This document shows positions 1-64,000 of a stretch of DNA of 64,000 nucleotides, piece after piece (positions within the stretch are counted from its first letter, which is position 1; the number at the start of each line of letters is the position of its first letter). The position numbers and the translations under genes are program-made. Origin of the DNA: a virus; the IMG/VR virus record IMGVR_UViG_3300045119_000180, positions 40,075-104,074 of that record; one strand, given 5' to 3'. The notes under the pieces are model-generated. The model did not search any database and had not been told where the DNA came from. It saw only the letters and a list, made by a program, of their open reading frames with translations.

Positions 1-2
1 AT

Positions 3-98
3 AAAGACGATATTAAAATGGTTATAGACTATCATGAACGAAAAGAACGGTTGACAAAAATGCCAGACTGGATTTATAGTAAGGCGAGATTAACATGA
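3..98 (+). CDS. C-terminal fragment of an unknown protein
   Basis: An open frame enters from the left edge and gives 31 codons ending in TGA at 96-98. The tail is charged (HERKERL) and unrecognised. Its stop overlaps the next ATG in an ATGA arrangement, the junction used throughout this operon, which supports it as a real upstream gene. The 5' end lies outside the window. Confidence 0.6.
   Translation, partial: KDDIKMVIDYHERKERLTKMPDWIYSKARLT
51..80 (+). promoter_or_regulatory. Putative sigma70-type promoter
   Basis: TTGACA at 51-56 and TATAGT at 75-80 are separated by 18 bp. The predicted transcription start is near 87, only about 8 nt before the ATG at 95. It lies inside the end of the preceding gene, so it would be an internal start for the replication operon. 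Confidence 0.45.
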
Positions 99-670
99 AA
101 TGTCCACGGTGCGGCATTGGAATCGACGATGACAACGACGGTAATTGTGGTGTGTGCGCAAAGTGGAATGACGCCAAGTTACGCGAGATGACCGGACGCC
201 CGACTCCAGCAGACAAACTAGCAGCGGTGGTCAATAAGTGGCGCAGGAGTGCTCGCAAGGCGGTGAATATAGGCACTGCGGGTGCATACATGGAATGCTT
301 TGAAGATGTTGAACCCATCCTGGCTGAACTCCAGCGAGCGCAGGGGCGAGAATTGCTATACATGGCTGAGTCTGTTAGTCGATTGATTCACGCATGGGAT
401 TTGTTTCACTCACATCTACCCGATGGCGAATACAAAGGGCTAGGAGAAATGCGCATGGCGATTACCTACGCCAAGAAGCACCTGCTCTCCGCGCCCACGC
501 CAGCCGAGCAACAGGAAATAGTCAATGTAGGCGACAGGAAGTTTACGCGCACCCCTAATATCGTGGGAGATTTACAAGAAATTGTTTCAGATGGTTCCAC
601 GCCAGCCGTGCCATTACAAGTTAATTCTGCTGTGCCATTGCAAGTGAATTATGCTAAGGAGAAAGAATAG
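95..670 (+). CDS. Zinc-ribbon protein of unknown function
   Basis: 191 aa. The N-terminus carries a paired-cysteine zinc ribbon, CPRC at residues 3-6 and CGVC near 19-22. A mostly helical region and a low-complexity tail follow; the tail has two near copies of AVPLQVN around residues 172-185. The start at 95 overlaps the stop of the previous gene. The next gene starts with GTG on the stop codon (TAGTG), so they are probably translationally coupled. The family is not recognised; nucleic-acid binding is a guess from the ribbon. Confidence 0.7.
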   Translation: MKCPRCGIGIDDDNDGNCGVCAKWNDAKLREMTGRPTPADKLAAVVNKWRRSARKAVNIGTAGAYMECFEDVEPILAELQRAQGRELLYMAESVSRLIHAWDLFHSHLPDGEYKGLGEMRMAITYAKKHLLSAPTPAEQQEIVNVGDRKFTRTPNIVGDLQEIVSDGSTPAVPLQVNSAVPLQVNYAKEKE

Positions 671-924
671 TGGAAGACGTTAAAGAATTATATCAAGAAC
701 GAATTGGAAAGATGACGAAGCGACAGTTCGCAGCCGAATTAAAACGTACAATTAAATCCGGCCAGCCGAATATAATGAATGGCGGCATCCGTGCGATTAT
801 CGGAAACATTCTTTTAAACGGCAATACAAACGGCAACGATCCTTATTTCAATAATACCGGCAAGCGTCGTGGAGCCGGCAAGGGTACAGGTGGATTGGTC
901 CTTGGTGGTGGAGGGCGCGGTTGA
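670..924 (+). CDS. Small protein with glycine-rich tail, unknown
   Basis: 84 aa from a GTG start that overlaps the previous TAG. The first half is charged and helical. The second half is rich in Gly and Asn and ends in a run of glycines and arginines. Its stop overlaps the TTG start of the next gene (TTGA). No family recognised. Confidence 0.6.
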   Translation: MEDVKELYQERIGKMTKRQFAAELKRTIKSGQPNIMNGGIRAIIGNILLNGNTNGNDPYFNNTGKRRGAGKGTGGLVLGGGGRG

Positions 925-1292
925 AACTTCTGTTAGTGTTCTTTCTTTTGCCAACGGTCATATACGGACAGTCAAAGAAAGAATTACTAAAGGTGTATTC
1001 TGAGGCTAATAAAGATTACTTTGAAAATAAGTTGCCTCCGATCAGTATAGTATTTATAAAACATTTACAACAAAATGGTGATAGTCTTATGGCAACGACA
1101 TTCTGTAATGATGCCGGTTGCACAATTGATATAGACCCGGATAAAAACCCTAACACCCGGGTAGCGGTTATGACGCTTTATCATGAAACGTGTCACGTTT
1201 ATCTGTGGGATAAGCAAGCAGGTCACGGAGAAAAGTTCGAAAATTGTATGGTAAGATTGGCTGAATTGGGTGCTTTTGAGGGTTATTGGTGA
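921..1292 (+). CDS. SprT-like zinc metalloprotease with signal peptide
   Basis: 123 aa. A hydrophobic N-terminus (LLLVFFLLPTVIYG) looks like a Sec signal peptide with cleavage near residue 17. The body carries HETCH (HExxH) around residues 90-94 and a further His in GHGEKF about ten residues on, the arrangement of SprT-like minimal zinc peptidases. Intracellular SprT/Spartan proteins act on DNA-protein crosslinks, so the export signal is odd and suggests a periplasmic or envelope substrate. TTG start at 921 with TTGA overlap. Protease assignment is good; the role is inference. Confidence 0.72.
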   Translation: MKLLLVFFLLPTVIYGQSKKELLKVYSEANKDYFENKLPPISIVFIKHLQQNGDSLMATTFCNDAGCTIDIDPDKNPNTRVAVMTLYHETCHVYLWDKQAGHGEKFENCMVRLAELGAFEGYW

Positions 1293-1654
1293 TAGATAAG
1301 GTTCGGGCAAGAAGATTAAAAAATTTCTTTAATTTAACTGAAGAAGAGTGGGAACGAATTAGCCGCTATCAAAACGGCGTCTGCGCTATTTCTGGCAAGA
1401 AGCAGAAGAGTGGCAAGAGACTGGCTACAGATCACGATCATAAGAGCGGCATGATCCGCGGGTTGCTGACAGCAGAATCTAACAGACTACTCGGCAAAGT
1501 AGAGCGGCTGTGGACCGTCGATCAAATCAAATTGGTAATTGAATATCTTCTTCATCCGCCGGCCGTCCGCGCTCTAGGAAAGGAAGTATTTACATTTCCA
1601 GGCAGGCTTGGAACGAAAAGGCATAGAAAATGGCTATTAAAAAACAAAAAATAA
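1289..1654 (+). CDS. Endonuclease VII-like His-Me finger protein lacking zinc cysteines
   Basis: About 121 aa. The core DHDHKSG followed by IRGLL and SNRLLG matches the recombination endonuclease VII family (T4 gp49-like His-Me finger nucleases; the phage members are often resolvases or free-standing mobile nucleases). The usual four zinc cysteines are mostly replaced: one Cys remains in VCAIS, the partner is Ser/Gly, and the second pair reads TAES. GTG at 1289 overlaps the previous TGA; an adjacent in-frame TTG at 1286 is also possible. Family solid; activity uncertain because of the missing ligands. Confidence 0.75.
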   Translation: MIDKVRARRLKNFFNLTEEEWERISRYQNGVCAISGKKQKSGKRLATDHDHKSGMIRGLLTAESNRLLGKVERLWTVDQIKLVIEYLLHPPAVRALGKEVFTFPGRLGTKRHRKWLLKNKK

Positions 1655-1752
1655 ACTTAAATAAACATCCGTTCAGTAAATCGTTAATCAAGTGGGATAA
1701 AGATTGGCGTGCTTTTTTGGCTAACAAAACCGAATTGAAGAAATCTAACTGA
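1630..1752 (+). CDS. Small basic protein, unknown
   Basis: 40 aa, MAIKKQKINLNKHPF..., lysine-rich with two Trp in KWDKDWRAF. It overlaps the end of the endonuclease VII-like gene by 25 nt and ends just before a 36-nt repeated leader. No family recognised. Confidence 0.45.
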   Translation: MAIKKQKINLNKHPFSKSLIKWDKDWRAFLANKTELKKSN

Positions 1753-1759
1753 TGAAAAC

Positions 1760-1795
1760 TAGTGCCTGTATCTAGCCGTCTAATAGAGGCCAAAT
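1760..1795 (+). repeat. 36-nt leader repeat, copy 1
   Basis: The segment begins TAGTGCCTG and ends GAGGCCAAAT. It matches 14241-14276 at 33 of 36 positions. It includes the Shine-Dalgarno-like AGAGG just before the exonuclease ATG at 1794. GCC and GGC at its ends could close a hairpin. It is outside coding sequence in both places. Confidence 0.7.
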
Positions 1796-2519
1796 GTCAA
1801 AGATCCTACTCATAGATATTGAAACATCGCCCTCGTTAGGCTGGGTCTGGTCAAAATGGGAGACTAACGTAATTGATTTCGAGCAAGATTGGTACATTTT
1901 GTCATTTGGTTATAAATGGCTAGGCGAAAAGAAAGTAACGGTTTTCGGGTTGGATGACTTTAACGGCTATAAAAAAGATCCAGAAAACGACAAAAATCTT
2001 ATAAATATGCTGTGGACGCTTTTGGACGAGGCGGATGTCATAATTGCTCATAACGGCGACCGATTTGATATTCCAAAAATCAACACTCGCTTCTTGACGC
2101 ATAAACTGAATCCGCCTAGTCCATACAAGACTATTGATACGCTGAAGATTGCCAGGTCAGTCTTTAAGTTCGATAGCAACAAGCTGGACGACCTAGGCAG
2201 GTATCTAAGTATCGGCCGTAAGCTTCCACATACTGGCTTTCATCTTTGGAAGGGCTGTATGTCCGGCGATAAAGCATCGTGGAAATTGATGAAGAAATAT
2301 AATAGTAATGATGTTGAATTACTCGAAAAAGTGTATTATATTATGCGAAGTTGGGCAAAGAATCATCCAGCTATTAATCAAGGTCTGTCGGAATGCTGTC
2401 CGAAGTGTCAGAGTCAAAAGGTTCAACGCCGCGGTTTTGATTACACACTTCAGCGTAAGAAGCAGCGGTACGTATGCACGGATTGTCATGGTTGGTTTCA
2501 AGGGCCGGCAACGAAATGA
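1794..2519 (+). CDS. DEDDy-type 3'-5' exonuclease (RNase H-like) with zinc ribbon
   Basis: 241 aa. The RNase H-like fold is shown by DIETSP (residues 8-13), HNGDRFD (about 86-92) and YNSND (about 169-173), the pattern of DEDDy exonucleases of the YprB-like type. A C-terminal zinc ribbon (CCPKC ... CTDC) follows at about 201-231. The ATG at 1794 is preceded by AGAGG within the 36-nt repeat. The next gene starts by ATGA overlap. A role in DNA processing or proofreading in replication is inferred. It is one of three DEDD domains within 8 kb. Confidence 0.82.
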   Translation: MSKILLIDIETSPSLGWVWSKWETNVIDFEQDWYILSFGYKWLGEKKVTVFGLDDFNGYKKDPENDKNLINMLWTLLDEADVIIAHNGDRFDIPKINTRFLTHKLNPPSPYKTIDTLKIARSVFKFDSNKLDDLGRYLSIGRKLPHTGFHLWKGCMSGDKASWKLMKKYNSNDVELLEKVYYIMRSWAKNHPAINQGLSECCPKCQSQKVQRRGFDYTLQRKKQRYVCTDCHGWFQGPATK

Positions 2520-2743
2520 AAAAGTGGACTCGAATCAAAGATAAAAAGGAAAACAAATATTTAAAGGTGTATGAATCTGATCAAGGCGACTATAAAATTA
2601 TTTATCCGAAAGCACCGAAGTGGGCACAGAAAGTCGCATACGAGATTTGGAAAGACGCCAACAACGGCGTTCCGTATAAAAAAGGCGTCAAGACTATAGT
2701 TAAGGGGTTGTGGGCGAAAATGATTGCAGAGGCGGCAAAGTAA
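2516..2743 (+). CDS. Small basic protein, unknown
   Basis: 75 aa, rich in Lys and aromatic residues (KAPKWAQKVAYEIW). The ATG at 2516 overlaps the exonuclease stop and is preferred to an in-frame ATG 42 nt upstream inside that gene. Its stop forms TAATG with the next start. No family recognised; it may be an accessory to its replication neighbours. Confidence 0.65.
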   Translation: MKKWTRIKDKKENKYLKVYESDQGDYKIIYPKAPKWAQKVAYEIWKDANNGVPYKKGVKTIVKGLWAKMIAEAAK

Positions 2744-3168
2744 TGGCTTCATTTGATACAGGCGCAACGAGAAACGACGACATCGAGAAGTACGATTACG
2801 CGGGCTTTCTGTCCTCGTTGGTAATTGAGAGATACGCAAAGTATATGCACCTGCATCGCCGTCAGCACGATGGCACATTGAGAGCGTCAGACAACTGGAA
2901 ACTAGGAATCCCGATGTCCCGGTATATGCAAAGCCTTTGGAGGCATTTTTTCGACGTTTATAAGATCTATGAAGGCGGTACGGCGATCGATCCTGATAGC
3001 GGCGAGAAGGTAGATCTCGAGACGGCGTTGTGCGGTGTCCTATTCAATACTAACGGCCTTTTGCACGAGGCTATAAAGGGGCGTAAAACAACCGCTGCTA
3101 TAGATGAACTGTATGTGTCTGAGTTGAAGGCTAATATTGCTAAACAGCAAGGGCACTGCTCAAAGTGA
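2743..3168 (+). CDS. Putative dATP/dGTP diphosphohydrolase-like protein
   Basis: 141 aa. The pattern ERYAKYMHLHR, SDNWKLGIP and SLWRHFFD resembles the phage family named dATP/dGTP diphosphohydrolase N-terminal domain (formerly DUF5664). Its members are linked to phage nucleotide-pool remodelling. The start uses the TAATG junction; an in-frame start 33 nt upstream is less likely. It is followed, with GTGA overlap, by a HAD 5'-nucleotidase, which fits a nucleotide-processing pair. The family call is from memory of conserved residues; the substrate is not established. No PurZ-like gene is visible. Confidence 0.6.
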   Translation: MASFDTGATRNDDIEKYDYAGFLSSLVIERYAKYMHLHRRQHDGTLRASDNWKLGIPMSRYMQSLWRHFFDVYKIYEGGTAIDPDSGEKVDLETALCGVLFNTNGLLHEAIKGRKTTAAIDELYVSELKANIAKQQGHCSK

Positions 3169-3779
3169 AAACGACGATTTCATTCGACATCGACGGCGTA
3201 TTGGCAAGGTTTGACAAAGCCTTCGTCGCTGTCATTAACGACCTTTTCGATAAGAACCTTCCGGCAGATTACTCGCCGAATTCATGGGAATATTCGGAGG
3301 TGCTAACGCTTGATGAAATGGATCAGGCATTCAAGAAAATTAAAACAATACGGAATTTCTGGCACAAATTAGAACATTACGACAAAAATATAGATTCGCT
3401 ACAACGTTTCCTTCACGACGAATGTCATCATTACGATGTGTATTACATTACGTCGCGGATGGATACCGAAGGCGAATCAGCGCTTGGTCAGACCGCCGAG
3501 TGGCTTATAGATCGTGATCTATTGCTTTACAATACGTCGCTGTTGGTGGTTAGGGATCCTAAAGAAAAGAATCACATTCTTCGAGGGTTGAACGTCAAAT
3601 TCAGTATTGATGACTACCTTCCTACAGTGATTCAATCCGCGGCTATCCCTAATCACCAGGCGTATTTGCTAAATCGAAGTTGGAATAGAACCGGTCGACC
3701 GGATGATGTCCCAGTTGTAAATACGGTAAGAGAGTATCTCGAGGAGATTCGAGCTTCTAAGGGGGTTTTATCCCAGTAA
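3165..3779 (+). CDS. HAD-superfamily 5'-(deoxyribo)nucleotidase
   Basis: 204 aa. HAD motif I is FDIDGVLA (Asp8 and Asp10), motif II ITSR lies near 95-98, and motif IV SIDDY near 147. The size and the DxDGVLA motif fit the NT5C-like deoxyribonucleotidase group, which dephosphorylates dNMPs. The GTG start overlaps the preceding stop. Together with the upstream putative diphosphohydrolase it could take dNTP to deoxynucleoside, altering nucleotide pools during infection (inference). Confidence 0.75.
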   Translation: MKTTISFDIDGVLARFDKAFVAVINDLFDKNLPADYSPNSWEYSEVLTLDEMDQAFKKIKTIRNFWHKLEHYDKNIDSLQRFLHDECHHYDVYYITSRMDTEGESALGQTAEWLIDRDLLLYNTSLLVVRDPKEKNHILRGLNVKFSIDDYLPTVIQSAAIPNHQAYLLNRSWNRTGRPDDVPVVNTVREYLEEIRASKGVLSQ

Positions 3780-3781
3780 TT

Positions 3782-4489
3782 TTGAGTTTCGACACGGAGA
3801 CGACCGGCTTGGATTCTGAAAAGGATCATATTGTAGAGGTGGGCGCGATTTTGTACAGTACGGGCATGAAGCGCCAGCTTGAGGCCGCCAGCTGGCTTGT
3901 GAAGACTCCTAACACGATTACAGAAGAGATTACGGGCATTACTGGTTTAACAAACGCCGCCGTTGCTAAGTTTGGCTACGCAAGCGAGGATGCTTTAGAT
4001 TCGCTGTTGTGGATGGCTGAACGCGCGGATTATTGGATTGGCCAGAATGTCATCAGGTTTGACAAAAGGTTTCTAGAAGCGTGGTGCAAGCGGCACGGTA
4101 AAGAATTGAAAGAGAAGCTGTGGATTGATACGCGAACGGATCTGCCGAACACTGAAAGCAAGCATCTTGGTTATATGGCCGCGGATAAAGGGTTCCTGAA
4201 CCTCTTCCCGCACTCGGCATTGGCTGACTGCCAGACGGTATTGAAGCTGACTGAATTTTATAACTTCGATGAAATTCTAGAACGTGCTAAACAGCAAAGC
4301 GTAGTAGTTAGAAGCCATCAGAAGTTCGAAGACAACGAACTGGCAAAGAAGCTAAAGTTTCGTTGGGTTAGTACATTAAAGGTTTGGGCTAAGGACTGCA
4401 AAGAAGGCGATATTACCGATTTGCAAGCCGTAGCACCATTTAAAGTAACAATCGAAAAAGATATACCATTAGAAGCAATTTGGTATTAA
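3782..4489 (+). CDS. DnaQ-like DEDDh 3'-5' exonuclease
   Basis: 235 aa. FDTETTGL at the extreme N-terminus supplies the DxE pair, ITGLTN follows, NVIRFDKRF gives the second Asp, and HSALAD gives the ExoIII-type His-x4-Asp. This is the epsilon/DnaQ DEDDh signature. The C-terminal 60 residues are extra and lysine-rich. The start is unclear: TTG at 3782 is used, while ATT at 3779 directly on the previous stop is a possible non-standard alternative. It probably proofreads or trims 3' ends. Confidence 0.8.
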   Translation: MSFDTETTGLDSEKDHIVEVGAILYSTGMKRQLEAASWLVKTPNTITEEITGITGLTNAAVAKFGYASEDALDSLLWMAERADYWIGQNVIRFDKRFLEAWCKRHGKELKEKLWIDTRTDLPNTESKHLGYMAADKGFLNLFPHSALADCQTVLKLTEFYNFDEILERAKQQSVVVRSHQKFEDNELAKKLKFRWVSTLKVWAKDCKEGDITDLQAVAPFKVTIEKDIPLEAIWY

Positions 4490-4500
4490 AAAAGGATAAA

Positions 4501-4698
4501 ATGACAAAAAAAGTAGATAATTTGCCGAAGACGATTCACGTTGTTATAAGTCAAAAAGGGACTAAAGATGAGTGTTTTTTGGCAGACACGAATCTTCAGT
4601 CTTTGGTTTCCTCTGCGGATGAAAGTCCGGCTGTTGTAGGGACATATCAACTGGTAAATCAAACAAAGTGGGAAGAATCCGTGCAGGAGGTACGATAG
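4501..4698 (+). CDS. Small protein, unknown
   Basis: 65 aa. The ATG at 4501 has AAAGGAT seven bases upstream and is preferred over an in-frame TTG at 4480 that overlaps the exonuclease. It ends directly against the next gene. No family recognised. Its place between an exonuclease and a probable ssDNA-binding protein suggests a replication accessory role. Confidence 0.6.
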   Translation: MTKKVDNLPKTIHVVISQKGTKDECFLADTNLQSLVSSADESPAVVGTYQLVNQTKWEESVQEVR

Positions 4699-5223
4699 AT
4701 GACGACATATAATACAAACACAGGTAAGGACTTTGAAGTTCCTAATACTGGCAACTTTCAAGGTGTAATCGTAGACGTATTTAAACGCGAGAAGGTTCAG
4801 ACAGAATATGGCGTTCAGGATAGAGTTACAATTGTTTGGTTTCTAAACGCCGTAGATTCAGACGGCCGGCCTTTCCGAGCGATTAGCGACGTTAACGCCA
4901 AGATTTCTGCTATCCCCGGCCGTAAGAAGTCGGGTTTTTATGAATTGCTTGAACAGATCTTCGGCGTGCCGCCAGGCGCTACTTTCGAGGACGAAACACT
5001 TATAGGGATTAGCCGCAACCTTTTCATTATGAAGGAAAAGGGCCGGAAGGATCCTACAAAGTGGTTCGGAAATATCAAGGGTATTACTCCTCTGACTCCT
5101 GACCAGACACCTATGACCGTTCCTGCCGGCTTTGTCCGCGCAAAGGATAAGCAACAGCCTGGACGATCGGTTTCGCCGGCTGTCATTCCACAAGCCGTAG
5201 CAGTGGGCGACGAACAGTTTTAG
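4699..5223 (+). CDS. Probable single-stranded DNA-binding protein
   Basis: 174 aa. Beta-rich N-terminal core (GVIVDVFKREKVQ, RVTIVWFLNAVD, KWFGNIKGI) with a disordered Pro/Ala-rich linker and an acidic, aromatic end (GDEQF). This echoes the acidic C-terminal tail of SSB proteins. A good Shine-Dalgarno (CAGGAGG) lies 8 nt before the ATG. Its position ahead of primase and polymerase genes supports the call. Sequence alone does not prove an OB fold; an unknown replication protein is the alternative. Confidence 0.5.
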   Translation: MTTYNTNTGKDFEVPNTGNFQGVIVDVFKREKVQTEYGVQDRVTIVWFLNAVDSDGRPFRAISDVNAKISAIPGRKKSGFYELLEQIFGVPPGATFEDETLIGISRNLFIMKEKGRKDPTKWFGNIKGITPLTPDQTPMTVPAGFVRAKDKQQPGRSVSPAVIPQAVAVGDEQF

Positions 5224-5228
5224 AGATT

Positions 5229-5308
5229 CCGAGTTCGAATCTCGGGCGTAGACGGCCTACGTAGTTCCAGGGAGCACTGGAACAGAGAGTTTGAATCTCT
5301 CAGCCGTT
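5229..5308 (+). ncRNA. Tandem hairpin RNA with two tRNA T-arm mimics
   Basis: Four consecutive hairpins fill the gap between two genes. They are 5229-5245 (CCGAG, loop TTCGAAT, CTCGG), 5247-5261 (CGTAG/CTACG), 5264-5283 (GTTCCAG/CTGGAAC) and 5285-5301 (GAGAG, loop TTTGAAT, CTCTC). Hairpins 1 and 4 have 5-bp stems and T-loop-type 7-nt loops. GACGGC at 5251-5256 can pair with GCCGTT at 5303-5308, closing hairpins 3 and 4 into a D-arm-less tRNA-like fold. It is too short for a normal tRNA. A tRNA-like structure or a degenerate tRNA pair are both possible. Confidence 0.5.
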
Positions 5309-5350
5309 TTATCACTTCCCAAGGAGTTCTTTTTTAACTGACTAAATTAA

Positions 5351-5965
5351 ATGGCTATTATAGGGTGTCATCTTCCTTTATCTGTCCGTATAAAACTACG
5401 GGCAATAAGAAAGGAAAGAGGTGAGTGTACTTGGTGCGGTGCTGAAGTAGAAGGAGATTTGAGAAATAGAGTAACCGGAAAGTTGAGAACGATGTGCCGT
5501 AAGTGTCTTCGTGATAATGCGGACAAGTTAGCTCGATATAGGCAAATTCGTCACTCTAAAGGTTTATGTGAAAGATGCGGTAAGAATCCTCCTAAGCCAA
5601 GCCTTAAAAACTGTATAGAGTGTACGGAAAAAGTGCGCTTCTATTCTAAAAAGCACCAAGACGCAACATTTTTTGAGAAACGAGCTAGAGTCGGCGGGAT
5701 GCAGTATTCGGTAGCCAGCGCAAAAATGTTGTGGTCTCTTTGGAAAGAGCAAAGAGGCCGCTGCGCTTTAACGGGCGAAAGATTGACAAGAACGAATAGT
5801 CAATTAGACCATATATTTCCAGTATCTAAAGGCGGTTCAAACGAGCGTTCAAATTTACGTTGGCTTTTAGCAGAAGTAAATCAGGCTAAAAGAGCTTTAA
5901 CAGACGATGAGTTCTTATTGTTGTGCAAACGCGTAGTCGATTGGGCGGAAAGAAATCGGAGTTAA
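5351..5965 (+). CDS. HNH endonuclease with multiple zinc fingers
   Basis: 204 aa. Two CxxC pairs sit near the N-terminus (CTWC ... CRKC, then CERC ... CIEC). The C-terminal HNH domain has CALTGERL, LDHIFPVSKGG and NLRWLLAEVNQAK. It has the look of a free-standing homing-type nuclease inserted between the ssDNA-binding protein and the primase, just after the hairpin RNA. The nearest AAGGAG lies about 24 nt before the ATG, an unusually long spacing that could mean weak translation or an inserted gene. Confidence 0.82.
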   Translation: MAIIGCHLPLSVRIKLRAIRKERGECTWCGAEVEGDLRNRVTGKLRTMCRKCLRDNADKLARYRQIRHSKGLCERCGKNPPKPSLKNCIECTEKVRFYSKKHQDATFFEKRARVGGMQYSVASAKMLWSLWKEQRGRCALTGERLTRTNSQLDHIFPVSKGGSNERSNLRWLLAEVNQAKRALTDDEFLLLCKRVVDWAERNRS

Positions 5966-5966
5966 C

Positions 5967-8000
5967 TTGACCTTTCTCGAGATAGCCAAACCTTTAACAG
6001 CCCGCGGGATTCCAGTTATACCGCTACGACCAAGAACCAAAATCGCGTTACTAGACGATTGGCAAAACCGAGCGACTACCGACGAATCTCAAATTCAGTT
6101 GTGGCACGAAGAGTACCCGGAGGCTAATGGTGCGGTGGTAGCTATCGCTGTTAGTACCGGATTCTGGTTTTTGGAGGTGGATAGCCATGAAGTCGTCCCG
6201 CGTATTGAAAAAGAAACAGGCCAGAAGTTCCCGGAAACCTTTGCGGTCAGATCGTCACCGGGAAAAAGCCATTTCTACTTCAGACAGTCAACAGCTAGTA
6301 TGCGAATGGGCAACATTGCTCAGACTAAAGAGAGCGGTTGGTCCGCAAGGGTGGACAGATCTTATTGCGTTAGCCCGGGAAGCGTCCACCCGATTACAGG
6401 ACTTTGCTACGAAGTTAAAAACTCAGCAGAAATCGTCGAAGCGCCAGAATGGCTAATCGAGTGGCTTAAAAACCAACGCATCGAAAAGAAATCCGTTCAG
6501 CCAGACGAAGATCAGCATTTTTATTCCGGTAGCCGTAACGTCCATCTAGCCAGCCGCGCTGGTAAGATGCGCAACGCAGGCATGAGCCAAACGGAGATTG
6601 AGAATACGCTGTTGCGTATGAACCAGGATCTTTGTCATCCGCCGCTAGATGAAAACGAAGTTCGCGTAATTGCTGGAAGTATCTCGAGATACGACATTCC
6701 ACGTGAAACGGTCCTGTTACATGGCGGCGTTCCGGTCAACGGTAATGGAGGCGTGGCCGTACAGACGGCGGTAGAGGCGCCGCAGCATCAAAGTGCCATT
6801 ATTCCTTATCCGGTCTTCCCGGATTGGGTTATGTCCGGAACGTCGCTTTACGAAGGTTTTATCAAACCTATTTGCGATATTAATAGCCGGTATCCCAGCT
6901 TTATGTTCATGCCGGCTGTCGCGCTGATGCTGAACTACCTTGGTACACGCATTACGATTGAGTACAAGCCAAATAAGCCTAATATCTTTCTCGTTCTGAT
7001 CGGCAGGCGTGGCAGAACAATGAAGTCGGCCAGCGTAGAAGACGCTTTGCATTACTTCGAACAAGCCGGATTGCTAGCGCATGGCGGTCCTGGAATAGCC
7101 AATGCAGGCGGCAAAATGCTCGTCTGGACGCCCGGTTCACCTGAAGGCTTTGGTTTAGAGATGGCCAGGACGAACTGTAAGAACGGTGTTATCTATTACG
7201 ATGAATTGTCAACGTTGACCAGCAAGGCCGGTATTGAGAATAGCGGACTAGCTAGCCGACTATTACAGCTTTACGAATCCGCAAAGTTCCAGAACGTCGT
7301 TAAGTCAAAGAAGGAAACGTTTGGTTTAGAGCCTAAGACGTATTGCGCGTGTCTTCTAGCCTGTTCAACGGATAAGAACTTTCAAAAGGATTGGGCGAAG
7401 ATGTCCGCGGGCAGTTCCGGACTGGACGATCGAATGTTCTTTCTTCTGCAGCCTGAAACGCTCAAGGAACTCACTCCGTACAAGGCTGTTTGTGTTCAGG
7501 AAGGCGCCCTCGAGACTCGAAGGTTGATTGACAAGGCTATTGACCAACAGCACTTTAAATTCTCAGATGAGATGGTTCTGCAGGCGGCTAGTAAGCGGCT
7601 AGGCAACCGAGCCTTTATCCGTGTAGAGAAGCTGGCTATTTACTTCGCTGTCGATCTAGGTCGAGATGAACTAGATTCAGATTGTTGCGAACGCGCACTT
7701 GCGGTTTGCGAGTACGAACAGTCTGTCAAGAAATATCTAAAAACGTTTGAAGGCGTTACGAAAGAGAGTTTGCTACAACAAGAAATTATGTTTAGGGTGA
7801 GGCAAAGCCCAGAAGGATTAACTGTTAGAGATATTAATAGGGTTCTACATCCCAAACGCTACGGCACCAGCCTATGGAAGACAGCTTATTATGGCCTTCT
7901 TAACATGGGCTGGTTGGCCGAGATCGGAGATGGAACTAAATCGTCGCCACGCAGACTGATATCTTTATTGGCCGCCGAAGACGATGAGGATGAAGATTAA
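5967..8000 (+). CDS. Primase-polymerase/helicase-like replication protein
   Basis: 677 aa. Residues 1-165 form a bifunctional primase-polymerase (AEP) domain. Motif I reads LEVD near 69, motif II SPGKSHFYF near 95-103, and motif III VSPGSVHP near 134-141. A PriCT-1-like helical region follows at 190-240. Residues 290-570 resemble DUF3987 helicase-like domains, with YYDE as Walker B near 409-412. The P-loop is degenerate: GRRGRTMKS near 345-353 lacks the Gly before Lys. TTG start with GGAG five bases upstream. It probably primes and helps unwind phage DNA. Confidence 0.8.
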   Translation: MTFLEIAKPLTARGIPVIPLRPRTKIALLDDWQNRATTDESQIQLWHEEYPEANGAVVAIAVSTGFWFLEVDSHEVVPRIEKETGQKFPETFAVRSSPGKSHFYFRQSTASMRMGNIAQTKESGWSARVDRSYCVSPGSVHPITGLCYEVKNSAEIVEAPEWLIEWLKNQRIEKKSVQPDEDQHFYSGSRNVHLASRAGKMRNAGMSQTEIENTLLRMNQDLCHPPLDENEVRVIAGSISRYDIPRETVLLHGGVPVNGNGGVAVQTAVEAPQHQSAIIPYPVFPDWVMSGTSLYEGFIKPICDINSRYPSFMFMPAVALMLNYLGTRITIEYKPNKPNIFLVLIGRRGRTMKSASVEDALHYFEQAGLLAHGGPGIANAGGKMLVWTPGSPEGFGLEMARTNCKNGVIYYDELSTLTSKAGIENSGLASRLLQLYESAKFQNVVKSKKETFGLEPKTYCACLLACSTDKNFQKDWAKMSAGSSGLDDRMFFLLQPETLKELTPYKAVCVQEGALETRRLIDKAIDQQHFKFSDEMVLQAASKRLGNRAFIRVEKLAIYFAVDLGRDELDSDCCERALAVCEYEQSVKKYLKTFEGVTKESLLQQEIMFRVRQSPEGLTVRDINRVLHPKRYGTSLWKTAYYGLLNMGWLAEIGDGTKSSPRRLISLLAAEDDEDED

Positions 8001-8510
8001 TTGAAGCCGGAGATTAAGAGAAATAAATGGGGTGTTCGTATTTGTGAGCACAACAGATTACAATATCGATGCAAAGAATGTGACGGAAGTCTAATTTGTG
8101 AGCATAATAGACGACGAAATGATTGCATAGAATGCGGCGGTGCTTCAATCTGTGAGCACAAAAGACATCGAAATCGTTGTAAAGAGTGTCGCCCTTTAGG
8201 TTGGGCTAAAGTTAAATTGAAACAGATGCGTCAACGTTCTCGAAAAGGTGGATACAAAATCCCTGATATAACACCAGAGAGAATTTTGTTGCTTAGCACA
8301 AAAAAGAACTGCCTTATGTGTCATTTGCCTTTTACGTTAAACAACAACCCGTCTTGTCTTCATCATAATCACGAGACCGGTGAAGTTTACGGGTTCGCTC
8401 ATAGGGATTGTAATCGAATGGAGGGTTTTTTCGGTAAATTGACTACGGCTCAGCAGGTTCGTTTTTTACAGACTCAATTCCCGGATGTCGTCAAGGCACT
8501 TAGAAAATGA
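8001..8510 (+). CDS. Endonuclease VII-like nuclease with three CEH zinc repeats
   Basis: 169 aa from a TTG start. Residues 14-61 are three near-identical 18-residue units of the form ICEHNRxRxxCxEC, each with a C-x-H-x7-C-x2-C zinc pattern. The C-terminal half is an endonuclease VII-type His-Me finger: CLMC, LHHNHETG, AHRDCN. The repeat is known to me mainly from algal and large eukaryotic virus proteins, so its fusion to a phage nuclease is unusual. It lies directly against the split DNA polymerase gene and overlaps its start, which suggests a mobile nuclease. Confidence 0.8.
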   Translation: MKPEIKRNKWGVRICEHNRLQYRCKECDGSLICEHNRRRNDCIECGGASICEHKRHRNRCKECRPLGWAKVKLKQMRQRSRKGGYKIPDITPERILLLSTKKNCLMCHLPFTLNNNPSCLHHNHETGEVYGFAHRDCNRMEGFFGKLTTAQQVRFLQTQFPDVVKALRK

Positions 8511-9697
8511 AAAGATTGGTCTTCGTCGATTTTGAAACCCGATCGTTACGGGAATTGCGCGGTCAAACCAGCGTAGGTCTTTCAAACTACACGATGGATG
8601 CCTCAACGGAGGCTATAATTTTAGCGTGGGCACTTGATAACGAAGAGCCAAACGTATATTTTCCGCTGTGGCAAGTTATGCCGGAGGAGCTTAAAAAGGC
8701 TTTGGAAGATTCGTCTGTAGACATCGTAGCTTATAATAGCGCCTTTGAAAGAAATGTATTCCTTTATGTATTGGGAATTGATCTGCCAGTAAGTCGCTTT
8801 CAAGATCCCCAACCATCTGCTAGATATCTTAGTCTTCCTGGAAGCTTGGAAGATGTAGGGGGCATTTTAAAGCTACCCGATGAACTTAAAAAGGACAAAG
8901 AAGGTAAACGTCTTTTAGACGTGTTCACAAAACCGACGAAAAAGAAAGGTAAAGAGAGTTATTTCCGCGATTGGGATTCGGATCCCGAAGATTGGCAACG
9001 TTTTGTTGAATACGCAAAGCAGGATATCAGAGCGGAAAGAGAGATCTTGAAGCGCTTGGAAGCCCTCGGCACTTATCCATTACTGCCTAGGGAAAGAGAC
9101 ATCTGGGAGCTTGACCAGAAGATCAATGGCCGTGGTATTCCCGTCGATCGGCCGTTTGTTACGAGTATGTTCAATCTTGGTGAGCGGGCCAAGAAGGACG
9201 CTATTGGCGAACTGAAGCGACTTACTGGTTTGGAGAACGCTAATTCGAATAGCCAGATGCTTCAATGGGCGAAGAAGGAAGGATATAGCAAACAGAGTCT
9301 TCGTAAAGAGACGGTCCTGGCCGAATTGAAGTTCAATACTGAATTGACGCCTCTGTGCCGACAGGTATTAGAGTTACGGAAAGCTGCGTCTTCTACTTCA
9401 TACAAGAAAATGGCAGCTCTTCTCCGCTTGTCCAGTTCGGACCAGCGGTTGCGCAATCAATTCCTTTATCTAGGCAGTCCGCGGTGTGGCCGGTGGAGTG
9501 GCAACGGCTTTCAGTTTCATAATATGGCCCGACCGACACAGGATTTTGAGGACCTTGAAACGGTAGATGAAGCCCGAAGATTGGTTAGTGCCGAAGACTA
9601 TCAAGGTGTCATTGCGAAGTTCGGAAAGCACCCGAAGGACTACGGCGCTGTATTAGGGGTCGTTAAGAGCTGTATAAGGACTGCATTTTGTTCATAG
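8507..9697 (+). CDS. Family A DNA polymerase, N-terminal half (exonuclease, thumb)
   Basis: 396 aa. A 3'-5' exonuclease domain is shown by VDFET (residues 7-11), AYNSAFE (about 75-81, Glu in place of the usual Asp) and YAKQD (about 169-173). A Pol I thumb follows, and then the start of the palm at SPRCGRWSG (about 324-332). The ORF stops after IRTAFCS, immediately before polymerase motif A. The remainder is encoded by the next ORF in another frame, overlapping by 10 nt. The two products probably form one split polymerase. ATG start overlaps the preceding stop. Confidence 0.85.
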   Translation: MKRLVFVDFETRSLRELRGQTSVGLSNYTMDASTEAIILAWALDNEEPNVYFPLWQVMPEELKKALEDSSVDIVAYNSAFERNVFLYVLGIDLPVSRFQDPQPSARYLSLPGSLEDVGGILKLPDELKKDKEGKRLLDVFTKPTKKKGKESYFRDWDSDPEDWQRFVEYAKQDIRAEREILKRLEALGTYPLLPRERDIWELDQKINGRGIPVDRPFVTSMFNLGERAKKDAIGELKRLTGLENANSNSQMLQWAKKEGYSKQSLRKETVLAELKFNTELTPLCRQVLELRKAASSTSYKKMAALLRLSSSDQRLRNQFLYLGSPRCGRWSGNGFQFHNMARPTQDFEDLETVDEARRLVSAEDYQGVIAKFGKHPKDYGAVLGVVKSCIRTAFCS

Positions 9698-10629
9698 CCG
9701 CAGACTTGAACGCCATAGAGACTCGGGTAGCTGCTTGGTTGAGCGGCTGTCAGTCGCTATTACAAGTGTTTTACGATAATCAAGACCCGTATATATCGTT
9801 TGCAAATCGTATGACGGGTATTATGTACGACAAGTTGGCCAAAGATCTTAAAAGCGACAATCCGGCCGTAAAAGCCGCGGCTAAAGGTCATCGCCAAGTC
9901 GCTAAACCAGGCGTTTTAGGCTGCGTTTACCGTCTAGGTCCGGGCCAGATAAGCACCAATAAGCACGGCGATCAGGTCAAAACAGGCTTGTGGGGCTATT
10001 CAGAGGCTATGGGCGTTTCAATGACGCAGGATAAGGCCCAGGAGGTAGTTCAGGTCTTCCGCCAGTCATATCCGGAGATTTGCGAGATGTGGTATAGCCT
10101 TGAGGAAGCCGTTTCAGACGTTCTGAAGGGCCAACGGACAAAACGCGAATTAGGGCCTGATGGCTGCATCAAGATCGATAAGATACCGAATGGTGATACC
10201 GAGATCCTACGTATCCAGTTGCCCAGTGGGCGCCGATTGCACTATCTAGAGGCTCAGATCAAGCCTACCAAGATGCCTTGGACCAAACTGAACGACCAGG
10301 GCGAAGAGGAAGAAGTTTATAAGCCTACGTTGAATTACGCCTCAGTTGACCAGGAAACGAAGCAATGGGGTTATACTACCAGTCATGGTGGTAAGATATT
10401 TGAGAACATTGTTCAAGGTACGGCTCGAGACGTCCTGGCAGAGCAAATGCTAAGATTCGAAGAGTGGCATTTGAATATCGTTGCTCACGTTCATGACGAA
10501 ATCATCGTAGAGTGCGATACGGACGAACTGAAGTTGGCTGAAGAGATAATGTCACGGAGTATTGATTGGGCTCCTGGTTTGCCGTTGGCCGCTGAAGGAT
10601 GGCGAGGAAATTACTACAGAAAGGGTTGA
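9688..10629 (+). CDS. Family A DNA polymerase, C-terminal half (palm, fingers)
   Basis: 313 aa. Motif A is ADLNAIETR (residues 5-13), the O-helix motif B is RQVAKPGVLGCVYR (about 69-82), and motif C is AHVHDE (about 266-271). All catalytic motifs are present. The residue equivalent to E. coli Pol I Phe762 is Leu, and the Gly after the O-helix Tyr is Arg. The TTG start overlaps the end of the N-terminal half. Compared with intact Pol I, about five residues between AF and AD are missing at the junction, so this is more than a simple frameshift. Confidence 0.85.
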   Translation: MFIAADLNAIETRVAAWLSGCQSLLQVFYDNQDPYISFANRMTGIMYDKLAKDLKSDNPAVKAAAKGHRQVAKPGVLGCVYRLGPGQISTNKHGDQVKTGLWGYSEAMGVSMTQDKAQEVVQVFRQSYPEICEMWYSLEEAVSDVLKGQRTKRELGPDGCIKIDKIPNGDTEILRIQLPSGRRLHYLEAQIKPTKMPWTKLNDQGEEEEVYKPTLNYASVDQETKQWGYTTSHGGKIFENIVQGTARDVLAEQMLRFEEWHLNIVAHVHDEIIVECDTDELKLAEEIMSRSIDWAPGLPLAAEGWRGNYYRKG

Positions 10630-10660
10630 CAATTAGTTTACTTTAAGGTAGGCTTTTAAA

Positions 10661-10843
10661 ATGAAGAAGAAATTCGCTAAATATCTTATTCCAAAGCGCG
10701 CTAAAATACTATTAAGCGCCAATCGGCTAATTGATTCGTTTAATGAAAAAGAGCAAACATGGGAGACAGACGATACAGACGGTCATCCGCACGAGTTTAC
10801 GGCTATTTATAAACTCGTTCGTGTCAAGAAGGTCAAAAAGTGA
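10661..10843 (+). CDS. Small basic protein, unknown
   Basis: 60 aa, lysine-rich at both ends (MKKKFAKYLIPKRAK, RVKKVKK). AAGGTAGG lies about 8 nt before the ATG. Its stop overlaps the GTG start of the next gene. No family recognised. Confidence 0.6.
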   Translation: MKKKFAKYLIPKRAKILLSANRLIDSFNEKEQTWETDDTDGHPHEFTAIYKLVRVKKVKK

Positions 10844-11904
10844 AAGCAAAATTCATACCATTAGGCGATTTAAGCAATCTTTCAGAAGAGCAGAAGCTTG
10901 ACTATTATAATAACGTCTGTGAACACTTTGAAGTGCCGGCAGAACTGAATTTATTGTATTTCGATTGGTTCGATTCGGGCGACGGAGCCAGAAAGTACAT
11001 CCTTTACGCCGCGAAGGGCTTTTCGGACTTTATGCGCGGCAAACTGGGCATTGAAACGGACAGTTTGGAAGAGTCGGTTTCAGATGGCGTAGTACGGTAT
11101 AAGTGTAAGGGCCACGATAAAGATGGCCGTCACGAAATTGCTATCGGCGCAAGTACGATCGCAGGACTTACAGGTAAGAAGCTCGAGGATTCTTTCGCGA
11201 AAGCACAGACGAAAGCAACCAGGCGTATGACGCTGCAATTTGTAGGCGCCGGCATTCTAGACGAATCTGAAAAGTCAGTTACAAGCCTTTCTGTTGACAT
11301 TTCTTCCGCAGGTCTTCCTCTGGCCCAACTGCCCACAGTAGAGATCAACGCTGCTAAGGGTAAGTTGGTTGAGATGGCTAATGAGGCTACTAATCGGGCG
11401 GTTGATATGCTTCATGATCAGCATCCTCTGGCTTTTGAAGCCGTAAAGGTTTCTGGCGAACTGGTTGCTGCGGTTAACGGTTTGGAAACGGAGCTGCGTC
11501 GACGTCCAGGACCAAAGCAGTCTGACAATTTGGTAGTTGACACCAATTTGGGTACAGTTGACACCAATTTGGGTACAGTTGACACCAATTTGGGTACACC
11601 TGCCGAATTGACTTTTAAGCAATGGCTAAGTCGCCTTACGAATGAAATCCTGCCACCTCCTCCAAGCGGCCAATCCGGGACGTTTACGACTTATGGCGGT
11701 ATGAAGCCGTCGTTAGGCGTTGGCGGCGTATCAATGAAAGTCGTTTCGTACGCCAGGAAGGTCTTTCCGGGCAAGGAAATAAAAGAGTTTACTCTAGACG
11801 ATCAAAACGCGTTCAAAAAAGGCTTCGATAATGTATTAAAAGAGCAAGGTGCGGTCGGTTTGGTTAAACATATAAACGATTCGTTAGGTGTAAAGGAGGG
11901 CTGA
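10840..11904 (+). CDS. Possible phage ssDNA-annealing/recombination protein
   Basis: 354 aa from a GTG start (GTGA overlap). The N-terminal 150 residues end in KAQTKATRRMTLQFVGAGIL, a pattern typical of phage proteins placed with recombination genes (RecT/Erf-like context). The middle has three perfect heptads VDTNLGT, encoded by three 21-bp DNA repeats. The C-terminal 100 residues look like a separate domain. The annealing role is inferred mainly from position between polymerase and a RecB-like nuclease. The exact family is uncertain. Confidence 0.45.
   Translation: MKAKFIPLGDLSNLSEEQKLDYYNNVCEHFEVPAELNLLYFDWFDSGDGARKYILYAAKGFSDFMRGKLGIETDSLEESVSDGVVRYKCKGHDKDGRHEIAIGASTIAGLTGKKLEDSFAKAQTKATRRMTLQFVGAGILDESEKSVTSLSVDISSAGLPLAQLPTVEINAAKGKLVEMANEATNRAVDMLHDQHPLAFEAVKVSGELVAAVNGLETELRRRPGPKQSDNLVVDTNLGTVDTNLGTVDTNLGTPAELTFKQWLSRLTNEILPPPPSGQSGTFTTYGGMKPSLGVGGVSMKVVSYARKVFPGKEIKEFTLDDQNAFKKGFDNVLKEQGAVGLVKHINDSLGVKEG
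11536..11598 (+). repeat. Three tandem 21-bp direct repeats
   Basis: Three identical units start at 11536, 11557 and 11578. Each begins GTTGACACC and ends TTTGGGTACA. Each holds the odd palindrome CCAATTTGG. A degenerate partial copy precedes them at about 11521-11535. They are in frame and encode VDTNLGT three times. The perfect nucleotide identity could reflect recent expansion or a DNA-binding function such as iterons. Confidence 0.9.
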
Positions 11905-12086
11905 TGGATAGCGGCTTGATTCGTTGTAGTAATTGCGAAGAAGATCTTCCAGAAAGCGATTTTAGCGACTTTCAGCTAGGAAAGGCGGATAGCATTTGTG
12001 ACGTCTGCCTAGACGAAATGGACGAAATAGACGAAGATCTAGAAGATGAAGCTGCGGAGGAATCGGAAGACGATTTTACCGACTGA
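11904..12086 (+). CDS. Small zinc-finger protein with acidic tail
   Basis: 60 aa. CSNC and CDVC form a zinc ribbon (residues 8-11 and about 32-35). The C-terminal third is almost all Asp and Glu. An ideal AAGGAGGG precedes the TGATG junction. The acidic tail suggests DNA mimicry or protein contacts. No family recognised. Confidence 0.65.
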   Translation: MDSGLIRCSNCEEDLPESDFSDFQLGKADSICDVCLDEMDEIDEDLEDEAAEESEDDFTD

Positions 12087-13282
12087 TGCCGCCCCTTTAT
12101 GTCAGGCCAGACGGAACTGGCTGCTACGAACATTCTTACAGTGCGGGTATCGACTATGACAAGTCACCTTTAGGATACTACAAGCGCCGTATTGAAGGCT
12201 GGCGTGAAGCCGATAACCGTGCGGCATTTCGATTTGGCCGCGCTATCGAAGATTCTATTGAGTTCTACCACAACAACGGCCGCGATCTTGTCAGTCACTT
12301 CGTAGCCATTTGGAACCTTCATAAAGACATCGAATTGAAATATACGAAGCTTGAGAAGGATTGGGCTAACCTATTGCGTTGCGGCGTTGAAATGCTGCAA
12401 CTTTACATCATTAGGCAGCCGAGCTTGCCTATTCCTATGGGTGCCAAGTCTGCTTTCCAGCGGAAGTACGAAATTGAGATGTATCCGAATGACCCCTGGT
12501 ACGGAGAGATTCTTCACGTTGGAAAGGTCGATGTTGTGGCCTATACGGAGCCAGATCACCCGCTTCTGCCGGCTATCGATTGGACAGGAAAAGGTAATAT
12601 CAGGGAATCGATCGGCGACATCAAAACGACTGCATCAGTCTGGGCAGGCAACGGGTTAGTGCGGTTTCACCCGCAAATGCGTAATTACGCCTTTCTAACG
12701 AAGATTTATACCGTTTGGATGTTGTGGTTCGTCAAGAAATGTCATAAAGTCGGAAAAGGTAATATTGTTACATTATTGGCTAATCACGGAAATGTACCAG
12801 CTGGTGAAGAATTAATCGTAGCGAGTTTAATTAAAGATTCGGAAGAAGTTTATTTAGTGCCAGACAAAAGTTGGATTGAAACAATGGAAAAGGAACAGGG
12901 CCGTAAGGAAGACGGTTCATTAGATACTAAAAAAGAAGCAAATGAACGAAAAGAACAATGGTTGGTAAAATACGCTATAAAAGTACCTTTATCGGCGGTG
13001 ACCAAGCAGCGTTTAATCTTCGATTCAGGCATTATAACGCCAGAATCTGCGATGGAAGCCGGCGAAATTGCTGGCCGACAGATTCAGCAAATTGTCAATA
13101 GCTGGAAGACAAATAAATGGCCTTCAACCTACCAGGTCAGTTATCCCCGCGATGACTCGAAGGATCCGTATTTCCGAGCGTTCATTCTTAATGACACCGA
13201 ATTCAGAGACGCAAATTTTACACGAACATTCGAAGAAGCTTTCGATGATCTAGAGCCGGAGCCGGAAGGAGTTGAAGACTAA
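12086..13282 (+). CDS. PD-(D/E)XK superfamily nuclease (RecB/Cas4-like)
   Basis: 398 aa. The nuclease core has FGRAIEDS near 50-57, GKVDVV near 146-151 and SIGDIKTT near 175-182. HPQMRNY near 195 supplies the Gln motif. This order fits the RecB/Cas4-type exonuclease fold. A charged insert with many Lys and Glu follows at 270-300. It is cotranscribed with the putative annealing protein, matching phage exonuclease/annealing pairs. ATG overlaps the previous stop. Confidence 0.78.
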   Translation: MPPLYVRPDGTGCYEHSYSAGIDYDKSPLGYYKRRIEGWREADNRAAFRFGRAIEDSIEFYHNNGRDLVSHFVAIWNLHKDIELKYTKLEKDWANLLRCGVEMLQLYIIRQPSLPIPMGAKSAFQRKYEIEMYPNDPWYGEILHVGKVDVVAYTEPDHPLLPAIDWTGKGNIRESIGDIKTTASVWAGNGLVRFHPQMRNYAFLTKIYTVWMLWFVKKCHKVGKGNIVTLLANHGNVPAGEELIVASLIKDSEEVYLVPDKSWIETMEKEQGRKEDGSLDTKKEANERKEQWLVKYAIKVPLSAVTKQRLIFDSGIITPESAMEAGEIAGRQIQQIVNSWKTNKWPSTYQVSYPRDDSKDPYFRAFILNDTEFRDANFTRTFEEAFDDLEPEPEGVED

Positions 13283-13413
13283 TGGATCAACAAGAATATC
13301 TTTTATACCAACGTTTCAAGGAAATAGACGACCGTTTAGACAAAATTGAAGAGGCTCTAAGTAAATTGCTTTTTGGGCGCGGAATAGAATCCGAAGAAGA
13401 AAGAGATGATTAA
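13282..13413 (+). CDS. Small coiled-coil protein, unknown
   Basis: 43 aa, MDQQEYLLYQRFKEID..., with heptad spacing of Ile/Leu through DDRLDKIEEALSKLL. It uses the TAATG junction after the nuclease and overlaps the next gene by 8 nt. No family recognised. Confidence 0.6.
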   Translation: MDQQEYLLYQRFKEIDDRLDKIEEALSKLLFGRGIESEEERDD

Positions 13414-13612
13414 ATGTCAAGTCAAGGATTGCCAAAGCGAAATTAATCCTGCAGAGCCACTATCAGTTGGGTGTCGATATATTTGTAGTAAGCATACAAG
13501 ATCGGAGCAGTGGAAGGCGTTAGACAGGACAGCAAACGATAGAAAAGACGCAGAAGACTCAGACGTTCATTTCCAAGATTGCCAATTCGACAAAGACCTT
13601 AAACGTGGTTGA
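13406..13612 (+). CDS. Small cysteine-rich protein, probable zinc finger
   Basis: 68 aa. CQVKDC, CRYICSKH and a late DCQFD provide possible zinc ligands. The remainder is charged. It overlaps the preceding small gene. No family recognised. Confidence 0.55.
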   Translation: MIKCQVKDCQSEINPAEPLSVGCRYICSKHTRSEQWKALDRTANDRKDAEDSDVHFQDCQFDKDLKRG

Positions 13613-13618
13613 CGGCCA

Positions 13619-13714
13619 GTGGATACAGATCATATCCAACGCCAAGGCAGCGAAATCGACGATCAGCAGGAGAAGATTGACCTGAATGAGGAGCATCTGG
13701 AGGGTATAAATTGA
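13619..13714 (+). CDS. Very small acidic protein, tentative
   Basis: 31 aa from a GTG start, rich in Asp, Glu and Gln (EIDDQQEKIDLNEEHL). Its TGA overlaps the TTG start of the next ORF, the operon's usual junction. Without a homologue it remains tentative. Confidence 0.35.
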   Translation: MDTDHIQRQGSEIDDQQEKIDLNEEHLEGIN

Positions 13715-13848
13715 AGTACAAAAGACCTCAAAGCACAAGAGAAGAGTTGCTTCGTACGATCCGTAAGCTATTTGATGAAAATATGCGCCTTAGAAAGAAA
13801 GTGAAGGTAACAGAAGAGTTTTTGCACGCTTATTTAGGTGAGAAGTGA
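13711..13848 (+). CDS. Small basic helical protein, unknown
   Basis: 45 aa from TTG with GGAGG about 8 nt upstream. The sequence (EELLRTIRKLFDENMRLRKKV) has coiled-coil character. Its stop overlaps the GTG of the next gene. No family recognised. Confidence 0.5.
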   Translation: MKYKRPQSTREELLRTIRKLFDENMRLRKKVKVTEEFLHAYLGEK

Positions 13849-14243
13849 AGAATTGCCGCAGCCGTGATACCCAAGGCGAACTCCGTAACAGCTTTGACAG
13901 CAATTCGCCGTTTATGACCGGCCATTCGATTATGGTCGTGCGACGACATAAGCGCCGTATTCCAGAATGGGCTAAAGACGACAAACAACTACGACAATTA
14001 ATTTCGAGATCTTTTCCTTACCGTAAAAGTAATCCGGACCAAAATCTCAGAGCTGGCCGTTGGGCTCGATTCATTTATCTTTATTTCAGGATGACTAAAA
14101 CTAGAAGCGAGATAGTAGGCGAAATGTCATTGACGTACCACGCTGTTGATAGTCTTTGCCGGGCGATCTACCGTGCGGCCGCCGGGCTTAAGGCTAACGG
14201 CAATGGTAAGGCTGGCGGACGCCCAGGACGCCCTAAGAAATAG
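13845..14243 (+). CDS. Putative helix-turn-helix regulator with AT-hook-like tail
   Basis: 132 aa. Residues 70-115 form a helical segment (RWARFIYLYFRM, SEIVGEMSL, AVDSLCRAIYRA) resembling a sigma-region-4-like helix-turn-helix. The end GGRPGRPKK resembles an AT-hook. Last gene of the early block, just before the second 36-nt leader repeat, so a role in switching to the following genes is plausible (inference). Confidence 0.5.
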   Translation: MKNCRSRDTQGELRNSFDSNSPFMTGHSIMVVRRHKRRIPEWAKDDKQLRQLISRSFPYRKSNPDQNLRAGRWARFIYLYFRMTKTRSEIVGEMSLTYHAVDSLCRAIYRAAAGLKANGNGKAGGRPGRPKK

Positions 14244-14276
14244 TGCCTGCATCCAGCCGTCTAATAGAGGCTAAAT
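14241..14276 (+). repeat. 36-nt leader repeat, copy 2
   Basis: Same element as 1760-1795 with three substitutions. It starts on the stop codon region of the putative regulator and carries AGAGG upstream of the ATG at 14278. Copies in front of two different operon segments suggest a shared leader or processing signal. Confidence 0.7.
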
Positions 14277-14277
14277 C

Positions 14278-14319
14278 ATGGCCATGTTAATTATCATGGC
14301 CTTGTTAAAGGAAAGATGA
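14278..14319 (+). CDS. 13-residue hydrophobic leader peptide, tentative
   Basis: ATG at 14278 gives MAMLIIMALLKER and its stop overlaps the next ATG at 14316. AGAGG in the 36-nt repeat is suitably spaced. ATCATGGCC occurs twice within 25 bp here. It may couple translation to the next gene or be an attenuator-like leader. Confidence 0.35.
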   Translation: MAMLIIMALLKER

Positions 14320-14816
14320 AGACGCTCGTTTTTTCGGTATTGATTCATAGTTGTCAATTAGATTTTTCAGAAAGGCTGAGACAGTATCTTATTCCTGGCG
14401 AGCGGTATATCTTCGTAGGCAACGGATACCGTATTCTGCCGAAGCGGTGTCGGTGCAAGAAGCAGGTTACCAAAGCGAAGGCAGAGCAGATGGTGGCCGA
14501 CGGCATCGCGGAGCCGGTCTGGAAGACCCGCTGTAGAAGGGTGCAGATTGACTTTACCAGAATTTGGATGGCTCAGCAGGTGCAGGTACCGCGGGTAGAC
14601 TTAATTAGTCAGGCCGATATTGAGAGATTTGTTGAAGGCAACGAAACATCGATCGCTTATGTCGAGGCAGTGCACGAATTATATTTAGAAAATAGACAGA
14701 AGCTAATTCGATATGTTAAAGCTGAAGAATATGATAGACAAGAAAAGCTTGACTATGGTGTGCCAGTAGTCTACAGTTACGGAGACGGTCGGACCCCTGG
14801 TGGAATTAGTAAATAA
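14316..14816 (+). CDS. Cysteine-containing protein, unknown
   Basis: 166 aa. A central CRCKKQVTKAKAEQMV segment resembles a short metal-binding motif found in phage accessory proteins. The C-terminal half is helical and charged. AAAGGAAAG lies upstream of the ATG. It is followed at once by a tRNA gene. No family recognised. Confidence 0.6.
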   Translation: MKTLVFSVLIHSCQLDFSERLRQYLIPGERYIFVGNGYRILPKRCRCKKQVTKAKAEQMVADGIAEPVWKTRCRRVQIDFTRIWMAQQVQVPRVDLISQADIERFVEGNETSIAYVEAVHELYLENRQKLIRYVKAEEYDRQEKLDYGVPVVYSYGDGRTPGGISK

Positions 14817-14825
14817 CTATTCTGC

Positions 14826-14899
14826 TGGCCTCTAGCATAACCGGTAATTGCGTCGTCCTGTTAAGACGAAGGATCTCTGTTCGAATCAGAGGGGGCCAG
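14826..14899 (+). tRNA. tRNA-Asn (GTT anticodon)
   Basis: Full cloverleaf. The acceptor TGGCCTC pairs with GGGGCCA (one G-T). The D-arm has a GG-containing loop. The anticodon stem TCGTC/GACGA has loop CTGTTAA, so the anticodon is GTT. The T-arm is CTCTG, TTCGAAT, CAGAG. Discriminator is G and CCA is not encoded. It lies between two coding genes in the same direction. Confidence 0.93.
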
Positions 14900-14909
14900 C
14901 TGAGGAGTT

Positions 14910-15164
14910 ATGAAAATAGGCGGTTATTTCGAATATGTTTCGTTGACTGAATTAGGTCATCAAGCCGCTATTGATGCTTCTGTTGCACCAAGAATTAAAA
15001 AGTCTTGGGTACCTAATTGGTTGTATAAACAAAGATTTCGTTCTGATTGGTTGTACGATCTATTGACTGAGCCGGATCCTTTCTACATTTCCGCTGCGCA
15101 GTTAAAAGTCGCCGGCGATAAGTTCTATAGTGATTTAAGGAAGATTATTGAGGAGGATAAGTGA
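14910..15164 (+). CDS. Small protein, unknown
   Basis: 84 aa with GAGGAG just before the ATG, immediately after the tRNA. Rich in Trp and Tyr (SWVPNWLYKQRF). The stop overlaps the GTG of the next gene. No family recognised. Confidence 0.6.
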   Translation: MKIGGYFEYVSLTELGHQAAIDASVAPRIKKSWVPNWLYKQRFRSDWLYDLLTEPDPFYISAAQLKVAGDKFYSDLRKIIEEDK

Positions 15165-15493
15165 AGTACTTAATTATCGCAATGCTGTTTTTGGCGCCGT
15201 TGGCTAAAGCTCAAGACGCCAAAGTAATCGTAGTCGATCCGCAAGATGCTAAAAAGGCTGCCAGTATTTATGCCGAAAAACTAGCTGCGGATAAAGAGTG
15301 GAACGACTTTTTGTATCGAATGAATATCAAATATATCAAGGATAGCCACGATTGGTCTTACGGCATTCTCTTTAGCTCGGATTTCAAGGCTATCATTCCT
15401 GCAGACTACAAGCCAGATCCTTGTAGCAAATTTAAATATCCTTTTGGCGGGAGTCTCACCTTGACTGGTGTAACAAATGCCAACGCCAACTAA
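15161..15493 (+). CDS. Small secreted protein, unknown
   Basis: 110 aa. A clear Sec signal peptide (YLIIAMLFLAPLAKAQ) with an AKA-Q cleavage site near residue 18. The mature part is charged, with one Cys near the end. GTG start with GTGA overlap. Export suggests a periplasmic role such as superinfection exclusion or envelope modification, but nothing in the sequence decides this. Confidence 0.65.
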   Translation: MKYLIIAMLFLAPLAKAQDAKVIVVDPQDAKKAASIYAEKLAADKEWNDFLYRMNIKYIKDSHDWSYGILFSSDFKAIIPADYKPDPCSKFKYPFGGSLTLTGVTNANAN

Positions 15494-15641
15494 ACCGATG
15501 ATCGGTGATTACGCAGAATTAGTATTAAAAGGCGATTTCAAACTTGACGAAATACAGATCCTTAAATACTTAATTGAAAAAGAGGTAAAAAATGACAGAA
15601 AAAAGCAACAAAGCATTCGGCGTAAACGAATTAAAGCCTAA
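15477..15641 (+). CDS. Small protein overlapping its neighbours, tentative
   Basis: 54 aa, MPTPTKPMIGDYAEL..., with a basic C-terminus (RRKRIKA). It overlaps the previous gene by 17 nt and the next by 50 nt. Its first 40 residues fill an otherwise empty gap, which favours a real gene. Confidence 0.45.
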   Translation: MPTPTKPMIGDYAELVLKGDFKLDEIQILKYLIEKEVKNDRKKQQSIRRKRIKA

Positions 15642-15966
15642 CACGAGCCATTTGATCCCGGGCAAGACCGGCGACGGTAGTAACGCCGACCCGCTTACGA
15701 CTGGCAAGTATTCACGGCAGGAAGTTGATGAATTGATTCAATTGGGTAAGGAGGCGAGAGGCGAATTAAAGCCGATGGTTCTTCCTGAAGAGTTTAAAAA
15801 TTGGGGTGAAGGAGACGTCAGTTCGACTCCTGTAGAAGACGATTATAAGTTCATAGATACAACTCCGTATGGCGTACAAGAGCGATTGACCAGTCTTGAG
15901 AATAAATTCGAAGAGCTTCAAAGCCGTTTGGTCAAGGCGTTTAAACACGCAGGATTTAACTTTTAA
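15592..15966 (+). CDS. Unknown protein with C-terminal coiled coil
   Basis: 124 aa with AGAGGT before the ATG. A disordered, Gly/Pro-rich front is followed by a heptad region (RLTSLENKFEELQSRLV) near residues 100-115. The next gene begins on its stop (TAATG). No family recognised. Confidence 0.6.
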   Translation: MTEKSNKAFGVNELKPNTSHLIPGKTGDGSNADPLTTGKYSRQEVDELIQLGKEARGELKPMVLPEEFKNWGEGDVSSTPVEDDYKFIDTTPYGVQERLTSLENKFEELQSRLVKAFKHAGFNF

Positions 15967-16751
15967 TGGATTTAAGCAAAGTCAGCATCGGGATTCGTAC
16001 TTTTTTACGCGATGAGTGCTTAAAAAATTCTATCGCAGCGATTCGCCGTACGATGCCTGACGCTAAAATGATAATTGCAGACTGCGGAGAGCATACGCAG
16101 GAAAAGTATGATCTTTATTCAGAGCTTAGCCGGGAAGGGCATTTGTGCTTTACGCTTCCATGGGATTCCGGATTTGGCTGTATGAGCAATTGTATTGCGA
16201 GCGCAGCAACTCGGCCCTATCTTTTGATTGGCAGTGATGATTTCGACTTTAATCCTCCGGAAGTAAGAAAAGGGATTGAGTCTTTCGTGGAGTGTTTGGA
16301 TAACTGGCCGACTTTAAGCGTTGTTAGCGGACGGGTCAATAATAAATTTTATGAGTATTACTTAGAAGACAAAGGCGACGAAATTAAAGAGTCGCCAGCT
16401 CTGTGGGGTATTTATGCCGCGGCAAATCAAATTATTCCCTGGCTCTATCCAATTGATCTGACGGTTAATTACTGTTTAGTTCGAAAAGAAGTATTTCAGA
16501 AAGTCCAATGGGATCCAGAGGCTAAGATAGGGCAAGGTGAACACGGTTCGTGGTTCGTGGATATCAAGCGAGCAGGTCTTAAAGTAGGTTGGATACCCGG
16601 AGTTAGCATTAGCGAACAGCCGAATCAGAACAGTGATCGATATCGTGAATTCCGTAATAGAGCTAGGAGCCCCGAAAGAAGTTGTTTTAAGAAACGCGGC
16701 ATTAAGAAGTATGTTTTAGGTTGCGGAACAGTCGACTATGAAGAGACGTAA
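15966..16751 (+). CDS. GT-A glycosyltransferase (GalNAc-transferase/GT2-like)
   Basis: 261 aa. VSIGIRTFLRD at the N-terminus, AKMIIADCG as the second nucleotide-binding strand, and IGSDDFDF as the DxD-type metal/sugar-nucleotide site near residues 92-99. This layout matches GT2-like transferases related to beta-1,4-GalNAc transferases. It opens the glycan operon and overlaps the following endonuclease gene. Donor and acceptor cannot be read from sequence. Confidence 0.75.
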   Translation: MDLSKVSIGIRTFLRDECLKNSIAAIRRTMPDAKMIIADCGEHTQEKYDLYSELSREGHLCFTLPWDSGFGCMSNCIASAATRPYLLIGSDDFDFNPPEVRKGIESFVECLDNWPTLSVVSGRVNNKFYEYYLEDKGDEIKESPALWGIYAAANQIIPWLYPIDLTVNYCLVRKEVFQKVQWDPEAKIGQGEHGSWFVDIKRAGLKVGWIPGVSISEQPNQNSDRYREFRNRARSPERSCFKKRGIKKYVLGCGTVDYEET

Positions 16752-17232
16752 GAAGTGTACTAAATGCGGAGAAATAAAGCACTTTTCTTGTTTTTCGCCG
16801 GACAAAAGGGATGAAAAAGGCCGTCTGCGTTGGCGAATGGGCGTTTGTACTGCTTGTAGGTCCGAAGGTTTTAAAAAGAAGTACTGGAACGACCCTGTGG
16901 CAGCAAGGAGAAATGCCAGGAAAAATAGGACCTCAAAAAAGATGAGGGACTGGAATTTAAGATTTGCTTATGGAATAACTCTATTGGAGTGGGAGGATAT
17001 TTTTACAAAGCAGGGCCGACAGTGTGCTATTTGTAAAAGAAAGAAACCAATTGGTCTAGGTTGGGCGACAGATCATAAAGGTTGGCATTGCAGAAGAGGT
17101 AAATTACGTAAAAGAATAAGAGCAATTTTATGTCAACATTGTAATACTCTTTTAGGCCAGGCAAGAGAGTCGGTAGATATTTTAAAAGCGGTAATTGCGT
17201 ACATAAGAAACAATAAATGGGCAAATTATTAA
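16738..17232 (+). CDS. Recombination endonuclease VII family nuclease
   Basis: 164 aa. An N-terminal zinc ribbon (CTKC ... CTAC) precedes an intact endonuclease VII core: YGITLLEWEDI, CAICKRKK, TDHKGWHC, LCQHCNTLLG. All four zinc cysteines are present, unlike the copy at 1289. It sits between two glycosyltransferase genes and overlaps both, consistent with a free-standing mobile nuclease. Confidence 0.85.
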   Translation: MKRRKKCTKCGEIKHFSCFSPDKRDEKGRLRWRMGVCTACRSEGFKKKYWNDPVAARRNARKNRTSKKMRDWNLRFAYGITLLEWEDIFTKQGRQCAICKRKKPIGLGWATDHKGWHCRRGKLRKRIRAILCQHCNTLLGQARESVDILKAVIAYIRNNKWANY

Positions 17233-17909
17233 TATCTATAAAATCATGCCGTCGCGACTGGATGCGCGGCGATCATGACGTCATTCGCTCGACGTGGGGC
17301 AAGGATGTTCCCGAAGGCGTTGATTTACGGTTCTTTATGGGCACGGAAAGTTATAGGCTATGTACCGACGGCGATGAAGAATGGTTGGATGTTAAAGACG
17401 ATTACGATTCACTCCCTCAAAAGGTTAAGGCTATTTTTAAATGGGCTTTAGAAAAACAATATGACTACATTTTCCTTGCGGACACGGATACGTTCGTTAT
17501 ACCAAAACGCCTTATTGCGCTTCCTTTTCAAGACTATGACTTATCTGGTCGGTTCGGGAAAATTAAGCCTATTGGCGAGACCTTTAGATATATTGACGGA
17601 CGAGATATTGTTTACGACCCCTGTTGGCCCTGGCCAAGCGGAGGGTGCGGTTATTTTGTATCGGCTAAAGGTGCCGATTATATTTTACGTACAGGATTTA
17701 CAGGCTGGGCCGAAGACATTCAGTCAGGCCAAGCACTCGGACCGCTGGAAAAACTAGGCTTGGTAAAGATAGGCGATCTAGAAGATCTCGAGTGTAAGGC
17801 ATCGTGGCATTTTCCGCGGTGGAAGTACAATCAGGAAGTTTACCATCCCCGATATGGTTGGCAAGAGAAGATGTATAAAGAGCATAATGAAAATAGCGAT
17901 AGTCATTAA
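17217..17909 (+). CDS. Galactosyltransferase-like glycosyltransferase (GT31-like)
   Basis: 230 aa. KLLISIKSCRRD, then RSTWG, and FLADTDTFV (DxD near residues 90-92) resemble the beta-1,3-galactosyltransferase fold. GGCGYFVSAKGAD and EDIQSG fit the acceptor side. It is paralogous to the next gene and overlaps it by 23 nt. The acceptor is unknown. Confidence 0.72.
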   Translation: MGKLLISIKSCRRDWMRGDHDVIRSTWGKDVPEGVDLRFFMGTESYRLCTDGDEEWLDVKDDYDSLPQKVKAIFKWALEKQYDYIFLADTDTFVIPKRLIALPFQDYDLSGRFGKIKPIGETFRYIDGRDIVYDPCWPWPSGGCGYFVSAKGADYILRTGFTGWAEDIQSGQALGPLEKLGLVKIGDLEDLECKASWHFPRWKYNQEVYHPRYGWQEKMYKEHNENSDSH

Positions 17910-18594
17910 ATCATGCCAGCGCGATAAATACGCCGGCTGCCATTGGGCAATTAGAGAGACGTATGCCAACACTCTGCCAGCTGGCGTAGATCTTTATTTT
18001 GTTATGGGCGGCCCTAGGATAGAACTGCCGTCAGAAATCTTAAAAGACGAATTATGGTTCGACGTAGACGACGGCTATTGGGAGCTACAGCCTAAAGTCA
18101 AATTGGCTTGTAAATATATAGTTGACAATAACTACGATTTTTGTTATTTTGCAGACACTGACAGTTATTTAATCGTGCAAGAATTGCTCAAATCCGGGTT
18201 CGAAAAGTACGACTTTTCAGGCGGCCATTTGTGCGGCCGTAATCACGGAGAGAATCAATTTGGCGTTAAATATCCGGCTTATAAAGACAGCCACGGAGCG
18301 ACATTGCCGCACCTTTATGTCTATCTGTCCGGAGGCGTAGGCTTTTTCGTGTCAAACAAGGCGGCTAAAGCATTGGCCGAGACGGATATGTACTTTCATT
18401 CAGAGGATGTCTGGGCCGGCCAAGTCATCGGCCCGTTTATAGAGCGTGGCGAGATGACAGCTAGTCTGCTGCCGTTCGTAGAGCATCATTCGGCCTGGCA
18501 TCTTAATTGTGGCTATTACGGCGGCGGACATACGGAACGGCTTAATGCCGGTGATGCAGTAAGGCGTAAGCATAAGGACCTTGGGTATATATAA
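17887..18594 (+). CDS. Galactosyltransferase-like glycosyltransferase, paralogue
   Basis: 235 aa. Same architecture as the previous gene: IAIVIKSCQRD, FADTDSYL, GGVGFFVSNKAA, EDVWAGQ. The ATG at 17887 is chosen over an upstream in-frame start because it aligns with the paralogue's N-terminus. The pair probably arose by tandem duplication and may add consecutive sugars. Confidence 0.72.
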   Translation: MKIAIVIKSCQRDKYAGCHWAIRETYANTLPAGVDLYFVMGGPRIELPSEILKDELWFDVDDGYWELQPKVKLACKYIVDNNYDFCYFADTDSYLIVQELLKSGFEKYDFSGGHLCGRNHGENQFGVKYPAYKDSHGATLPHLYVYLSGGVGFFVSNKAAKALAETDMYFHSEDVWAGQVIGPFIERGEMTASLLPFVEHHSAWHLNCGYYGGGHTERLNAGDAVRRKHKDLGYI

Positions 18595-18815
18595 TGAGTG
18601 AATTCATCGATGATGAAATCGAGCGGGCGGGATTGAGTATCAGTGCCCAAGCAGGGCAGTGGGTACGCGACAAGCTAGCCGAGGCGGGTATCAGCCAGGA
18701 AGAGATTGACCACATCATGCATGAAGCGGTTAAGGACGTGATTGTGTCGGCTGTATGTCCGTATTGTCAAGGATATAAGTTAACCCGCAAACCGTGTCCG
18801 TGTTGCGAAAGATAA
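18594..18815 (+). CDS. Small zinc-ribbon protein, unknown
   Basis: 73 aa. A helical acidic N-terminus and a C-terminal CPYC ... CPCC ribbon. It begins on the previous stop (TAATG). No family recognised. Confidence 0.6.
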   Translation: MSEFIDDEIERAGLSISAQAGQWVRDKLAEAGISQEEIDHIMHEAVKDVIVSAVCPYCQGYKLTRKPCPCCER

Positions 18816-18823
18816 AGGAGATT

Positions 18824-19624
18824 ATGCGCATCTTAGTTACAGGAAGTTCCAGCTACATTGCTTCAGGCGTTTTACCGCGGCTTTATAGGGCTTTTCCGAC
18901 GGCGCTGATCTCTTTATGCGATCTTAAGAACGGCCAGGATTTCGGCGAATTTAAAGGTCATCACTTCAACGTCGTACTACATATCGGCGCATTAAGTACG
19001 ATTGTCGACTCCGGTAGCAAGGCTGATTATATGCTGGACGTCAACGCTTTCCGAATCTTGAAGTTTCTACGTAATAACACGGTTGATAAAATCTTATTCC
19101 CGTCAACTGGAGGAGCTATTTATGGCAATAGGACGACGCCAGCTAAAGAGTCAGATGCTACTTGGAGCGGGTGTGTTAATCCTTACAGCCAGTCTAAGTA
19201 TATCGCTGAAAGGATTATTCGGGAATTATGCCACAATCATACGATTCTTAGGCTTGGTAACGTCTTTGGTGGTGATATGGATAGCCGGACAGAGGCGTTG
19301 GTTTTGACGCATTTTGCGCATGACAATCCAATTATTGTTTACGGTGGTGATCAGACCAGGGATTTCGTCCATCTAGACGTCGTTAGCGAAGCGTTCATTA
19401 AAGCTATCCAACTAGATGTCACCGGGACTTTTAATATCGCTAATGGCGAGTCTATCCGATTGATGGACCTAGCGGAGAAATTTTCGGCTTATCGTCAGGT
19501 GCCAATTGAAATGCGTCCGCACAGGCCTGAAGAGATGATTGATGTGGCGTTGGATGTCACGGCAGCCAAAAAGGCCGGATTGATTCCGAAGAAACAGAAG
19601 AACGATTATCTAGGGGTTCTTTAA
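18824..19624 (+). CDS. NAD-dependent sugar epimerase/dehydratase (extended SDR)
   Basis: 266 aa. A degenerate Rossmann turn ILVTGSSSYIASG, then PSTGGAIYG and NPYSQSKY with the catalytic YxxxK near residues 125-129, then RLGNVFG. This is the GalE/RmlB-type family that remodels nucleotide sugars. AAGGAG sits just before the ATG at 18824; the frame is open further upstream. In context it could epimerise or dehydrate a GDP- or UDP-sugar for the surrounding glycosyltransferases. Confidence 0.78.
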   Translation: MRILVTGSSSYIASGVLPRLYRAFPTALISLCDLKNGQDFGEFKGHHFNVVLHIGALSTIVDSGSKADYMLDVNAFRILKFLRNNTVDKILFPSTGGAIYGNRTTPAKESDATWSGCVNPYSQSKYIAERIIRELCHNHTILRLGNVFGGDMDSRTEALVLTHFAHDNPIIVYGGDQTRDFVHLDVVSEAFIKAIQLDVTGTFNIANGESIRLMDLAEKFSAYRQVPIEMRPHRPEEMIDVALDVTAAKKAGLIPKKQKNDYLGVL

Positions 19625-20238
19625 TGCCACAAACTTGGCCGCCTCAAACGGAATTGTGCGAATTAGCTACGAAATACGGTACAGATAAATACAATTGGCA
19701 TTCCTACACTCCACACTATCACCGCCTGCTTAACGACCGCCGCAACGAAGTCCGTAAAGTTCTGGAGATCGGTATTGGCGACCCGTCTAGTATGTCAGAT
19801 CCGACTGGCAAGCCTTACGTCCCCGGTGCCAGTTTGCGTATGTGGGCCGAATATTTCCCGAACGCCGAAATTTATTCTTTGGATAGTCAGGCTAATCTTC
19901 TGATCAACGAAGGCCGGATCCGTTCTTTCCAGTGCGACCAAGGCGACCGGCATAGTTTAGAAATGGCTATGCCAAAGCTAGGCGCGGGCTTTGATCTTAT
20001 CGTCGACGATGGCAGCCATGTTCCAGAGCATCAAGCGTTGACGGCTACAATGTACGTGCCGCTATTGGCGCCGAACGGCGTTTATATCATTGAGGACGTC
20101 TGGCTGTATCCCAGTCAGGTCGGTTGGTCCAAGGAGCCGTTCGGATTGAAACTGGAAGATATCCCGTATAAAACGGAAGTACTTTACGGCGAAGGCAATA
20201 ATGACGACAGATTGATTTTAATAAAGGCTGGCAGATGA
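19624..20238 (+). CDS. Class I SAM methyltransferase (sugar O-methyltransferase-like)
   Basis: 204 aa. LEIGIGDPSS as the SAM-binding motif I near residue 48, YSLDSQ at the second strand, and DLIVDDGSH near 120. The DDGSH motif and overall pattern recall macrolide-sugar O-methyltransferases. It starts on the previous stop. Likely methylates a sugar made by this operon (inference). Confidence 0.7.
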   Translation: MPQTWPPQTELCELATKYGTDKYNWHSYTPHYHRLLNDRRNEVRKVLEIGIGDPSSMSDPTGKPYVPGASLRMWAEYFPNAEIYSLDSQANLLINEGRIRSFQCDQGDRHSLEMAMPKLGAGFDLIVDDGSHVPEHQALTATMYVPLLAPNGVYIIEDVWLYPSQVGWSKEPFGLKLEDIPYKTEVLYGEGNNDDRLILIKAGR

Positions 20239-20414
20239 ATTGGCGTCTTAATGTAGCTAGTTTACTAGCGATTGTGTTAACACTTATTTATGGCTCAGGA
20301 TTGTGTTTTGCTGTAGCTCATAAAGATAAATTAGGAATTATGGTGTTCGGTGTTGCGGTCCTTATTTGTGGTTTTATGTCTTGGGCATCGGGTTTTGCAA
20401 GGCCAAAACCATGA
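20235..20414 (+). CDS. Small two-helix membrane protein, unknown
   Basis: 59 aa with two hydrophobic segments (VASLLAIVLTLIYGSGL and LGIMVFGVAVLICGFMSW). ATGA overlaps at both ends make it a clear operon member. Function unknown. Confidence 0.6.
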   Translation: MNWRLNVASLLAIVLTLIYGSGLCFAVAHKDKLGIMVFGVAVLICGFMSWASGFARPKP

Positions 20415-21289
20415 AAATCATCCAGTGCAACGACTGCAATCCGGAATTGATTCAACCTCAATATGCATCGTTTAAAAAGCATCTTCAAGACGACTTTCAA
20501 ATGGTTATCTGTAACAGTCTAGAGATGGCTAGAGACCCGCGAAAGTGCCAAGAAGTATTAGACGTATGTCATTTGTTAGGTATAGAAACTGTCCAGGCGA
20601 AACGCGACAAATCAATTGAACTGTATCGCAATACCAACTTTACTTACGGTAGCCCAGAGCCGTTCTTTTCTCCGGAAGGCCGCTTCTGGACGCCCGGCAA
20701 TGCCGGCAATTATCTTATGCAATGGTCATGGGAAAAGATCGTCTGCAAACTTAATGGTCCTATTTGCTATACGCATAGCGATGTCTTTCTAATCGAGCCT
20801 ATTAGATTTACAGACTATCTAAAAGACTATCAAATATGTTCAATTCTGCCGAATAAGCCAGCCCAAAAAGGTCATGGCTTTATGCAATATCTTTGGGAGC
20901 CGCTATTGTTGGTCGATATGGATAGGCTGCCCAGCCCGGAAACAATGATTTGGTGGCCTAGCGAAGTTGAAAACGAATGGACGGATACCGGAGGCAGGAC
21001 GTATTACTATCTACGTGACCATCCGGAATTAAAGGTTCTAGAATTAGGCCAGTCGAGCAGTATAATAGGCGATGCGCCTAATGACGACGATTTTAAGGAT
21101 CCGACAGTAGACTTTCATCCAACAAGATATCGCTTCATTCATTTCCCAGATAAACGGGCGTTTCATTATATGTCAGGGACCAGGTGGTGTACAGATTCGG
21201 AGCACGGGTGGAATTGGCCAAAAGAAAAGGCTGATGAATACCACCGACGAAAGATGGCTTGGACTCGTAAACTAGCAGGTATTGAATGA
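20411..21289 (+). CDS. Putative GT-A type glycosyltransferase
   Basis: 292 aa. MKIIQCNDC at the start and GPICYTHSDVFLIEPI in the middle, where HSDVF takes the place of a DxD site. The start at 20411 overlaps the membrane-protein stop (ATGA) and is preferred over an in-frame ATG 45 nt upstream. The family is not one I can name. Context among glycan genes supports the call. Confidence 0.55.
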   Translation: MKIIQCNDCNPELIQPQYASFKKHLQDDFQMVICNSLEMARDPRKCQEVLDVCHLLGIETVQAKRDKSIELYRNTNFTYGSPEPFFSPEGRFWTPGNAGNYLMQWSWEKIVCKLNGPICYTHSDVFLIEPIRFTDYLKDYQICSILPNKPAQKGHGFMQYLWEPLLLVDMDRLPSPETMIWWPSEVENEWTDTGGRTYYYLRDHPELKVLELGQSSSIIGDAPNDDDFKDPTVDFHPTRYRFIHFPDKRAFHYMSGTRWCTDSEHGWNWPKEKADEYHRRKMAWTRKLAGIE

Positions 21290-22245
21290 ATGTAGCTCTT
21301 ATTGGCGCGGGTAAAATTGGTAGAATCCGGGCGGAAGTTATTCGTCAGTCTGAATCACGATTGGTGGCTGTTCATGATGCCAACGATATTGCTGCAGCTA
21401 AATTAGGTCTTCCGGTTTCTTTGGACTTTATTATGACGGCTAAAGACATTAATGCAGTCGTAATTTGTACGCCTACTAAATACCACATGCCTATCGCGGT
21501 ATCGGCGTTACACGCCGGTAAGCACGTTCTTTGTGAAAAGCCGCTAGGGCGGACATTACAAGAAGCTAAACTGGTAGTTCAAAATGTTTTGCCAGGGCAG
21601 ATTCTGCATTCCGGATTTAATTACCGCCATTTAAGCCATGTAAAACGAGCGAAGAAGATTATCGAAAGCGGCGTTCTCGGTGATTTGATGTTCTTTCGTT
21701 CCCGTTTTGGGAACGGCGGCCGACCGGGGTATGGAAAAGAATGGTGTACGCAGAAGGATCTTGGTGGTGGCGGCGTAACGATCGAGCAGGCAATTCATGT
21801 CTTTGATCTTATTTCGTTTCTTTTCGGAGACCCTGAGCGAATTGTAGCAAATATGGATCTTTGCTATCACGGTTTTCCCGATACTGAAGATAATGTCTTT
21901 TGTATGATTAAAACGTCTGGCGGTACAGCCACCGTGCATGTTAGCTGGACGCAATGGACGAATCTCTTTGAAGTAGAGATATTCGGCACAGAAGGTTATC
22001 TAAGGCTGGAAGGTCGTGACGGCTCTTATGGCCCGCCAAGGCTGTATCACGGCATCAGGAACGATGACCATACGCGGCCTTTCGAGCATGAAATTGACCT
22101 GCCGGATGAAAGTAGTTGGGCTTTAGACTGGGCTGAATTCGAACAAGAAGTAGAATCCGGAATTAATGGTGCGTATGGATTAATGGCGCAGCGAATGGTT
22201 GAAGCTGCTTATAAAAGTGTAGATAAAGGCTGGGTTAATATATGA
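21286..22245 (+). CDS. Gfo/Idh/MocA-family oxidoreductase
   Basis: 319 aa. The Rossmann motif ALIGAGKIG at the N-terminus, then VVICTPTKYH and the family signature CEKPLGR near residues 85-91. The second half is the alpha/beta dimer domain. These enzymes oxidise or reduce sugars or nucleotide sugars with NAD(P). It is flanked by ATGA overlaps in the glycan operon. Confidence 0.82.
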   Translation: MNVALIGAGKIGRIRAEVIRQSESRLVAVHDANDIAAAKLGLPVSLDFIMTAKDINAVVICTPTKYHMPIAVSALHAGKHVLCEKPLGRTLQEAKLVVQNVLPGQILHSGFNYRHLSHVKRAKKIIESGVLGDLMFFRSRFGNGGRPGYGKEWCTQKDLGGGGVTIEQAIHVFDLISFLFGDPERIVANMDLCYHGFPDTEDNVFCMIKTSGGTATVHVSWTQWTNLFEVEIFGTEGYLRLEGRDGSYGPPRLYHGIRNDDHTRPFEHEIDLPDESSWALDWAEFEQEVESGINGAYGLMAQRMVEAAYKSVDKGWVNI

Positions 22246-22877
22246 AAGCCTGGATAGTCGGAGCATCCGGAACAATCGGCGGTGCTATTGCGGATAGGTT
22301 TCATAACGAAGGCGTTGAGGTCTTTAGGAAAAAGGTGGAAATAACGGATTATTATGCCATATCATCAACGGCTAATGCCGTCCGACCCGACATTGTAGTT
22401 AACTGCGCAGGCGTTTATATTTACGGAGCTTTTGGCGGTTCTATATTAGATTGGACGAGTGTTATAGATGTAAATCTTACAGGTAGTTTTCATCTTACTA
22501 GGGCTGTTCTGCCTAACATGCTTGCTAAAGGTGGTGGAAAGATTATTCACCTATCAGGCGGGGGTGCTGCTTATGGTCGGCGGCTTTATTCTGCCTATGC
22601 GGCCTCAAAAGCTGGCTTGGTAAGGTTCGTGGAGTGCGTAGCCGAAGAAGTTGAACAATTTAACGTCCAGATCAATTGTATCGCGCCAGGCTCTGTTAAG
22701 AGCAAGATGAATCCTAAAGGCACTGAAACGCCTCAAAAAGCTGTCGAGCTGGCAATGTATCTAGCCTCGCCTGAATCGAGTCACGTAACCGGCCGGTTAA
22801 TACACGTCAACGAAGACTATAGAAATAAGACTGTTTGGGGCGACGAAGACGGCAAGCTTCGAAGGATGCCTTTATGA
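22242..22877 (+). CDS. Short-chain dehydrogenase/reductase
   Basis: 211 aa. IVGASGTIGGA as the cofactor loop, VVNCAG, and YAASKAG as the catalytic YxxxK near residues 113-117, with IAPGSVKSKM downstream. It probably interconverts a keto-sugar intermediate with the neighbouring oxidoreductase; the substrate is unknown. Confidence 0.8.
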   Translation: MKAWIVGASGTIGGAIADRFHNEGVEVFRKKVEITDYYAISSTANAVRPDIVVNCAGVYIYGAFGGSILDWTSVIDVNLTGSFHLTRAVLPNMLAKGGGKIIHLSGGGAAYGRRLYSAYAASKAGLVRFVECVAEEVEQFNVQINCIAPGSVKSKMNPKGTETPQKAVELAMYLASPESSHVTGRLIHVNEDYRNKTVWGDEDGKLRRMPL

Positions 22878-23167
22878 AAGAATGTAATAGCCAGCCTGTA
22901 CTCAAAAGCTGCCCTGAGTGCCAGAGTAAGAAATTGACGTACGGTGGGTATGGGAATACCTTGCTCGGATGTTATAGTCCACCGGGACACGACCACGACA
23001 ATAATTGTAAAATACATTATTGGAAGTGCGAAAATGGGCATGATATCAGGGAAAGACAGATTAATGTTTGCCCGGCTGAAGGGTGCAATTGGACATCTGG
23101 ACAAGATTGTTTTTGCTCCCCTTTAGGCGCGTGGATAGCTAAAATGGGTCCAGGGATGTATCAATGA
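22874..23167 (+). CDS. Cysteine-rich zinc-binding protein, unknown
   Basis: 97 aa with about nine cysteines in CPEC, CENGHD, CPAEGC and CFC, suggesting two or three zinc sites. The ATG at 22874 overlaps the previous stop, and its own end overlaps the kinase start. No family recognised. Confidence 0.6.
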   Translation: MKECNSQPVLKSCPECQSKKLTYGGYGNTLLGCYSPPGHDHDNNCKIHYWKCENGHDIRERQINVCPAEGCNWTSGQDCFCSPLGAWIAKMGPGMYQ

Positions 23168-24141
23168 TAATTGTCAAAAGTCCGATGCGGATTACACTTG
23201 GTGGAGGCGGTACGGATCTGCCGTCGTATGCTGACAAATACGGAAGTTCAGTCCTTTCTGCAGCTATAAATAAATACGTTTATGTCACGGTTAACGAATC
23301 GTTCCGTAATCGAATTACGCTGAAGTATTCAAAGATTGAAGACGTTCAAACACCGGACGAAATCGAGCATCCGGTTATTAAAGCAGCTTTGAAGTTTTTA
23401 AAAATTGATGGCTCAGTCGACATTGACAGCATTTCAGATATTCCCGCAGGAACGGGGCTCGGTTCGTCCGGTAGTTTCACGACTGCACTTTTACAGGCTC
23501 TTCATTTGTTTAAGCGGGAAACAATAACCAAATGCCAATTGGCGGAGCAAGCCTTTCATATCGAACATGACATTCTTAATCAGCATTGCGGTCGACAAGA
23601 CCAATATATTGCCGCTGTCGGGGGTTTGACCATCCTCCGTTTCGGCTTAGATGATATTGGTTATAGGCCCTTGGACATAAGCCGAGAAACTTTAGCTAAT
23701 CTAGAAGAAGGGCTGATGCTTTTCTTTACTGGTTACTCCAGATTGGCCACTGGTATTCTTAGTGAGCAGGACATTAGATTACAGCAGGACGACGCCAGAA
23801 TAACCGAAAATTTGCATCAGATAAAGGATCTAGGAAGGGCTACTCAGATAGCATTAACGCACGGAGATCTCAACGAATTTTCCAATTTAATGCTTCATCA
23901 TTGGGATCTTAAACGGGTTCGTTCTACGGGTACTACCAATGACGAAATCGACAGATTGTACGAATTAGGGCTTGCAAACGGCGCATTAAGTGGTAAATTA
24001 GTAGGAGCAGGTGGAGGCGGCTTTCTATTGTTTTATACGGAAGATCGTCAAAGGCTTCGTTCAAGTATGCTTAAAGCCGGATTAAGAGAGGTCAGAATAA
24101 GATTCGATTTTGAAGGCACATCGATCGTGGCTCATATATGA
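23164..24141 (+). CDS. hddA: GHMP kinase, heptose 7-phosphate kinase (HddA-like)
   Basis: 325 aa. SPMRITLGGGGTDLP at the N-terminus and the GHMP ATP loop PAGTGLGSSGSF near residues 94-105 are typical of D-glycero-alpha-D-manno-heptose 7-phosphate kinases. VGAGGGGFLL is the C-terminal GHMP motif. It would make the 1,7-bisphosphate in the GDP-heptose branch. A GmhA/GmhB-like fusion lies one gene away and a transaldolase follows, which strongly supports the heptose reading over other GHMP kinases. Confidence 0.8.
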   Translation: MIIVKSPMRITLGGGGTDLPSYADKYGSSVLSAAINKYVYVTVNESFRNRITLKYSKIEDVQTPDEIEHPVIKAALKFLKIDGSVDIDSISDIPAGTGLGSSGSFTTALLQALHLFKRETITKCQLAEQAFHIEHDILNQHCGRQDQYIAAVGGLTILRFGLDDIGYRPLDISRETLANLEEGLMLFFTGYSRLATGILSEQDIRLQQDDARITENLHQIKDLGRATQIALTHGDLNEFSNLMLHHWDLKRVRSTGTTNDEIDRLYELGLANGALSGKLVGAGGGGFLLFYTEDRQRLRSSMLKAGLREVRIRFDFEGTSIVAHI

Positions 24142-24359
24142 TATACTCAATATTTTTCGTCTTGTTTTGGTTAATATGTTATTTTCTTTCGTTCGGGTCG
24201 ATAGTCGCATATTTTGACGATCAGGATGGTGAATGGCCGGGTACAACTAAACGATACGCACTGGCAGTTGCGTGCTTGTTTAGTCTTTTCGGCCCGTTCA
24301 GTTTGTTTGTTATGTGGGTTCACGGAGATCTTTTTAAACACGGTTGGCGGCTGATATGA
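24138..24359 (+). CDS. Small membrane protein, unknown
   Basis: 73 aa with two hydrophobic spans (YSIFFVLFWLICYFLSFG and YALAVACLFSLFGPFSLFV) separated by an acidic loop. ATGA overlaps on both sides. Its position inside the heptose genes suggests membrane anchoring or export, but this is not shown. Confidence 0.6.
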   Translation: MIYSIFFVLFWLICYFLSFGSIVAYFDDQDGEWPGTTKRYALAVACLFSLFGPFSLFVMWVHGDLFKHGWRLI

Positions 24360-25402
24360 TATTTACACGAAAATATCTCAACGAAGTGATAGAAATTAGC
24401 AGACAAATAGACGAAGATCAGATTACAAAGGCTGTCGATATCCTAGCCAACCTGCAGGGCCGGCTGTTCATATTGGGCGTAGGCGGCAGCGCGGCCAATT
24501 GTAGCCACGCCGTTAATGACTTCAGAAAGATCGCCAATATTGAGGCTTATGCGCCGACGGATAACATTGCGGAGCTGACGGCCAGGACGAACGATGACGG
24601 CTGGCCATCCGTCTTTGAGAACTGGCTAAAGGTTAGCAAGCTGAACAGTCAAGACGTTCTTCTAGTTCTTTCGGTCGGGGGCGGAAGCGCTACAACCAGC
24701 AAGAATCTCCTTCTGGCAATGGAGCTAGCAGTTGAAAAGAAAGCAAAGATCATTTCGGTTGTTGGCCGAAAAGATGGTGCGGCCGGCCGATTGTCGGATG
24801 TTTGCATTCTTATCCCTAACGTTTCAGAAGAACGAGTTACGCCGCATACAGAGTCGTTTCAAGCTATCGTGTGGCATCTTATAGTCAATCACCCGAAACT
24901 GAAGGCCGGACGGAAGAACAAAGCGGTCTTTCTAGACCGAGATGGAACGCTTAATGCGTTGTTTGATCAACGAGCCCCGAGGAATTTAAATGAGTTTCTC
25001 CTTTTCCCGGATGCTCTACCAGCGCTCAACGAATTAAAACAAGCTGGGTTTAAATTGATCGTGGTAACTAATCAACCAGACATCTCTCGCGGGGAAAACA
25101 CATCAGAAGCTGTCAACGCTATTAATCAAGAATTGATGAACAAATTGCCGGTTGATCATGTTTATCTGTGCTCTCATTCGGACGAGGATAACTGTTTGTG
25201 CCGAAAACCGAAGACTGGTATGTATACACTAGCTGTGGATAAGTACAATTTGGATATAACTAAATGCTATATGATTGGGGATACGTCGCGGGATGTAGAC
25301 GCGGGGTACAACGCCGGGTGTAAAAAGACATTTCAATTAAGAGACGGAATAAACTTAAAAAGAATTGTAAAAGAAATACTGAAGGATTCTAATGGACATT
25401 AA
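24356..25402 (+). CDS. GmhA-GmhB-like fusion: heptose isomerase plus HAD phosphatase
   Basis: 348 aa. Residues 1-185 are a SIS domain with GVGGSAANCSHAV near 38-50 and LVLSVGGGSATT near 99-110, like sedoheptulose 7-phosphate isomerase (GmhA). Residues 190-348 are a HAD phosphatase with FLDRDGTLN near 195-203, VTNQPDIS near 240, a zinc-binding Cys/His cluster (CSHSDEDNCLCRKP) and MIGDTSRDVDAG, as in GmhB. The two enzymes are usually separate genes, and the kinase acting between them is HddA upstream. The ATG at 24356 overlaps the previous stop. Confidence 0.82.
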   Translation: MIFTRKYLNEVIEISRQIDEDQITKAVDILANLQGRLFILGVGGSAANCSHAVNDFRKIANIEAYAPTDNIAELTARTNDDGWPSVFENWLKVSKLNSQDVLLVLSVGGGSATTSKNLLLAMELAVEKKAKIISVVGRKDGAAGRLSDVCILIPNVSEERVTPHTESFQAIVWHLIVNHPKLKAGRKNKAVFLDRDGTLNALFDQRAPRNLNEFLLFPDALPALNELKQAGFKLIVVTNQPDISRGENTSEAVNAINQELMNKLPVDHVYLCSHSDEDNCLCRKPKTGMYTLAVDKYNLDITKCYMIGDTSRDVDAGYNAGCKKTFQLRDGINLKRIVKEILKDSNGH

Positions 25403-26093
25403 AATCTTTGCTGACGGCGCCGATAAAAAGACGATTCTTGAACTGGCTAACAATCCTTTGATCCGTGGCCTGACGACCAATCCAACATTGATGCGCAAGG
25501 CCGGCATTAAGGACTATAAAGCGTTCTGCAAGGATCTTTTGCCCGCAGTCAGCCATCTGCCTATTTCCTTCGAAGTCTTTGAAGACAGCCCGTTGTTGAT
25601 CTACCACCAAGCCTTGGAGATTGCTTCGTGGGGCAGTAATGTCTACGTCAAAATCCCAGTAACAAATACTCAAAGACGCGAGATGTATCCGATTATTAAC
25701 CAACTCAGCCGAGAGGGTGTCAAGGTTAACGTCACAGCGATTATGACTCTTGACCAGGTTCTGGATTCTGCAGAAGCGCTGAGCCATTCAACGCCAAGTT
25801 ACATTTCGGTCTTCGCCGGTCGAATCGCGGATACCGGCAGGGATCCCATTCCGCGGATGGCTAAAGCGCTTAAGATCATCCGCGATATCAGCCCGCAGAC
25901 GGAATTGATCTGGGCCAGCCCTCGTGAAGTATTAAATATTGTTCAAGCCGATGAAATTGGCTGTGACATCATAACGGCTACGAAAGACATCCTGGATAAG
26001 CTGCCGCTTCTAGGTAAGAACCTTGATGACTATAGTCTCGACACCGTTAAGATGTTTTATAAAGATGCCCAAGAGTCCGGGTATAAGCTATGA
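25392..26093 (+). CDS. Transaldolase (TalC/fructose-6-phosphate aldolase-like)
   Basis: 233 aa. GLTTNPTLM near residues 30-38, VYVKIPVT with the Schiff-base Lys near 88, and SVFAGRIAD near 138-146 are transaldolase/FSA hallmarks. Short transaldolases are known phage metabolic genes. Here it directly follows the isomerase-phosphatase fusion. Transaldolase can form sedoheptulose 7-phosphate, the substrate of that isomerase, so it probably feeds the heptose branch (inference). Overlaps the previous gene by 11 nt. Confidence 0.82.
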   Translation: MDIKIFADGADKKTILELANNPLIRGLTTNPTLMRKAGIKDYKAFCKDLLPAVSHLPISFEVFEDSPLLIYHQALEIASWGSNVYVKIPVTNTQRREMYPIINQLSREGVKVNVTAIMTLDQVLDSAEALSHSTPSYISVFAGRIADTGRDPIPRMAKALKIIRDISPQTELIWASPREVLNIVQADEIGCDIITATKDILDKLPLLGKNLDDYSLDTVKMFYKDAQESGYKL

Positions 26094-26905
26094 TTACTAC
26101 GATGCTTCAAGGGGGCATGAGTAATCAACAATTCCAATATGCGATGGGCTACGCTCGTGCCAAGGATCTAGGAGTCGAGTTGGAGTTGGACATCACTCTT
26201 CTGCAGAATGACAGGATGCGGAAATACTCAATGGGTCTGTGGGCCGGAGTTAAAGAGAATTTGACGTTTGGTAAGCGGTCGACAGTTAATGAAAGGCAGA
26301 TGCCTTACGATATAGATTTGGTGACGGACATTAAAGACGGCGATGTATTACGTGGATATTTTCAGGATGAGAGGTATTTTAAGCAGTATCGCAAAGAACT
26401 GTTGGAGATATTTCGCCCGAAGCAAATGCTATCTGATCGAGGGTTTGAAACAGTAAAGAAGATTTATCAAAAAGGGCACCAAAGTACTTTTCTTACTGTA
26501 CGCCGAACGGACTATCTTAATTCAGACTATCACGGTGTTCTGGACATGGCGTACTATTTAGAAGCTTGCCGGATAGTGGCTGAGCACGTTCCGCCATACT
26601 TCTTCGTGTTTTCTGATGAGCCCGAATGGTGCAAGAAGAATTTTCAAATCCCATATCCTTTCGAAGTAGTAGGAACGTATGACCAGACCAATCACGATCA
26701 TCTAGGCCGTGAAGACGAAGACTTGTGGCTGATGAGCCGCTGTAAAAACGCTGTGCTAGCAAACTCCTCGTTTTCATTCTGGGGTGCTTGGATGTCTCCT
26801 TACGATACAGAGAACCGCATGGTAGTTGGTCCTAAGAAATGGTTTGCCAACGCACCAGGGGTCGACTCTAGCGAAGTTATTCCGAAACGGTGGACGGCGA
26901 TATGA
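26090..26905 (+). CDS. GT11 family alpha-1,2-fucosyltransferase-like
   Basis: 271 aa. The GT11 motifs are in order: GGMSNQQFQYAMG near residues 8-20 (usually GGLGNQMFQYA), VRRTDY near 142, FVFSDEPEWCK near 170, and ANSSFSFWGAWMS near 222-234. These enzymes transfer fucose from GDP-fucose, GDP-L-galactose or similar sugars. Given the GDP-heptose-type genes upstream, a related GDP-sugar donor is possible. Confidence 0.82.
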   Translation: MITTMLQGGMSNQQFQYAMGYARAKDLGVELELDITLLQNDRMRKYSMGLWAGVKENLTFGKRSTVNERQMPYDIDLVTDIKDGDVLRGYFQDERYFKQYRKELLEIFRPKQMLSDRGFETVKKIYQKGHQSTFLTVRRTDYLNSDYHGVLDMAYYLEACRIVAEHVPPYFFVFSDEPEWCKKNFQIPYPFEVVGTYDQTNHDHLGREDEDLWLMSRCKNAVLANSSFSFWGAWMSPYDTENRMVVGPKKWFANAPGVDSSEVIPKRWTAI

Positions 26906-27528
26906 GTTTTTACGATTTCCCTAAGCATCTTCTGGATCTACAGGCTAAACAGCACGAACGATATTGGCACGATGCCGGCAATTATATGCTTATCGGTCAA
27001 TTCAAGTTAGATCACGATAGTGTAGTTATAGATGTCGGAGGCTATAAGGGTAATTTTACCGCATCTATTCTCGATAAGTATAATTGTATAGTTGATGTAT
27101 ACGAGCCGGTTAAAACTTTTGCGGAAGACATCGAAAAACGCTTTTACGATAATAAATGGGTTACAGTTCACAATTATGCCTTAGAAGATCGCGACTATAC
27201 TGTTCCGATAGCCGGCATGGACGAAGGCAGCAGTATATTTTTTCCTTGCGATAAAGACGCCGAGAAAGTTGAAGTCCGCGATGTCGTTAAGGAGATATAT
27301 GGCGATGCGGATCTTCTAGCGCTGAACGGCGAGGGCTGCGAGTATCCGGTTCTGGAGCGGTTAATTGAAACCGGTAAGATTAAGGATATTAAAAACATTT
27401 TAGTTCAGTTTCATATCTTTGTCCCAGGTGCTGAAAATCGCCGTAATAAAATTAGAGAAGAATTAAACAAGACGCACAAGGAAATGTTCTGCTACGATTT
27501 CTGCTGGGAGGCCTGGACACTTAAATGA
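26902..27528 (+). CDS. FkbM-family methyltransferase
   Basis: 208 aa. VVIDVGGYKGNFT near residues 45-57 is the SAM motif, DVYEP the second strand, and LLALNGEGCEYPVLE matches the FkbM signature (KIDVEG-like, here LNGEG). FkbM-type enzymes O-methylate sugars in surface glycans and natural products. The ATG at 26902 overlaps the fucosyltransferase stop; a GTG 12 nt upstream is less likely. It closes the glycan operon. Confidence 0.75.
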   Translation: MSFYDFPKHLLDLQAKQHERYWHDAGNYMLIGQFKLDHDSVVIDVGGYKGNFTASILDKYNCIVDVYEPVKTFAEDIEKRFYDNKWVTVHNYALEDRDYTVPIAGMDEGSSIFFPCDKDAEKVEVRDVVKEIYGDADLLALNGEGCEYPVLERLIETGKIKDIKNILVQFHIFVPGAENRRNKIREELNKTHKEMFCYDFCWEAWTLK

Positions 27529-27872
27529 GACGGATGACCGACAAAAAGCTTTACGACTTCTTTAAAATGTATAACATTAAGTTCTTTGGCGGTCGGATAG
27601 AGCTATTAGAGGAAAATGTCTATTTTACAGGAAGTAAGGAAATGGCTGGTTCGGACGGCCATTATAAAATAGATGAAAAAGAGTTGGTAATCGACGAAGC
27701 GTTGATAGATCATCAAAACCTAGTATTAATAGTATTGCTTCACGAAATGGTTCACGCGGATCTATATCAGACTGGCTATCTAGGCTATGAAGAAGATGGC
27801 GGCCATCACGTCCGGTTTTATGCAGGATTAGACAAACTGTACCAACAAGGTGCTTATGAGCCGCTTCTTTAA
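27525..27872 (+). CDS. SprT-like zinc metalloprotease
   Basis: 115 aa. LHEMVHADLY gives HExxH near residues 74-78, and GGHHVRFYAGL supplies the third ligand about 17 residues on. The order fits SprT/Spartan-like minimal peptidases. It has no signal peptide, unlike the relative at 921. A DNA-protein crosslink or virion-processing role is possible. Confidence 0.75.
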   Translation: MRRMTDKKLYDFFKMYNIKFFGGRIELLEENVYFTGSKEMAGSDGHYKIDEKELVIDEALIDHQNLVLIVLLHEMVHADLYQTGYLGYEEDGGHHVRFYAGLDKLYQQGAYEPLL

Positions 27873-28011
27873 TACAATAGGCTGTTTTCTTTTAGGCCAT
27901 AAAGATAGTCCGTTAGACACAATGATGATCCGCTTTCCGGATATGACAGGAGAGTTTCATTACAGCTGGAAGTGTAAACGGTGCCGTAGAGTTCGTTGGT
28001 ATGAGAGGTAA
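27856..28011 (+). CDS. Small zinc-finger protein (DUF1660-like)
   Basis: 51 aa. CFLLGHKD near the start and CKRCRRVRW near the end give the Cys-x-Leu-x-Gly-His ... CxxC layout seen in small prophage proteins of the DUF1660 type. It overlaps the SprT-like gene by 17 nt and ends 2 nt before the endolysin. Function unknown. Confidence 0.5.
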   Translation: MSRFFNTIGCFLLGHKDSPLDTMMIRFPDMTGEFHYSWKCKRCRRVRWYER

Positions 28012-28013
28012 AC

Positions 28014-28481
28014 GTGGCTGATCCTAATATTTCTATCCGCAAAACCCTCGTGAACGAAGGAGGATATAGTGATAATTCGGCCGACCATGGCGGACCTACA
28101 AATTTTGGTATTGCGAGTGCGAGCCACCCTGGCTTGGATATTAAGAATTTAACTGAAGAACAAGCTATTCAGATTTATAAAGAACAGTACTGGAAGGTTT
28201 ATTATAGCCAGATCGATAGCCAGGATCTGGCAGATAAAATTTTTGACGTCGGTGTTCTGTTCGGCGTCGGCCGTGCAGTCAAATTCCTGCAGTTCGTTTT
28301 GGGAGTTTCGGTTGACGGCGCATTCGGCCCTAATACGTTAGCCGAGCTGAACTCATCGGATGCTAATAAAGTGCTATCAGACTATAAGGTAACTCTAGTT
28401 GAACACGCTATGCAAATTGGGGCTAACGATCCGACGCAACGCCAGTTCGTAAGTGGTTGGGTCAGAAGGATCAATTCGTGA
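28014..28481 (+). CDS. Endolysin, GH108 N-acetylmuramidase
   Basis: 155 aa. The catalytic motif EGGYSDNSADHGGPTNFGI near residues 15-33 is the GH108 signature with Glu15 as the catalytic residue. The C-terminal half (FDVGVLFGVGRAV, SVDGAFGPNTL) is the peptidoglycan-binding part. It cleaves the glycan strand of peptidoglycan at lysis. No signal peptide or SAR helix is evident, so a holin is expected. Slightly shorter than common GH108 endolysins. GTG start. Confidence 0.9.
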   Translation: MADPNISIRKTLVNEGGYSDNSADHGGPTNFGIASASHPGLDIKNLTEEQAIQIYKEQYWKVYYSQIDSQDLADKIFDVGVLFGVGRAVKFLQFVLGVSVDGAFGPNTLAELNSSDANKVLSDYKVTLVEHAMQIGANDPTQRQFVSGWVRRINS

Positions 28482-28612
28482 ATAAACTCCGGTGGTCAGT
28501 CGCCGTAGCTGTCAGCCTTTTGCTATTGTGGTTCTGTTTCGACGCTACCCGGACGGTATTGACAATGCTGTTTCCTAAGCAGGCTACGATGAAAGGAATT
28601 TACCTCAAATGA
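28478..28612 (+). CDS. Small membrane protein, lysis candidate
   Basis: 44 aa with one transmembrane helix (WSVAVAVSLLLLWFCF). It starts with GTG on the endolysin stop and overlaps the next ATG. A holin or lysis accessory role is suggested only by size and position. Confidence 0.55.
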   Translation: MNKLRWSVAVAVSLLLLWFCFDATRTVLTMLFPKQATMKGIYLK

Positions 28613-28788
28613 TGGAAAACGTCGCGTTGTGGGTGATTGTCCTGCAGGGGTTTTTCGTTATGTTTTATGAATACGACGTCTGGAGAATGAACAAGCATAG
28701 ATTCGAAGAGAGAGCTTTGTGGCGAGAACAGAAGCGCAAATCAGCGGTTAAGAAGCAAGAGGCCAAAAGTGAACCAGCAGGAAGTTGA
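28609..28788 (+). CDS. Small membrane protein, spanin- or holin-like
   Basis: 59 aa. One N-terminal membrane helix (VALWVIVLQGFFVMFY) and a strongly charged helical tail (RFEERALWREQKRK). This resembles an inner-membrane spanin layout, but the family is not recognised. It overlaps both neighbours. Confidence 0.5.
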   Translation: MMENVALWVIVLQGFFVMFYEYDVWRMNKHRFEERALWREQKRKSAVKKQEAKSEPAGS

Positions 28789-28915
28789 AAAAATATTTTA
28801 CCGTAACAATATCATCCGGACGACCTGTTCAGTAATTAGCACGATGTGTTCAATAGTCGGGTGTATAGCAACGCTGGTAACTTTATGGCGGGTGTTTCAC
28901 ATCGCTGTTAAATGA
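28769..28915 (+). CDS. Small membrane protein, unknown
   Basis: 48 aa from GTG, with one hydrophobic segment (SIVGCIATLVTLWRVF). It overlaps the previous gene by 20 nt and the next start by ATGA. Part of the lysis-like cluster. Confidence 0.5.
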   Translation: MNQQEVEKIFYRNNIIRTTCSVISTMCSIVGCIATLVTLWRVFHIAVK

Positions 28916-29154
28916 TCTATCTAACCATAAAGAACAAAGGTAAGCGGATTTACGTCGTAGAGACGAAGGCCGCGCCCAGGAAGAAAAAAGAAAAGAAAGC
29001 TAAACCAAAGTTCGAAGTAAATGTCCCAGTATTCGTTCCACCGGTTCATCCCGGTCCGTGGTGCAGAATCTGTCACGATCCGGTGTACTTTTACGAATAC
29101 GAAGATATTTGTTTATATTGCGAAAGGGAAAATGGAACTGATAGAATATCTTAA
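28912..29154 (+). CDS. Lysine-rich protein with zinc ribbon, unknown
   Basis: 80 aa. A Lys-rich linker (PRKKKEKKAKPKF) and a C-terminal CRIC ... CLYC ribbon. ATGA overlap with the preceding gene. No family recognised. Confidence 0.6.
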   Translation: MIYLTIKNKGKRIYVVETKAAPRKKKEKKAKPKFEVNVPVFVPPVHPGPWCRICHDPVYFYEYEDICLYCERENGTDRIS

Positions 29155-29317
29155 AGCTAGACGGCAGGTTGAACAGGCTGATCCGGCTTTAGTCAAAGAG
29201 GCCGAAAGATTGGCTTTAATAGTAAAGCAGCGTGGTCTGCCAGCGGTCGATTTGATGTGGCAAGAGCTGTTTAAATTAGCTGAAGAGCCGCAGAAGGAGC
29301 TGTTTAATATCTTATGA
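29132..29317 (+). CDS. Small helical protein, unknown
   Basis: 61 aa, MELIEYLKARRQVEQ... The ATG at 29132 has GAAAGGGAA upstream and overlaps the previous gene by 23 nt. A longer in-frame start at 29021 would lie wholly inside the neighbour. Ends with ATGA on the next gene. Confidence 0.55.
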   Translation: MELIEYLKARRQVEQADPALVKEAERLALIVKQRGLPAVDLMWQELFKLAEEPQKELFNIL

Positions 29318-29469
29318 AACTGTATCAAGCATTGCTTCTGTTCGGATTATCGGCGTTGGTCATCGGCGCAGTACTCCAGACTGCCATTCCCGATCCGCCT
29401 AAAGGTATGTCGTTCGGTATAGGGCTAAGCGCAGCATTATTAGCGTGGAAAGTGACGAAAAAGTGTTAA
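29314..29469 (+). CDS. Small two-helix membrane protein, holin candidate
   Basis: 51 aa. Two hydrophobic spans (ALLLFGLSALVIGAVL and FGIGLSAALLAWKV) joined by a Pro-rich turn, with a basic end (TKKC). The small two-helix layout and place after the endolysin make it the best holin candidate here, by inference only. Confidence 0.55.
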   Translation: MKLYQALLLFGLSALVIGAVLQTAIPDPPKGMSFGIGLSAALLAWKVTKKC

Positions 29470-29735
29470 AAATTAAAAAGAATGAGTTAATTAAAGTTAT
29501 CCAGGATCTTCAAAAAGAACTCCGTCCGCTTTTAAATGATGGGCGTCGGTGGGGTTGGTGTCCTAATGACAAGCCGTGGCTGGAAAATCTGGCTTATGTC
29601 CAAGCGGACGCTTTCGTAGCTGAATTGAATGGCCATCAGCATTGTTGGCAAAAGGGCCATTACAGTTGTCTTATGTGCTGTGAATGCCAACCTTTTTACG
29701 GCAAGGGATTAGCGGAGGCGATTAAAAATGGCTAA
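29445..29735 (+). CDS. Cysteine-rich zinc-binding protein, unknown
   Basis: 96 aa from GTG. The C-terminal HQHCWQKGHYSCLMCCEC cluster probably binds zinc. The N-terminal third is a charged helix. It overlaps the membrane protein before it and the basic gene after it. Confidence 0.6.
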   Translation: MESDEKVLKIKKNELIKVIQDLQKELRPLLNDGRRWGWCPNDKPWLENLAYVQADAFVAELNGHQHCWQKGHYSCLMCCECQPFYGKGLAEAIKNG

Positions 29736-29871
29736 CGATAAGAAAGATAAAAAACCGAATTGGGATCGAAAGAATAGCCGATCCGCCGAATTGCATAAAG
29801 ACAAGAAGAAGGCCGAAAATGCTAGCCGGCCGAAGCAGACGTTCGTTAATGGCCGGTGGGAACGCGGATGA
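29728..29871 (+). CDS. Small basic protein, unknown
   Basis: 47 aa, almost entirely Lys, Asp, Asn and Arg (MANDKKDKKPNW...). It overlaps the gene on each side. Possibly a nucleic-acid or virion contact protein; no family recognised. Confidence 0.5.
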   Translation: MANDKKDKKPNWDRKNSRSAELHKDKKKAENASRPKQTFVNGRWERG

Positions 29872-30164
29872 ACGACGCCCGGAGACGTCGGCTTAAGCTA
29901 CAAGAGCGTATTAAAAGCCAAAAGCCGAAGGCTATGACGCACGAGCGTCTGGCCGAATTGATGGAGCAGCATTTTAATCCCAAGGCCAGAGTGTTCGTCT
30001 TTTTGGACAACAGCGAAGTAATGATAGCTGACGCGCCGGTAGCAGATATCACCAGGACGGTCCAGCGGTCAGCTAATCAAGGTTTATGGTTTACCGACGG
30101 CTATTGCATGACGTTCGTGCCGCCACACGAGATTAGACGAATAGGCATATTTAAAAAGGATTAA
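29868..30164 (+). CDS. Basic protein, unknown; last gene of the left operon
   Basis: 98 aa. An Arg/Lys-rich N-terminus (DARRRRLKLQERIK) and a more globular rest. The ATG at 29868 overlaps the previous stop; an ATG 12 nt upstream is possible. Its final 81 nt overlap the 3' end of the PEP-CTERM gene on the other strand, so the two operons converge tail to tail. Confidence 0.6.
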   Translation: MNDARRRRLKLQERIKSQKPKAMTHERLAELMEQHFNPKARVFVFLDNSEVMIADAPVADITRTVQRSANQGLWFTDGYCMTFVPPHEIRRIGIFKKD

Positions 30165-30815
30165 CGCTAACGCCCCAGCCAACAACATCATTATTGATGG
30201 CTCTGGTGTTTGTATTAGATCCTTACGATTATCTCTATCGAAGAAGTTTACCGCGCCGGCGTCAAACTCGTAAATGCCCGGATATAGTCCAGTAAACTCA
30301 AACGATAAAACACTACTAATGTCTAAATCTCGATCATGGTCACGGTCATGTTTGAATTGATTGATGTATTCAATTCCAGCTTCGTAAAAGTAGCCGAAAC
30401 CACCCGGTCGATTAAGCTCTAGATACACCACACTGAATGCACATCTAAAGCAGTTAGACATGGATATGCTGAAAGGGATGCCTATATTAAGAACCCCTTC
30501 GTCTATAAAGGCTCCTCCGGTCGATATCAAACCAGGAGTGACAACATTGCTGGTTATAGGTCCGCCAAATGTCTCGACAATTCTAGGCACGACACTTGGG
30601 TTTCCAAACCACTGAACTTGACTGTAAAGGTTGATACCGTCAGCTTTTACCAAACCCGCTAGTAATAAAGTTAACACTACGGCGAGTTTAGCTTTTTGAC
30701 AAACAAAGCTGATCGATTTCTTCAGTTCGTAAAGGAAGTTGACGTGCTGTTCTAGTTTGGTTTTGTTTTTGACCTCCTGTTCAAGTTTCGCGATTTCTTC
30801 AGATAGGGTTTTCAT
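30084..30815 (-). CDS. PEP-CTERM sorting-signal protein with N-terminal coiled coil
   Basis: About 243 aa. Residues 1-35 form a coiled coil shared with the small gene upstream. A signal-peptide-like helix (LAVVLTLLLAGLVKADG) comes next, then an all-beta body. The C-terminus has PEPS, a hydrophobic helix (MMLLAGALALILFKYAY) and a basic stretch (WRHERH), the PEP-CTERM arrangement for exosortase. The ATG at 30815 is 4 nt after AGGAGG; the adjacent ATG at 30818 is too close. It would be anchored or exported by host exosortase. Such substrates are rare in phages. Confidence 0.72.
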   Translation of the reverse strand: MKTLSEEIAKLEQEVKNKTKLEQHVNFLYELKKSISFVCQKAKLAVVLTLLLAGLVKADGINLYSQVQWFGNPSVVPRIVETFGGPITSNVVTPGLISTGGAFIDEGVLNIGIPFSISMSNCFRCAFSVVYLELNRPGGFGYFYEAGIEYINQFKHDRDHDRDLDISSVLSFEFTGLYPGIYEFDAGAVNFFDRDNRKDLIQTPEPSIMMLLAGALALILFKYAYSSNLVWRHERHAIAVGKP

Positions 30816-30857
30816 CATGCCTCCTTGTATAAGATACCGCCGGTCCGTCTGAAGTTA

Positions 30858-30890
30858 TGTTCAATATAGAACACAATGCGATTTTGTCTA
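30858..30890 (-). promoter_or_regulatory. Promoter with overlapping inverted-repeat operator
   Basis: Read on the minus strand, TAGACA (30890-30885) and TATATT (30868-30863) are 16 bp apart, about 40 nt before the PEP-CTERM start. The inverted repeat TGTTC-AATATA-GAACA (30858-30873) covers the -10 box, so a repressor there would block transcription. The repressor is unknown. Confidence 0.55.
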
Positions 30891-30959
30891 TACAATAAAA
30901 TCTGTAGGGTATAAGAAGGCAAGTCTAAAAAGAGTTACGTTGCTTGGTATTCCGAGCAG

Positions 30960-31115
30960 TCAATCTTTTTTATATATCAACTTAATCGATTTTTCTAGCT
31001 CTTTTAAGAAGCAGATGTGCCTTTCCAGATGTTCTTTATGGTCGGTTAGCTTTTTGATCTCTTGCTCTAGCTCCTCGATCTGTCTGGCTAATAGTGTAAT
31101 TTTTTCCGGTAACAT
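30960..31115 (-). CDS. Small coiled-coil protein, paralogue of PEP-CTERM N-terminus
   Basis: 51 aa, MLPEKITLLARQIEEL..., a leucine-heptad coiled coil. It aligns with residues 1-40 of the downstream PEP-CTERM protein: LEQEIKKLTDHKEHLERHI against LEQEVKNKTKLEQHV. GGAGGG lies 7 nt before the ATG. The shared segment suggests the two products dimerise, or that one domain was duplicated. Confidence 0.65.
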   Translation of the reverse strand: MLPEKITLLARQIEELEQEIKKLTDHKEHLERHICFLKELEKSIKLIYKKD

Positions 31116-31155
31116 CCCTGACCCTCCGCTACTATCGGTTGCTTACGATTGGATC

Positions 31156-31184
31156 GTTATCTCACATACACCCTACAAAGTCAA
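31156..31184 (-). promoter_or_regulatory. Minus-strand promoter for the coiled-coil gene
   Basis: On the minus strand TTGACT (31184-31179) and GATAAC (31161-31156) are 17 bp apart. ACCCTA (31170-31175) and TAGGGT (31195-31200) form an inverted pair flanking the -35 box, and TAGGGT recurs at 30905-30910, so they may be operators. Confidence 0.45.
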
Positions 31185-31238
31185 ATACCGCCAATAGGGT
31201 ATTTTTAGTCACTTATTGGACACACCAGAAAAAAAGTC

Positions 31239-31267
31239 TTGACAAGAATTTAACAATTCGATATAAA
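31239..31267 (+). promoter_or_regulatory. Strong sigma70 promoter with inverted repeat at start site
   Basis: TTGACA at 31239-31244 and TATAAA at 31262-31267 with an ideal 17-bp spacer. The expected start is near 31274, where GTTAG-ATCCCTC-CTAAC (31274-31290) forms an inverted repeat. It drives the gene at 31312 and is divergent to the minus-strand promoter at 31156-31184. Confidence 0.75.
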
Positions 31268-31311
31268 GATTATGTTAGATCCCTCCTAACAGAAAAGGAT
31301 AGGTATAGTTT

Positions 31312-31695
31312 ATGAAGTCTAAAGAACAAAAAGGGCCTCAGGGACCGCAGGTTCGCATTATTTCTAAATCCCAAATGCCCCCTTCTTTGGGGCGTGGTCG
31401 TCATTCAGAAGCTATGATTATCACGATGCCTTTTTGGTTAGATCTGGTAGAGAAGTTAAAGGAAGGGTTGAATCGGTCAGAAGCAGCGATAGTGGATTTC
31501 GGTGAACCTTTAATTGTAGACGGTAAGGAAATACTAATGGTTGGCGATAAAAAAGTCGAGAAGAAACAATTAGCAGCTCGTATTCGGTATCAATTCAGTA
31601 AGGCAGGATTCAATAAGAAGTATACCCTTCTCGTACCGGGGACAGGCGGCAGCCTGTTTGTGGTGGATAACGAGACGGCGGCCATGACACAATAG
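31312..31695 (+). CDS. Unknown protein of the control region
   Basis: 127 aa with AAAAGGAT upstream. A disordered, Lys/Gln/Pro-rich N-terminus leads into a compact domain (EAMIITMPFWLDLVEKLKEGL, AARIRYQFSKAGF). No family recognised. Its strong, operator-like promoter and place before the integrase suggest a regulator or lysogeny protein. Confidence 0.6.
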   Translation: MKSKEQKGPQGPQVRIISKSQMPPSLGRGRHSEAMIITMPFWLDLVEKLKEGLNRSEAAIVDFGEPLIVDGKEILMVGDKKVEKKQLAARIRYQFSKAGFNKKYTLLVPGTGGSLFVVDNETAAMTQ

Positions 31696-31725
31696 GCTCA
31701 GGGCCATTAATAAAGGACCAAAGGA

Positions 31726-31959
31726 ATGGTTACCCAGATCAGGGCCTCTTCGGAGGCCCGGAACCTCGAAGTTGAAGTGGTTACGATGGCGTTAGCAGAA
31801 GTGGTTTTAAACGGAGACGTAAGTCTAGAAAGCGTGATGTCGGGTATCCAAGCTTTTCTTATGGCGTTGGTAGCTTCTGGCCAGGCGGACGCCGGCCCAG
31901 TTGGTTGCCATTTACACGAGATGGCTCCATTCTTCGAAAGCATGAAAAATAAAGCTTGA
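31726..31959 (+). CDS. Small acidic helical protein, unknown
   Basis: 77 aa with AAAGGA before the ATG. Alanine-rich helices (VVTMALAEVVL, IQAFLMALVASG). Its stop codon lies inside the -35 box of the integrase promoter. No family recognised. Confidence 0.6.
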   Translation: MVTQIRASSEARNLEVEVVTMALAEVVLNGDVSLESVMSGIQAFLMALVASGQADAGPVGCHLHEMAPFFESMKNKA

Positions 31960-31983
31960 CAAACCGATGTTCATTGCTATAAT
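31956..31983 (+). promoter_or_regulatory. Consensus promoter giving a leaderless integrase mRNA
   Basis: TTGACA at 31956-31961 and TATAAT at 31978-31983, both perfect, 16 bp apart. Only 6 nt separate the -10 box from the integrase ATG at 31990, so transcription should start at or next to the ATG. No Shine-Dalgarno is present. Confidence 0.8.
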
Positions 31984-31989
31984 GAAGCT

Positions 31990-32916
31990 ATGAACATCAA
32001 ACAGCAGTCTGAAATTTACATACGTCTTTTGACTAGTCGGAAGCGTAATCCGGCTAAACCTTCAACTCTTAATAGCTATAATTGCTATTTAAGACGGTGG
32101 ATCGTGCCAGAAATAGGTTCTATTGATTTAATAGACTACGAAAATGGCGCGATGAAAGACTTTATAGTTAAACTGGATGAAGCCGGACTGTCCCCGGCTA
32201 CCATTGCAGGTATTCAGAATTGTGTTAAGGGTATTGTTTCCAGTGCAGTAGACGAAAACGGTAATGAAATTTATGCTAGAAAATGGAATACTGAGTTCAT
32301 TGATGCTCCGCCGGTTGTAGCAAAAGATCAAAAAGCACCTACAATAACGTCACAAAAGCTCCAGGAAGCGATATCTAAAGCCGAGGCTCCGTTCGGTCAA
32401 CTGTTGGCTTTTCTAGCCGGATCGGGGCTGAGAGTGGGCGAGATGCAGGCTTTAAAGGTAGGTCCACAGGTTAAATCAAGTTATTGGGATCCCGATGAAA
32501 GTAAGCTGGTCGTCCGGATGACGATTTACCGCGGTAAAGAGCAAACGACCAAAACGCCAGCTGGCAACCGGGAAGTGGATATCTGCAGCACATTGAACGA
32601 CCTGCTGAAGGGGTTAAACCGTAAAGACGGCGAATGGTTGTTCCACGGCCGTACAAATGGCGTTATCAGGCCGATGACGGTATACGAAAAGGCGAAACAA
32701 CTGGAGATTCCGCCTGTTCATAGCCTTCGAAGGTTCCGATTGACGTATCTTGAGAATTCCGGGGCGCCTATGAGTCTGGTTAAGTTCTGGGCCGGCCATG
32801 CAACAGGGGATATCACGGAGCGGTATATCAAGTCGCGGGAGAATATCCAACTGAGAAAAGATTGGGTTGAGAAGATAGGATTAGGATTCAACTTAAAAGG
32901 AGAACAAAATGACTAG
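31990..32916 (+). CDS. Tyrosine recombinase (integrase), short form
   Basis: 308 aa. Core-binding domain at residues 1-110, catalytic domain after. Catalytic residues: Arg in GSGLRVGEM near 147, His and Arg in VHSLRRFR near 243-246, His in WAGHATGD near 265, Tyr in ERYIK near 275. It lacks the roughly 100-residue N-terminal region present in the convergent second recombinase, to which it is clearly related (shared RKW..E.IDAP and RRFR segments). Likely leaderless. It points at the attP candidate and probably catalyses integration or excision. Confidence 0.88.
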   Translation: MNIKQQSEIYIRLLTSRKRNPAKPSTLNSYNCYLRRWIVPEIGSIDLIDYENGAMKDFIVKLDEAGLSPATIAGIQNCVKGIVSSAVDENGNEIYARKWNTEFIDAPPVVAKDQKAPTITSQKLQEAISKAEAPFGQLLAFLAGSGLRVGEMQALKVGPQVKSSYWDPDESKLVVRMTIYRGKEQTTKTPAGNREVDICSTLNDLLKGLNRKDGEWLFHGRTNGVIRPMTVYEKAKQLEIPPVHSLRRFRLTYLENSGAPMSLVKFWAGHATGDITERYIKSRENIQLRKDWVEKIGLGFNLKGEQND

Positions 32917-33097
32917 TAAAGAAATACGTGAGTTGCCTACATCTCTAACGGGGGAGTACGGCGAAGGTCAGCTTGACGCTACGCAAAATAGAAAGGTAGA
33001 ACTTATGTTGTTGCAAGAGATAGCCGCCCAACTGGCCGAGGCTAACGAATTACGGCGTAGCTCGGCAGATGCAGTGGGAAGGACTGGGCCGCGATGA
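32909..33097 (+). CDS. Small protein following the integrase, excisionase candidate
   Basis: 62 aa with AAAAGGAG before the ATG and 8-nt overlap with the integrase. Charged and helical (RKVELMLLQEIAAQLAEAN). Its stop is directly beside the left arm repeats of the attP candidate. Size and position suit a directionality factor, but no winged-helix motif is obvious. Confidence 0.55.
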   Translation: MTSKEIRELPTSLTGEYGEGQLDATQNRKVELMLLQEIAAQLAEANELRRSSADAVGRTGPR

Positions 33098-33098
33098 G

Positions 33099-33278
33099 TA
33101 GGCCAAGTAGGCCAATTGAAGGCCATATCCGAGACTTAAGTGATTGCAAATCCTCGAGTTATGTGTTCTTAAGTCTCGATATGGCGGAAGCACGGGAAAC
33201 TGTCTGACCGAATAACTAGTTTCTTTTCTGTATCTAAGCGGACTTTCGTAGTCCGATGAGTTGGCCAGGTTGGCCAGG
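33099..33278. other. Candidate phage attachment site (attP)
   Basis: Between the ends of two convergent recombinase genes. Left arm: TAGGCCAAGTAGGCCAA (33099-33115), a tandem repeat. Right arm: TTGGCCAGGTTGGCCAGG (33261-33278), tandem and inverted relative to the left. In the middle a long inverted repeat encloses GATTGCAAATCC (33142-33153), matching the anticodon-loop region of bacterial tRNA-Cys (TTGCAAA with GCA anticodon). The layout fits arm sites around a crossover core. The host site is inferred. Confidence 0.6.
33122..33185. repeat. Long inverted repeat, 18-19 bp arms
   Basis: GCCATATCCGAGACTTAAG (33122-33140) and CTTAAGTCTCGATATGGC (33168-33185) are complementary with one extra C in the left arm; the 27-nt centre contains CTCGAG. 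No T-run follows either arm, so it is not an ordinary terminator. It may be the core recombinase binding site. Confidence 0.88.
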
Positions 33279-34484
33279 TAAAGTAAATCCCATACCAAGC
33301 CGTTCAGCCCACTCAAGCCTTATTGGTCGATCATTCAAAAGATGCACATACGTCTCGGAGATGTGCGTCTGCGCGTGCCCGGACCAGAAGTGCTGGAGCG
33401 ACTTTGGTACGGGGGACAGGTCAATGTGCTTCATCCGGAACCGGCGGAAGATGTTAAAGCCGCCGATCGGTAGGTTCAACTGTTTCAGTACCGGGTGCAG
33501 GTGGTCGTTGAGAAGGTTCGCCTGACTCAGTTGTGTCCCTTTCGTGTTCTGGAACAACAGGCCAGATGCCCTCGAGCCAACGTGGTTGCGTAGCATGTCT
33601 GCGAGTTCCGTGCACAGGTCTACTTCCCTTTCACCGTTCTTGGTTTTGAGGTACGGCTGGATAACACCTCGTTTGGCTTTCTGGTTGATGACGAGGGTTC
33701 TGAAGTCACCCGATATGTGACGAATTTCGAGTCCAAGAGCCTCTCCAACTCTAAGAGGTCCGCATCCGGCAAGGAGCGCATATAAGACTCCAATCTGGCC
33801 TGGGCTATTTCGGATAATTGCCGAGATTCCTTCGGCGTCAACTGTAGGTTGATTTTGGTCTTTGACGATTGGCGCATCGATATATTCCTCTTTCCACTTT
33901 CTTGGGAATAGTTCTTCACCGTTGTCGTCGATCGCAGATGCAACGACGAGTTTGGCGATAAGCGTATAGTCGCGGATTGAAGACGCGGCAAGGTTGGCGC
34001 CGACGAAGTATTCAACCAATTCCTTCATCGTACGGTTGGAGATAGCAGAGAGCAGTTCGGGGCCAATTCGGGGGTAGAGCCACTTGTCAAGTGTGTAGCG
34101 GCGGTTAGATATGGTTGTAGCTTCAAGCGGGTTGCGTTTGCGATTGGCCAACAACTTTAGCCATTGTTCGCCTTGCTGCTGGAAGGTGACATTAGACGTC
34201 GATTCGATGAAGGTTTGGTTAGAGTTGATACCGAGAGTTTCGAGCCGCTGACTAGCAGCCCTAGTTGCGATCGTCCTGGTCCGGCAGGGTCCGAGAGATA
34301 CAACTTCCCGCCGGCGGGATCCGTTCGCGTCTCGCCAAAATTGCAGATATGCTGGTGCGATTGGATCCCAGATGTCCGTAATCCTACGTCCTTTCTGAAA
34401 TACATAACCCTTTTGGTAAGAACGCCTTGCCAAAGAAGGCCCTCGCTTTCTGCGAGGAATTGCAATCGCGGACAACTCTATCAT
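33234..34484 (-). CDS. Tyrosine recombinase (integrase), long form with N-terminal domain
   Basis: 416 aa. Residues 1-95 are a basic N-terminal region likely to bind arm sites, 96-210 the core-binding domain, and the rest the catalytic domain. Arg lies in GCGPLRVGEAL; the second box reads GFNIFRRFR with Asn where His of HxxR is expected; FWSGHA and ETYVHL supply His and Tyr. It is paralogous to the plus-strand recombinase and convergent with it. The right arm repeats lie in its 3' end. The His-to-Asn change may weaken catalysis. Confidence 0.85.
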   Translation of the reverse strand: MIELSAIAIPRRKRGPSLARRSYQKGYVFQKGRRITDIWDPIAPAYLQFWRDANGSRRREVVSLGPCRTRTIATRAASQRLETLGINSNQTFIESTSNVTFQQQGEQWLKLLANRKRNPLEATTISNRRYTLDKWLYPRIGPELLSAISNRTMKELVEYFVGANLAASSIRDYTLIAKLVVASAIDDNGEELFPRKWKEEYIDAPIVKDQNQPTVDAEGISAIIRNSPGQIGVLYALLAGCGPLRVGEALGLEIRHISGDFRTLVINQKAKRGVIQPYLKTKNGEREVDLCTELADMLRNHVGSRASGLLFQNTKGTQLSQANLLNDHLHPVLKQLNLPIGGFNIFRRFRMKHIDLSPVPKSLQHFWSGHAQTHISETYVHLLNDRPIRLEWAERLGMGFTLPGQPGQLIGLRKSA

Positions 34485-34768
34485 AAAGCTCTTTTCGCGG
34501 CCTTCTTTAATTTTGCGGCTAGTTGATCTTCAGCTTTATCGCCAGGCGTCCTTAAAATTTCTTCTTTCGCTGCGATAGGAACGGAAGTCTTTTCATGCGT
34601 TGTTTCGTAACAAAGTACGCAAACGACGTAATACGGCGTTTCGGTTTCTAACCTATGGCATCCGGCGATACATTCAGGATGAGGGTTGAGCTTTATAACG
34701 TCGTAACACTCTTTCGTTACGTGTCTAAACGCCGGCCCGCGTACTTCCAATCTAACGCAAACGCACAT
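34481..34768 (-). CDS. Cysteine-rich zinc-binding protein, unknown
   Basis: 95 aa. HPECIAGCH and CVLCYETTH suggest a zinc site, and the tail is a Lys/Ala helix. It overlaps the long integrase start (ATGA), so the two are probably coexpressed. No family recognised. Confidence 0.6.
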   Translation of the reverse strand: MCVCVRLEVRGPAFRHVTKECYDVIKLNPHPECIAGCHRLETETPYYVVCVLCYETTHEKTSVPIAAKEEILRTPGDKAEDQLAAKLKKAAKRAL

Positions 34769-34776
34769 ACGCCCCC

Positions 34777-35031
34777 TTAAATGCTTTTTCGAATAAGATC
34801 AAGAACAGAAGCATTAGGATCTTCTGAAACCATACTGCTGTGAAGTTGAACCAGACCAGATAGGAAGCTATTGCCGAAAGTAGTTTTTTGTTCGACGTTT
34901 TTTAAAATTTCTTTAGGAGAATAAGATACTCCTGATACGGAGATAATCGCTAATTCACGATTAGCGGAGGGTATAGATTCAACCCACTCTTTAATAGTTT
35001 TAATGATCTCTTTATCGAAATCCTGACTCAT
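34777..35031 (-). CDS. Small protein, unknown
   Basis: 84 aa, acidic N-terminus and a mixed helical/beta rest (ELAIISVSGVSYSPKEIL). It overlaps the tentative gene upstream by ATGA. No family recognised. Confidence 0.6.
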   Translation of the reverse strand: MSQDFDKEIIKTIKEWVESIPSANRELAIISVSGVSYSPKEILKNVEQKTTFGNSFLSGLVQLHSSMVSEDPNASVLDLIRKSI

Positions 35032-35123
35032 AGAAAATCCTTCATACGTTTTTGAGCCCTTGAATGACCATCTGCACCGAGAAACATCTGAATTGTTACG
35101 TTGTCTAATTTTTTAAAAACCAA
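35028..35123 (-). CDS. Very small protein, tentative
   Basis: 31 aa from a TTG start, basic (GHSRAQKRMKDFL). It fills an otherwise empty gap and its stop overlaps the next ATG, the operon's usual pattern. No clear Shine-Dalgarno. Confidence 0.35.
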   Translation of the reverse strand: MVFKKLDNVTIQMFLGADGHSRAQKRMKDFL

Positions 35124-35488
35124 CCCTGCTTAAGATGACTTTCGCCGATAGATACTTTTAAACTTCTAACCCGTGATTTAGGACTATTAAATCCACTCGG
35201 GTCGTGAAAATGTTGAATATGTCCGTAAATGGCATAATCTAACAGGCGACTATTCTGCCGGCATACGGTTACTTGACAATCAGAACAGGTCCATTGGCTG
35301 TCGAATATTTCTTCTATCGTTGGAATTGTCGGCGTTCTAGGATGTTCTTTATCGTACTTTTCTTCACGGTCGTAGAACTCCGCTAGCCAACGCCAAAAAC
35401 GTTCTTCTTTTGCAGTATTCTGTATTCGGTATTCAAGACCGCTCAAAAGTTTCATAGTCGGATGTATACCTACCGTGGGGGTCGACAT
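35105..35488 (-). CDS. Zinc-finger-like protein, unknown
   Basis: 127 aa. CSDCQVTVC and HIQHFH provide a possible Cys2-His2 site in the middle. The start may instead be the in-frame ATG at 35455, which overlaps the glycosyltransferase end by 23 nt. Charged N-terminus. No family recognised. Confidence 0.55.
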   Translation of the reverse strand: MSTPTVGIHPTMKLLSGLEYRIQNTAKEERFWRWLAEFYDREEKYDKEHPRTPTIPTIEEIFDSQWTCSDCQVTVCRQNSRLLDYAIYGHIQHFHDPSGFNSPKSRVRSLKVSIGESHLKQGWFLKN

Positions 35489-36215
35489 TAGCTAAAACCT
35501 TTCTAAGATCTCTGATCCGATCTTCTATTGTATCGCCTTTCGCTCTCCATTCTTCTGTCGTGCCGTACATACGGAAGCCTTGATGCGCTACTACCGGTTC
35601 GTCCGGATACTTGACCAACAGCCCTGAAGCCATCTGAACCCGCTGGATTAAACCGTCGTCCAACTCGCCAAATCGTTCGTTTGGACCAAAGAACCTGTCC
35701 ATATAGCCTTTTCTGTCAAGAAAGAACTTGTCGTTGATGTGCGGTATGACAAGTCGTAGCTTGTCGCGGTGGAAACAACTGCCGGGGTTGGAGTAGAAGT
35801 TACGACGCCAGTGTTTGAGTTTTCGTCCGCACGTTGCAAAATATTCTCCGGTTTCCTGTGCTTCGAAATGCCATTCGAAATAATTTGGTCGGACAAAAAT
35901 GTCTTCCTCAACTAGAAAAATAAACTCCGCGCCTGTTTGGTATCCTTGCCGCAACGACTGCAGTATGTTCCACGCGCCGGAAGGAACATCCGGTCGCTCT
36001 CTAGTGCGGAACACTTCTGCAGTCGGGAAGTAGTTATCGCGTACCCAGCACGTGGCTTCCATCCGTTCGTCTGGAGAGACGTCGAGAAAGATCCTGACGT
36101 CGATATTGGAATGATCGGCATGTTTAGCGTTTCGTAGCTTCTCGAGGGCCAATGCCAGCATTTCTATTCTTGAGCAGCAAGGTATCACGATAGTACTGCG
36201 AGGGATCGAAATCAT
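35433..36215 (-). CDS. GT-A fold glycosyltransferase-like protein
   Basis: 260 aa. STIVIPCCSR at the N-terminus, VRIFLDVSPDE, and FIFLVEEDIFVRPN with the acidic EED motif near residues 99-101 give a GT2-like layout. GELDDGLIQRVQ may form part of the acceptor site. It is downstream of a GT-B enzyme in the same operon and separate from the left glycan cluster. Substrate unknown. Confidence 0.65.
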   Translation of the reverse strand: MISIPRSTIVIPCCSRIEMLALALEKLRNAKHADHSNIDVRIFLDVSPDERMEATCWVRDNYFPTAEVFRTRERPDVPSGAWNILQSLRQGYQTGAEFIFLVEEDIFVRPNYFEWHFEAQETGEYFATCGRKLKHWRRNFYSNPGSCFHRDKLRLVIPHINDKFFLDRKGYMDRFFGPNERFGELDDGLIQRVQMASGLLVKYPDEPVVAHQGFRMYGTTEEWRAKGDTIEDRIRDLRKVLANVDPHGRYTSDYETFERS

Positions 36216-36318
36216 CGAATGCCTCCGCCCACTTCTTGTCTGACACCTTTTCTACTGGACCGAACGTAGCTTTAACCCCGCCTGAAGCTAATTTATCACC
36301 GCCATTGAGCCTTGCCAT
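36124..36318 (-). CDS. Small protein overlapping the glycosyltransferase, unknown
   Basis: 64 aa. The ATG at 36318 follows an ideal AAGGAG by 5-6 nt and is preferred to an ATG 45 nt upstream. Glycine-rich start, acidic middle (EAFDDFDPSQYY). It overlaps the glycosyltransferase start by 92 nt in another frame. Confidence 0.55.
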   Translation of the reverse strand: MARLNGGDKLASGGVKATFGPVEKVSDKKWAEAFDDFDPSQYYRDTLLLKNRNAGIGPREATKR

Positions 36319-36363
36319 TGTATCTCCTTGCCGATATTGTACCGCTGGTGAAACCATTGTCAA

Positions 36364-37464
36364 CTAGAATTTAAGAAATTTTAACTCAGCCAACCAGGCT
36401 GCTTGAGCATTTTTAGAGTATTTTTGAAGCTTCTTTAGATTATCTTTTATAAGACCATTATTTTGATATATCTGGCAAAGCGTTTCGGTAATCTTTTCAA
36501 CCGTAATGGTATCAGCCTGACTATCTTCGTCTAGCCAACGGATAGCCGGACTGCCAGCGATTGGCACGCCAGCCGAAACGATATCCGCGGCAATGATACA
36601 AAAGGTCTCTGAAAAGCTCACTTGCATACCAATATCCATATATGAAAGGAATTGCAGGAACATAGTATGGTCCATCCAGCCGTGCTGGATAAGGTTGTGC
36701 TTCGTGCCAGCGAACAGAGCTACCAAATTCTTATAGCAGCTGTTACCACCGGATTCGACGCGGGTGTTGTTGACGTGAAAGTTAAGGATCTTACCCTCAC
36801 GGTCGGCGAATCTCATCGCAGCAATAGCCTGAATGAGGTTGTTCTTTAACGGCCGGATGGCGCCCATGCAGGCAACGGATAGATTCTGCTGGGGTTTAGT
36901 CGGGTTGAAATAGGGGTTTTTCGGAGCAGGGTAATAGGTAGGCAAATAAAGGAGCTTGTTGAGATTGACCAGCTTGTCGGTATAGAAGTCCTTCGCCTGA
37001 CTGAAGGCTTCCTGGCTGTTCATCGCGACGTAAACGTTAGTGTACTTTGGATACTGGCTAATCCAATCGATCGCAATGCCTTCTTGGGCCAAAAAGGCGG
37101 CTTCCGAGTGGATCCGGACAATCCAAATGACGTTAGGGTGTAAGGCGTTCAAAACGGCGAATTTACTAGGCACGACCCACAACGCCTCAATAATAACGAC
37201 GTCTGGCTTAAATGCCGTAACTTCTTTATCAATCGAATTGTTGTCTACGACTTCAACGATCTTCGTAACGTAGCCGTTGGCCGCCAGCATATCGCTCGAG
37301 AACTTAGCGGAGTTATAAAGCCCGCTAGACATACCGGAATATGAATAATCATATCCGTGTCTTTCTTTAAGAATGAATAAAATACGAGCCTTGGGATCCG
37401 CTGGTTTGGGTTTAGGCTTGTCGTAACCAACCATTTGAAACAACCGATTGATTGCTTTGTTCAC
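36364..37464 (-). CDS. GT-B fold glycosyltransferase (GT4-like)
   Basis: 366 aa. ARILFILKERHGYDY, then a Rossmann-type N-domain (PDVVIIEALW), and a C-domain with SFSETFCIIAADIVSAGVP near residues 295-313, the E-x7-type donor motif of GT4-like enzymes. It is immediately downstream of the internal virion-like genes. Substrate unknown; virion or host glycosylation are both possible. Confidence 0.7.
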   Translation of the reverse strand: MNKAINRLFQMVGYDKPKPKPADPKARILFILKERHGYDYSYSGMSSGLYNSAKFSSDMLAANGYVTKIVEVVDNNSIDKEVTAFKPDVVIIEALWVVPSKFAVLNALHPNVIWIVRIHSEAAFLAQEGIAIDWISQYPKYTNVYVAMNSQEAFSQAKDFYTDKLVNLNKLLYLPTYYPAPKNPYFNPTKPQQNLSVACMGAIRPLKNNLIQAIAAMRFADREGKILNFHVNNTRVESGGNSCYKNLVALFAGTKHNLIQHGWMDHTMFLQFLSYMDIGMQVSFSETFCIIAADIVSAGVPIAGSPAIRWLDEDSQADTITVEKITETLCQIYQNNGLIKDNLKKLQKYSKNAQAAWLAELKFLKF

Positions 37465-37491
37465 TCTTTCTCCGGTATATCGGGGTAGTTT

Positions 37492-39192
37492 TTACTTCTC
37501 TTCTGGAACTGGTTTAGTTAAATCCCACTCGGGTTCTTTTAACCCACCTGTAATTTCAGCTGGATTACCACTTGTGGCTTTCATACCAAATGATTTTTCT
37601 ATTAAAGCGTCCCTGGTAAGATCACCAGGGGCGATTGCATTGCTTAAAATGTCGCCTAGAACACTTCCGGCAATAGAGCCAGCCGGGCCAGCGATAGCAG
37701 AACCGGCGCCTGTAGCCGCCAGTTTGGCTACCCCGCCAGCAATTCTACGGGCTGTATTTGCTTTACCGCTACCGCGGACTGTTTTATCGCCAGCGTAAAT
37801 CTGTCTTTCGGCGGCATTTCGAATCCGGATTAATGACCCCTCGTCTTTACGAAGTTCGTCTACGCCATCAAATCCTCTGGCTTCCAACTGGCCGTAAATA
37901 CCCTCACGAAGAGAGTCGGCCGCTACTTGTCTAGCTGCGAAGCCGGGATCGTCGGCTTGAGCACTAGCTACGTCGTATTTGTTCTTTTGTAACGTGGCCC
38001 TGTTACGATTGTTAAGATCGCGCCGAATTCTATCCGCCTCTGCAATCGTAGGATTCTCAAGGTTGTATTCTTTTAAAGCCTTCAATCCTTCGTCAGCAAA
38101 GCCTATTTTGGTATTCTTGTTGAGTTCTCTTTCGACGTCTTTCAGGACATTCGTAGTAATAGGGTCATTGGCTATCTTGCCGACGGCTTGTCCGATTCTA
38201 TTTTCTCTTTCTTTAATCTCGACATCCGATGCATCACGGATATCCTGGACGTTTCTTATTTCCTGGCCTTCTACGCTATGATGTTCTTCAAGAATGTTAC
38301 GGGCCGTTTGAAGGTCTGCGTCTTCATAAGGAGTTGATTTAGACGGCGGAATCGCCTTACGCATATTCTGAAGAGCTTGCGTCTTGATAGCGTCAGCTTG
38401 TTTTCCAGTCGCTCGTTCAGCCAGTTTCCCGGATTGCTCACCGACAGGCCCTAGAACAGTCTTGCCGACCGCTTGACCAGCCTTTTGCGGCAGCGTCGGC
38501 TGAGCTTCTTGGATACCCACGGTAGGTTCAGGAAGCAATTCTGGTTTAGCACCGAGAATCTTACCTACGACAGAACTAGCGGCCTTCGGGGCGTGCTCCA
38601 GGGCCAATAGCATTGTTATATCAGTGGCCGCTCCGGAATGGTCGCCTGCTTCCCAACGCTCCGCTATGTTGTTAATCATAGGCCCTAAAACCGGAACGGC
38701 TGATAGTCCCGTATCTGTCAAACCAGATAAATAAGCATTTGCGCCAGCCCAATGCTGACCTTTTTGCATCAGATCGTGAGCTGCTTGGCGCTCATCGTGA
38801 CCTTTATCAGCCAGCATGACGGCTGGAGCATCGATTAACCGATGGTAAGCTAACGTAGCTCGGCTCGGATTATTAGCTAGCTCTTCTGGAATAGCTTCGT
38901 TATACTTTTTATTCTCTGCTTGTATTTTGTTAAGAATATCCGATTTTTCTTGTTCCGTGGCAGGATCGGACAAAGCATGGTATAAACCTTTAACTAATCC
39001 GACTGTATTACGCTTTACACCTGCTATAACGCCCTGATCTTCCGGAGCAATTTCTTTTTGCATCGGGGCTTGAGATACTACAGCCCAAGGATTGTCTTCT
39101 GGAGCAGAAGCAGGAGAAGTAGAAGAAACGGGGGTTTGAGATACCACCGCCCAAGGATCGTCTACAGTTTGCGTATTTTGAGGATCTGGCAT
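37492..39192 (-). CDS. Putative internal virion/ejection protein
   Basis: 566 aa. The N-terminus has two copies of DPWAVVSQTP-like units (residues 11-20 and 33-42). The rest is mainly helical and charged, with a Gly/Ala-rich, membrane-active-looking segment near 480-515 (AATGAGSAIAGPAGSIAG). Position after tail tube and next to a 752-residue helical protein fits podovirus internal core proteins. No enzymatic motif seen. Confidence 0.55.
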   Translation of the reverse strand: MPDPQNTQTVDDPWAVVSQTPVSSTSPASAPEDNPWAVVSQAPMQKEIAPEDQGVIAGVKRNTVGLVKGLYHALSDPATEQEKSDILNKIQAENKKYNEAIPEELANNPSRATLAYHRLIDAPAVMLADKGHDERQAAHDLMQKGQHWAGANAYLSGLTDTGLSAVPVLGPMINNIAERWEAGDHSGAATDITMLLALEHAPKAASSVVGKILGAKPELLPEPTVGIQEAQPTLPQKAGQAVGKTVLGPVGEQSGKLAERATGKQADAIKTQALQNMRKAIPPSKSTPYEDADLQTARNILEEHHSVEGQEIRNVQDIRDASDVEIKERENRIGQAVGKIANDPITTNVLKDVERELNKNTKIGFADEGLKALKEYNLENPTIAEADRIRRDLNNRNRATLQKNKYDVASAQADDPGFAARQVAADSLREGIYGQLEARGFDGVDELRKDEGSLIRIRNAAERQIYAGDKTVRGSGKANTARRIAGGVAKLAATGAGSAIAGPAGSIAGSVLGDILSNAIAPGDLTRDALIEKSFGMKATSGNPAEITGGLKEPEWDLTKPVPEEK

Positions 39193-41450
39193 TATTTAGT
39201 CTCTAGCTGAACAGGTTTGCCGTTCTGAAGTGTCCATACTTGGCCGTTTTTAAATTCTGTCCGGCGGCCTTCTTGTAGTTGAGAAATAGCCGCAAGTGGT
39301 AATGATGGAGGTGGCGTTGCGTTTTTAAGCGCGTCTTGACTCGCTTCTGCGTCTGTTGGCGGTTTCCAGTTAGGATCGTGGAACAATGTGTCGCCAACGT
39401 TTAAGTTGCCTAGAATTCGTTTTGTCTCTGGATCGACGTTAAGATGAACTGCGGAATCCGCGGCGTCTTTAGACACAATAGCGGGAACATTCTTTCCGGC
39501 AATACGCTTATATTGCTCATTAATGTTGCTCAATCGAACAGCACCGATATGCGCTATTTGTTTTAATGACGCGCCTAACTGAGCTGGTGTAACAGCTGGA
39601 TTAAGAACTTGAGCGTACGCCTGACTATCTGCGTCTGATGGTTTATATCCGCCGGCCATTAGAAGCTCAAATTCGCTACGCAGCGCAGTAGCTATCGTAG
39701 TCAATTCGTTGGCTTCCGTGCCCCAACCTTGTTTCTCCATAGCGTTAAGACCGGTGTTAATAAATTTTGGATTATTAGCTCTTCCAGTTGCGCTAAGAAG
39801 GGTGTCTTGTAGTTGAGCAGAGTGCTGTAAAGCGTTGTTGTATTGTCCTATAGCCTTACCCAAATCACCGCCCGTAACTTGCTTATATGCAGTTTGGGTA
39901 GCGCGATATTGCTGCTCGTCCCAATTCGGATTCAACTGCTTGATGATTCCGATCGCTTGTTGTGCGTTCATGCCGGGGGCGCCTTTCGTTAGACGAACAG
40001 GGAAGATATTATGAAAGTCAAGGCTGCCCGGGCCGAATGCAATTGCCATAAGAGCGCCGCGGCTATCTTCCGGAGCGCTATTTATAGCGTTCTTTTGACT
40101 TTCAGTCATGGTAGCCAATTTGGCTTCCATGTCAGGACTTAATGGCGTCCCTGTGCTTTTGATAGCTGGGCCGTTCTGTTTAGCCCACTCCATCGCCCTG
40201 GTCTGCTGCTTGTCATAAGCCTGTTCGTACATCTTCAGGCCTTCTGCGGCATTACCATTGCCTAGAACGCCCATAACTGCTTGCTGTTGATCAGGGTGCG
40301 CTCGTAGCATTGCTTGTGTAGCTTTGATTACGTCGCCGTTGGATTTGGCCATCGCGGCGCCGAACTCAGGTTGGATAGCGTTCACTCTGGCGTATTGATC
40401 GTGACGATCTTTAACATCTTCAAACGACATCTTTTCAAGTTCGTTCTTCTGTTGAAACTGTTCTAGAGCCGCCTGTGCCACTTCATTACTACGGGCACGC
40501 TGGAGAAGATGAAGAGCCTCGCTACCTTTCATCTGCTGGCCTTCTTGAAGGTCTTCACCAGTCGGAGCGTATTTATTAACTTCTGCGGCTTTAGCTTTGT
40601 CGAAAGTAAACGAAGCTGGGATTTCAGTTACGTTATAAAGTGTCTCAAATTGAGACTGTCCCGTCTTCGGATCCTTACCTACTTCTCTACGGTCGACGGG
40701 GAAGGCGGTATATTCATGACCATTAACGTGACCTTCCTGCATCAATTTGTTTACTTCGTCCGATGAAACCTTTTCCTTGATCGTAGCCGCTGGAACATCA
40801 CCTGAAGTAAACGCTTGATAGTCCTTTTTGCCCTGGTCGACGTTGTGTTCCTTGCTTTCCTGGTCCTCTAAAGCGTTATGAAGGAGAACTTGAGTGTGAT
40901 AGTTTTCAAGGTTAGTATGCGCAATCAAGGCGTCATTACGGTCCTTTTCTCTTTGCTCCGTATTCAACTGCCGTTGATTATTAAACTGTTGCTGTTTCTG
41001 CGCCTCGAGCCGATTATTACGATTGGCCAACGTTTCGCTAATGCCACGCAAAGCACCGCCGCCAGGTTTATCGCTAGCATCGCCAAGACCAGATAATGCG
41101 CTTTGAGCCGCACCGACTAATGAACGAGCCCAGCCGCCAGGCTGGTTAAGGACTTGAGGATTGCTCTTCGTAAGACTGTCCGCGATCCGGGCCATCTGTT
41201 GACCAAAGCCCTCGCTAACTCCGATCTTTGGTTCTTCAGGCGCCATTGACGGCTGACCAGACAATGCCGGGGATATTGGCGCAGGCATTGATGCTGGACC
41301 GCCGGCGACAGGCACAGGGCCTTGATATGGCGGAGTAGGATTAATAGCTAATTCAGAACTGTCCGGCACTAATCCGGCAAGCGGATTGCCGCCAGCCAGG
41401 ATGTTTTGCGCCGCGGACATCTCCGGCGACAGCTGTATAATTGGAGCCAT
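39192..41450 (-). CDS. Large helical internal virion-like protein
   Basis: 752 aa. A disordered Pro-rich front (residues 1-75), then long Gln/Asn/Glu-rich helices (NNRLEAQKQQQFNNQRQL). No signal peptide. The segment NPNWDEQQYRATQ recurs in phage structural proteins. It starts just after the stop of the upstream structural gene and its own stop overlaps the next ATG. A role in DNA ejection is inferred from location and composition. Confidence 0.55.
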   Translation of the reverse strand: MAPIIQLSPEMSAAQNILAGGNPLAGLVPDSSELAINPTPPYQGPVPVAGGPASMPAPISPALSGQPSMAPEEPKIGVSEGFGQQMARIADSLTKSNPQVLNQPGGWARSLVGAAQSALSGLGDASDKPGGGALRGISETLANRNNRLEAQKQQQFNNQRQLNTEQREKDRNDALIAHTNLENYHTQVLLHNALEDQESKEHNVDQGKKDYQAFTSGDVPAATIKEKVSSDEVNKLMQEGHVNGHEYTAFPVDRREVGKDPKTGQSQFETLYNVTEIPASFTFDKAKAAEVNKYAPTGEDLQEGQQMKGSEALHLLQRARSNEVAQAALEQFQQKNELEKMSFEDVKDRHDQYARVNAIQPEFGAAMAKSNGDVIKATQAMLRAHPDQQQAVMGVLGNGNAAEGLKMYEQAYDKQQTRAMEWAKQNGPAIKSTGTPLSPDMEAKLATMTESQKNAINSAPEDSRGALMAIAFGPGSLDFHNIFPVRLTKGAPGMNAQQAIGIIKQLNPNWDEQQYRATQTAYKQVTGGDLGKAIGQYNNALQHSAQLQDTLLSATGRANNPKFINTGLNAMEKQGWGTEANELTTIATALRSEFELLMAGGYKPSDADSQAYAQVLNPAVTPAQLGASLKQIAHIGAVRLSNINEQYKRIAGKNVPAIVSKDAADSAVHLNVDPETKRILGNLNVGDTLFHDPNWKPPTDAEASQDALKNATPPPSLPLAAISQLQEGRRTEFKNGQVWTLQNGKPVQLETK

Positions 41451-41453
41451 TAT

Positions 41454-42158
41454 TTATCCACCCGCCAATGCGTTAAGTCCGCCGCTAAAGAAATTACCCA
41501 TCTGCTCGCCACCCGTTGATCCGCCGGTTTTATCAAGATTTCCGAGTGCTCCGCCTAACCCTGGCAGGAGGAAGTTGCTAGCCAGACTTGTCACACCGCC
41601 TGCAATGTCCTTGGCCAAAGCCTGATTTTGCTGCTGGATTTGATTAGCTTCACCGAATGCAGTGTTGTTGGCTTGATTGCCAAGACTGGCAAACTGCTCC
41701 GGATTTTCTAATCCCGCTAGGGCATTCATACCAGCATTAGCTTGAAAGAAATTCTGCCTGCCGGTAGCATAGTTCTCAGCCGTGATTTGATTCTGTGCGT
41801 TAGATAGATTGCCAGCCGCTTGGCTAGCCAGACTGGCTTTGATCTGCTGGTCGATACCACTCTGAAGCCCATTGCCACCGCCGCCGCGGCCAGCTAATTG
41901 ACTTCCGACGGCTTGAGCGGCGTTGCGGTAATTACCAGCGGTAGTGTTGATCGCCTGAGTGTTCCGGGCCGCTAATTCCGCAGGAGTAAAGCCCTGCTGA
42001 CCAACGCCGGCCTCGAGAATAGGCGACAAAGCTGTATTTAAGCTTGATAGGATATCGCTCTGATTGGCGAATCGGCTGCCGAAGCTACCTTGCAGCGTAT
42101 TAGCAAAGCCTTGTTCATTTCCGGCTAAATTCTTTTCAGCGCCGCTAGGACCACACGT
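41454..42158 (-). CDS. Structural protein with apparent ACG start codon
   Basis: 234 aa if it starts at ACG (42158-42156), which is 7 nt after GAGGG. The frame is open upstream of the first standard start (TTG at 42029, no Shine-Dalgarno), and those 43 codons look native (TCGPSGAEKNLAGNEQ...), continuous with GFTPAELAARNTQAINTT. Related phage proteins, from memory, begin MCGPS. Low-complexity Gln/Asn/Gly/Ala helices throughout, likely an internal or head-tail component. Confidence 0.6.
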   Translation of the reverse strand, partial: TCGPSGAEKNLAGNEQGFANTLQGSFGSRFANQSDILSSLNTALSPILEAGVGQQGFTPAELAARNTQAINTTAGNYRNAAQAVGSQLAGRGGGGNGLQSGIDQQIKASLASQAAGNLSNAQNQITAENYATGRQNFFQANAGMNALAGLENPEQFASLGNQANNTAFGEANQIQQQNQALAKDIAGGVTSLASNFLLPGLGGALGNLDKTGGSTGGEQMGNFFSGGLNALAGG

Positions 42159-42179
42159 ATGAATACCCTCTTTTTAGAG

Positions 42180-42208
42180 TTGACAAATACTTTTATATAG
42201 TTTATAAT
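42180..42208 (+). promoter_or_regulatory. Consensus promoter giving a leaderless HNH mRNA
   Basis: TTGACA at 42180-42185 and TATAAT at 42203-42208 with a 17-bp spacer. The ATG at 42215 is only 6 nt past the -10 box, the same geometry as the integrase promoter. It fires opposite to the structural operon. Confidence 0.8.
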
Positions 42209-42214
42209 ATATAA

Positions 42215-42781
42215 ATGACTGCCAAATCTAAGTTTAAAACTCTATCTAATGGTTCTGCAATTCTTTACTTAACAAACGGTTTTGAGGCTGTTATAGACGC
42301 CTCCGATATCAACTTGGTTAAAAATGATCTTTGGTCCGCTAGAAAACGTGCAAAACGTCACGCTTTGTATGTAAGACGCCGTTTCAAACCTTGGGGTTTA
42401 CACCAAGTAATAATGGGTGACATAAACATAGATCACAAAGACGGCGACGGTCTAAATAACAGACGATCAAACCTTCGAAAATGTACAAATCAGCAGAATC
42501 AACGAAACTCCGGGAAAAAACGATATCGTGCTGATAAACCACCGTCATCTAAATACAAGGGCGTTACTAGAAATGAAAGTAAAAATCGTCGAAGATGCTG
42601 GTCAGCAATGATATACTTAGGAGGCGGATCTCCAACCTCTTTAGGACGTTACGGATCACAGAAACAAGCCGCGCTAGCATATGACGCAGCCGCTAAAGCC
42701 CATTTCGGAGAATTCGCAAGACTTAATTTTCCATGTGAGAAAACATCAACGTGTAATCATTGCCTTCACCAGAATGAGTAA
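42215..42781 (+). CDS. HNH endonuclease with AP2-like DNA-binding domain
   Basis: 188 aa. Residues 60-95 hold the HNH-type core (LHQVIMG, IDHKDGDGLNNRRSNLR). Residues 108-165 are an AP2-like domain (KYKGVTRNES, WSAMIYLGG, LGRYGSQKQAALAYDAAA). This combination is typical of phage and algal homing endonucleases. It is the only plus-strand gene in the structural block and overlaps the minus-strand acetyltransferase-like gene by 59 nt at its 3' end. Own consensus promoter and no leader. Confidence 0.88.
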   Translation: MTAKSKFKTLSNGSAILYLTNGFEAVIDASDINLVKNDLWSARKRAKRHALYVRRRFKPWGLHQVIMGDINIDHKDGDGLNNRRSNLRKCTNQQNQRNSGKKRYRADKPPSSKYKGVTRNESKNRRRCWSAMIYLGGGSPTSLGRYGSQKQAALAYDAAAKAHFGEFARLNFPCEKTSTCNHCLHQNE

Positions 42782-43136
42782 AACCTAGCTTCGCCATAAA
42801 TCCGATAAGCGTAGGGCTGACGGATTCGAATACGATACCTTTAAACTTCGGTCGCATTGCTTCTATAAACTTAGGAAACGTTTTTAATATCGCCTTGGCT
42901 ACACGAATCTTTGATACTTCTTCGAATGGGGCGAATTGAGTAGACATCCTTAATAGATCGCTCTCTTGGTCGAATCGCAAATAGAAAACCGGACCGATAC
43001 TATCCTGCAACGCGCAACTAAGATAGCCGTTGCCAGTTAGCCACCAATCAGCCGGTTGATCCTTATGGTAAGGATCCTTGTCGATCCATTCTTTAATTTG
43101 TTCTAAATCTGTATCGACTGAAGGAGAGAAGATCAT
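42723..43136 (-). CDS. Putative GNAT-like acetyltransferase
   Basis: 137 aa. The pattern [12 protein letters not shown] in mid-protein, [14 protein letters not shown] as a cofactor-side helix, and [14 protein letters not shown] near the end resembles small phage GNAT-type proteins found near tail genes. The acetyl-CoA motif is weak. It overlaps the next nuclease gene by ATGA. Confidence 0.5.
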
Positions 43137-43600
43137 TTAAAAACGGAGTTCCTTTTTCGCCTATTGTTGGATTGCTCTTTCATAGTCGCCCAACGACAAT
43201 TTTCCGGTTCGTAATTACCGTCGTTGTCAATCCTGTCTAGAGTTTTACCTTCGGGACGAGATCCCATATCCTGTAAGAAACTCTCGAAATCTTCTCGCCA
43301 CTTTAAACACATCGAAATTCGTCCTTTATAATAAGGACTATTAGTACATCGACGTTTAGCACTCAACCAAGATATATAAGTCGGCGAAGGGCCGCCTTTG
43401 GTTTTATGCCCGTGAACAGACGGTTTTCCTCGAAGACAACCACAACTTTTAACGCCGCCAAAAATTAAATTATTAGAACTAGCTTTAGTACTATTTCCAC
43501 AATCGCATTTGCACTGCCACATAACTAAATTACAAACACGATCTTTTAACGGCTTAATTGCTATTAATTTTCCGTACCGAAAACCTTTTAGATTTTTCAT
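43133..43600 (-). CDS. Phage HNH/His-Me finger homing-type nuclease
   Basis: 155 aa. N-terminal CKCDCG and KSCGCL form a zinc site. The core has [21 protein letters not shown] and [19 protein letters not shown], a signature repeated in many phage-borne free-standing nucleases. It lies between a fibre gene and the GNAT-like gene. Confidence 0.82.
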
Positions 43601-43635
43601 TGCGTAACCTCAAACTTATTGTACCACAGGTCTAA

Positions 43636-45423
43636 TTACGCAAACAAGGGGATCCAATACGCCACGCCACCTATCGTAACTCGTTGATACAGGACAATAG
43701 TTTGTGGTGCTGCCGGACCAGTTCCGCCGCCTAATGTAGTTGTAGTAACAGCCGTACCGGAAGAGCCCGTACCGAATCCGACTGGACTGCCCAAAACCGG
43801 CGCCATCAGCGTATAGCTACCTTCAGTTCCTTGTGTAATCCCCCATTGAACGATATCCGCAATGTTGCCAATAAAGAAACTATCCGGACCGGAATAAGCA
43901 TGACAGTTTAAAATTGAGATTCCGGCGCTTAATGTCGCGGCAGTTTGGTTGACAATAAAACCTTGGCCAACGCCTAAGCCCGGACTGGCCGTGCCGATTC
44001 CGGTGTTATTAAAGAATCCTGAATCGTGCATTGTTATGCCTAAAGAACCGAAGCCCGAACCTACACCGACTTGAAGTACGCCTTGAACAGCTTCGAAATG
44101 GCCTTGGTCGATAGATACGGTATCCGCCCCGCTGATAATTAAGCCGCGTCCGGCAAATTGGCAAGTCAATAGATCGAATTTAATATTGTAAGGCACGAAC
44201 GCTGTTCCTGTGCCCTGACTGATATTGATATTCGTCTGGCCGTCTTGTGTATTAAAAGTTCCGTCGAACTGGCAGTTTTCGAATTTTAAAGAGTTATTAA
44301 AGCCGATAATCTGCAATGCATAGCTGCTATTTAACGGCCGTATAGCGATAACTTGACGGAATGTATTGAATTGATTAACCGATCCGCTAGCTTGTCCATC
44401 AAGGTTAAAAGAAATACCCATAAAACCATTGATGTAAATATCGTTAAAAGACGAATACCACAATCCGAAAGTCGCGCCGGCGATTACGTTAATGCCAGTC
44501 TGCGACGTATTCCCAACAGTAGCCTGCAATAAAAAGTCGGATAAATTGACGTGCTGGACAGCATCGGTTTGAAAAATAACAATTGGTGGAGTAGCGTTTC
44601 CACCGGTAGCTTGAAGCGTAGTTCCAGCGGTATTTTGTGTTGGAACGCCAGAGCCGAAAATCCTAAAATTTGTTCGTAGAGTAATCTGATTTACTGTATA
44701 CGTATATGGTCCGAGCAGTAAGGTTACTGCTTTATTGCCGGGATCAAAGGTTCCGATCGCCAATGCGGCAGAACTATTATTGCCTCGCATATCGATCGTT
44801 CCGCCGACAGCCGGCAGCGCAGCTAAAGCCTGCTGGATAGTCGTATAAGTCGTACCGTCGACCGTAATGACGTTGTTGATGTTTCCAGAAACGATAGGAA
44901 ACGGCAACTGACTGGAAGTTATACTGCCATTGATACCGCTAAGATTCGGCAGTTGGCTAGCCGTTGCGGTACCAGTTATCTGATCTAACGTCGGTATTTG
45001 ACCAGGCGTGGCAGATCCTGCGATTTCGCTAAAGCTATAATCGCCGAATTGCGCTACGACAGCACCGTTCCTGCCGAATACACTTGAAACCTGTTGTTGG
45101 ATCGAGCCGATCGAAACCCACGTATTTGAAGAACCGACTACTTGAAGCTCAAATACACTACCCGTACTAGTGTTAATATAAAGGCTGCCGGTCAGAAGTC
45201 CTGCAGTAACGGTAGGATCAGCCGTACCTACGTAGATAAATGTCGGATTGCTGGGATTTACGCCATTGAAATTGGCCGTAACCTTCATCGTTAACGGATC
45301 TAAAGTCCACGTAACCGTCGGGCTGTCTGTAAGGTTAGGTTGCGCAACAGGCACGCCGTTGACAGCTTGCGGAAAGTTCTTATCGAAAATCCAACTACCG
45401 GGGGTCCAGACAGGATAGCTCAA
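43636..45423 (-). CDS. Beta-helix tail fibre or tailspike protein
   Basis: 595 aa. Repeated tail-fibre phrases in the first third (GSLYINTSTGSVFELQ, FGRNGAVVAQFGDYSF), then a predicted right-handed beta-helix (residues 205-540). TTG at 45423 has GAGGTG 8 nt upstream and overlaps the previous TGA. No signal peptide. It probably binds or depolymerises a surface glycan. Confidence 0.75.
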   Translation of the reverse strand: MSYPVWTPGSWIFDKNFPQAVNGVPVAQPNLTDSPTVTWTLDPLTMKVTANFNGVNPSNPTFIYVGTADPTVTAGLLTGSLYINTSTGSVFELQVVGSSNTWVSIGSIQQQVSSVFGRNGAVVAQFGDYSFSEIAGSATPGQIPTLDQITGTATASQLPNLSGINGSITSSQLPFPIVSGNINNVITVDGTTYTTIQQALAALPAVGGTIDMRGNNSSAALAIGTFDPGNKAVTLLLGPYTYTVNQITLRTNFRIFGSGVPTQNTAGTTLQATGGNATPPIVIFQTDAVQHVNLSDFLLQATVGNTSQTGINVIAGATFGLWYSSFNDIYINGFMGISFNLDGQASGSVNQFNTFRQVIAIRPLNSSYALQIIGFNNSLKFENCQFDGTFNTQDGQTNINISQGTGTAFVPYNIKFDLLTCQFAGRGLIISGADTVSIDQGHFEAVQGVLQVGVGSGFGSLGITMHDSGFFNNTGIGTASPGLGVGQGFIVNQTAATLSAGISILNCHAYSGPDSFFIGNIADIVQWGITQGTEGSYTLMAPVLGSPVGFGTGSSGTAVTTTTLGGGTGPAAPQTIVLYQRVTIGGVAYWIPLFA

Positions 45424-45608
45424 GTTGATTTCACCTCGTCCGGATGGCCGGCACGATACGGATAGTCGCTGCTCCAAGGATCCATTACGGTCGGGCGTGG
45501 CTCCGGCTTTTTAGGTTCGTCTACGCCTTCAATAACTATTTTCGAGTTATCCTTAGCTTGACCGCTCTCGACTCGCTGTTTATGAACGTGCTTATAATCG
45601 TTTGGCAT
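45420..45608 (-). CDS. Small charged protein, unknown
   Basis: 62 aa, Lys/Glu/Pro-rich (VDEPKKPEPRPTVMDPW). It lies between two fibre genes with a 1-nt gap upstream and TTGA overlap downstream. A structural linker or fibre assembly factor is possible. Confidence 0.55.
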   Translation of the reverse strand: MPNDYKHVHKQRVESGQAKDNSKIVIEGVDEPKKPEPRPTVMDPWSSDYPYRAGHPDEVKST

Positions 45609-45609
45609 A

Positions 45610-46722
45610 TTATACCGATGTTAAAAATGATGCTTGTAAAAAAGATCCCGGCCCGGATTGAATGCTATTTTGTTTAGCTGTAGCGCCGCCGCCGGTAAAA
45701 ACAACGCCGTATAACGTAAATGTAACTGTTGTGGAATTGGCATATGTCACCGGACTAAAAACGCAACAAGACGCTCCGGCCGATCCGCCGTTTGTTGCTG
45801 CCGACTGACCACCCGAATAGCCGGCAAAAGTATGTGACCCGTCGCTAACATAACAGGTAAAACCATCAACAGTTGAAAAACCTGTAAAGTTGAAATATGT
45901 ACTATAACTTATTAATGCTCTAAATGGCCCGCCACTTGACGGCGCTGTTGCCGTAATGGCAATTATCGTAGTCGGCGTAGTGCCTATAACAACATTTGTT
46001 ACAAAAGGCGCGTCATTTTGCTGGACAACAGCCGGATTCGTACTACCAGTAGCAGCAATCGTAATGTTTCCGCTGCCGCCGTCTGTAATTGTTGCTCCGC
46101 TGCCAGCTATAAGGTTTAAAATCGTTTGGCTACTATTTGGCGAACTGTTATTCTCTAACGCAATATTAGGAGGAACTTGATACGTAGCGTCTTCGCGAAG
46201 AAACTTTGTTATGCCAGCAATAGGCCCTGGATCAGGGACGGAACCGCCCTGATGCGTTGGCCCGCTAGCAATCATCTCCGTTTGTGCGATTACAACAGAG
46301 CCGCCGGAACCAGATGTTATAACAATTCCGCCTGTGCCGTTTTGAAGGTCCAGTTTATTTTGAACTGAATTATTAAAGCCGTTTGTCTGTAAAAGTACTC
46401 CGCTGCCGTTTTCCGTAATGACTTGATTGATAACCTGCTGACTGACCGATTTAGAAATACTTTGCGCGGCAGAATTAGCACTGGCCAAGCCAGAAAAAGA
46501 CAATGGCATTAAGGGCGTTGAAGAAATTCGCGGAGTGCTGTATTGCGTATCAACTAATTGAACGTCGTGTTGTAGAATCCCGCTCAGTCCACCAGTGTAA
46601 TAATTACCTACTGGGCTGGGTGTGGGAGCCGCGCCTATTTGACTAGGCACCATAGGTGCAACGTCAAGCGGCTGCCAATTGCTTGGCAGTCCGGCCTCTT
46701 CTTGAATGGTTTTTTCAGGCAT
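45610..46722 (-). CDS. Tail fibre-like structural protein
   Basis: 370 aa, rich in Gly, Ser and Thr with beta-repeats (GSGGSVVIAQTEMI, LIAGSGATITDGGSGNITIA). GPTHQGGSVPDPGPIAG resembles phrases of phage fibre proteins. No signal peptide. The start overlaps the stop of the large tail protein (TAATG). Confidence 0.65.
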   Translation of the reverse strand: MPEKTIQEEAGLPSNWQPLDVAPMVPSQIGAAPTPSPVGNYYTGGLSGILQHDVQLVDTQYSTPRISSTPLMPLSFSGLASANSAAQSISKSVSQQVINQVITENGSGVLLQTNGFNNSVQNKLDLQNGTGGIVITSGSGGSVVIAQTEMIASGPTHQGGSVPDPGPIAGITKFLREDATYQVPPNIALENNSSPNSSQTILNLIAGSGATITDGGSGNITIAATGSTNPAVVQQNDAPFVTNVVIGTTPTTIIAITATAPSSGGPFRALISYSTYFNFTGFSTVDGFTCYVSDGSHTFAGYSGGQSAATNGGSAGASCCVFSPVTYANSTTVTFTLYGVVFTGGGATAKQNSIQSGPGSFLQASFLTSV

Positions 46723-49700
46723 TACGTCTCTATCATCAATCGGCCAAATATCGTGGCCGTAAGCACTTCGTCACCAATGCTCGATTGGCCGAAGTCCACT
46801 TTAATTTGTAAATGGCGACAACGGGCTAAACTAGCGTTGCCGAGGAAGTAATATCGACTCGGATTGTAGCTAGACGGAGCGGTCGCTGTGCCATATAAAG
46901 ATGGTGGATCTGGTACAGGATCTTGAACAAACGGCGTAAACGTTCCGCTGATTTCATTCAATAGATATGACACCGTAGGTTTAATGCCAAAGTTCTTACT
47001 GAAATCAAATTCGAGAAATTTTAATAATGCTAGTTGGCCAGGGTGACAAAGTGTAATCGACCCCATTGTAAAATTAGCATCATACGTAAAGCCGTTATCT
47101 GTAAAAACTGTCAGATCGCGATAATAGATGCGCTGATCAGATGTTGCTGAGCCAACCAAAAGCTTCTTGATGCCCGGCGTTGTCTCAACGCTCTGGACCA
47201 TCAAACAGCCGCCAATATGACTAGCTACTTGAGCGAATGGACTCCAGATAGGTTCCGGACCTTGCGCAGCGCCAGGGATTTGATGCGGATTTAACCTATA
47301 CCATCCTGTACTACCGTCGGCCACGAAGACGCAGTTATCGATACCGTTTTGGTGGACCGCGACGTAAACGTTTCTAGGATTCCACGTTGTATCGCTTACG
47401 CCGCTAGATGGCAGGTTAGCGAACTGGTCGCCTAGCGGAAAACCGGCCAGTGAAACGCTTAACGACGGGTTAATCAGCCGCAGTTGATTATCGCTTGCGA
47501 AGAAGTAAATTTCGCCTGCATAAACGTCCAGGGCGTTAAAGCTCAAAAGCCCCATGCCCGGAGCTAGCGTGACAGAATAGAAGCTGCTGGTAAGTGGTCC
47601 ACCAGCGATAATCTCAATGCTATCGGTAAGAAACGTCACTAATCCCTGTGGCGTCTTGACCAACCGGGTAACCGGAGCTAGAAATGGAATACTATCCGAC
47701 GGATTAAAGGCTTCGTTCGGGTTGCCGGTAATGACATCTGGGCCGCCTGAAAAGGGCACTTCATCGTCCCTGGCGCCCCAAATCCGCTGATAGTTATAAG
47801 CCATCGGCAGAAAGTCATTAGGCGGAGGGTCATTGGTATCGTCAATCGGGGCTTGGATTAATTCATTCAAGCCAGGGAAGACGTTTGTTGGCAGATCAGG
47901 CAGAAAGTCTTTAAACGACCAAGGCTGGGCAACTCCGCCAATTGGTTGGGGAGCCGGAATCTCGGTCAGTTCAAACATATTACTAGGCCCGCCGCCGTCG
48001 GCCGATCGCCAAATAACGATCGTATCGACTTGCGGATCTGTCGAGCCGAAGCCTGAAATCGTATTAACGGCGCCGGCATTTGACCCAGTAATCGTAAATA
48101 CCGGACTGGCGGTTGATATAACGCCTGTTTCGCTACCTGTAGGAAATGGCAATGGCGTATTAAGCCCTGGAGGAACCGGAGGATTCGACGTCCCGGCGAC
48201 ATCAACGGTATAAAAGTCGGTCAGCGAACGAGCTTTAAAGGAATATGCGTAAACGTAGCCATTCGTCCAGCTTAATGACTGCGCAACGTGAGCCTCGAGG
48301 TTATACCACGTAGCCGCGCCGTCTGTTGTAGTGCCGCCAATGCCGGCCCACGAAGGCGTACTGCCTCCGCCCAAGCCGCTATTAATTACGAATTCTACGT
48401 CGTTATTACTGTCGACTACCGACGCGCCACCGTATGGACTGGCGCTCGAGGGCGGACTAAAACCCGGAGTAGGCAGAAACCACTGCGTACTAGCGGCCCA
48501 AGTCATCGCCGTACCTACGCAGGTCCAAATTACCGTGCCGTCAGTAGTAATGTCGCCGTAGGCAGTAGCCCACGTCGGATGACTGCCCGACTTGCTTGTT
48601 CCAGTCTGGATCGCGACTTGAAAGTTGCCGTTACTATCTCGGATAGCCGAAAAGATGGATCCCGAAGCTGTCCAGGCGAAATAGCTAGTATTGGCTACCC
48701 ATTGGTCGCTGCCTAACGACAACCAAATCATGTCGCCGTCGCCACCGGTTGTTTGACCAGCCGGAGTGTTCCACTTTGGCGATGTATAGCTCGAAGACGA
48801 GGTTCCGCCGGTTGTTACAACCTGCCAGAAGACCGTTTGGTTCGTTGGCAGACCATTAGCCAAGCCTATTGGCTCTGAAATGCTCGAGGTATCAGCGTTG
48901 CCGGCGTTTTCAGTCGCGTATACGTGGCTCTTCTGCCATATTCCAGGCAGACCATGCTGGCCGAGATAAGCCCATTTAACCTGATGGTCTGAGGTCGTCT
49001 GGCCAGCCCCAGGCTTAAACTTCGGGTAGTTTGTGCCGCTCAGCCCGGCGCCATTGGCGTTATAGTAGCAAGCCTTCGTGGCAGGATCGTAGATGATACA
49101 AGGCGAAGCCAGCGTACCGCCTGAACTGCCGTTTTGATAAAGCGTACTGGCGGTCCATAAAACGATCGGGCCGCGGTTGGTCCAAGTAACGCTACCATCA
49201 ATCGTAGCCCCGCCTACGCCCGCCCATACTGGATTACCGCTGCCTGTCGTGCCCAACTGTGTAGAATTTACACCCGTAGCATTGACGGAATTTAGTTGCT
49301 GAGTAGTGTTGGTCGCACTGTCATAAATCAAGCCCATCGTGGACCAAACAGTATTAGCAACCCACTGAGTAGCCGCACTGCCGCTAGGTACAACCGTTAC
49401 AGACGGTTGTTTTGTTGGCGCAACGATGCCCCAGTTCCACGTTGACGCAGCAGCTCCTGCCGGCAGATTGGTATTTAAAGGTGTATACTTCCACGTCTCA
49501 ACGCCATCGCCAACGTAAAGAGTGCCGGCTACACCTTGAAAATAGCTTTGTCCGGCGTTATGACCATTAACGTCAAAGCCCTTGGCGAATAGAAGAACCG
49601 TCGTGCCATTTTGCTGATCCCAATAAACTCCGCCGGCGGTGTTAGCAGACGCCGTAGCAGTTTCTGTTTGAGCGTTAGGATTATTTACTACGACAGATGT

Positions 49701-50195
49701 ATTTGACGACGTTATAACAGTAAATACGCCGTTGTTATTAGGATTAGTAAATCCAGAAATTCTAACCTTTAATCCTTGAATGTCATTCGTAACGGCACCG
49801 AAAGATCCAGAATACGCAACCTGGCCGCCGGAAGAATTCGCTACGGATGTAACTGGATAAGCTAACGAAGACGTATCAATGATTAAACGAATCGTTCCGT
49901 CAGTCAGTTGGAAGCTATAGCTGCGAAGCGGCAAAGTCGGATAAACAGCCGTGGACAGTTGAGTCAAGCCGGGACGACGTTGCAGAGTTAACCTGTTAGT
50001 TAATTCTACATTTAGTCCCTGCCACAACGCGTCCGGGCGTCCTCCGTAGAATCTTGACGTATATATGTCGCTGGGGTCGTGGAGGACATTTCTCTGCGTG
50101 TACAGCCCCGTGAATGACCGGTCAATAAACAACGGTACATATTTTGGAGACTTGTTTGGCTGCGCCCCCGACTGCTGCAAAAGGTTCTGAGACAT
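46722..50195 (-). CDS. Large tail tube/baseplate protein (gp12-like)
   Basis: 1157 aa. The N-terminus (FIDRSFTGLYTQRNVLH, WQGLNVELTNRLTLQRRPG) matches the style of podovirus tail tubular protein B. The rest is beta-rich with many Trp-containing repeats (WVANTVWST, TDGTVIW). The C-terminus is SVSLAGFPLGDQFANL followed by a beta-domain. A homing-type gene separates it from the two adaptor-like proteins upstream. Confidence 0.65.
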   Translation of the reverse strand: MSQNLLQQSGAQPNKSPKYVPLFIDRSFTGLYTQRNVLHDPSDIYTSRFYGGRPDALWQGLNVELTNRLTLQRRPGLTQLSTAVYPTLPLRSYSFQLTDGTIRLIIDTSSLAYPVTSVANSSGGQVAYSGSFGAVTNDIQGLKVRISGFTNPNNNGVFTVITSSNTSVVVNNPNAQTETATASANTAGGVYWDQQNGTTVLLFAKGFDVNGHNAGQSYFQGVAGTLYVGDGVETWKYTPLNTNLPAGAAASTWNWGIVAPTKQPSVTVVPSGSAATQWVANTVWSTMGLIYDSATNTTQQLNSVNATGVNSTQLGTTGSGNPVWAGVGGATIDGSVTWTNRGPIVLWTASTLYQNGSSGGTLASPCIIYDPATKACYYNANGAGLSGTNYPKFKPGAGQTTSDHQVKWAYLGQHGLPGIWQKSHVYATENAGNADTSSISEPIGLANGLPTNQTVFWQVVTTGGTSSSSYTSPKWNTPAGQTTGGDGDMIWLSLGSDQWVANTSYFAWTASGSIFSAIRDSNGNFQVAIQTGTSKSGSHPTWATAYGDITTDGTVIWTCVGTAMTWAASTQWFLPTPGFSPPSSASPYGGASVVDSNNDVEFVINSGLGGGSTPSWAGIGGTTTDGAATWYNLEAHVAQSLSWTNGYVYAYSFKARSLTDFYTVDVAGTSNPPVPPGLNTPLPFPTGSETGVISTASPVFTITGSNAGAVNTISGFGSTDPQVDTIVIWRSADGGGPSNMFELTEIPAPQPIGGVAQPWSFKDFLPDLPTNVFPGLNELIQAPIDDTNDPPPNDFLPMAYNYQRIWGARDDEVPFSGGPDVITGNPNEAFNPSDSIPFLAPVTRLVKTPQGLVTFLTDSIEIIAGGPLTSSFYSVTLAPGMGLLSFNALDVYAGEIYFFASDNQLRLINPSLSVSLAGFPLGDQFANLPSSGVSDTTWNPRNVYVAVHQNGIDNCVFVADGSTGWYRLNPHQIPGAAQGPEPIWSPFAQVASHIGGCLMVQSVETTPGIKKLLVGSATSDQRIYYRDLTVFTDNGFTYDANFTMGSITLCHPGQLALLKFLEFDFSKNFGIKPTVSYLLNEISGTFTPFVQDPVPDPPSLYGTATAPSSYNPSRYYFLGNASLARCRHLQIKVDFGQSSIGDEVLTATIFGRLMIET

Positions 50196-50848
50196 TACGC
50201 AGCCTCTTCTTTTTCGATCATGAGAGACAAAGCTATATCTGTATTCCGATAATCGATTTCTTTGGCGTGCTTAGAACTATTACAGCCGCCCCTGCCACCT
50301 AACATCGGATGACAGAGAGGTTGGATATTTTCAATGGTATTTGGACCGCCTAAAGAGATTGGTTTAACATGATCCGGTACGAGCTTAAGATTAATACTAA
50401 GAAGGTGTTGTTCAGATCTTCCGCAACACACGCAACAATAATTATATTTCTTACACAAGTCTCTAAATTCTTTAAAAGAAAAAGACCCGCTAACCAAAGC
50501 TAATCTGGCACGGTAATCATGTTTGCTCTTCATACAAAGAGCCTTAGCTTTTCTGGGGTGCAACCGCCTCCACTCCCGACTAGCGGCAGCTTTTTCTTCT
50601 CTATGCTTGTTATTGTATGCAAGACTTCTAGCCTTGGCCGCCGCTATATTTCTTAAGTAACTCTCTCTTTTCAATCGAGCATATCGTATTGGATGCGCTT
50701 CTCTACGATCTTTATTTCTTTTTCTAATTTTTTCTTTTTGCTCTTCAGAGTAGTTAGACATCCTTAAGAGGACTTTCTCTCTGTTTTTATAGTAATAGCG
50801 CAGAGCCTCTTCTCGATGTTTTAAAACAGCTTTAGATGGTCGTCCCAT
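50195..50848 (-). CDS. HNH endonuclease, homing-type
   Basis: 217 aa. A very basic helical N-terminus (residues 1-125) and a C-terminal HNH: CCVCC, LVPDHVKPISLGGPN, GGCNSSKH. TAATG overlap downstream. It is inserted between tail adaptor and tail tube genes. Confidence 0.85.
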   Translation of the reverse strand: MGRPSKAVLKHREEALRYYYKNREKVLLRMSNYSEEQKEKIRKRNKDRREAHPIRYARLKRESYLRNIAAAKARSLAYNNKHREEKAAASREWRRLHPRKAKALCMKSKHDYRARLALVSGSFSFKEFRDLCKKYNYCCVCCGRSEQHLLSINLKLVPDHVKPISLGGPNTIENIQPLCHPMLGGRGGCNSSKHAKEIDYRNTDIALSLMIEKEEAA

Positions 50849-51564
50849 TAAATCCCGCGGGCCTGATTCGCTTGCTGCGTACGCAATTGATTCGCTAGCA
50901 TCTGACTATCTCTTGACCAATACTGCATTAGAAATTGATCTTTCTGCATCTCTGTCAACCCTTCAGCCTTTGCTAAAAGAGTCGCGATACCACGTTGACG
51001 ATATTGATTCGCACGAGCGTCGTCTACTACCGCCATTGCCTCGCCAACGAATAAATTGTTATAAATATCGAGATATTGATCTGGTATGGTCCAACTTTGA
51101 GAAGTTGCTGTAAACGGTAAAACCAGCTTTTGATAGGTTAAAAGAACTGTATATGTTTGGTCTGGAATCCCCATAAAACGCAACGTTACGCTTGAGCCGT
51201 AAGAAACAAAATTGACCGAAATAGCATTCGGACGGCCCTTTTTATTAGCATTGGCTTTACCTAGTGCCGCAGTATTATAAACATCTAAAACTTCAAAAAC
51301 ATTTCCACTCGTGTCAGTCAAAGTAGCTTTCTCTAGAAAACTAAAATCTGTCAACAAGATCGTATAATCTTGGTTAGAAGAATTGATAGTTAACGAATTA
51401 TTTTCATTCCTATTCCACCCCCAAGTCATAGGGGCATTTAAAATAGTATTCTGAATTTCGTTGGCAATCGATATAGCAGGTTCGTTTCCCGTACCAACTG
51501 TTAACGGAGAATACTGTATATATGTCAACGCATAGTTGACAGATTGCTGTAATGAATATGCCAT
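50848..51564 (-). CDS. Head-tail adaptor or tail tubular A-like protein
   Basis: 238 aa. Beta-rich core with helices at both ends (NYALTYIQYSPLTVG, AEGLTEMQKDQFLMQYW). Pattern and position next to gp12-like protein fit the T7 gp11-type adaptor, but similarity is by style rather than named motif. Its start overlaps the preceding stop. Confidence 0.55.
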   Translation of the reverse strand: MAYSLQQSVNYALTYIQYSPLTVGTGNEPAISIANEIQNTILNAPMTWGWNRNENNSLTINSSNQDYTILLTDFSFLEKATLTDTSGNVFEVLDVYNTAALGKANANKKGRPNAISVNFVSYGSSVTLRFMGIPDQTYTVLLTYQKLVLPFTATSQSWTIPDQYLDIYNNLFVGEAMAVVDDARANQYRQRGIATLLAKAEGLTEMQKDQFLMQYWSRDSQMLANQLRTQQANQARGI

Positions 51565-52649
51565 TAGAATCCTGACCCTGGAAGATTAAACGGATATCCC
51601 GAACCGGGCCAACGGCTAATACCGCGGCCTTGACGCCCCATGATACTTCTCTCGGGGCTAAAGGAATTCTCTTCTAATTCTCGATCTTCTCTTGCACGAA
51701 GATCATTTAAACCAGCTAGCCACATCTTCCACTCATCCGCAAATTTCGCACGGACCTTAGCTTCAGGCGAATAACGATACGCCTGTGCTACGCAGCCCAT
51801 ACGGAATACCGGCTCGTAGCGATCTGGCAACGGAGCAAGCGTTTGGCTTAACGACGTAAACTGTACCGGCGGCATCTGACCAACCAGGTTAAACTGCCAG
51901 ACGTTGCCAGTTTGACTAGGCACTGGCAGGATGCGATAGCCAACGCCTGCGGGATCTACAACTGTCCAGATTGTCGACGCACCTGCGCCAGCTACGGTAG
52001 TCCCTGGTAAGGCACCAACAGCGGCCAATGGCGCGGTAGTTCCTTCGGTGCCATATTGAGTAAGCAAAAGGAGATTGCCGTTAGCATCCTCAATCTGAGT
52101 AATCGGGTTGCTAGGCATTGCCGCGGCCGTAGTCGGATTAGTATAAACTGACCCTGCGACAGGATTGTTGCCTAGCGAGCCAGTTCCAACGTTGCCTGCT
52201 CCCCATGTGCCGAAGTACAGGGTAGAATTAGGAAACCAGTTAACCAAAAACAAAGGATCGCTTGTAGCGGTATTGAAGAACGAACCGCTGGCTTGCGGTA
52301 GTTGTCGACCGCATTCAACTGCGCGGAAGGGTTTAGGAATCGAAGTATCGCTAATATCAAAGACTGCTCCTCTTTCAAGCCATTCAAGGTTATAAATCGA
52401 TGCGCCGCTAGGATAAATTCCAGCGTAATCCTGCTGGTAGCTGTTGGCATACCACACAGGCAGAACGATTTCATTCCATTTATGCGGGAAGTCGACCGCA
52501 CATATGGCGTTCATTACGTCCGTAGCGATCGTAACCATCGGCTCGTTAGAATAGCCGCCGACGTTAAAGATCGGCGCTATTTCACCGAACGGACGAATCC
52601 TATCTAAAACATTTTGTACAGTCGTGTTACTTTGGCCTAGTGTTGGCAT
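51564..52649 (-). CDS. Structural protein, adaptor-like
   Basis: 361 aa. Predicted beta-rich, with a C-terminal helical tail (ARAKFADEWKMWLAGLNDLRARED-type residues, about 305-330) resembling that of its downstream neighbour. AAAGGT precedes the ATG. Probably a connector or baseplate protein with the next two gene products. Confidence 0.55.
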   Translation of the reverse strand: MPTLGQSNTTVQNVLDRIRPFGEIAPIFNVGGYSNEPMVTIATDVMNAICAVDFPHKWNEIVLPVWYANSYQQDYAGIYPSGASIYNLEWLERGAVFDISDTSIPKPFRAVECGRQLPQASGSFFNTATSDPLFLVNWFPNSTLYFGTWGAGNVGTGSLGNNPVAGSVYTNPTTAAAMPSNPITQIEDANGNLLLLTQYGTEGTTAPLAAVGALPGTTVAGAGASTIWTVVDPAGVGYRILPVPSQTGNVWQFNLVGQMPPVQFTSLSQTLAPLPDRYEPVFRMGCVAQAYRYSPEAKVRAKFADEWKMWLAGLNDLRAREDRELEENSFSPERSIMGRQGRGISRWPGSGYPFNLPGSGF

Positions 52650-52662
52650 TTTTACCTTTTAA

Positions 52663-55281
52663 TTATTGAAGAGTGCAACTAGACCCTTGACGAATCGTAA
52701 GCGTTCCAGTTCCTTGTCCCGATGCCTGTAATTGAACCGTACCCGCATTTGCGCCGTTTACTAGACCCATGTCAATATGCGCCATTTCATTTGTTGCGGT
52801 CGTAACCGTGGCACCTACGGGGTTTAATGCGCTGGAAAAAGCCGTAGCTGCCGCGCTCGCAGTAGTCGTTGCTGTAATTGCACTAACCATGTTAATTGCA
52901 ACGGAAGTTGGGGAAGATGGTCCGGTGATCTGAAACTCCGGTCCAGTCGTGGCAGCAGATGCACTCCAAACAATAGAACAATGCATTGTGTAATTAGTGT
53001 TCGCCGCAACGGGAAATGAAAGATAGGGAATGCTGGTAAATGATGCAGCACCGCCAGCGTTTGTATAGTCCGCAACCGTCAGAATAGCCTTCTGAGGTAT
53101 GCCAAAAGTGCTGTCTGCATCGTAAATCGTGTCTGTAGCATGCAAGAGAGGGAAACTTCCGCCTGTCCAATTCGTTAGACCAGTGGCATTAGCGGCATCT
53201 GTAGCTATACCAATTCCAGGATAGCCACCAGTGATGGCAGCATCTGTTACTGGGTTAGTGGCTAGATTCTTGTCAATGCTGCCGTTCCGAAGGCCGTACA
53301 ACCAAGCACCTATGTGACGAAGCTCAATCGTATCACCAGCGTTACAACCAACTGCGGAAGTCTGCGTTGACAAACCCGTAAAGGAACCCGCCACGAATTT
53401 GCCAATGCCTGAACCTTTCGCTGCCACGTGTCCACAATAGTATATATATTCAGTACCTGCCGTTGTTGACATATTTGTAGCTACAACAGCTGCGGAACTG
53501 GCATTCGAGTCTATATTTGCAACCGTAACCCTGGAAAATTGATCATTGGCTGGAGGAGAAGACGATACAAAGGCATTGTAATTAGTTTGCGCAGCTCCGT
53601 TAGTTGCAGTGTTAGAGGTTATGTTTACTATGTTGCTGGTCCCGTCTCCAAGAACTGTCCAGCCCAAACCAAGAACCGTCCTTCCGTTTGCCGAAGAGAA
53701 TACATCTGATATAGGGGCTTGAACCGTCTGCCAGATGGTTCCGCCTATCGGGGATATCAGCCCTTTGTTGTAACCAGCAAAGCAAGCGTAAATGCAATTT
53801 CCGGATATCAGTAGACCTTGCGTGGAAGTAACACCGAGTGATACTTGGGCAGACGAAGAAGCATTACCGTTTAGCATCACGTTTGAAATCGATGCAGTGG
53901 AATTACCTGCCTGTTGCATAAAATTGGTCAAGTGACCAGTACCAATCTGTACCAAGTTATCTGTAATAGACGCACCATCAACGTCCGTAGAGCTACCATT
54001 AGCCCCCCATTGGATCGCGGCGTTGACTCCACTTGCCACACAGCCTTCGCTATCAAGTTCGTTATCTGAAAGTCTGTGGCTTCCGCCTTGCAATCTGACT
54101 GCTACGGCAATGTTCCCTATGTTGTTGTTGTCTATGCTTCCGAACCAGCCGCCATCAACAATTCCCTGGCTGGCACAAAAGGAACCGCTTCTTCCGCCAA
54201 TCGTATTGTGAGAAAAGAATATCGTATTTTCCCCTACCGTAGCCCCTGAAACGTTAGCGAAACAGCGCCCTGTCGTCGCATCGCCATTGTTCCAATGGTT
54301 GTAAGAAACCGTACCTTCGAAAACAAAATCATCGAACTGGATCGCATAATTCGTGCAACTTCCCAACGTCGCGTTACCGGCTCCGAAATTAAAAAAATTC
54401 GTATTCGTGATGACCGTGTTCCCAACTGCGTTCTTAATTTCAATACCTGCAACAGTCAAACTCGCTCCACCCAGAAACGTGCCACCATCCAACCTGTAAA
54501 CACCGCCGTGCGTTCCGTCTCCAAATTGAATAAGGTTCGCAGATGAGTTAGTTCCGGCATCAAGACTAGCATTAAGATGAATAGTTGCTGCTATACCAAC
54601 CGCTGAACCCGTCGGATTAAATATAAGTTGACAAGTAGACAAAAGATACGCTTTGCCTGTTCCAGAACCATTGATAAAAACTTGTACCGCTCCGGGGCCG
54701 GCATAGGCATTAATACTAGCCATAAATGCTGTTGTAGCAGAACCGCAGTTGTTAGTTGAATCGTCATCTGTCCACTGCAAACAATTAGTCGCCGAATTGC
54801 AATTTGCGTTTTGAATTACGAACACGCTAGATCCGAGACCTACACCGGTAGGTCCGTTACCGCCACCAGCACTACCCGAGCCTCTACTGGCACTAGCAGT
54901 AGAGGCTTGAATAGTTACAACGGCGTTTGCTGTTAAAGCAGAAGCCCTGACTCGGACTCGATTTAATCCGGAAACGTTGACAGACCATACACCAGTGGCC
55001 GTCGTACTTGTTACGGCAGTACCTGTCGCGGCTGGGATAGCTCCCAGGGCAACCCAAGTACTTCCGTCTACTGTAGCTTCGAACTGAAGCGTACCGGAAA
55101 AGCTACTTCCGGAGACGTTGATAGATACCCCGCCTGTGTTTTTTGCTAAATCCAATATGACACAATTAGTCGCCGTAGAACAATCTGTTCCTGACGATGA
55201 AATAGTGCCGGTAGCGAAATTCTGTTGCGCAAAAACAGGCAAAGCGGTAATTAAAAGCAAAAATAATACTACTTTTCGCAT
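52663..55281 (-). CDS. Beta-helix protein with Sec signal peptide
   Basis: 872 aa. A clear signal peptide (residues 1-19: KVVLFLLLITALPVFA-Q). Then a domain with paired cysteines (CSTATNC), and a parallel beta-helix at about 150-520 (repeats such as VAGIEIKNAVGNTVITN), then a C-terminal beta-sandwich ending CTLQ. Several Cys pairs suggest disulfides. It reads like a tailspike but carries an export signal, so secretion to the periplasm or outside is expected. AGGAG lies upstream of the ATG. Confidence 0.72.
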   Translation of the reverse strand: MRKVVLFLLLITALPVFAQQNFATGTISSSGTDCSTATNCVILDLAKNTGGVSINVSGSSFSGTLQFEATVDGSTWVALGAIPAATGTAVTSTTATGVWSVNVSGLNRVRVRASALTANAVVTIQASTASASRGSGSAGGGNGPTGVGLGSSVFVIQNANCNSATNCLQWTDDDSTNNCGSATTAFMASINAYAGPGAVQVFINGSGTGKAYLLSTCQLIFNPTGSAVGIAATIHLNASLDAGTNSSANLIQFGDGTHGGVYRLDGGTFLGGASLTVAGIEIKNAVGNTVITNTNFFNFGAGNATLGSCTNYAIQFDDFVFEGTVSYNHWNNGDATTGRCFANVSGATVGENTIFFSHNTIGGRSGSFCASQGIVDGGWFGSIDNNNIGNIAVAVRLQGGSHRLSDNELDSEGCVASGVNAAIQWGANGSSTDVDGASITDNLVQIGTGHLTNFMQQAGNSTASISNVMLNGNASSSAQVSLGVTSTQGLLISGNCIYACFAGYNKGLISPIGGTIWQTVQAPISDVFSSANGRTVLGLGWTVLGDGTSNIVNITSNTATNGAAQTNYNAFVSSSPPANDQFSRVTVANIDSNASSAAVVATNMSTTAGTEYIYYCGHVAAKGSGIGKFVAGSFTGLSTQTSAVGCNAGDTIELRHIGAWLYGLRNGSIDKNLATNPVTDAAITGGYPGIGIATDAANATGLTNWTGGSFPLLHATDTIYDADSTFGIPQKAILTVADYTNAGGAASFTSIPYLSFPVAANTNYTMHCSIVWSASAATTGPEFQITGPSSPTSVAINMVSAITATTTASAAATAFSSALNPVGATVTTATNEMAHIDMGLVNGANAGTVQLQASGQGTGTLTIRQGSSCTLQ

Positions 55282-55294
55282 TACTGTGATTCTC

Positions 55295-58200
55295 CTAATT
55301 AATAATCGTATACGAAAAACACGCGGGATTAGTTGTCGGGGCCGAAGGAACCGTAATTGTAAAACTGGTCGCAGCTACGCGAGCTGAAACAGTCGGTTGA
55401 ACAGGAGTAGTATTACAAGTCACCGATAACGCCGTTCCCAAAGAAGAATCAAACGTCAATTGAATCTGACTATTAGCCGTTACCGCCGTCGTGTTGACAG
55501 TCACAGTAGTAGCGGAAGCCGCGACAACTACGAAGCCTGACGGTGCGGCTGCACAAACCGCCGGCGCCGCAGCGTTAGCACAAGCCGTAACCGTTGAGAA
55601 AGCTATAAGTGCGTTAGTGCAAGTAGGCGACGTATTCCTGGTTAAAGTAGAAACGAACTTACCTGACGAGCAAGCTCCGACGCCAGAATACGCGCTGACC
55701 AACGCCGCATCAGCGATAGTAGTAAATGACGGATTGCTTGCTGCTCCGGCTGATACTAAAGGTAGTCCGGCTGTACCTGGACCAATGCCAGTTATAGTTG
55801 TTGGACTGGCCCAAACACCAGTTTGAAATTGTGCTGGACTGCCGCTGGTAGATACATTACCGTTAACTGGTGGAACAGCCCACGTACCATCACCACGCCA
55901 GAAAGTCGCGCTAGTTGCGCTCGTTCCACTATTAAGGTTTCCTACTGGCAAATTACCAGTTACGCCCGTACCCAAACTAATCGCAGGAATCTGGGCCGAA
56001 ACTAATCCGCAATATGACGGAGTAGCCGTCGAGCCCGTGCAGTTGCCGAATACGGTATTCGCCCCAGCTGTAGAAAGACTAAAGCTTAAAGCCGGCGTCG
56101 ACGTAGACGTAGCTACGGACGTCGTAAACAACGGACTAAGAGTGCCAGCGGACATAGACGTCACGGTTCCGACTCCTGCGGTACAATCTATATAAATTCC
56201 TGCTGTTCCACTTGCGCATATAGGATGGGTATTAGTAATTGACCCTGTAATTAGCGGCAAAACGGCTGAAGCTAGAGGATCAGGCATCGTAACCGCTCTA
56301 TTAGCAGCCAAACTTGCCGATGAGATAGTAGTTGAAAAAGCACCTTTTCTTATGCCCACGCCATCAACGTTGATAGGATGGCCGGTAACATTACATATAG
56401 TTCCGGCAGGGCAGTTAGTATCAATAGAATTGCTAGATGAAATGAATTCTAGTACTTCATTATCAGACATCTGTCCAGCGGTTATATAATACATCACCGG
56501 ACCGTACAACGTAGGTCCATGAGTAGTATCTATAACTCCTGTCATACAAGTCGAACCAGAGCCCGTTCCGCCAACAAATTTAATTGCTCTCCAAAGGTAT
56601 TTCCAGTCTCCGTCTCCAGTTTGCAAACCATTGTTATAATAATCATTCGAATATGCTGGAAAACTAATGCTTTGACAAGTTGGAATTAAATAAACACTAG
56701 TAACAGGTGCCCAATTACCACCTTTTACCCAAACACCTTCTGCAATCCAGTCTCCTGCGACCGGACTGATATTAAGAATAGGCGCCATATAAACTTGAGC
56801 TAATCCAGCAGACGTAACTGATGCCGCACCTGTTCCACCAAAAGGATCTGCTAACCCTGTAGTTACTGTCAAAGATCCTGTTGCCGTTGTCCAACTCGAC
56901 GGATTAGAAAACGCCTTGTTGACTAAACGAGTTGAAACCAACCCGTCAATTCGCCGAGCTACGTCTGTCTCGCCAACTAGATAATTTAAATTCACACCGT
57001 ACTGCTGCAATCGTAGCGGACTGACTGTATTACTACTTCCAAACGGGTTTAGTACAACCGCCGGACCTGCTACGCCGGTATTTACAGCCACTGGAGCGCC
57101 GTAATTGATGTTTGTACCGTCGTTCTGAACTGAAGCAACATTGTTAGGACAATCAGCTTGAACAACATTATCAACGGTAAGATTGGTTTGTTGCGGCCAA
57201 CTAGTGAACCACACGACCGGGGCGCAATTCGGGCCGCTTGACTCCTCAATAGTATTTGATACGGACAACCCTCCGCCGCTGGACCCCGGGATAAGTTTGA
57301 TGCCGCCGTCGTCTAAATTAGCATGATCAATATAAATAAGACCAGTGCCTTTACCTTGCGAGCCATCAAATAACATAGCTGCAGCATTATTAGCCGTAGC
57401 TCCGTTCGTCCCGCCCGTATTGCCTGAGCATCCGAAATCATAAAAATATAGCCAATATTCCCATCCTACAACATCCGTGCAAGGGCCGTTCGTCCCGGTT
57501 TGGGTTATAAATGCGTCAACGTTATCAAACGTCATTTCTACCGAATTACAAGTACTGTCGCGAAGATTGTTACTACACTCTCCGATGACTATACCGCGGG
57601 CGGGGAAGCCGAGTGAAAAACTCAGATTCTGAAATCTCAATCCATATACAGCAGACAACCATACAGCCGGATGATTCCTGTCAACGGCATTGCCCCCGAA
57701 CACCTTGGCTAACGGAGCATGCCCATTAGGGCTGCCTACAACATCGCCTATACCGATGAAATCAATGCTGCAAGGATTACATTTTAGCCAGCCTGTCGGC
57801 AAACTGTTATAATTCGGGTCGTTCGGCCCCATAAGCCAAAGACCTGCGCCTGCGGTAGGATTAGTTTGTGAAAACGTGCCGATATAAATTGTTCCGTTAC
57901 CGGCAGTTTTCGTACCGCAATTTCCTAAGGGCAAAGAACACTCAGCTGAATAAACAGTCTTCTTCGCTGTACCCCAACTAAGACCGTCGTTACTATCAGA
58001 GCAGGGAGATCCACCGTTACAGGTAACGGCTACGAATTGAATGCTCGTACTCGTTGCCGGCTTAATAGCTGCATTAGCAGCGCTGGCATTTAAGATCCAA
58101 CTGCCGGAATCGCAAGTATAAAAATTGCCGCTAAGATCGTCTGTATAAATAGAGCCAGCAACACAAGGATTCGTCGGACTACCCGTGCCGTGAATAACGT

Positions 58201-58411
58201 TTGTGGCATTTCCGGAATTAAACCAACTACCTGCGTTACAACTATAAAGATTGCCCGTTGTATCGTCAGTGTACAAAGTTCCGGCATTACAAGGATTAAC
58301 TGGAACACCGATGCCATGAATTACATTCGAACCAGGAAAAGGGTTGATCTGAGCACTGGCAAGAGGATGATATATAAACAACAAAAGAAATAGAAAGAAT
58401 AGTTTTCTCAT
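55295..58411 (-). CDS. Cys-rich secreted fibre-like protein
   Basis: 1038 aa. Signal peptide at residues 1-20 (KLFFLFLLLFIYHPLASA). Two tandem 42-residue units follow, each with NPCxAGxxYTDD and GNxYxCxxGSW, a fibre-style repeat. A beta-helix region with many Cys spans about 125-440. The C-terminal third contains collar-like repeats (TGTGVTGNLPVGNLNSG-type) ending in a NPACFSYTI beta-domain. Signal peptide plus fibre architecture is unusual for a virion protein. Start overlaps the previous stop. Confidence 0.72.
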   Translation of the reverse strand: MRKLFFLFLLLFIYHPLASAQINPFPGSNVIHGIGVPVNPCNAGTLYTDDTTGNLYSCNAGSWFNSGNATNVIHGTGSPTNPCVAGSIYTDDLSGNFYTCDSGSWILNASAANAAIKPATSTSIQFVAVTCNGGSPCSDSNDGLSWGTAKKTVYSAECSLPLGNCGTKTAGNGTIYIGTFSQTNPTAGAGLWLMGPNDPNYNSLPTGWLKCNPCSIDFIGIGDVVGSPNGHAPLAKVFGGNAVDRNHPAVWLSAVYGLRFQNLSFSLGFPARGIVIGECSNNLRDSTCNSVEMTFDNVDAFITQTGTNGPCTDVVGWEYWLYFYDFGCSGNTGGTNGATANNAAAMLFDGSQGKGTGLIYIDHANLDDGGIKLIPGSSGGGLSVSNTIEESSGPNCAPVVWFTSWPQQTNLTVDNVVQADCPNNVASVQNDGTNINYGAPVAVNTGVAGPAVVLNPFGSSNTVSPLRLQQYGVNLNYLVGETDVARRIDGLVSTRLVNKAFSNPSSWTTATGSLTVTTGLADPFGGTGAASVTSAGLAQVYMAPILNISPVAGDWIAEGVWVKGGNWAPVTSVYLIPTCQSISFPAYSNDYYNNGLQTGDGDWKYLWRAIKFVGGTGSGSTCMTGVIDTTHGPTLYGPVMYYITAGQMSDNEVLEFISSSNSIDTNCPAGTICNVTGHPINVDGVGIRKGAFSTTISSASLAANRAVTMPDPLASAVLPLITGSITNTHPICASGTAGIYIDCTAGVGTVTSMSAGTLSPLFTTSVATSTSTPALSFSLSTAGANTVFGNCTGSTATPSYCGLVSAQIPAISLGTGVTGNLPVGNLNSGTSATSATFWRGDGTWAVPPVNGNVSTSGSPAQFQTGVWASPTTITGIGPGTAGLPLVSAGAASNPSFTTIADAALVSAYSGVGACSSGKFVSTLTRNTSPTCTNALIAFSTVTACANAAAPAVCAAAPSGFVVVAASATTVTVNTTAVTANSQIQLTFDSSLGTALSVTCNTTPVQPTVSARVAATSFTITVPSAPTTNPACFSYTIIN

Positions 58412-59469
58412 TAACCCAAGTACTCCAACCTTATTCGCAATGCGTAAGCGGAGCCTACGCCGCCCGTAACTGTTGTAGCGTAAGTAATATTTTGGCTAAC
58501 GGCAGAATAAAATGTTCCGGAAAGAGACGATGACTCGCCAGGAGTGCTTAAAGACATCGGACTGCCGGAGATTAAACCAGCCAAAGTAACGCCGTTGTTC
58601 CAACCGATCGCTATTGATACACCGCCAGCCGCGCCGGCAGTAGTACAAATCAGATCGACTGATACTCTATAAATACCGGCTGCGAATGGGCTCGTGGCAT
58701 AAAGTAAGCTCGTCGCTATAGATGCCGTTTGAGCAGTAAGATTTACCGCCGCTACAACATCTGTACCGCCGCCACCGCCTCCGCCTGACGTACCAAAATA
58801 GGCTATAGGCGTTTGAGTAGGAGCGGAAAGAGGATTAAAAGCTACTGTCAAACCGGCTGTAACAAAGTCAACGCCTTCTTCTTGAACCAAGCCGCCAACC
58901 GTAATAGCTATAGTACCGGTCGGTGCGGTAGGAAGAAGAAAGGTAGTGTTTACGCCGTCAGCCGTGCCAACAAGAGGAAACGGCAAACTGAAATCCGTAC
59001 CAGAGCCACCGCCGGTTAATGCCCCGCACTGGACCAAAAAGTAGTTCGTATTATCCGAAAATACTATGCCGCCTTGGTTGCTACTAAAAGTAAATGACGA
59101 ACTAAATCCGTTAAGAAGATTTCCGTTAGGGGAAACAACCAACGGTCCCGGACCTATGTTTAAAAAGAACGCCGTCCATTTATTAGGCGCATTTGCTGGA
59201 AGACTTAACGTCACTACCGTCGGGCTATTGAAAACTAACAGCGTTCCAGCGTCACCTGAATTTGCAGTATAATTCGTTGTAAGCTGTTGAACCCCGCCAA
59301 TTCCAGCTCCACCGCCGCCGCCGCTTCCCGTTAGAAAGTTACCCTGCAGGAAACCTTGATAATCAATCCAGGAGAAGATTCGACCGCTATTCTCTTCTAT
59401 AAGCTGAAGAAAGTCGCGGTGAGCCTCGGTAGTCCAGACGTTCTGGGCTACTTTCGTTGGGTTAGCCAT
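58411..59469 (-). CDS. Tail fibre-like protein, no signal peptide
   Basis: 352 aa. An N-terminal helical region (residues 10-50, HRDFLQLIEENSGRIFSW), a Gly-rich hinge, then beta-rich repeats (DGVNTTFLLPTAPTG, GLVQEEGVDFVTAG). These are typical of phage fibre or baseplate attachment proteins. It is cotranscribed with the large secreted proteins. Confidence 0.65.
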   Translation of the reverse strand: MANPTKVAQNVWTTEAHRDFLQLIEENSGRIFSWIDYQGFLQGNFLTGSGGGGGAGIGGVQQLTTNYTANSGDAGTLLVFNSPTVVTLSLPANAPNKWTAFFLNIGPGPLVVSPNGNLLNGFSSSFTFSSNQGGIVFSDNTNYFLVQCGALTGGGSGTDFSLPFPLVGTADGVNTTFLLPTAPTGTIAITVGGLVQEEGVDFVTAGLTVAFNPLSAPTQTPIAYFGTSGGGGGGGTDVVAAVNLTAQTASIATSLLYATSPFAAGIYRVSVDLICTTAGAAGGVSIAIGWNNGVTLAGLISGSPMSLSTPGESSSLSGTFYSAVSQNITYATTVTGGVGSAYALRIRLEYLG

Positions 59470-59485
59470 ATAGTCCTATCAAACT

Positions 59486-62400
59486 TTAAGGGTGCATAAA
59501 TACTGTTCTAGCGGGCGAGTGAACCGACGGGTTAGATGCGATAGTATAAACTGCAACTACCGGAGCACTATCTAGATAACCTTGTGCATCTCCGATAGCC
59601 GTTAATGTAATAGTAGAAGAAACCGGAATTGAACTAGTATATCTAAAGCCGTGAACGCAATTACCGTTGCCATCAGCTGTAGGAGTTGTTCCGTCGTTCG
59701 TATAGCAAATAGTAGATCCCGGGGTTAAATCAGTAATCGTAACAGTCTGTGCCGACGTATAAGTACCAGCCACGGGATTAAATACTGGGCTAGATGCCGT
59801 TTGGCCAATAATATAACTGGCGGTATTTGTTGCGCTATTAAAATAACCTGACGCCGTTCCAACGACTGTAAGCGTTTCAGATACTGAAACGGAAACAGGG
59901 CTGGAGTATGTCAACGTTGCCGGGTTAGAAAGCGTACAAACACCCGCGCCATTTGTTGTAGGCGTAGTATTGTTCGTAGTGTAACAAAGAACGGCACCGG
60001 TCGTTGTAGAAGACATCGTAATAGATTGCGCCGTTGTATAAGGTCCTGCTGCAGGAGAAAAGAAAATATTAGCTACTGATTGACCAATAATGTACGTAGC
60101 CGAACCGACTCCACTGTCTACATTGCCGGAATCACTCGCTATAGCTTTAAGCACTAAAGACGACGAAACCGTAACAGCAGTTGAATAGGTAGTTCCGTTT
60201 ATGCAATTTCCATTGCCGTCAGCAGTAGGTGTAGAATTATCTGTTGTATAACAAATAGTGGCCGTAAGATCCGTATCGTTAATCGTTACGTTTTGTCCGC
60301 TAGTATACGGCCCGCCCGGAGGAGAAAAAGTTGGGGGATCCAGAACAGATCCAATATCATATATAGATGAAGCAATCGGACTATCAACGAATCCTGACTG
60401 CGTTGATATCGCAGTAAGAGTTTCGGAGACATTAACGGCGACAGGACCAGAATAAACTATAGTTGAAGGATTGGTAGTGGTACACGTACCAGCGCCGTTG
60501 GTAGTAGGATTACTTCCGTCTGTTGTATAACAAATAACAGGGCTAGGACTGTTAGTAGACGAAATCGTAACCGATTGTGGCGTTGAGTAACTTCCTGCAA
60601 AAGGAGAAAATGTAGGTGCGGTAGTACCGGCAGTAATTGTATACGACAGTTCCGTCATACGAATTGCATCGGCATAGCCTGGAGCAGTAGCTTCGGTTCT
60701 GAAAAATGTCGTATTACTAGATCGTGGTACGGTGCCGCCATTTGCCAATGTCGTTCCGTTGCGACATACACCACCGCCGCCAGTTTCGTTTCCGCTACCC
60801 GCAGGAGTGTTGCCCGTAACGCTATAGCAAATTGTCGCTCCCGGCGTAGAAGAGCTGAAAACAATATTCTGTGTTCCCGTATAAGTTCCCTCGTTAGGAG
60901 TAGCCGTTGGTGTAGCAGTCACACCTTTAACGCCGACTCCGTATAGCGGAATCTTGTAAGTATTGCTACCAACTGGGATGTTCAAAAAAGTGTTCGGAGT
61001 AGTCGGCAAGCCACCGTAAGCCACAATCGCGTTGGCACCGGCGGTCGGAGTGAATGTAACGCTTACCGTACAAGTCGCGCCTACCGCGATAGTAGCACCA
61101 CAACTACTTCCCGATATGGCAAATCTTGATGCGTCTGTACCGGTGATGGTTCGTGCGCCAAGAGATAACGAACTAGCTGGGGTCGTAGGATTCGCTGGAT
61201 TCGATAGCGTTATAATCTGAGGTGTAGATGTTGTTCCCTGCGTTTGGTTATAAACTCCTACGCTACCAGGGAAAACATTAAATATCGGGTTACGTTGTGC
61301 AACGTAGTTCAAATTCCCCCAGAAATAATGTTGACTAAAGACCTTTCCCGTACTTCCGCTGCCAATAGCAAATGCGCCAGTCTGATTTGCGGTCTTGTAA
61401 CATCCACCGGGAATCTGTGCCTGCCCTCCAGTATTTGAAGTGCTACCATTACCCGTTGTGAATGTTGCATTCAGTCCGAAGGCGTAGTCGCCTTCTTGCT
61501 GGTAGATAGGTAGTCCAGAATATTGATAGAGCCACGCATATATCGGAATTATTTCGCTATATTCTTCATTCGTGCAAGTCGTTCCTGTAGGTTGTCCTTG
61601 TGTCGTAATATTGTTATTCCCAAAGGCTGACTCCGTGACGTAGTGCCAATTACCTACGTTCTCTTTCTGCCAATCGCTATAAAGAAAATCGGCACATGAT
61701 TTAAGAATTGCCGGAATTCGCGGGTCAGGACTACCGGGGTTGATGACATTGTAATACTCGACCAAGTTCCTCATAGAAAGACCAAGCATAAACTCTTCCC
61801 ATGAGAAACTAAGATCCTGTGTAACGCACGCCTGTTCCATCTGAGAGATTATATGGTCCTTGTTATAATCCATAAACGCGGCCATTGGTGTAACCGTCGC
61901 CCCGGTAGAAGAATTGGTCCATATCGACGTTACCGGGAAAATAGAAGCCGTGCCGCAGGCTGCGCCGCTACATCCAGGACCGTTAACCGCCGCTGAATAA
62001 GTAAATGTAGTAGCCGTGAAGTTAAGAACGTTATGCAATCCATTATAAAACGCTGGGCCACCGGAGATCAGTATTTCCTGACTTCGATTTACATTAAAAT
62101 ACGCAGGAGGCATAGAAGCAAATAAAGTGCTCTGGACCGTTATGTTTCCAGCAGACACATTAGCCGGGATTGAGGTAATCGATACTGGTTGATCCAAATT
62201 CATCGCTACGGCATGGATGTAACCGCTTTCCGTATACGCAATCTCTCTCAAATTAGTAAGGCTGTTATAGCTTCCAGCTGTCGATATATACGGGCTTTGC
62301 GGCAATGTAGTCATCTGAGTTACTTCTTGCTTGTCTAGTGCCTGTCCGCCTAGCCCTCCCCCATTTAAGTAATCTTGATAGAATCCTCGGCTAGCCTCGA

Positions 62401-64000
62401 GGATTGTAGGCACAACAACTCCCAATACCGTCTTATCGCGGTAAAGCTCAGCCACGTTTTCACGGCATTGAGACCATTGCAAATGCGTTCCGGCAGCAGC
62501 AATAGCTTCTCCACCCCAATTAGCCAATAGCGAATCGGCGCCGAACCAAGCCTCTACACCGTCGTAGAACCACGAGGCATTAGTGGTTGCGAAACCAACT
62601 CCAGTTAGATTAGAGTTATTATTAACACGAAGTTGTATAGTTGGAGAGCTACCGTTGTCCTGAGCGCATATCCAATATTGTTGACCGAAGGCAGAGACGG
62701 CGTTTACATATGGCGCCTGATTGGGAATTGTCGGATAGCTTGTAGGTGCCGCATGAGGAAGAATTGCGCTCGTTACGCCGAAAGGAGCGTTCGCGGGATC
62801 TACGATAAGCGGCCAATTGATCGTGTTCGTTGTGCCATTCCCCGTCATCGTTATAACTAGCGTGTAAGTTCCTGGGGGCGTGCTTGCACTGGTGACGAAT
62901 TGGATCTCTTTATTTCCAAAATTGCTTATGCTGTTGGTGTCGTTACAGACTCCCCCTGAAGATTGAGTCAGCGTATCCCCGATGCTGCTGCTGTCGATAG
63001 CATTATTCGTGCATCCGGTAGATGTTGTTTTGGTGTTGGACCCCATCCAGTTAAATTGCGTACCGGTAGTAGGTTCTCCAGTTAAAGCAATGGTCAGAGA
63101 ATGGCTTGCTGGTGTTAGATTTGCGAGATTTGTTAAATCTAGAGTAATATATCCGGAATATCCTGCCGTAACATGATGATTTCCAAAAGCATCTATTTTA
63201 TATTTGGCGGCAGTCGTAGACGTCGGACTTGGCGGAGTAAGTTTCGCTCCAGCTCCACCTGTATAGTTTGGGGCAAATTTCATTCTAGAAGCCGAACCAC
63301 AAACTACCCCTATATTAGGCCCGGATTGAACCACTGGATATGAAACAATTCCAAATGAGGTGCTTGTTGGCCCAGGGATTATGCCTTGAACAACAATAAA
63401 ATGCGAAGTCGCTCCACTAATATCTTGCAAAGGAGAAAACAGGAACGGCCTTGAATTTCTATCTCCGCCGACTTCGGCCATTGCGTTAGTTGGAAGACTC
63501 GTCTGGTAAAATATCTTAAGATAAGCAAGGCCGTCAGCACTACCAATCCCGTTCGTCCCGTCCAATCCACTCAACCCGTAAAAGAATCCTCCGGTTGTTA
63601 TTTGGCCGGGGTTAGTAGCCTGTAAATAACTAATTTGATTTCCACTTACAGCACTGATTGTAAAGTTTCCGTTGAATGCTCCGGGGACCGCCCCAACTAC
63701 CGTAAAGTTTTCTCCCACTGCGATATGGGTTGTGAAATTTAGTGTCACAGTGGTTGTGCCACTAGCCCAACTAGCTGTGCCAGCCGTTTCCAAGTACGGA
63801 ATAAACCCCGGCTGGCCGCCCTCTAGATTATTAGCTGTTTGAACGCACGCGGCGTCGATTACGTATGTATTAGTTACTACAGGGCTGTTTGTGAATCCCG
63901 CTTCTGTAGCGAGAGCCTTGATTGTCGTATTGCTGGTTACAGTAACAGCTGCAATAGAGCTTTCTGGAACTTGGTATTGTGTGAATCCAGACGTAGTAGG
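59486..64000 (-). CDS. Giant repeat protein with glycosidase-like and chitobiase-type domains, partial
   Basis: At least 1504 codons, open to the right edge, so the true start lies outside the window. The edge segment already holds part of one chitobiase-type repeat (TIKALATEAGFTNSPV...). A middle region (about 450 residues, SWEEFMLGLSMRN, YAWLYQYSGLPIYQQ) looks like an alpha-helical barrel of glycoside hydrolases. A choice-of-anchor-like beta domain (TGTDASRFAI, GATCTVSVTFTP) follows, then five C-terminal chitobiase-type repeats. Possible surface-glycan depolymerase or adhesin. Confidence 0.7.
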   Translation of the reverse strand, partial: PTTSGFTQYQVPESSIAAVTVTSNTTIKALATEAGFTNSPVVTNTYVIDAACVQTANNLEGGQPGFIPYLETAGTASWASGTTTVTLNFTTHIAVGENFTVVGAVPGAFNGNFTISAVSGNQISYLQATNPGQITTGGFFYGLSGLDGTNGIGSADGLAYLKIFYQTSLPTNAMAEVGGDRNSRPFLFSPLQDISGATSHFIVVQGIIPGPTSTSFGIVSYPVVQSGPNIGVVCGSASRMKFAPNYTGGAGAKLTPPSPTSTTAAKYKIDAFGNHHVTAGYSGYITLDLTNLANLTPASHSLTIALTGEPTTGTQFNWMGSNTKTTSTGCTNNAIDSSSIGDTLTQSSGGVCNDTNSISNFGNKEIQFVTSASTPPGTYTLVITMTGNGTTNTINWPLIVDPANAPFGVTSAILPHAAPTSYPTIPNQAPYVNAVSAFGQQYWICAQDNGSSPTIQLRVNNNSNLTGVGFATTNASWFYDGVEAWFGADSLLANWGGEAIAAAGTHLQWSQCRENVAELYRDKTVLGVVVPTILEASRGFYQDYLNGGGLGGQALDKQEVTQMTTLPQSPYISTAGSYNSLTNLREIAYTESGYIHAVAMNLDQPVSITSIPANVSAGNITVQSTLFASMPPAYFNVNRSQEILISGGPAFYNGLHNVLNFTATTFTYSAAVNGPGCSGAACGTASIFPVTSIWTNSSTGATVTPMAAFMDYNKDHIISQMEQACVTQDLSFSWEEFMLGLSMRNLVEYYNVINPGSPDPRIPAILKSCADFLYSDWQKENVGNWHYVTESAFGNNNITTQGQPTGTTCTNEEYSEIIPIYAWLYQYSGLPIYQQEGDYAFGLNATFTTGNGSTSNTGGQAQIPGGCYKTANQTGAFAIGSGSTGKVFSQHYFWGNLNYVAQRNPIFNVFPGSVGVYNQTQGTTSTPQIITLSNPANPTTPASSLSLGARTITGTDASRFAISGSSCGATIAVGATCTVSVTFTPTAGANAIVAYGGLPTTPNTFLNIPVGSNTYKIPLYGVGVKGVTATPTATPNEGTYTGTQNIVFSSSTPGATICYSVTGNTPAGSGNETGGGGVCRNGTTLANGGTVPRSSNTTFFRTEATAPGYADAIRMTELSYTITAGTTAPTFSPFAGSYSTPQSVTISSTNSPSPVICYTTDGSNPTTNGAGTCTTTNPSTIVYSGPVAVNVSETLTAISTQSGFVDSPIASSIYDIGSVLDPPTFSPPGGPYTSGQNVTINDTDLTATICYTTDNSTPTADGNGNCINGTTYSTAVTVSSSLVLKAIASDSGNVDSGVGSATYIIGQSVANIFFSPAAGPYTTAQSITMSSTTTGAVLCYTTNNTTPTTNGAGVCTLSNPATLTYSSPVSVSVSETLTVVGTASGYFNSATNTASYIIGQTASSPVFNPVAGTYTSAQTVTITDLTPGSTICYTNDGTTPTADGNGNCVHGFRYTSSIPVSSTITLTAIGDAQGYLDSAPVVAVYTIASNPSVHSPARTVFMHP
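59520..60930 (-). repeat. Five tandem chitobiase-type repeat domains
   Basis: Five units of about 85-95 residues within the giant protein. Each carries TPxFSPxxGxYTxxQ, ATICYTTDGxTPT and xxLxAIAxxxGxxDS. They diverge enough to be old duplications. Similar repeats are frequent in Acidobacteriota cell-surface proteins. Boundaries are approximate. Confidence 0.75.

What the first reader, a model, noticed from the sequence alone, without database searches (positions are those of the whole stretch)
23164..26093. Phage-encoded route from transaldolase to a heptose 1-phosphate
Seen: an HddA-like GHMP kinase, a fused GmhA-like isomerase plus GmhB-like phosphatase, and a transaldolase, all in one overlapping operon with fucosyltransferase-like and other glycosyltransferase genes. 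Known: GmhA, HddA and GmhB convert sedoheptulose 7-phosphate to D-glycero-alpha-D-manno-heptose 1-phosphate, and transaldolase can supply sedoheptulose 7-phosphate. Inferred: the phage carries its own precursor-to-heptose module for a surface glycan, with the nucleotidyltransferase (HddC) left to the host. The isomerase-phosphatase fusion is itself unusual.
Basis: partly seen in the sequence, partly recalled or inferred. Interest (0 to 1): 0.85.

Follow-up and report, generated by a model that had tools for sequence, protein, structure and literature searches.

The report
Phage-borne long-chain sugar module
A phage from an uncultivated source carries four enzymes that should build an unusual seven- or, more likely, eight-carbon sugar phosphate; the same gene set forms a widespread but apparently undescribed bacterial sugar cassette and recurs in many uncultivated phages.

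Summary
The genes are real: GHMP kinase 23164-24141, SIS+HAD fusion 24356-25402 and transaldolase 25392-26093, in one overlapping operon of a 104-kb phage record. The heptose assignment is weaker than claimed. The isomerase domain has the GmhA fold but not its active site: GmhA residues D61/H64/E68/Q175/H178/H183 are N/H/D/E/Q/H here. The same NHDEQH set occurs in 81 of 83 cellular and 77 of 78 viral relatives, while 10 of 10 canonical GmhA genes from genomes with the cassette keep DHEQHH. The isomerase, kinase and phosphatase all miss the curated heptose-enzyme cut-offs. The genes match a bacterial cassette with nucleotidyltransferase, Gfo/Idh and SDR genes. Transaldolase lies within 3.5 kb of this isomerase in 49 of 51 well-flanked loci, but near 0 of 10 canonical gmhA genes, which argues against ordinary sedoheptulose 7-phosphate. 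The gene set equals the lincosamide GDP-octose pathway (LmbR/N/P/K/O/M/L/Z), so an octose 1-phosphate is the better guess, although Lmb sequences could not be compared. At least 213 viral contigs encode the isomerase subfamily, and a 142-kb unrelated phage shares little beyond this glycan island.

The parts
23164..24141 (+). GHMP sugar kinase, HddA-like (325 aa)
   Evidence: NF049969 HddA 172 bits (cut-off 600, not met); PDB relatives are HddA/WcbL-type kinases, e.g. 3k85 at 4.7e-45; 51-53% identical to the cassette kinases of Rhizobium and Lawsonia plasmids; sister to viral L097 at 60%
24138..24359 (+). 73-aa ORF, probably membrane-bound, sitting where bacterial cassettes have the nucleotidyltransferase
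   Evidence: sequence read directly; bacterial order GHMP-NT-SIS
24356..24919 (+). SIS isomerase domain of the fusion, NHDEQH subfamily
   Evidence: PF13580 above cut-off; AlphaFold2 pLDDT 90 and Foldseek best matches GmhA, TM about 0.73-0.80; active-site table
24920..25402 (+). HAD-IIIA phosphatase domain of the fusion
   Evidence: TIGR01656 125.6 bits (cut-off 84.15 met), GmhB TIGR00213 96.8 (cut-off 149.6 not met); DRDGT, TNQ, CxH-CxC zinc motif and GDxxxD present
25392..26093 (+). Transaldolase, TIGR02134 type (233 aa)
   Evidence: 308.8 bits against cut-off 281.95; Lys87 (Schiff base) and Phe141 invariant in 143 relatives; 62-63% identical to Rhizobium cassette transaldolase
21286..22245 (+). 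Gfo/Idh/MocA oxidoreductase, probable module member
   Evidence: PF01408 and PF22725; 45% to the Gfo/Idh gene beside the same module in L097; about 34-35% to bacterial cassette Gfo/Idh
22242..22877 (+). Short-chain dehydrogenase, probable module member
   Evidence: PF00106; 44% to L097 SDR; 35-40% over part to cassette SDR
18794..19624 (+). NAD-dependent sugar epimerase/dehydratase, shared with the L097 island
   Evidence: PF01370; 54% to L097
19624..20238 (+). Methyltransferase, shared with the L097 island
   Evidence: 57% to L097; Methyltransf_24 weak
26090..26905 (+). GT11 fucosyltransferase-like glycosyltransferase
   Evidence: PF01531 2.7e-19; 38% to L097
26890..27528 (+). FkbM-family methyltransferase
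   Evidence: TIGR01444 46.6 bits, above cut-off
15966..21289 (+). Upstream glycosyltransferase genes (15966, 17217, 17854, 20366) of the same glycan island
   Evidence: Galactosyl_T PF01762 for 17217 and, below the cut-off, 17854; homologues of 15966, 17217 and 17854 in the L097 island

Best explanation
The genes are the early part of a bacterial surface-glycan cassette carried by a phage. Step 1 (inferred): transaldolase moves a three-carbon unit from fructose 6-phosphate (or sedoheptulose 7-phosphate) onto an aldose phosphate, most likely ribose 5-phosphate, giving an octulose 8-phosphate. Step 2 (inferred): the SIS half of the fusion isomerises the ketose to an aldose phosphate. Step 3 (inferred): the GHMP kinase phosphorylates C1. 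Step 4 (inferred): the HAD half of the fusion removes the terminal phosphate, leaving the sugar 1-phosphate. A nucleotidyltransferase, absent from the record and so presumably the host's, would activate it. Phage Gfo/Idh, SDR and epimerase enzymes may modify it, and phage glycosyltransferases and methyltransferases place it in a glycan of the infected or lysogenised cell. Shown here: the genes, their architecture, the distinct isomerase subfamily, the conserved cassette, the missing nucleotidyltransferase and the recurrence in phages. Not shown: substrates, chain length, product.
For: Same genes side by side in Rhizobium and Lawsonia plasmids and across many phyla. Transaldolase within 3.5 kb of the SIS gene in 49/51 loci, and kinase, NT, HAD and TAL together in 39/51, against 0/10 transaldolases near canonical gmhA. 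NHDEQH signature in 81/83 cellular and 77/78 viral relatives, DHEQHH in 10/10 canonical GmhA from 20 cassette-bearing genomes; 15 of those 20 genomes have a second transaldolase. Fusions link neighbours: NT-HAD (L034), NT-SIS (L072), HAD-TAL (L106), SIS-HAD (L073 and window). The published lincosamide octose set is transaldolase LmbR, C8 isomerase LmbN, kinase LmbP, phosphatase LmbK, guanylyltransferase LmbO, epimerase LmbM, dehydrogenase LmbL, oxidoreductase LmbZ (PMC4351081); LmbR uses fructose 6-P or sedoheptulose 7-P plus ribose 5-P (PMC5854111). Phe141 fits a transaldolase rather than a fructose-6-phosphate aldolase (residue rule from own knowledge).
Against: No Lmb sequence could be reached, so the octose link rests on gene content only. 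By sequence the kinase and phosphatase resemble heptose enzymes most. Two of the four GmhA zinc ligands are kept and the other two changes (E to D, Q to E) are mild, so sedoheptulose 7-phosphate isomerase activity is not excluded. In five of 20 genomes (four Legionella, one other gammaproteobacterium) the cassette transaldolase is the only one found. D61/H64/E68 column agreement is partly built into the search patterns; the Q175/H178/H183 positions are not.
Confidence: 0.5

Rival explanations
1. [quoted passage not shown]
For: Best-scoring curated names are HddA, GmhB-type HAD-IIIA and GmhA; the kinase resembles solved heptose kinases; GmhA fold; two cultured phages carry annotated HddA plus phosphoheptose isomerase (PMC7378029).
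Against: All three miss equivalog cut-offs; isomerase active site differs consistently from canonical GmhA, often in the same genome; canonical gmhA genes are not paired with transaldolase; the cassette is also in Bacillota and Chloroflexota, which lack LPS heptose (general knowledge).
Confidence: 0.25
2. Another long-chain aldose: a heptose with different stereochemistry (for example D-gluco) or a sugar from a third aldose-phosphate acceptor, built by the same four steps.
For: Transaldolase acceptor and isomerase stereochemistry cannot be read from sequence; the changed isomerase site would fit changed stereochemistry; Gfo/Idh and SDR partners vary across the cassette.
Against: A heptose would not need its own transaldolase; no named precedent with this gene set.
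Confidence: 0.2
3. The transaldolase is a stand-alone auxiliary metabolic gene that boosts the host pentose phosphate pathway, as TalC is thought to do in cyanophages, and merely sits beside a sugar operon.
For: Transaldolases are common in phages (481 records).
Against: Nearly all those phage transaldolases are the TalC/FSA-like kind at about 30% identity; this one overlaps the fusion gene, is of the cassette type and nests with cassette transaldolases (SH-aLRT 81); constant pairing with the SIS gene and a HAD-TAL fusion.
Confidence: 0.05

Closest known systems
Bacterial EPI-UDH-SDR-GFO-GHMP-NT-SIS-HAD-TAL cassette (found here; e.g. Lawsonia plasmid NC_020130, Rhizobium plasmids NZ_CP032695 and NZ_CP104159)
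   Same: Orthologous kinase (51-53%), isomerase (52-56%), phosphatase (45% to Rhizobium), transaldolase (55-63%), with Gfo/Idh and SDR genes beside them
   Different: Phage lacks the nucleotidyltransferase and nucleotide-sugar dehydrogenase, fuses SIS to HAD, and has more diverged Gfo/Idh and SDR genes
Lincosamide GDP-octose pathway (LmbR, LmbN, LmbP, LmbK, LmbO, LmbM, LmbL, LmbZ)
   Same: Same list of enzyme types, including a dedicated transaldolase
   Different: No aminotransferase (LmbS) was seen in the phage island; glycan rather than antibiotic context; sequences not compared
[quoted passage not shown]
   Same: Isomerase, GHMP kinase, HAD phosphatase fold and order of steps
   Different: Isomerase active site differs; curated cut-offs not met; dedicated transaldolase; no HddC in the phage
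Heptose-type gene pairs in cultured phages Cr30 and SynMITS9220M01
   Same: HddA-like kinase next to a SIS isomerase inside a phage glycan region
   Different: Isomerase signature xHDEHH, no transaldolase of this type beside it

Membership tests
GmhA (sedoheptulose 7-phosphate isomerase) | SIS_2 fold of the GmhA kind | tested here: met
   PF13580 over cut-off; AF2 pLDDT 90; Foldseek best matches are GmhA structures
GmhA (sedoheptulose 7-phosphate isomerase) | Zinc ligands H64, E68, Q175, H183 plus D61 (PMC5705639: the four ligands are completely conserved among GmhA orthologues) | tested here: not met
   H, D, E, H and N in the window; H64 and H183 kept, E68D, Q175E, D61N changed
GmhA (sedoheptulose 7-phosphate isomerase) | Curated equivalog score (TIGR00441, 209 bits) | tested here: not met
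   47.9 bits
HddA (heptose 7-phosphate kinase) | Curated equivalog score (NF049969, 600 bits) | tested here: not met
   172.3 bits, but the best model by far
GmhB (heptose bisphosphate phosphatase) | Curated score (TIGR00213, 149.6; NF050049, 250) | tested here: not met
   96.8 and 75.5 bits
HAD-IIIA histidinol-phosphatase-type domain (TIGR01656) | Curated score 84.15 and catalytic/zinc motifs | tested here: met
   125.6 bits; motifs read
Transaldolase TIGR02134 | Curated score 281.95, Schiff-base lysine | tested here: met
   308.8 bits; Lys87 in 143/143
GDP-heptose pathway | HddC or another sugar-1-phosphate nucleotidyltransferase encoded with it | tested here: not met
   no PF00483, PF01467 or cassette-NT match in the 104-kb record, which may be incomplete
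Lincosamide octose pathway | Gene set transaldolase + isomerase + kinase + phosphatase + guanylyltransferase | tested here: inconclusive
   four of five types in the phage, all five in bacterial cassettes; set taken from PMC4351081
Lincosamide octose pathway | Orthology of LmbR/LmbN/LmbP/LmbK by sequence | not testable with these tools
   no Streptomyces producer genome could be reached
Lincosamide octose pathway | Ribose 5-phosphate as acceptor, octose product | not testable with these tools
   needs enzyme assay

The most novel reading that the evidence does not exclude
A lincosamide-like octose pathway is a common, undescribed way to make a C8 sugar for bacterial surface glycans. Uncultivated phages have taken it up repeatedly, in two formats: T4-like phages with their own CTP-transferase-like enzyme, and phages like this one that borrow the host's nucleotidyltransferase. 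This phage has welded isomerase and phosphatase into one protein.
Probability: 0.4. Interest if true: 0.82.

Novelty: new variant of a known kind. Interest (0 to 1): 0.62.

Why it matters
Many bacteria and viruses appear to carry a dedicated route to a long-chain sugar that annotation currently calls 'heptose', and the library searched holds no description of it. If the sugar is an octose, it would link the origin of the lincosamide sugar to ordinary surface-glycan chemistry, predict unrecognised C8 sugars in bacterial and phage-modified glycans, and give a four-enzyme test that one laboratory could run. It also warns against reading phage SIS/GHMP pairs as LPS heptose genes.

Tried and rejected
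Early reading that three of the four GmhA zinc ligands were lost: rejected after re-counting residues (H183 is kept; one search supersedes the HDEQ label). Automatic 'FUSED' flags were too lax: only L073 has one frame over both domains. Viral-contig scans with single window proteins found nothing; only the profile search worked. The transaldolases on the Streptomyces, Ligilactobacillus and Treponema plasmids are not in the cassette. The joint SIS+HAD alignment (A3) misaligned and was not used for structure prediction; only the SIS domain was modelled. Paper searches for the cassette or for phage heptose/transaldolase modules gave no description of it. The papers reporting LmbR/LmbN and LmbK/LmbO are not held.
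Full report
WHAT IS THERE. The window is bases 40075-104074 of a 104,074-base virus record. The record has a terminase large subunit, a primase-type protein and family A DNA polymerase pieces, a phage integrase and a GH108 lysozyme, so it is a phage and possibly temperate. The named genes are at the stated coordinates: GHMP kinase 23164-24141, SIS plus HAD in one frame from the ATG at 24356 to 25402 (348 aa; the TTG at 24344 is an alternative start), and transaldolase 25392-26093. A 73-aa, probably membrane-bound ORF at 24138-24359 overlaps the kinase stop and the fusion start. Upstream lie Gfo/Idh/MocA (21286), SDR (22242), epimerase (18794), methyltransferase (19624) and glycosyltransferases. 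Downstream lie a GT11 fucosyltransferase-like gene and an FkbM methyltransferase.

WHAT THE FAMILIES SAY. Transaldolase meets its curated cut-off (TIGR02134, 308.8 bits against 281.95). The kinase's best model is HddA but at 172 bits against 600; the SIS domain scores 47.9 against 209 for GmhA; the HAD domain scores 96.8 against 149.6 for GmhB, while passing the broader TIGR01656. So the heptose names hold only at superfamily level.

A BACTERIAL CASSETTE. A protein search of plasmids found the same genes side by side. Rhizobium jaguaris and Rhizobium sp. CB3060 have epimerase, nucleotide-sugar dehydrogenase, SDR, Gfo/Idh, GHMP, nucleotidyltransferase, SIS, HAD, transaldolase in this order; the Lawsonia plasmid has SIS, HAD, transaldolase and then dehydrogenase, SDR, Gfo/Idh, GHMP, nucleotidyltransferase. 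Identities to the phage are 51-53% (kinase), 52-56% (isomerase), 45% (Rhizobium phosphatase) and 55-63% (transaldolase). Where 3.5 kb of flank exists on both sides, transaldolase is within 3.5 kb in 49 of 51 loci, HAD in 48, nucleotidyltransferase in 45, kinase in 43 and all four in 39. Ten canonical gmhA loci taken from genomes that also hold the cassette have no such transaldolase nearby. Fusions join several pairs of these genes: NT-HAD in Lachnospiraceae such as L034, NT-SIS in L072, HAD-TAL in viral L106, SIS-HAD in L073 and in the window. This is good evidence that they serve one pathway.

THE ISOMERASE IS NOT CANONICAL GmhA. PMC5705639 states that zinc ligands H64, E68, Q175 and H183 are completely conserved among GmhA orthologues and that mutating any of them significantly reduces activity; D61A leaves 6%. 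At positions D61/H64/E68/Q175/H178/H183 the window, 81 of 83 cellular and 77 of 78 viral relatives read NHDEQH, while ten canonical GmhA proteins from genomes with the cassette read DHEQHH (examples of both kinds in one genome). Part of the D61/H64/E68 agreement is built into the search patterns; the Q175, H178 and H183 positions are free of that. The fold is still GmhA's: AlphaFold2 pLDDT 90, top Foldseek matches GmhA at TM about 0.73-0.80. Two ligands are kept and two changed conservatively, so a metal-dependent aldose-ketose isomerase is likely, with another substrate or stereochemistry. In 15 of 20 cassette-bearing genomes there is a second transaldolase.

WHICH SUGAR. A cell with a pentose phosphate pathway already holds sedoheptulose 7-phosphate, so a cassette that almost always brings its own transaldolase probably needs a ketose phosphate that is not a common metabolite. 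The published precedent is lincosamide biosynthesis: transaldolase LmbR (fructose 6-P or sedoheptulose 7-P plus ribose 5-P gives an octulose; PMC5854111), C8 isomerase LmbN, C8 kinase LmbP, C8 phosphatase LmbK, guanylyltransferase LmbO, epimerase LmbM, dehydrogenase LmbL, oxidoreductase LmbZ (PMC4351081 table 2; PMC12945683). The bacterial cassette holds the same enzyme types, and the phage holds four of the first five. I therefore favour an octose 1-phosphate (about 0.5) over ordinary heptose (0.25) or another long-chain aldose (0.2). This is inference from gene content: no Lmb sequence was reachable.

THE MISSING STEP. No PF00483, PF01467 or cassette nucleotidyltransferase match exists in the whole record. 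The slot it occupies in bacteria is taken by the small ORF. The related phage L097 (142 kb) also lacks both kinds of nucleotidyltransferase. Host supply is the simplest reading, but neither record is known to be complete.

PHAGES. A profile scan of viral contigs gave 213 relatives. Of the best 80, 38 carry T4-type RNase H nearby; 31 of these also have a CTP-transferase-like gene (PF01467) and a group-1 glycosyltransferase in the module. The window phage is a separate lineage: its transaldolase falls with bacterial cassettes (SH-aLRT 81) and its kinase is sister to that of L097 (support 100, 60% identity). L097 and the window record share 13 proteins by BLAST, 10 of them inside this glycan island; the L097 SIS protein (60%), missed by that ORF picker, is a further one. 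Backbones otherwise differ, so the island moves between unrelated phages. In L097 the SIS gene is not fused and no HAD gene of this kind was found. No cultured phage among 50,697 matched a T4-like SIS protein of this subfamily, and the L097 SIS found only weak matches. Cultured phages Cr30 and SynMITS9220M01 have HddA-like kinase plus isomerase pairs with a different signature, so phage 'heptose' genes as such are known (PMC7378029).

VERDICT. The interpretation needs two changes: this is a phage copy of a widespread bacterial cassette, and its sugar is probably not ordinary heptose.

Noticed in passing
L114, L128, L132, L135, L162 (viral contigs): T4-like uncultivated phages carry AdoMet decarboxylase, a CTP-transferase-like gene, SIS, HAD, transaldolase, glycosyltransferase and GHMP kinase close together beside T4-type RNase H; they could make and use their own activated sugar, possibly for glycan or DNA modification.
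   Followed up: partly
L097 (IMGVR_UViG_3300047539_000078) and window 15966-26905: Two otherwise unrelated phages share one glycan island (10 of 13 BLAST-shared proteins), including epimerase, methyltransferase, GT11, Gfo/Idh and SDR genes.
   Followed up: yes
L013, L014, L025 and L029 genomes (Legionella): The cassette transaldolase is the only transaldolase found in these genomes, so it may also serve central metabolism there.
   Followed up: partly
window 31990-32916 and 33234-34484: Two integrase-like genes on opposite strands near the island (the second below Pfam cut-off) suggest a temperate phage and possible lysogenic conversion.
   Followed up: partly
record bases 12700-46000 and window 16738-17232: Several HNH/endonuclease VII-like genes are scattered through the phage record, one of them (Endonuclease_7) inside the glycan island.
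   Followed up: no
window 14826-14900: A tRNA-Asn gene lies just upstream of the island.
   Followed up: no

Follow-up and report, generated by a model that had tools for sequence, protein, structure and literature searches.

An attP candidate with a conserved accessory box and no tRNA half in a circularly mapping phage

We consider it likely that positions 33098-33277 of the window, the whole 64,000-nt stretch analysed here (positions 40075-104074 of a 104,074-bp IMG/VR virus record), form the intact attP of a soil phage with a circular map and are used by the long tyrosine recombinase P0002, with a crossover near 33176-33186, an accessory box, a tRNA half that was lost or replaced and, probably, a non-tRNA target. 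The start of the record is repeated exactly over 127 bp at its end, and the phage genome is thus a closed circle of ~103.9 kb whose attP is intact and unintegrated; likewise, the presence of P and P' arms on either side of a single core, taken with the terminal repeat, indicates an unintegrated circle. In the proposed mechanism, P0002 would bind the tandem 9-bp repeats that flank the core, the P' repeats in the end of its own gene and the P repeats on the far side, and would exchange strands between them. Between the crossover and the P arm, the inverted repeat together with the CAATCACTTA box would act as an accessory element conserved in the integrase clade, most likely as a binding site for a protein, putatively a directionality factor, a nucleoid protein or the integrase. 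The relatives insert into tRNA anticodon loops and bring a matching tRNA half, which the window phage appears to have lost or replaced.

Table 1. Features of the recombination locus, in window coordinates.
Feature	Position	Strand	Remarks
Consensus promoter TTGACA-16-TATAAT	31956..31983	+	Directly 5' of P0001; 12/12 match, TG ahead of second hexamer
P0001, short tyrosine recombinase	31990..32916	+	308 aa, without N-terminal arm-binding domain; PF00589 6.5e-7; phrog_1 1.1e-27
Small ORF	32909..33097	+	62 aa, overlaps P0001 end; no Pfam match
P-arm tandem repeats TTGGCCTAC x2	33098..33115	-	9-bp units; like kind and orientation on relatives' P sides
Inverted-repeat arm, P side	33122..33140	.	19 nt, one bulged C
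Conserved P-side box CAATCACTTA	33137..33146	-	Overlaps GATTGCAAATCC (33142-33153) on opposite strand
Inverted-repeat loop	33141..33167	.	27 nt
Inverted-repeat arm, integrase side	33168..33185	.	18 nt
Predicted strand-exchange region	33176..33186	.	Inferred position, set by constant spacings and by alignment A3
P' segment from the crossover to the P0002 stop	33187..33233	.	Site of the tRNA half in relatives; no tRNA at this place in the phage
P0002, long tyrosine recombinase	33234..34484	-	416 aa, extra N-terminal domain; phrog_1 1.8e-17
P'-arm tandem repeats CTGGCCAAC x2	33260..33277	-	9-bp units; within 3' end of P0002 gene
Small ORF	34481..34768	-	95 aa, overlaps P0002 start; no Pfam match

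The preliminary description had reported an 18-19 bp inverted repeat around a 27-nt centre with two recombinase genes converging on it, and we confirmed both (Table 1). P0001 scores above the Pfam cut-off and P0002 below it; P0002 carries the invariant catalytic residues of the tyrosine recombinases (R245, K280, R348/R350, H370 and Y379 in alignment A2), and its extra N-terminal domain was seen by alignment. In P0002 and the relatives at tRNA-Ala(CGC), the H of HxxR is replaced by N. The 95-aa ORF probably shares the P0002 operon, and the 62-aa ORF might possibly encode a directionality factor. A further inverted repeat (GATGTTCAT / ATGAACATC, 31966-31998) overlaps the promoter and start of P0001 and is a possible operator. 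Six related viruses (G400, G401, G411, G414, G417 and G418, some of whose records may be incomplete) have a P0001 orthologue and no P0002, and P0001 groups with these orthologues in the tree. P0001 is an integrase-like gene conserved across the phage group, and from its distribution P0002 and its attP look acquired. Single-protein scans of IMG/VR gave no match; P0002 was not found in the phage and plasmid collections, nor the attP in the phage collection.

To place P0002, we compared it with integrases from Acidobacteriota MAGs whose genes end beside tRNA-Ala(CGC). It is 57-62% identical to these and is nested within their clade (tree support 100/100; inner forks 94/82 and 95/82), while other members of the family lie at tRNA-Pro, -Arg, -Asn, -Ala(TGC), -Val, -Met and -Lys. 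Orphan tRNA halves that end at the anticodon loop were observed for tRNA-Pro (G116), tRNA-Arg (G104 and G402) and, in many copies, tRNA-Ala(CGC) (G001, G003, G168 and G234), which places strand exchange of the family in the anticodon loop. Hence the general expectation that tyrosine recombinases use such loops holds for the P0002 family. A similar repeat pair, in the same orientation, lies on the far side of these halves, just as in the window; the relatives' full attP was assembled across family members, with P' arms and P sides taken mostly from different element copies. The G001 MAG contains at least nine orphan tRNA-Ala(CGC) 3' halves, three of them within 12 kb of contig C131 (L281-L283), a record of repeated insertion at one tRNA type. 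At L032 (G061:C216) and L010 (G001:C128), family integrases converge on tRNA-Asn genes from both sides, and L085 (G402:C1:4102-42362) looks like a nested integration, in which an element with a short integrase occupies a tRNA-Arg(TCG) that another element had used before.

Tandem arm repeats do flank the centre on both sides, as first described, but the two pairs are direct and not inverted copies of one another (80% identity over 30 nt, CGATGAGT included); they appear inverted because GGCC is palindromic. This direct orientation matches that in the relatives, and arm-type repeats on both sides of a core are the arrangement of a lambda-type attP. The motif YTGGSCNACYTGGSCNAC, composed from both window arm pairs and those of the relatives, is restricted to the two tandem-repeat sites in the whole record. 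A tandem 8-10-bp repeat occurs near the 3' end of the family int genes and beats all control windows of its own gene in 11 of 16, the window included. The inter-arm length is 144 bp, compared with ~148 bp expected from summing the relatives' spacings.

The inverted repeat folds well as DNA (z = -5.2; none of 200 shuffles was equally good) and is one of only two in the 104-kb record that combine 11 or more perfect pairs with a loop no longer than 60 nt. An Rfam search returned no match, and the hairpin arms were found in 0 of 299 genomes and once in IMG/VR, about the chance expectation; the exact 18-nt core has two matches in IMG/VR, neither within a tRNA nor in an att-like context. We rejected a folded site of the attC type, as judged by eye, since the GTTRRRY/RYYYAAC boxes are absent from the outer ends. 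In the relatives, the P side of the tRNA-Ala(CGC) elements bears a conserved box, CA(A/G)TC(A/G)(C/G)TTAG, exactly 38 nt past the anticodon loop and 18-22 nt ahead of the P arm at 14 scored orphan sites, which include groups of near-identical copies and may represent six or seven independent cases. In the window, CAATCACTTA occurs once in 64 kb and lies 19 nt from the P arm; 5 of 2000 shuffles reached as long an exact match (10 nt) with the family consensus. An inverted repeat surrounds the box in most, not all, of the relatives' sites (at the orphan sites L272 and L287 the repeat or the box is not clear); that of the window is longer, and its integrase-side arm is shifted by ~10 bp. Transferring the 38-nt distance from the relatives, we predict the window crossover ~33 bp from GATTGCAAATCC. 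Arms, box and position thus agree with the relatives' att sites and support, by sequence comparison, the reading of the locus as an attP. Integrase family, arms, box and the absence of a tRNA half are established in this way, whereas the crossover position, the protein at the box and the present target are predictions.

These spacings bear directly on the proposal that GATTGCAAATCC is the crossover core and that the phage integrates at a host tRNA-Cys, in its anticodon loop, which we now regard as extremely improbable. The 12-nt GATTGCAAATCC is present in the centre of the inverted repeat, and we take it to fit an E. coli-type tRNA-Cys anticodon arm, which counts for the proposal, as do the use of anticodon loops by the family and the distant integrases beside tRNA-Cys (G001:C123 and G084:C743). 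However, the tRNA-like matches of this stretch to host-clade tRNAs are no better than chance, and the host-clade tRNA-Cys (sequence TCTGCAAAACC, reading GGTCTGCAAAACC) differs from the core, the host clade being taken, from the integrase alone, as the Acidobacteriota clade of its relatives. Among 250 genomes of the class, no tRNA was found to combine TTGCAAATCC with a T-arm; of three pattern matches, one was examined with ARAGORN and the others were judged non-tRNA by spacing. None of the typed close relatives lies at tRNA-Cys, and the phage has neither a tRNA half that would restore the gene nor a tRNA-Cys of its own. The 27-nt centre suggested as core overlaps the P-side box, which accounts for GATTGCAAATCC and whose distance to the crossover is 38 nt in the relatives. 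The stretch read as a tRNA-Cys core is more probably an accessory sequence, conserved in the integrase clade and adjacent to the crossover. The hairpin could also be a transcription terminator that serves the convergent gene blocks in both directions and has nothing to do with recombination: the two blocks meet there, and as RNA either strand folds well. Yet it has no T-run and received no call as an intrinsic terminator, it is absent 3' of the P0001 orthologues in G400 and G401, and position, box and arms agree with att sites; we give this explanation hardly any weight.

The missing tRNA half leaves three alternatives: a non-tRNA target, a short core of the kind used in tRNA-dependent lysogeny, or a relic site. 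Inter-arm DNA matched 82 host-clade tRNAs (31 anticodon types, an incomplete set) no better than shuffles did, and no tRNA fragment was found across the whole record with the same set; as a control, G402 gave 45/45 nt to tRNA-Arg(TCG). The attP thus carries no gene-rebuilding tRNA half, and the sole phage tRNA is tRNA-Asn (14826-14900). The related 100-105 kb viruses G400 and G401 (L155, L160 and L161) each carry ~30 tRNA genes along with a tmRNA, compared with this single tRNA-Asn. A tRNA-Leu(UAA) target was rejected: the stretch 61-67 nt past the P0002 stop is CTTAAGA, but host loops read ACTTAAAATCC. BLAST of the inter-arm DNA against 399 genomes found no attB; the best matches (18-51 nt) lie in unrelated genes and cluster at GC-rich parts of the query, partly at common GGSTG coding motifs. 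As no integrated copy of the phage was seen either, we infer the attP function of the locus. In tRNA-dependent lysogeny, known from other phages (PMC10865867), a short core (~10 bp) in a tRNA gene is not rebuilt and a phage tRNA substitutes; the lack of a tRNA half and the phage tRNA-Asn, a tRNA that family members do enter, speak for it. But the tRNA-Asn loop sequence CTGTTAA is absent at the predicted crossover and the phage has no tRNA-Ala or tRNA-Cys, and we judge this very unlikely. That P0002 was picked up and the site has since decayed with its tRNA half into a non-working relic would fit that same lack and the six related viruses with P0001 and no P0002; against it, the P0002 reading frame is intact with its invariant family residues, as are arms, box and spacing, and we hold a relic to be unlikely. 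A bolder idea, which we consider rather improbable, is that native P0001 and acquired P0002 act jointly on an attP moved off tRNA genes, the long inverted repeat being a shared regulatory or structural element and the P-side box an undescribed family-specific attP element. We favour an intact attP used by P0002, for which the loss or replacement of the tRNA half makes a non-tRNA target probable.

In conclusion, the tRNA-Cys guess gives way to a testable attP map, and a phage that keeps the attP architecture while dispensing with the tRNA half would be a natural example of a switch in target. A second outcome is the definition of an integrase family that is widespread in Acidobacteriota, has inserted many times at single tRNA genes and shares a fixed att-site architecture; orphan tRNA halves mark the boundaries of its elements.

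Among known systems, the phages with tRNA-dependent lysogeny (PMC10865867) resemble the window in an attP without a tRNA half, but the window phage lacks a cognate tRNA for Cys or Ala and encodes only tRNA-Asn. Anticodon-loop integrases are a sublocation class of Williams 2002, following the summary in PMC8371274; like them, the P0002 relatives recombine within the anticodon loop and restore the tRNA, whereas the window attP has no tRNA half. With lambda-type tyrosine integrases and their attP (PF00589), the locus shares the catalytic domain, the extra N-terminal domain and paired arm-type repeats flanking a core. Unlike a lambda-type attP, it has its P' arm repeats inside the integrase gene, bears a conserved inverted repeat with the CAATCACTTA box in the interval from the core to the P arm, and has no identified host factor site.
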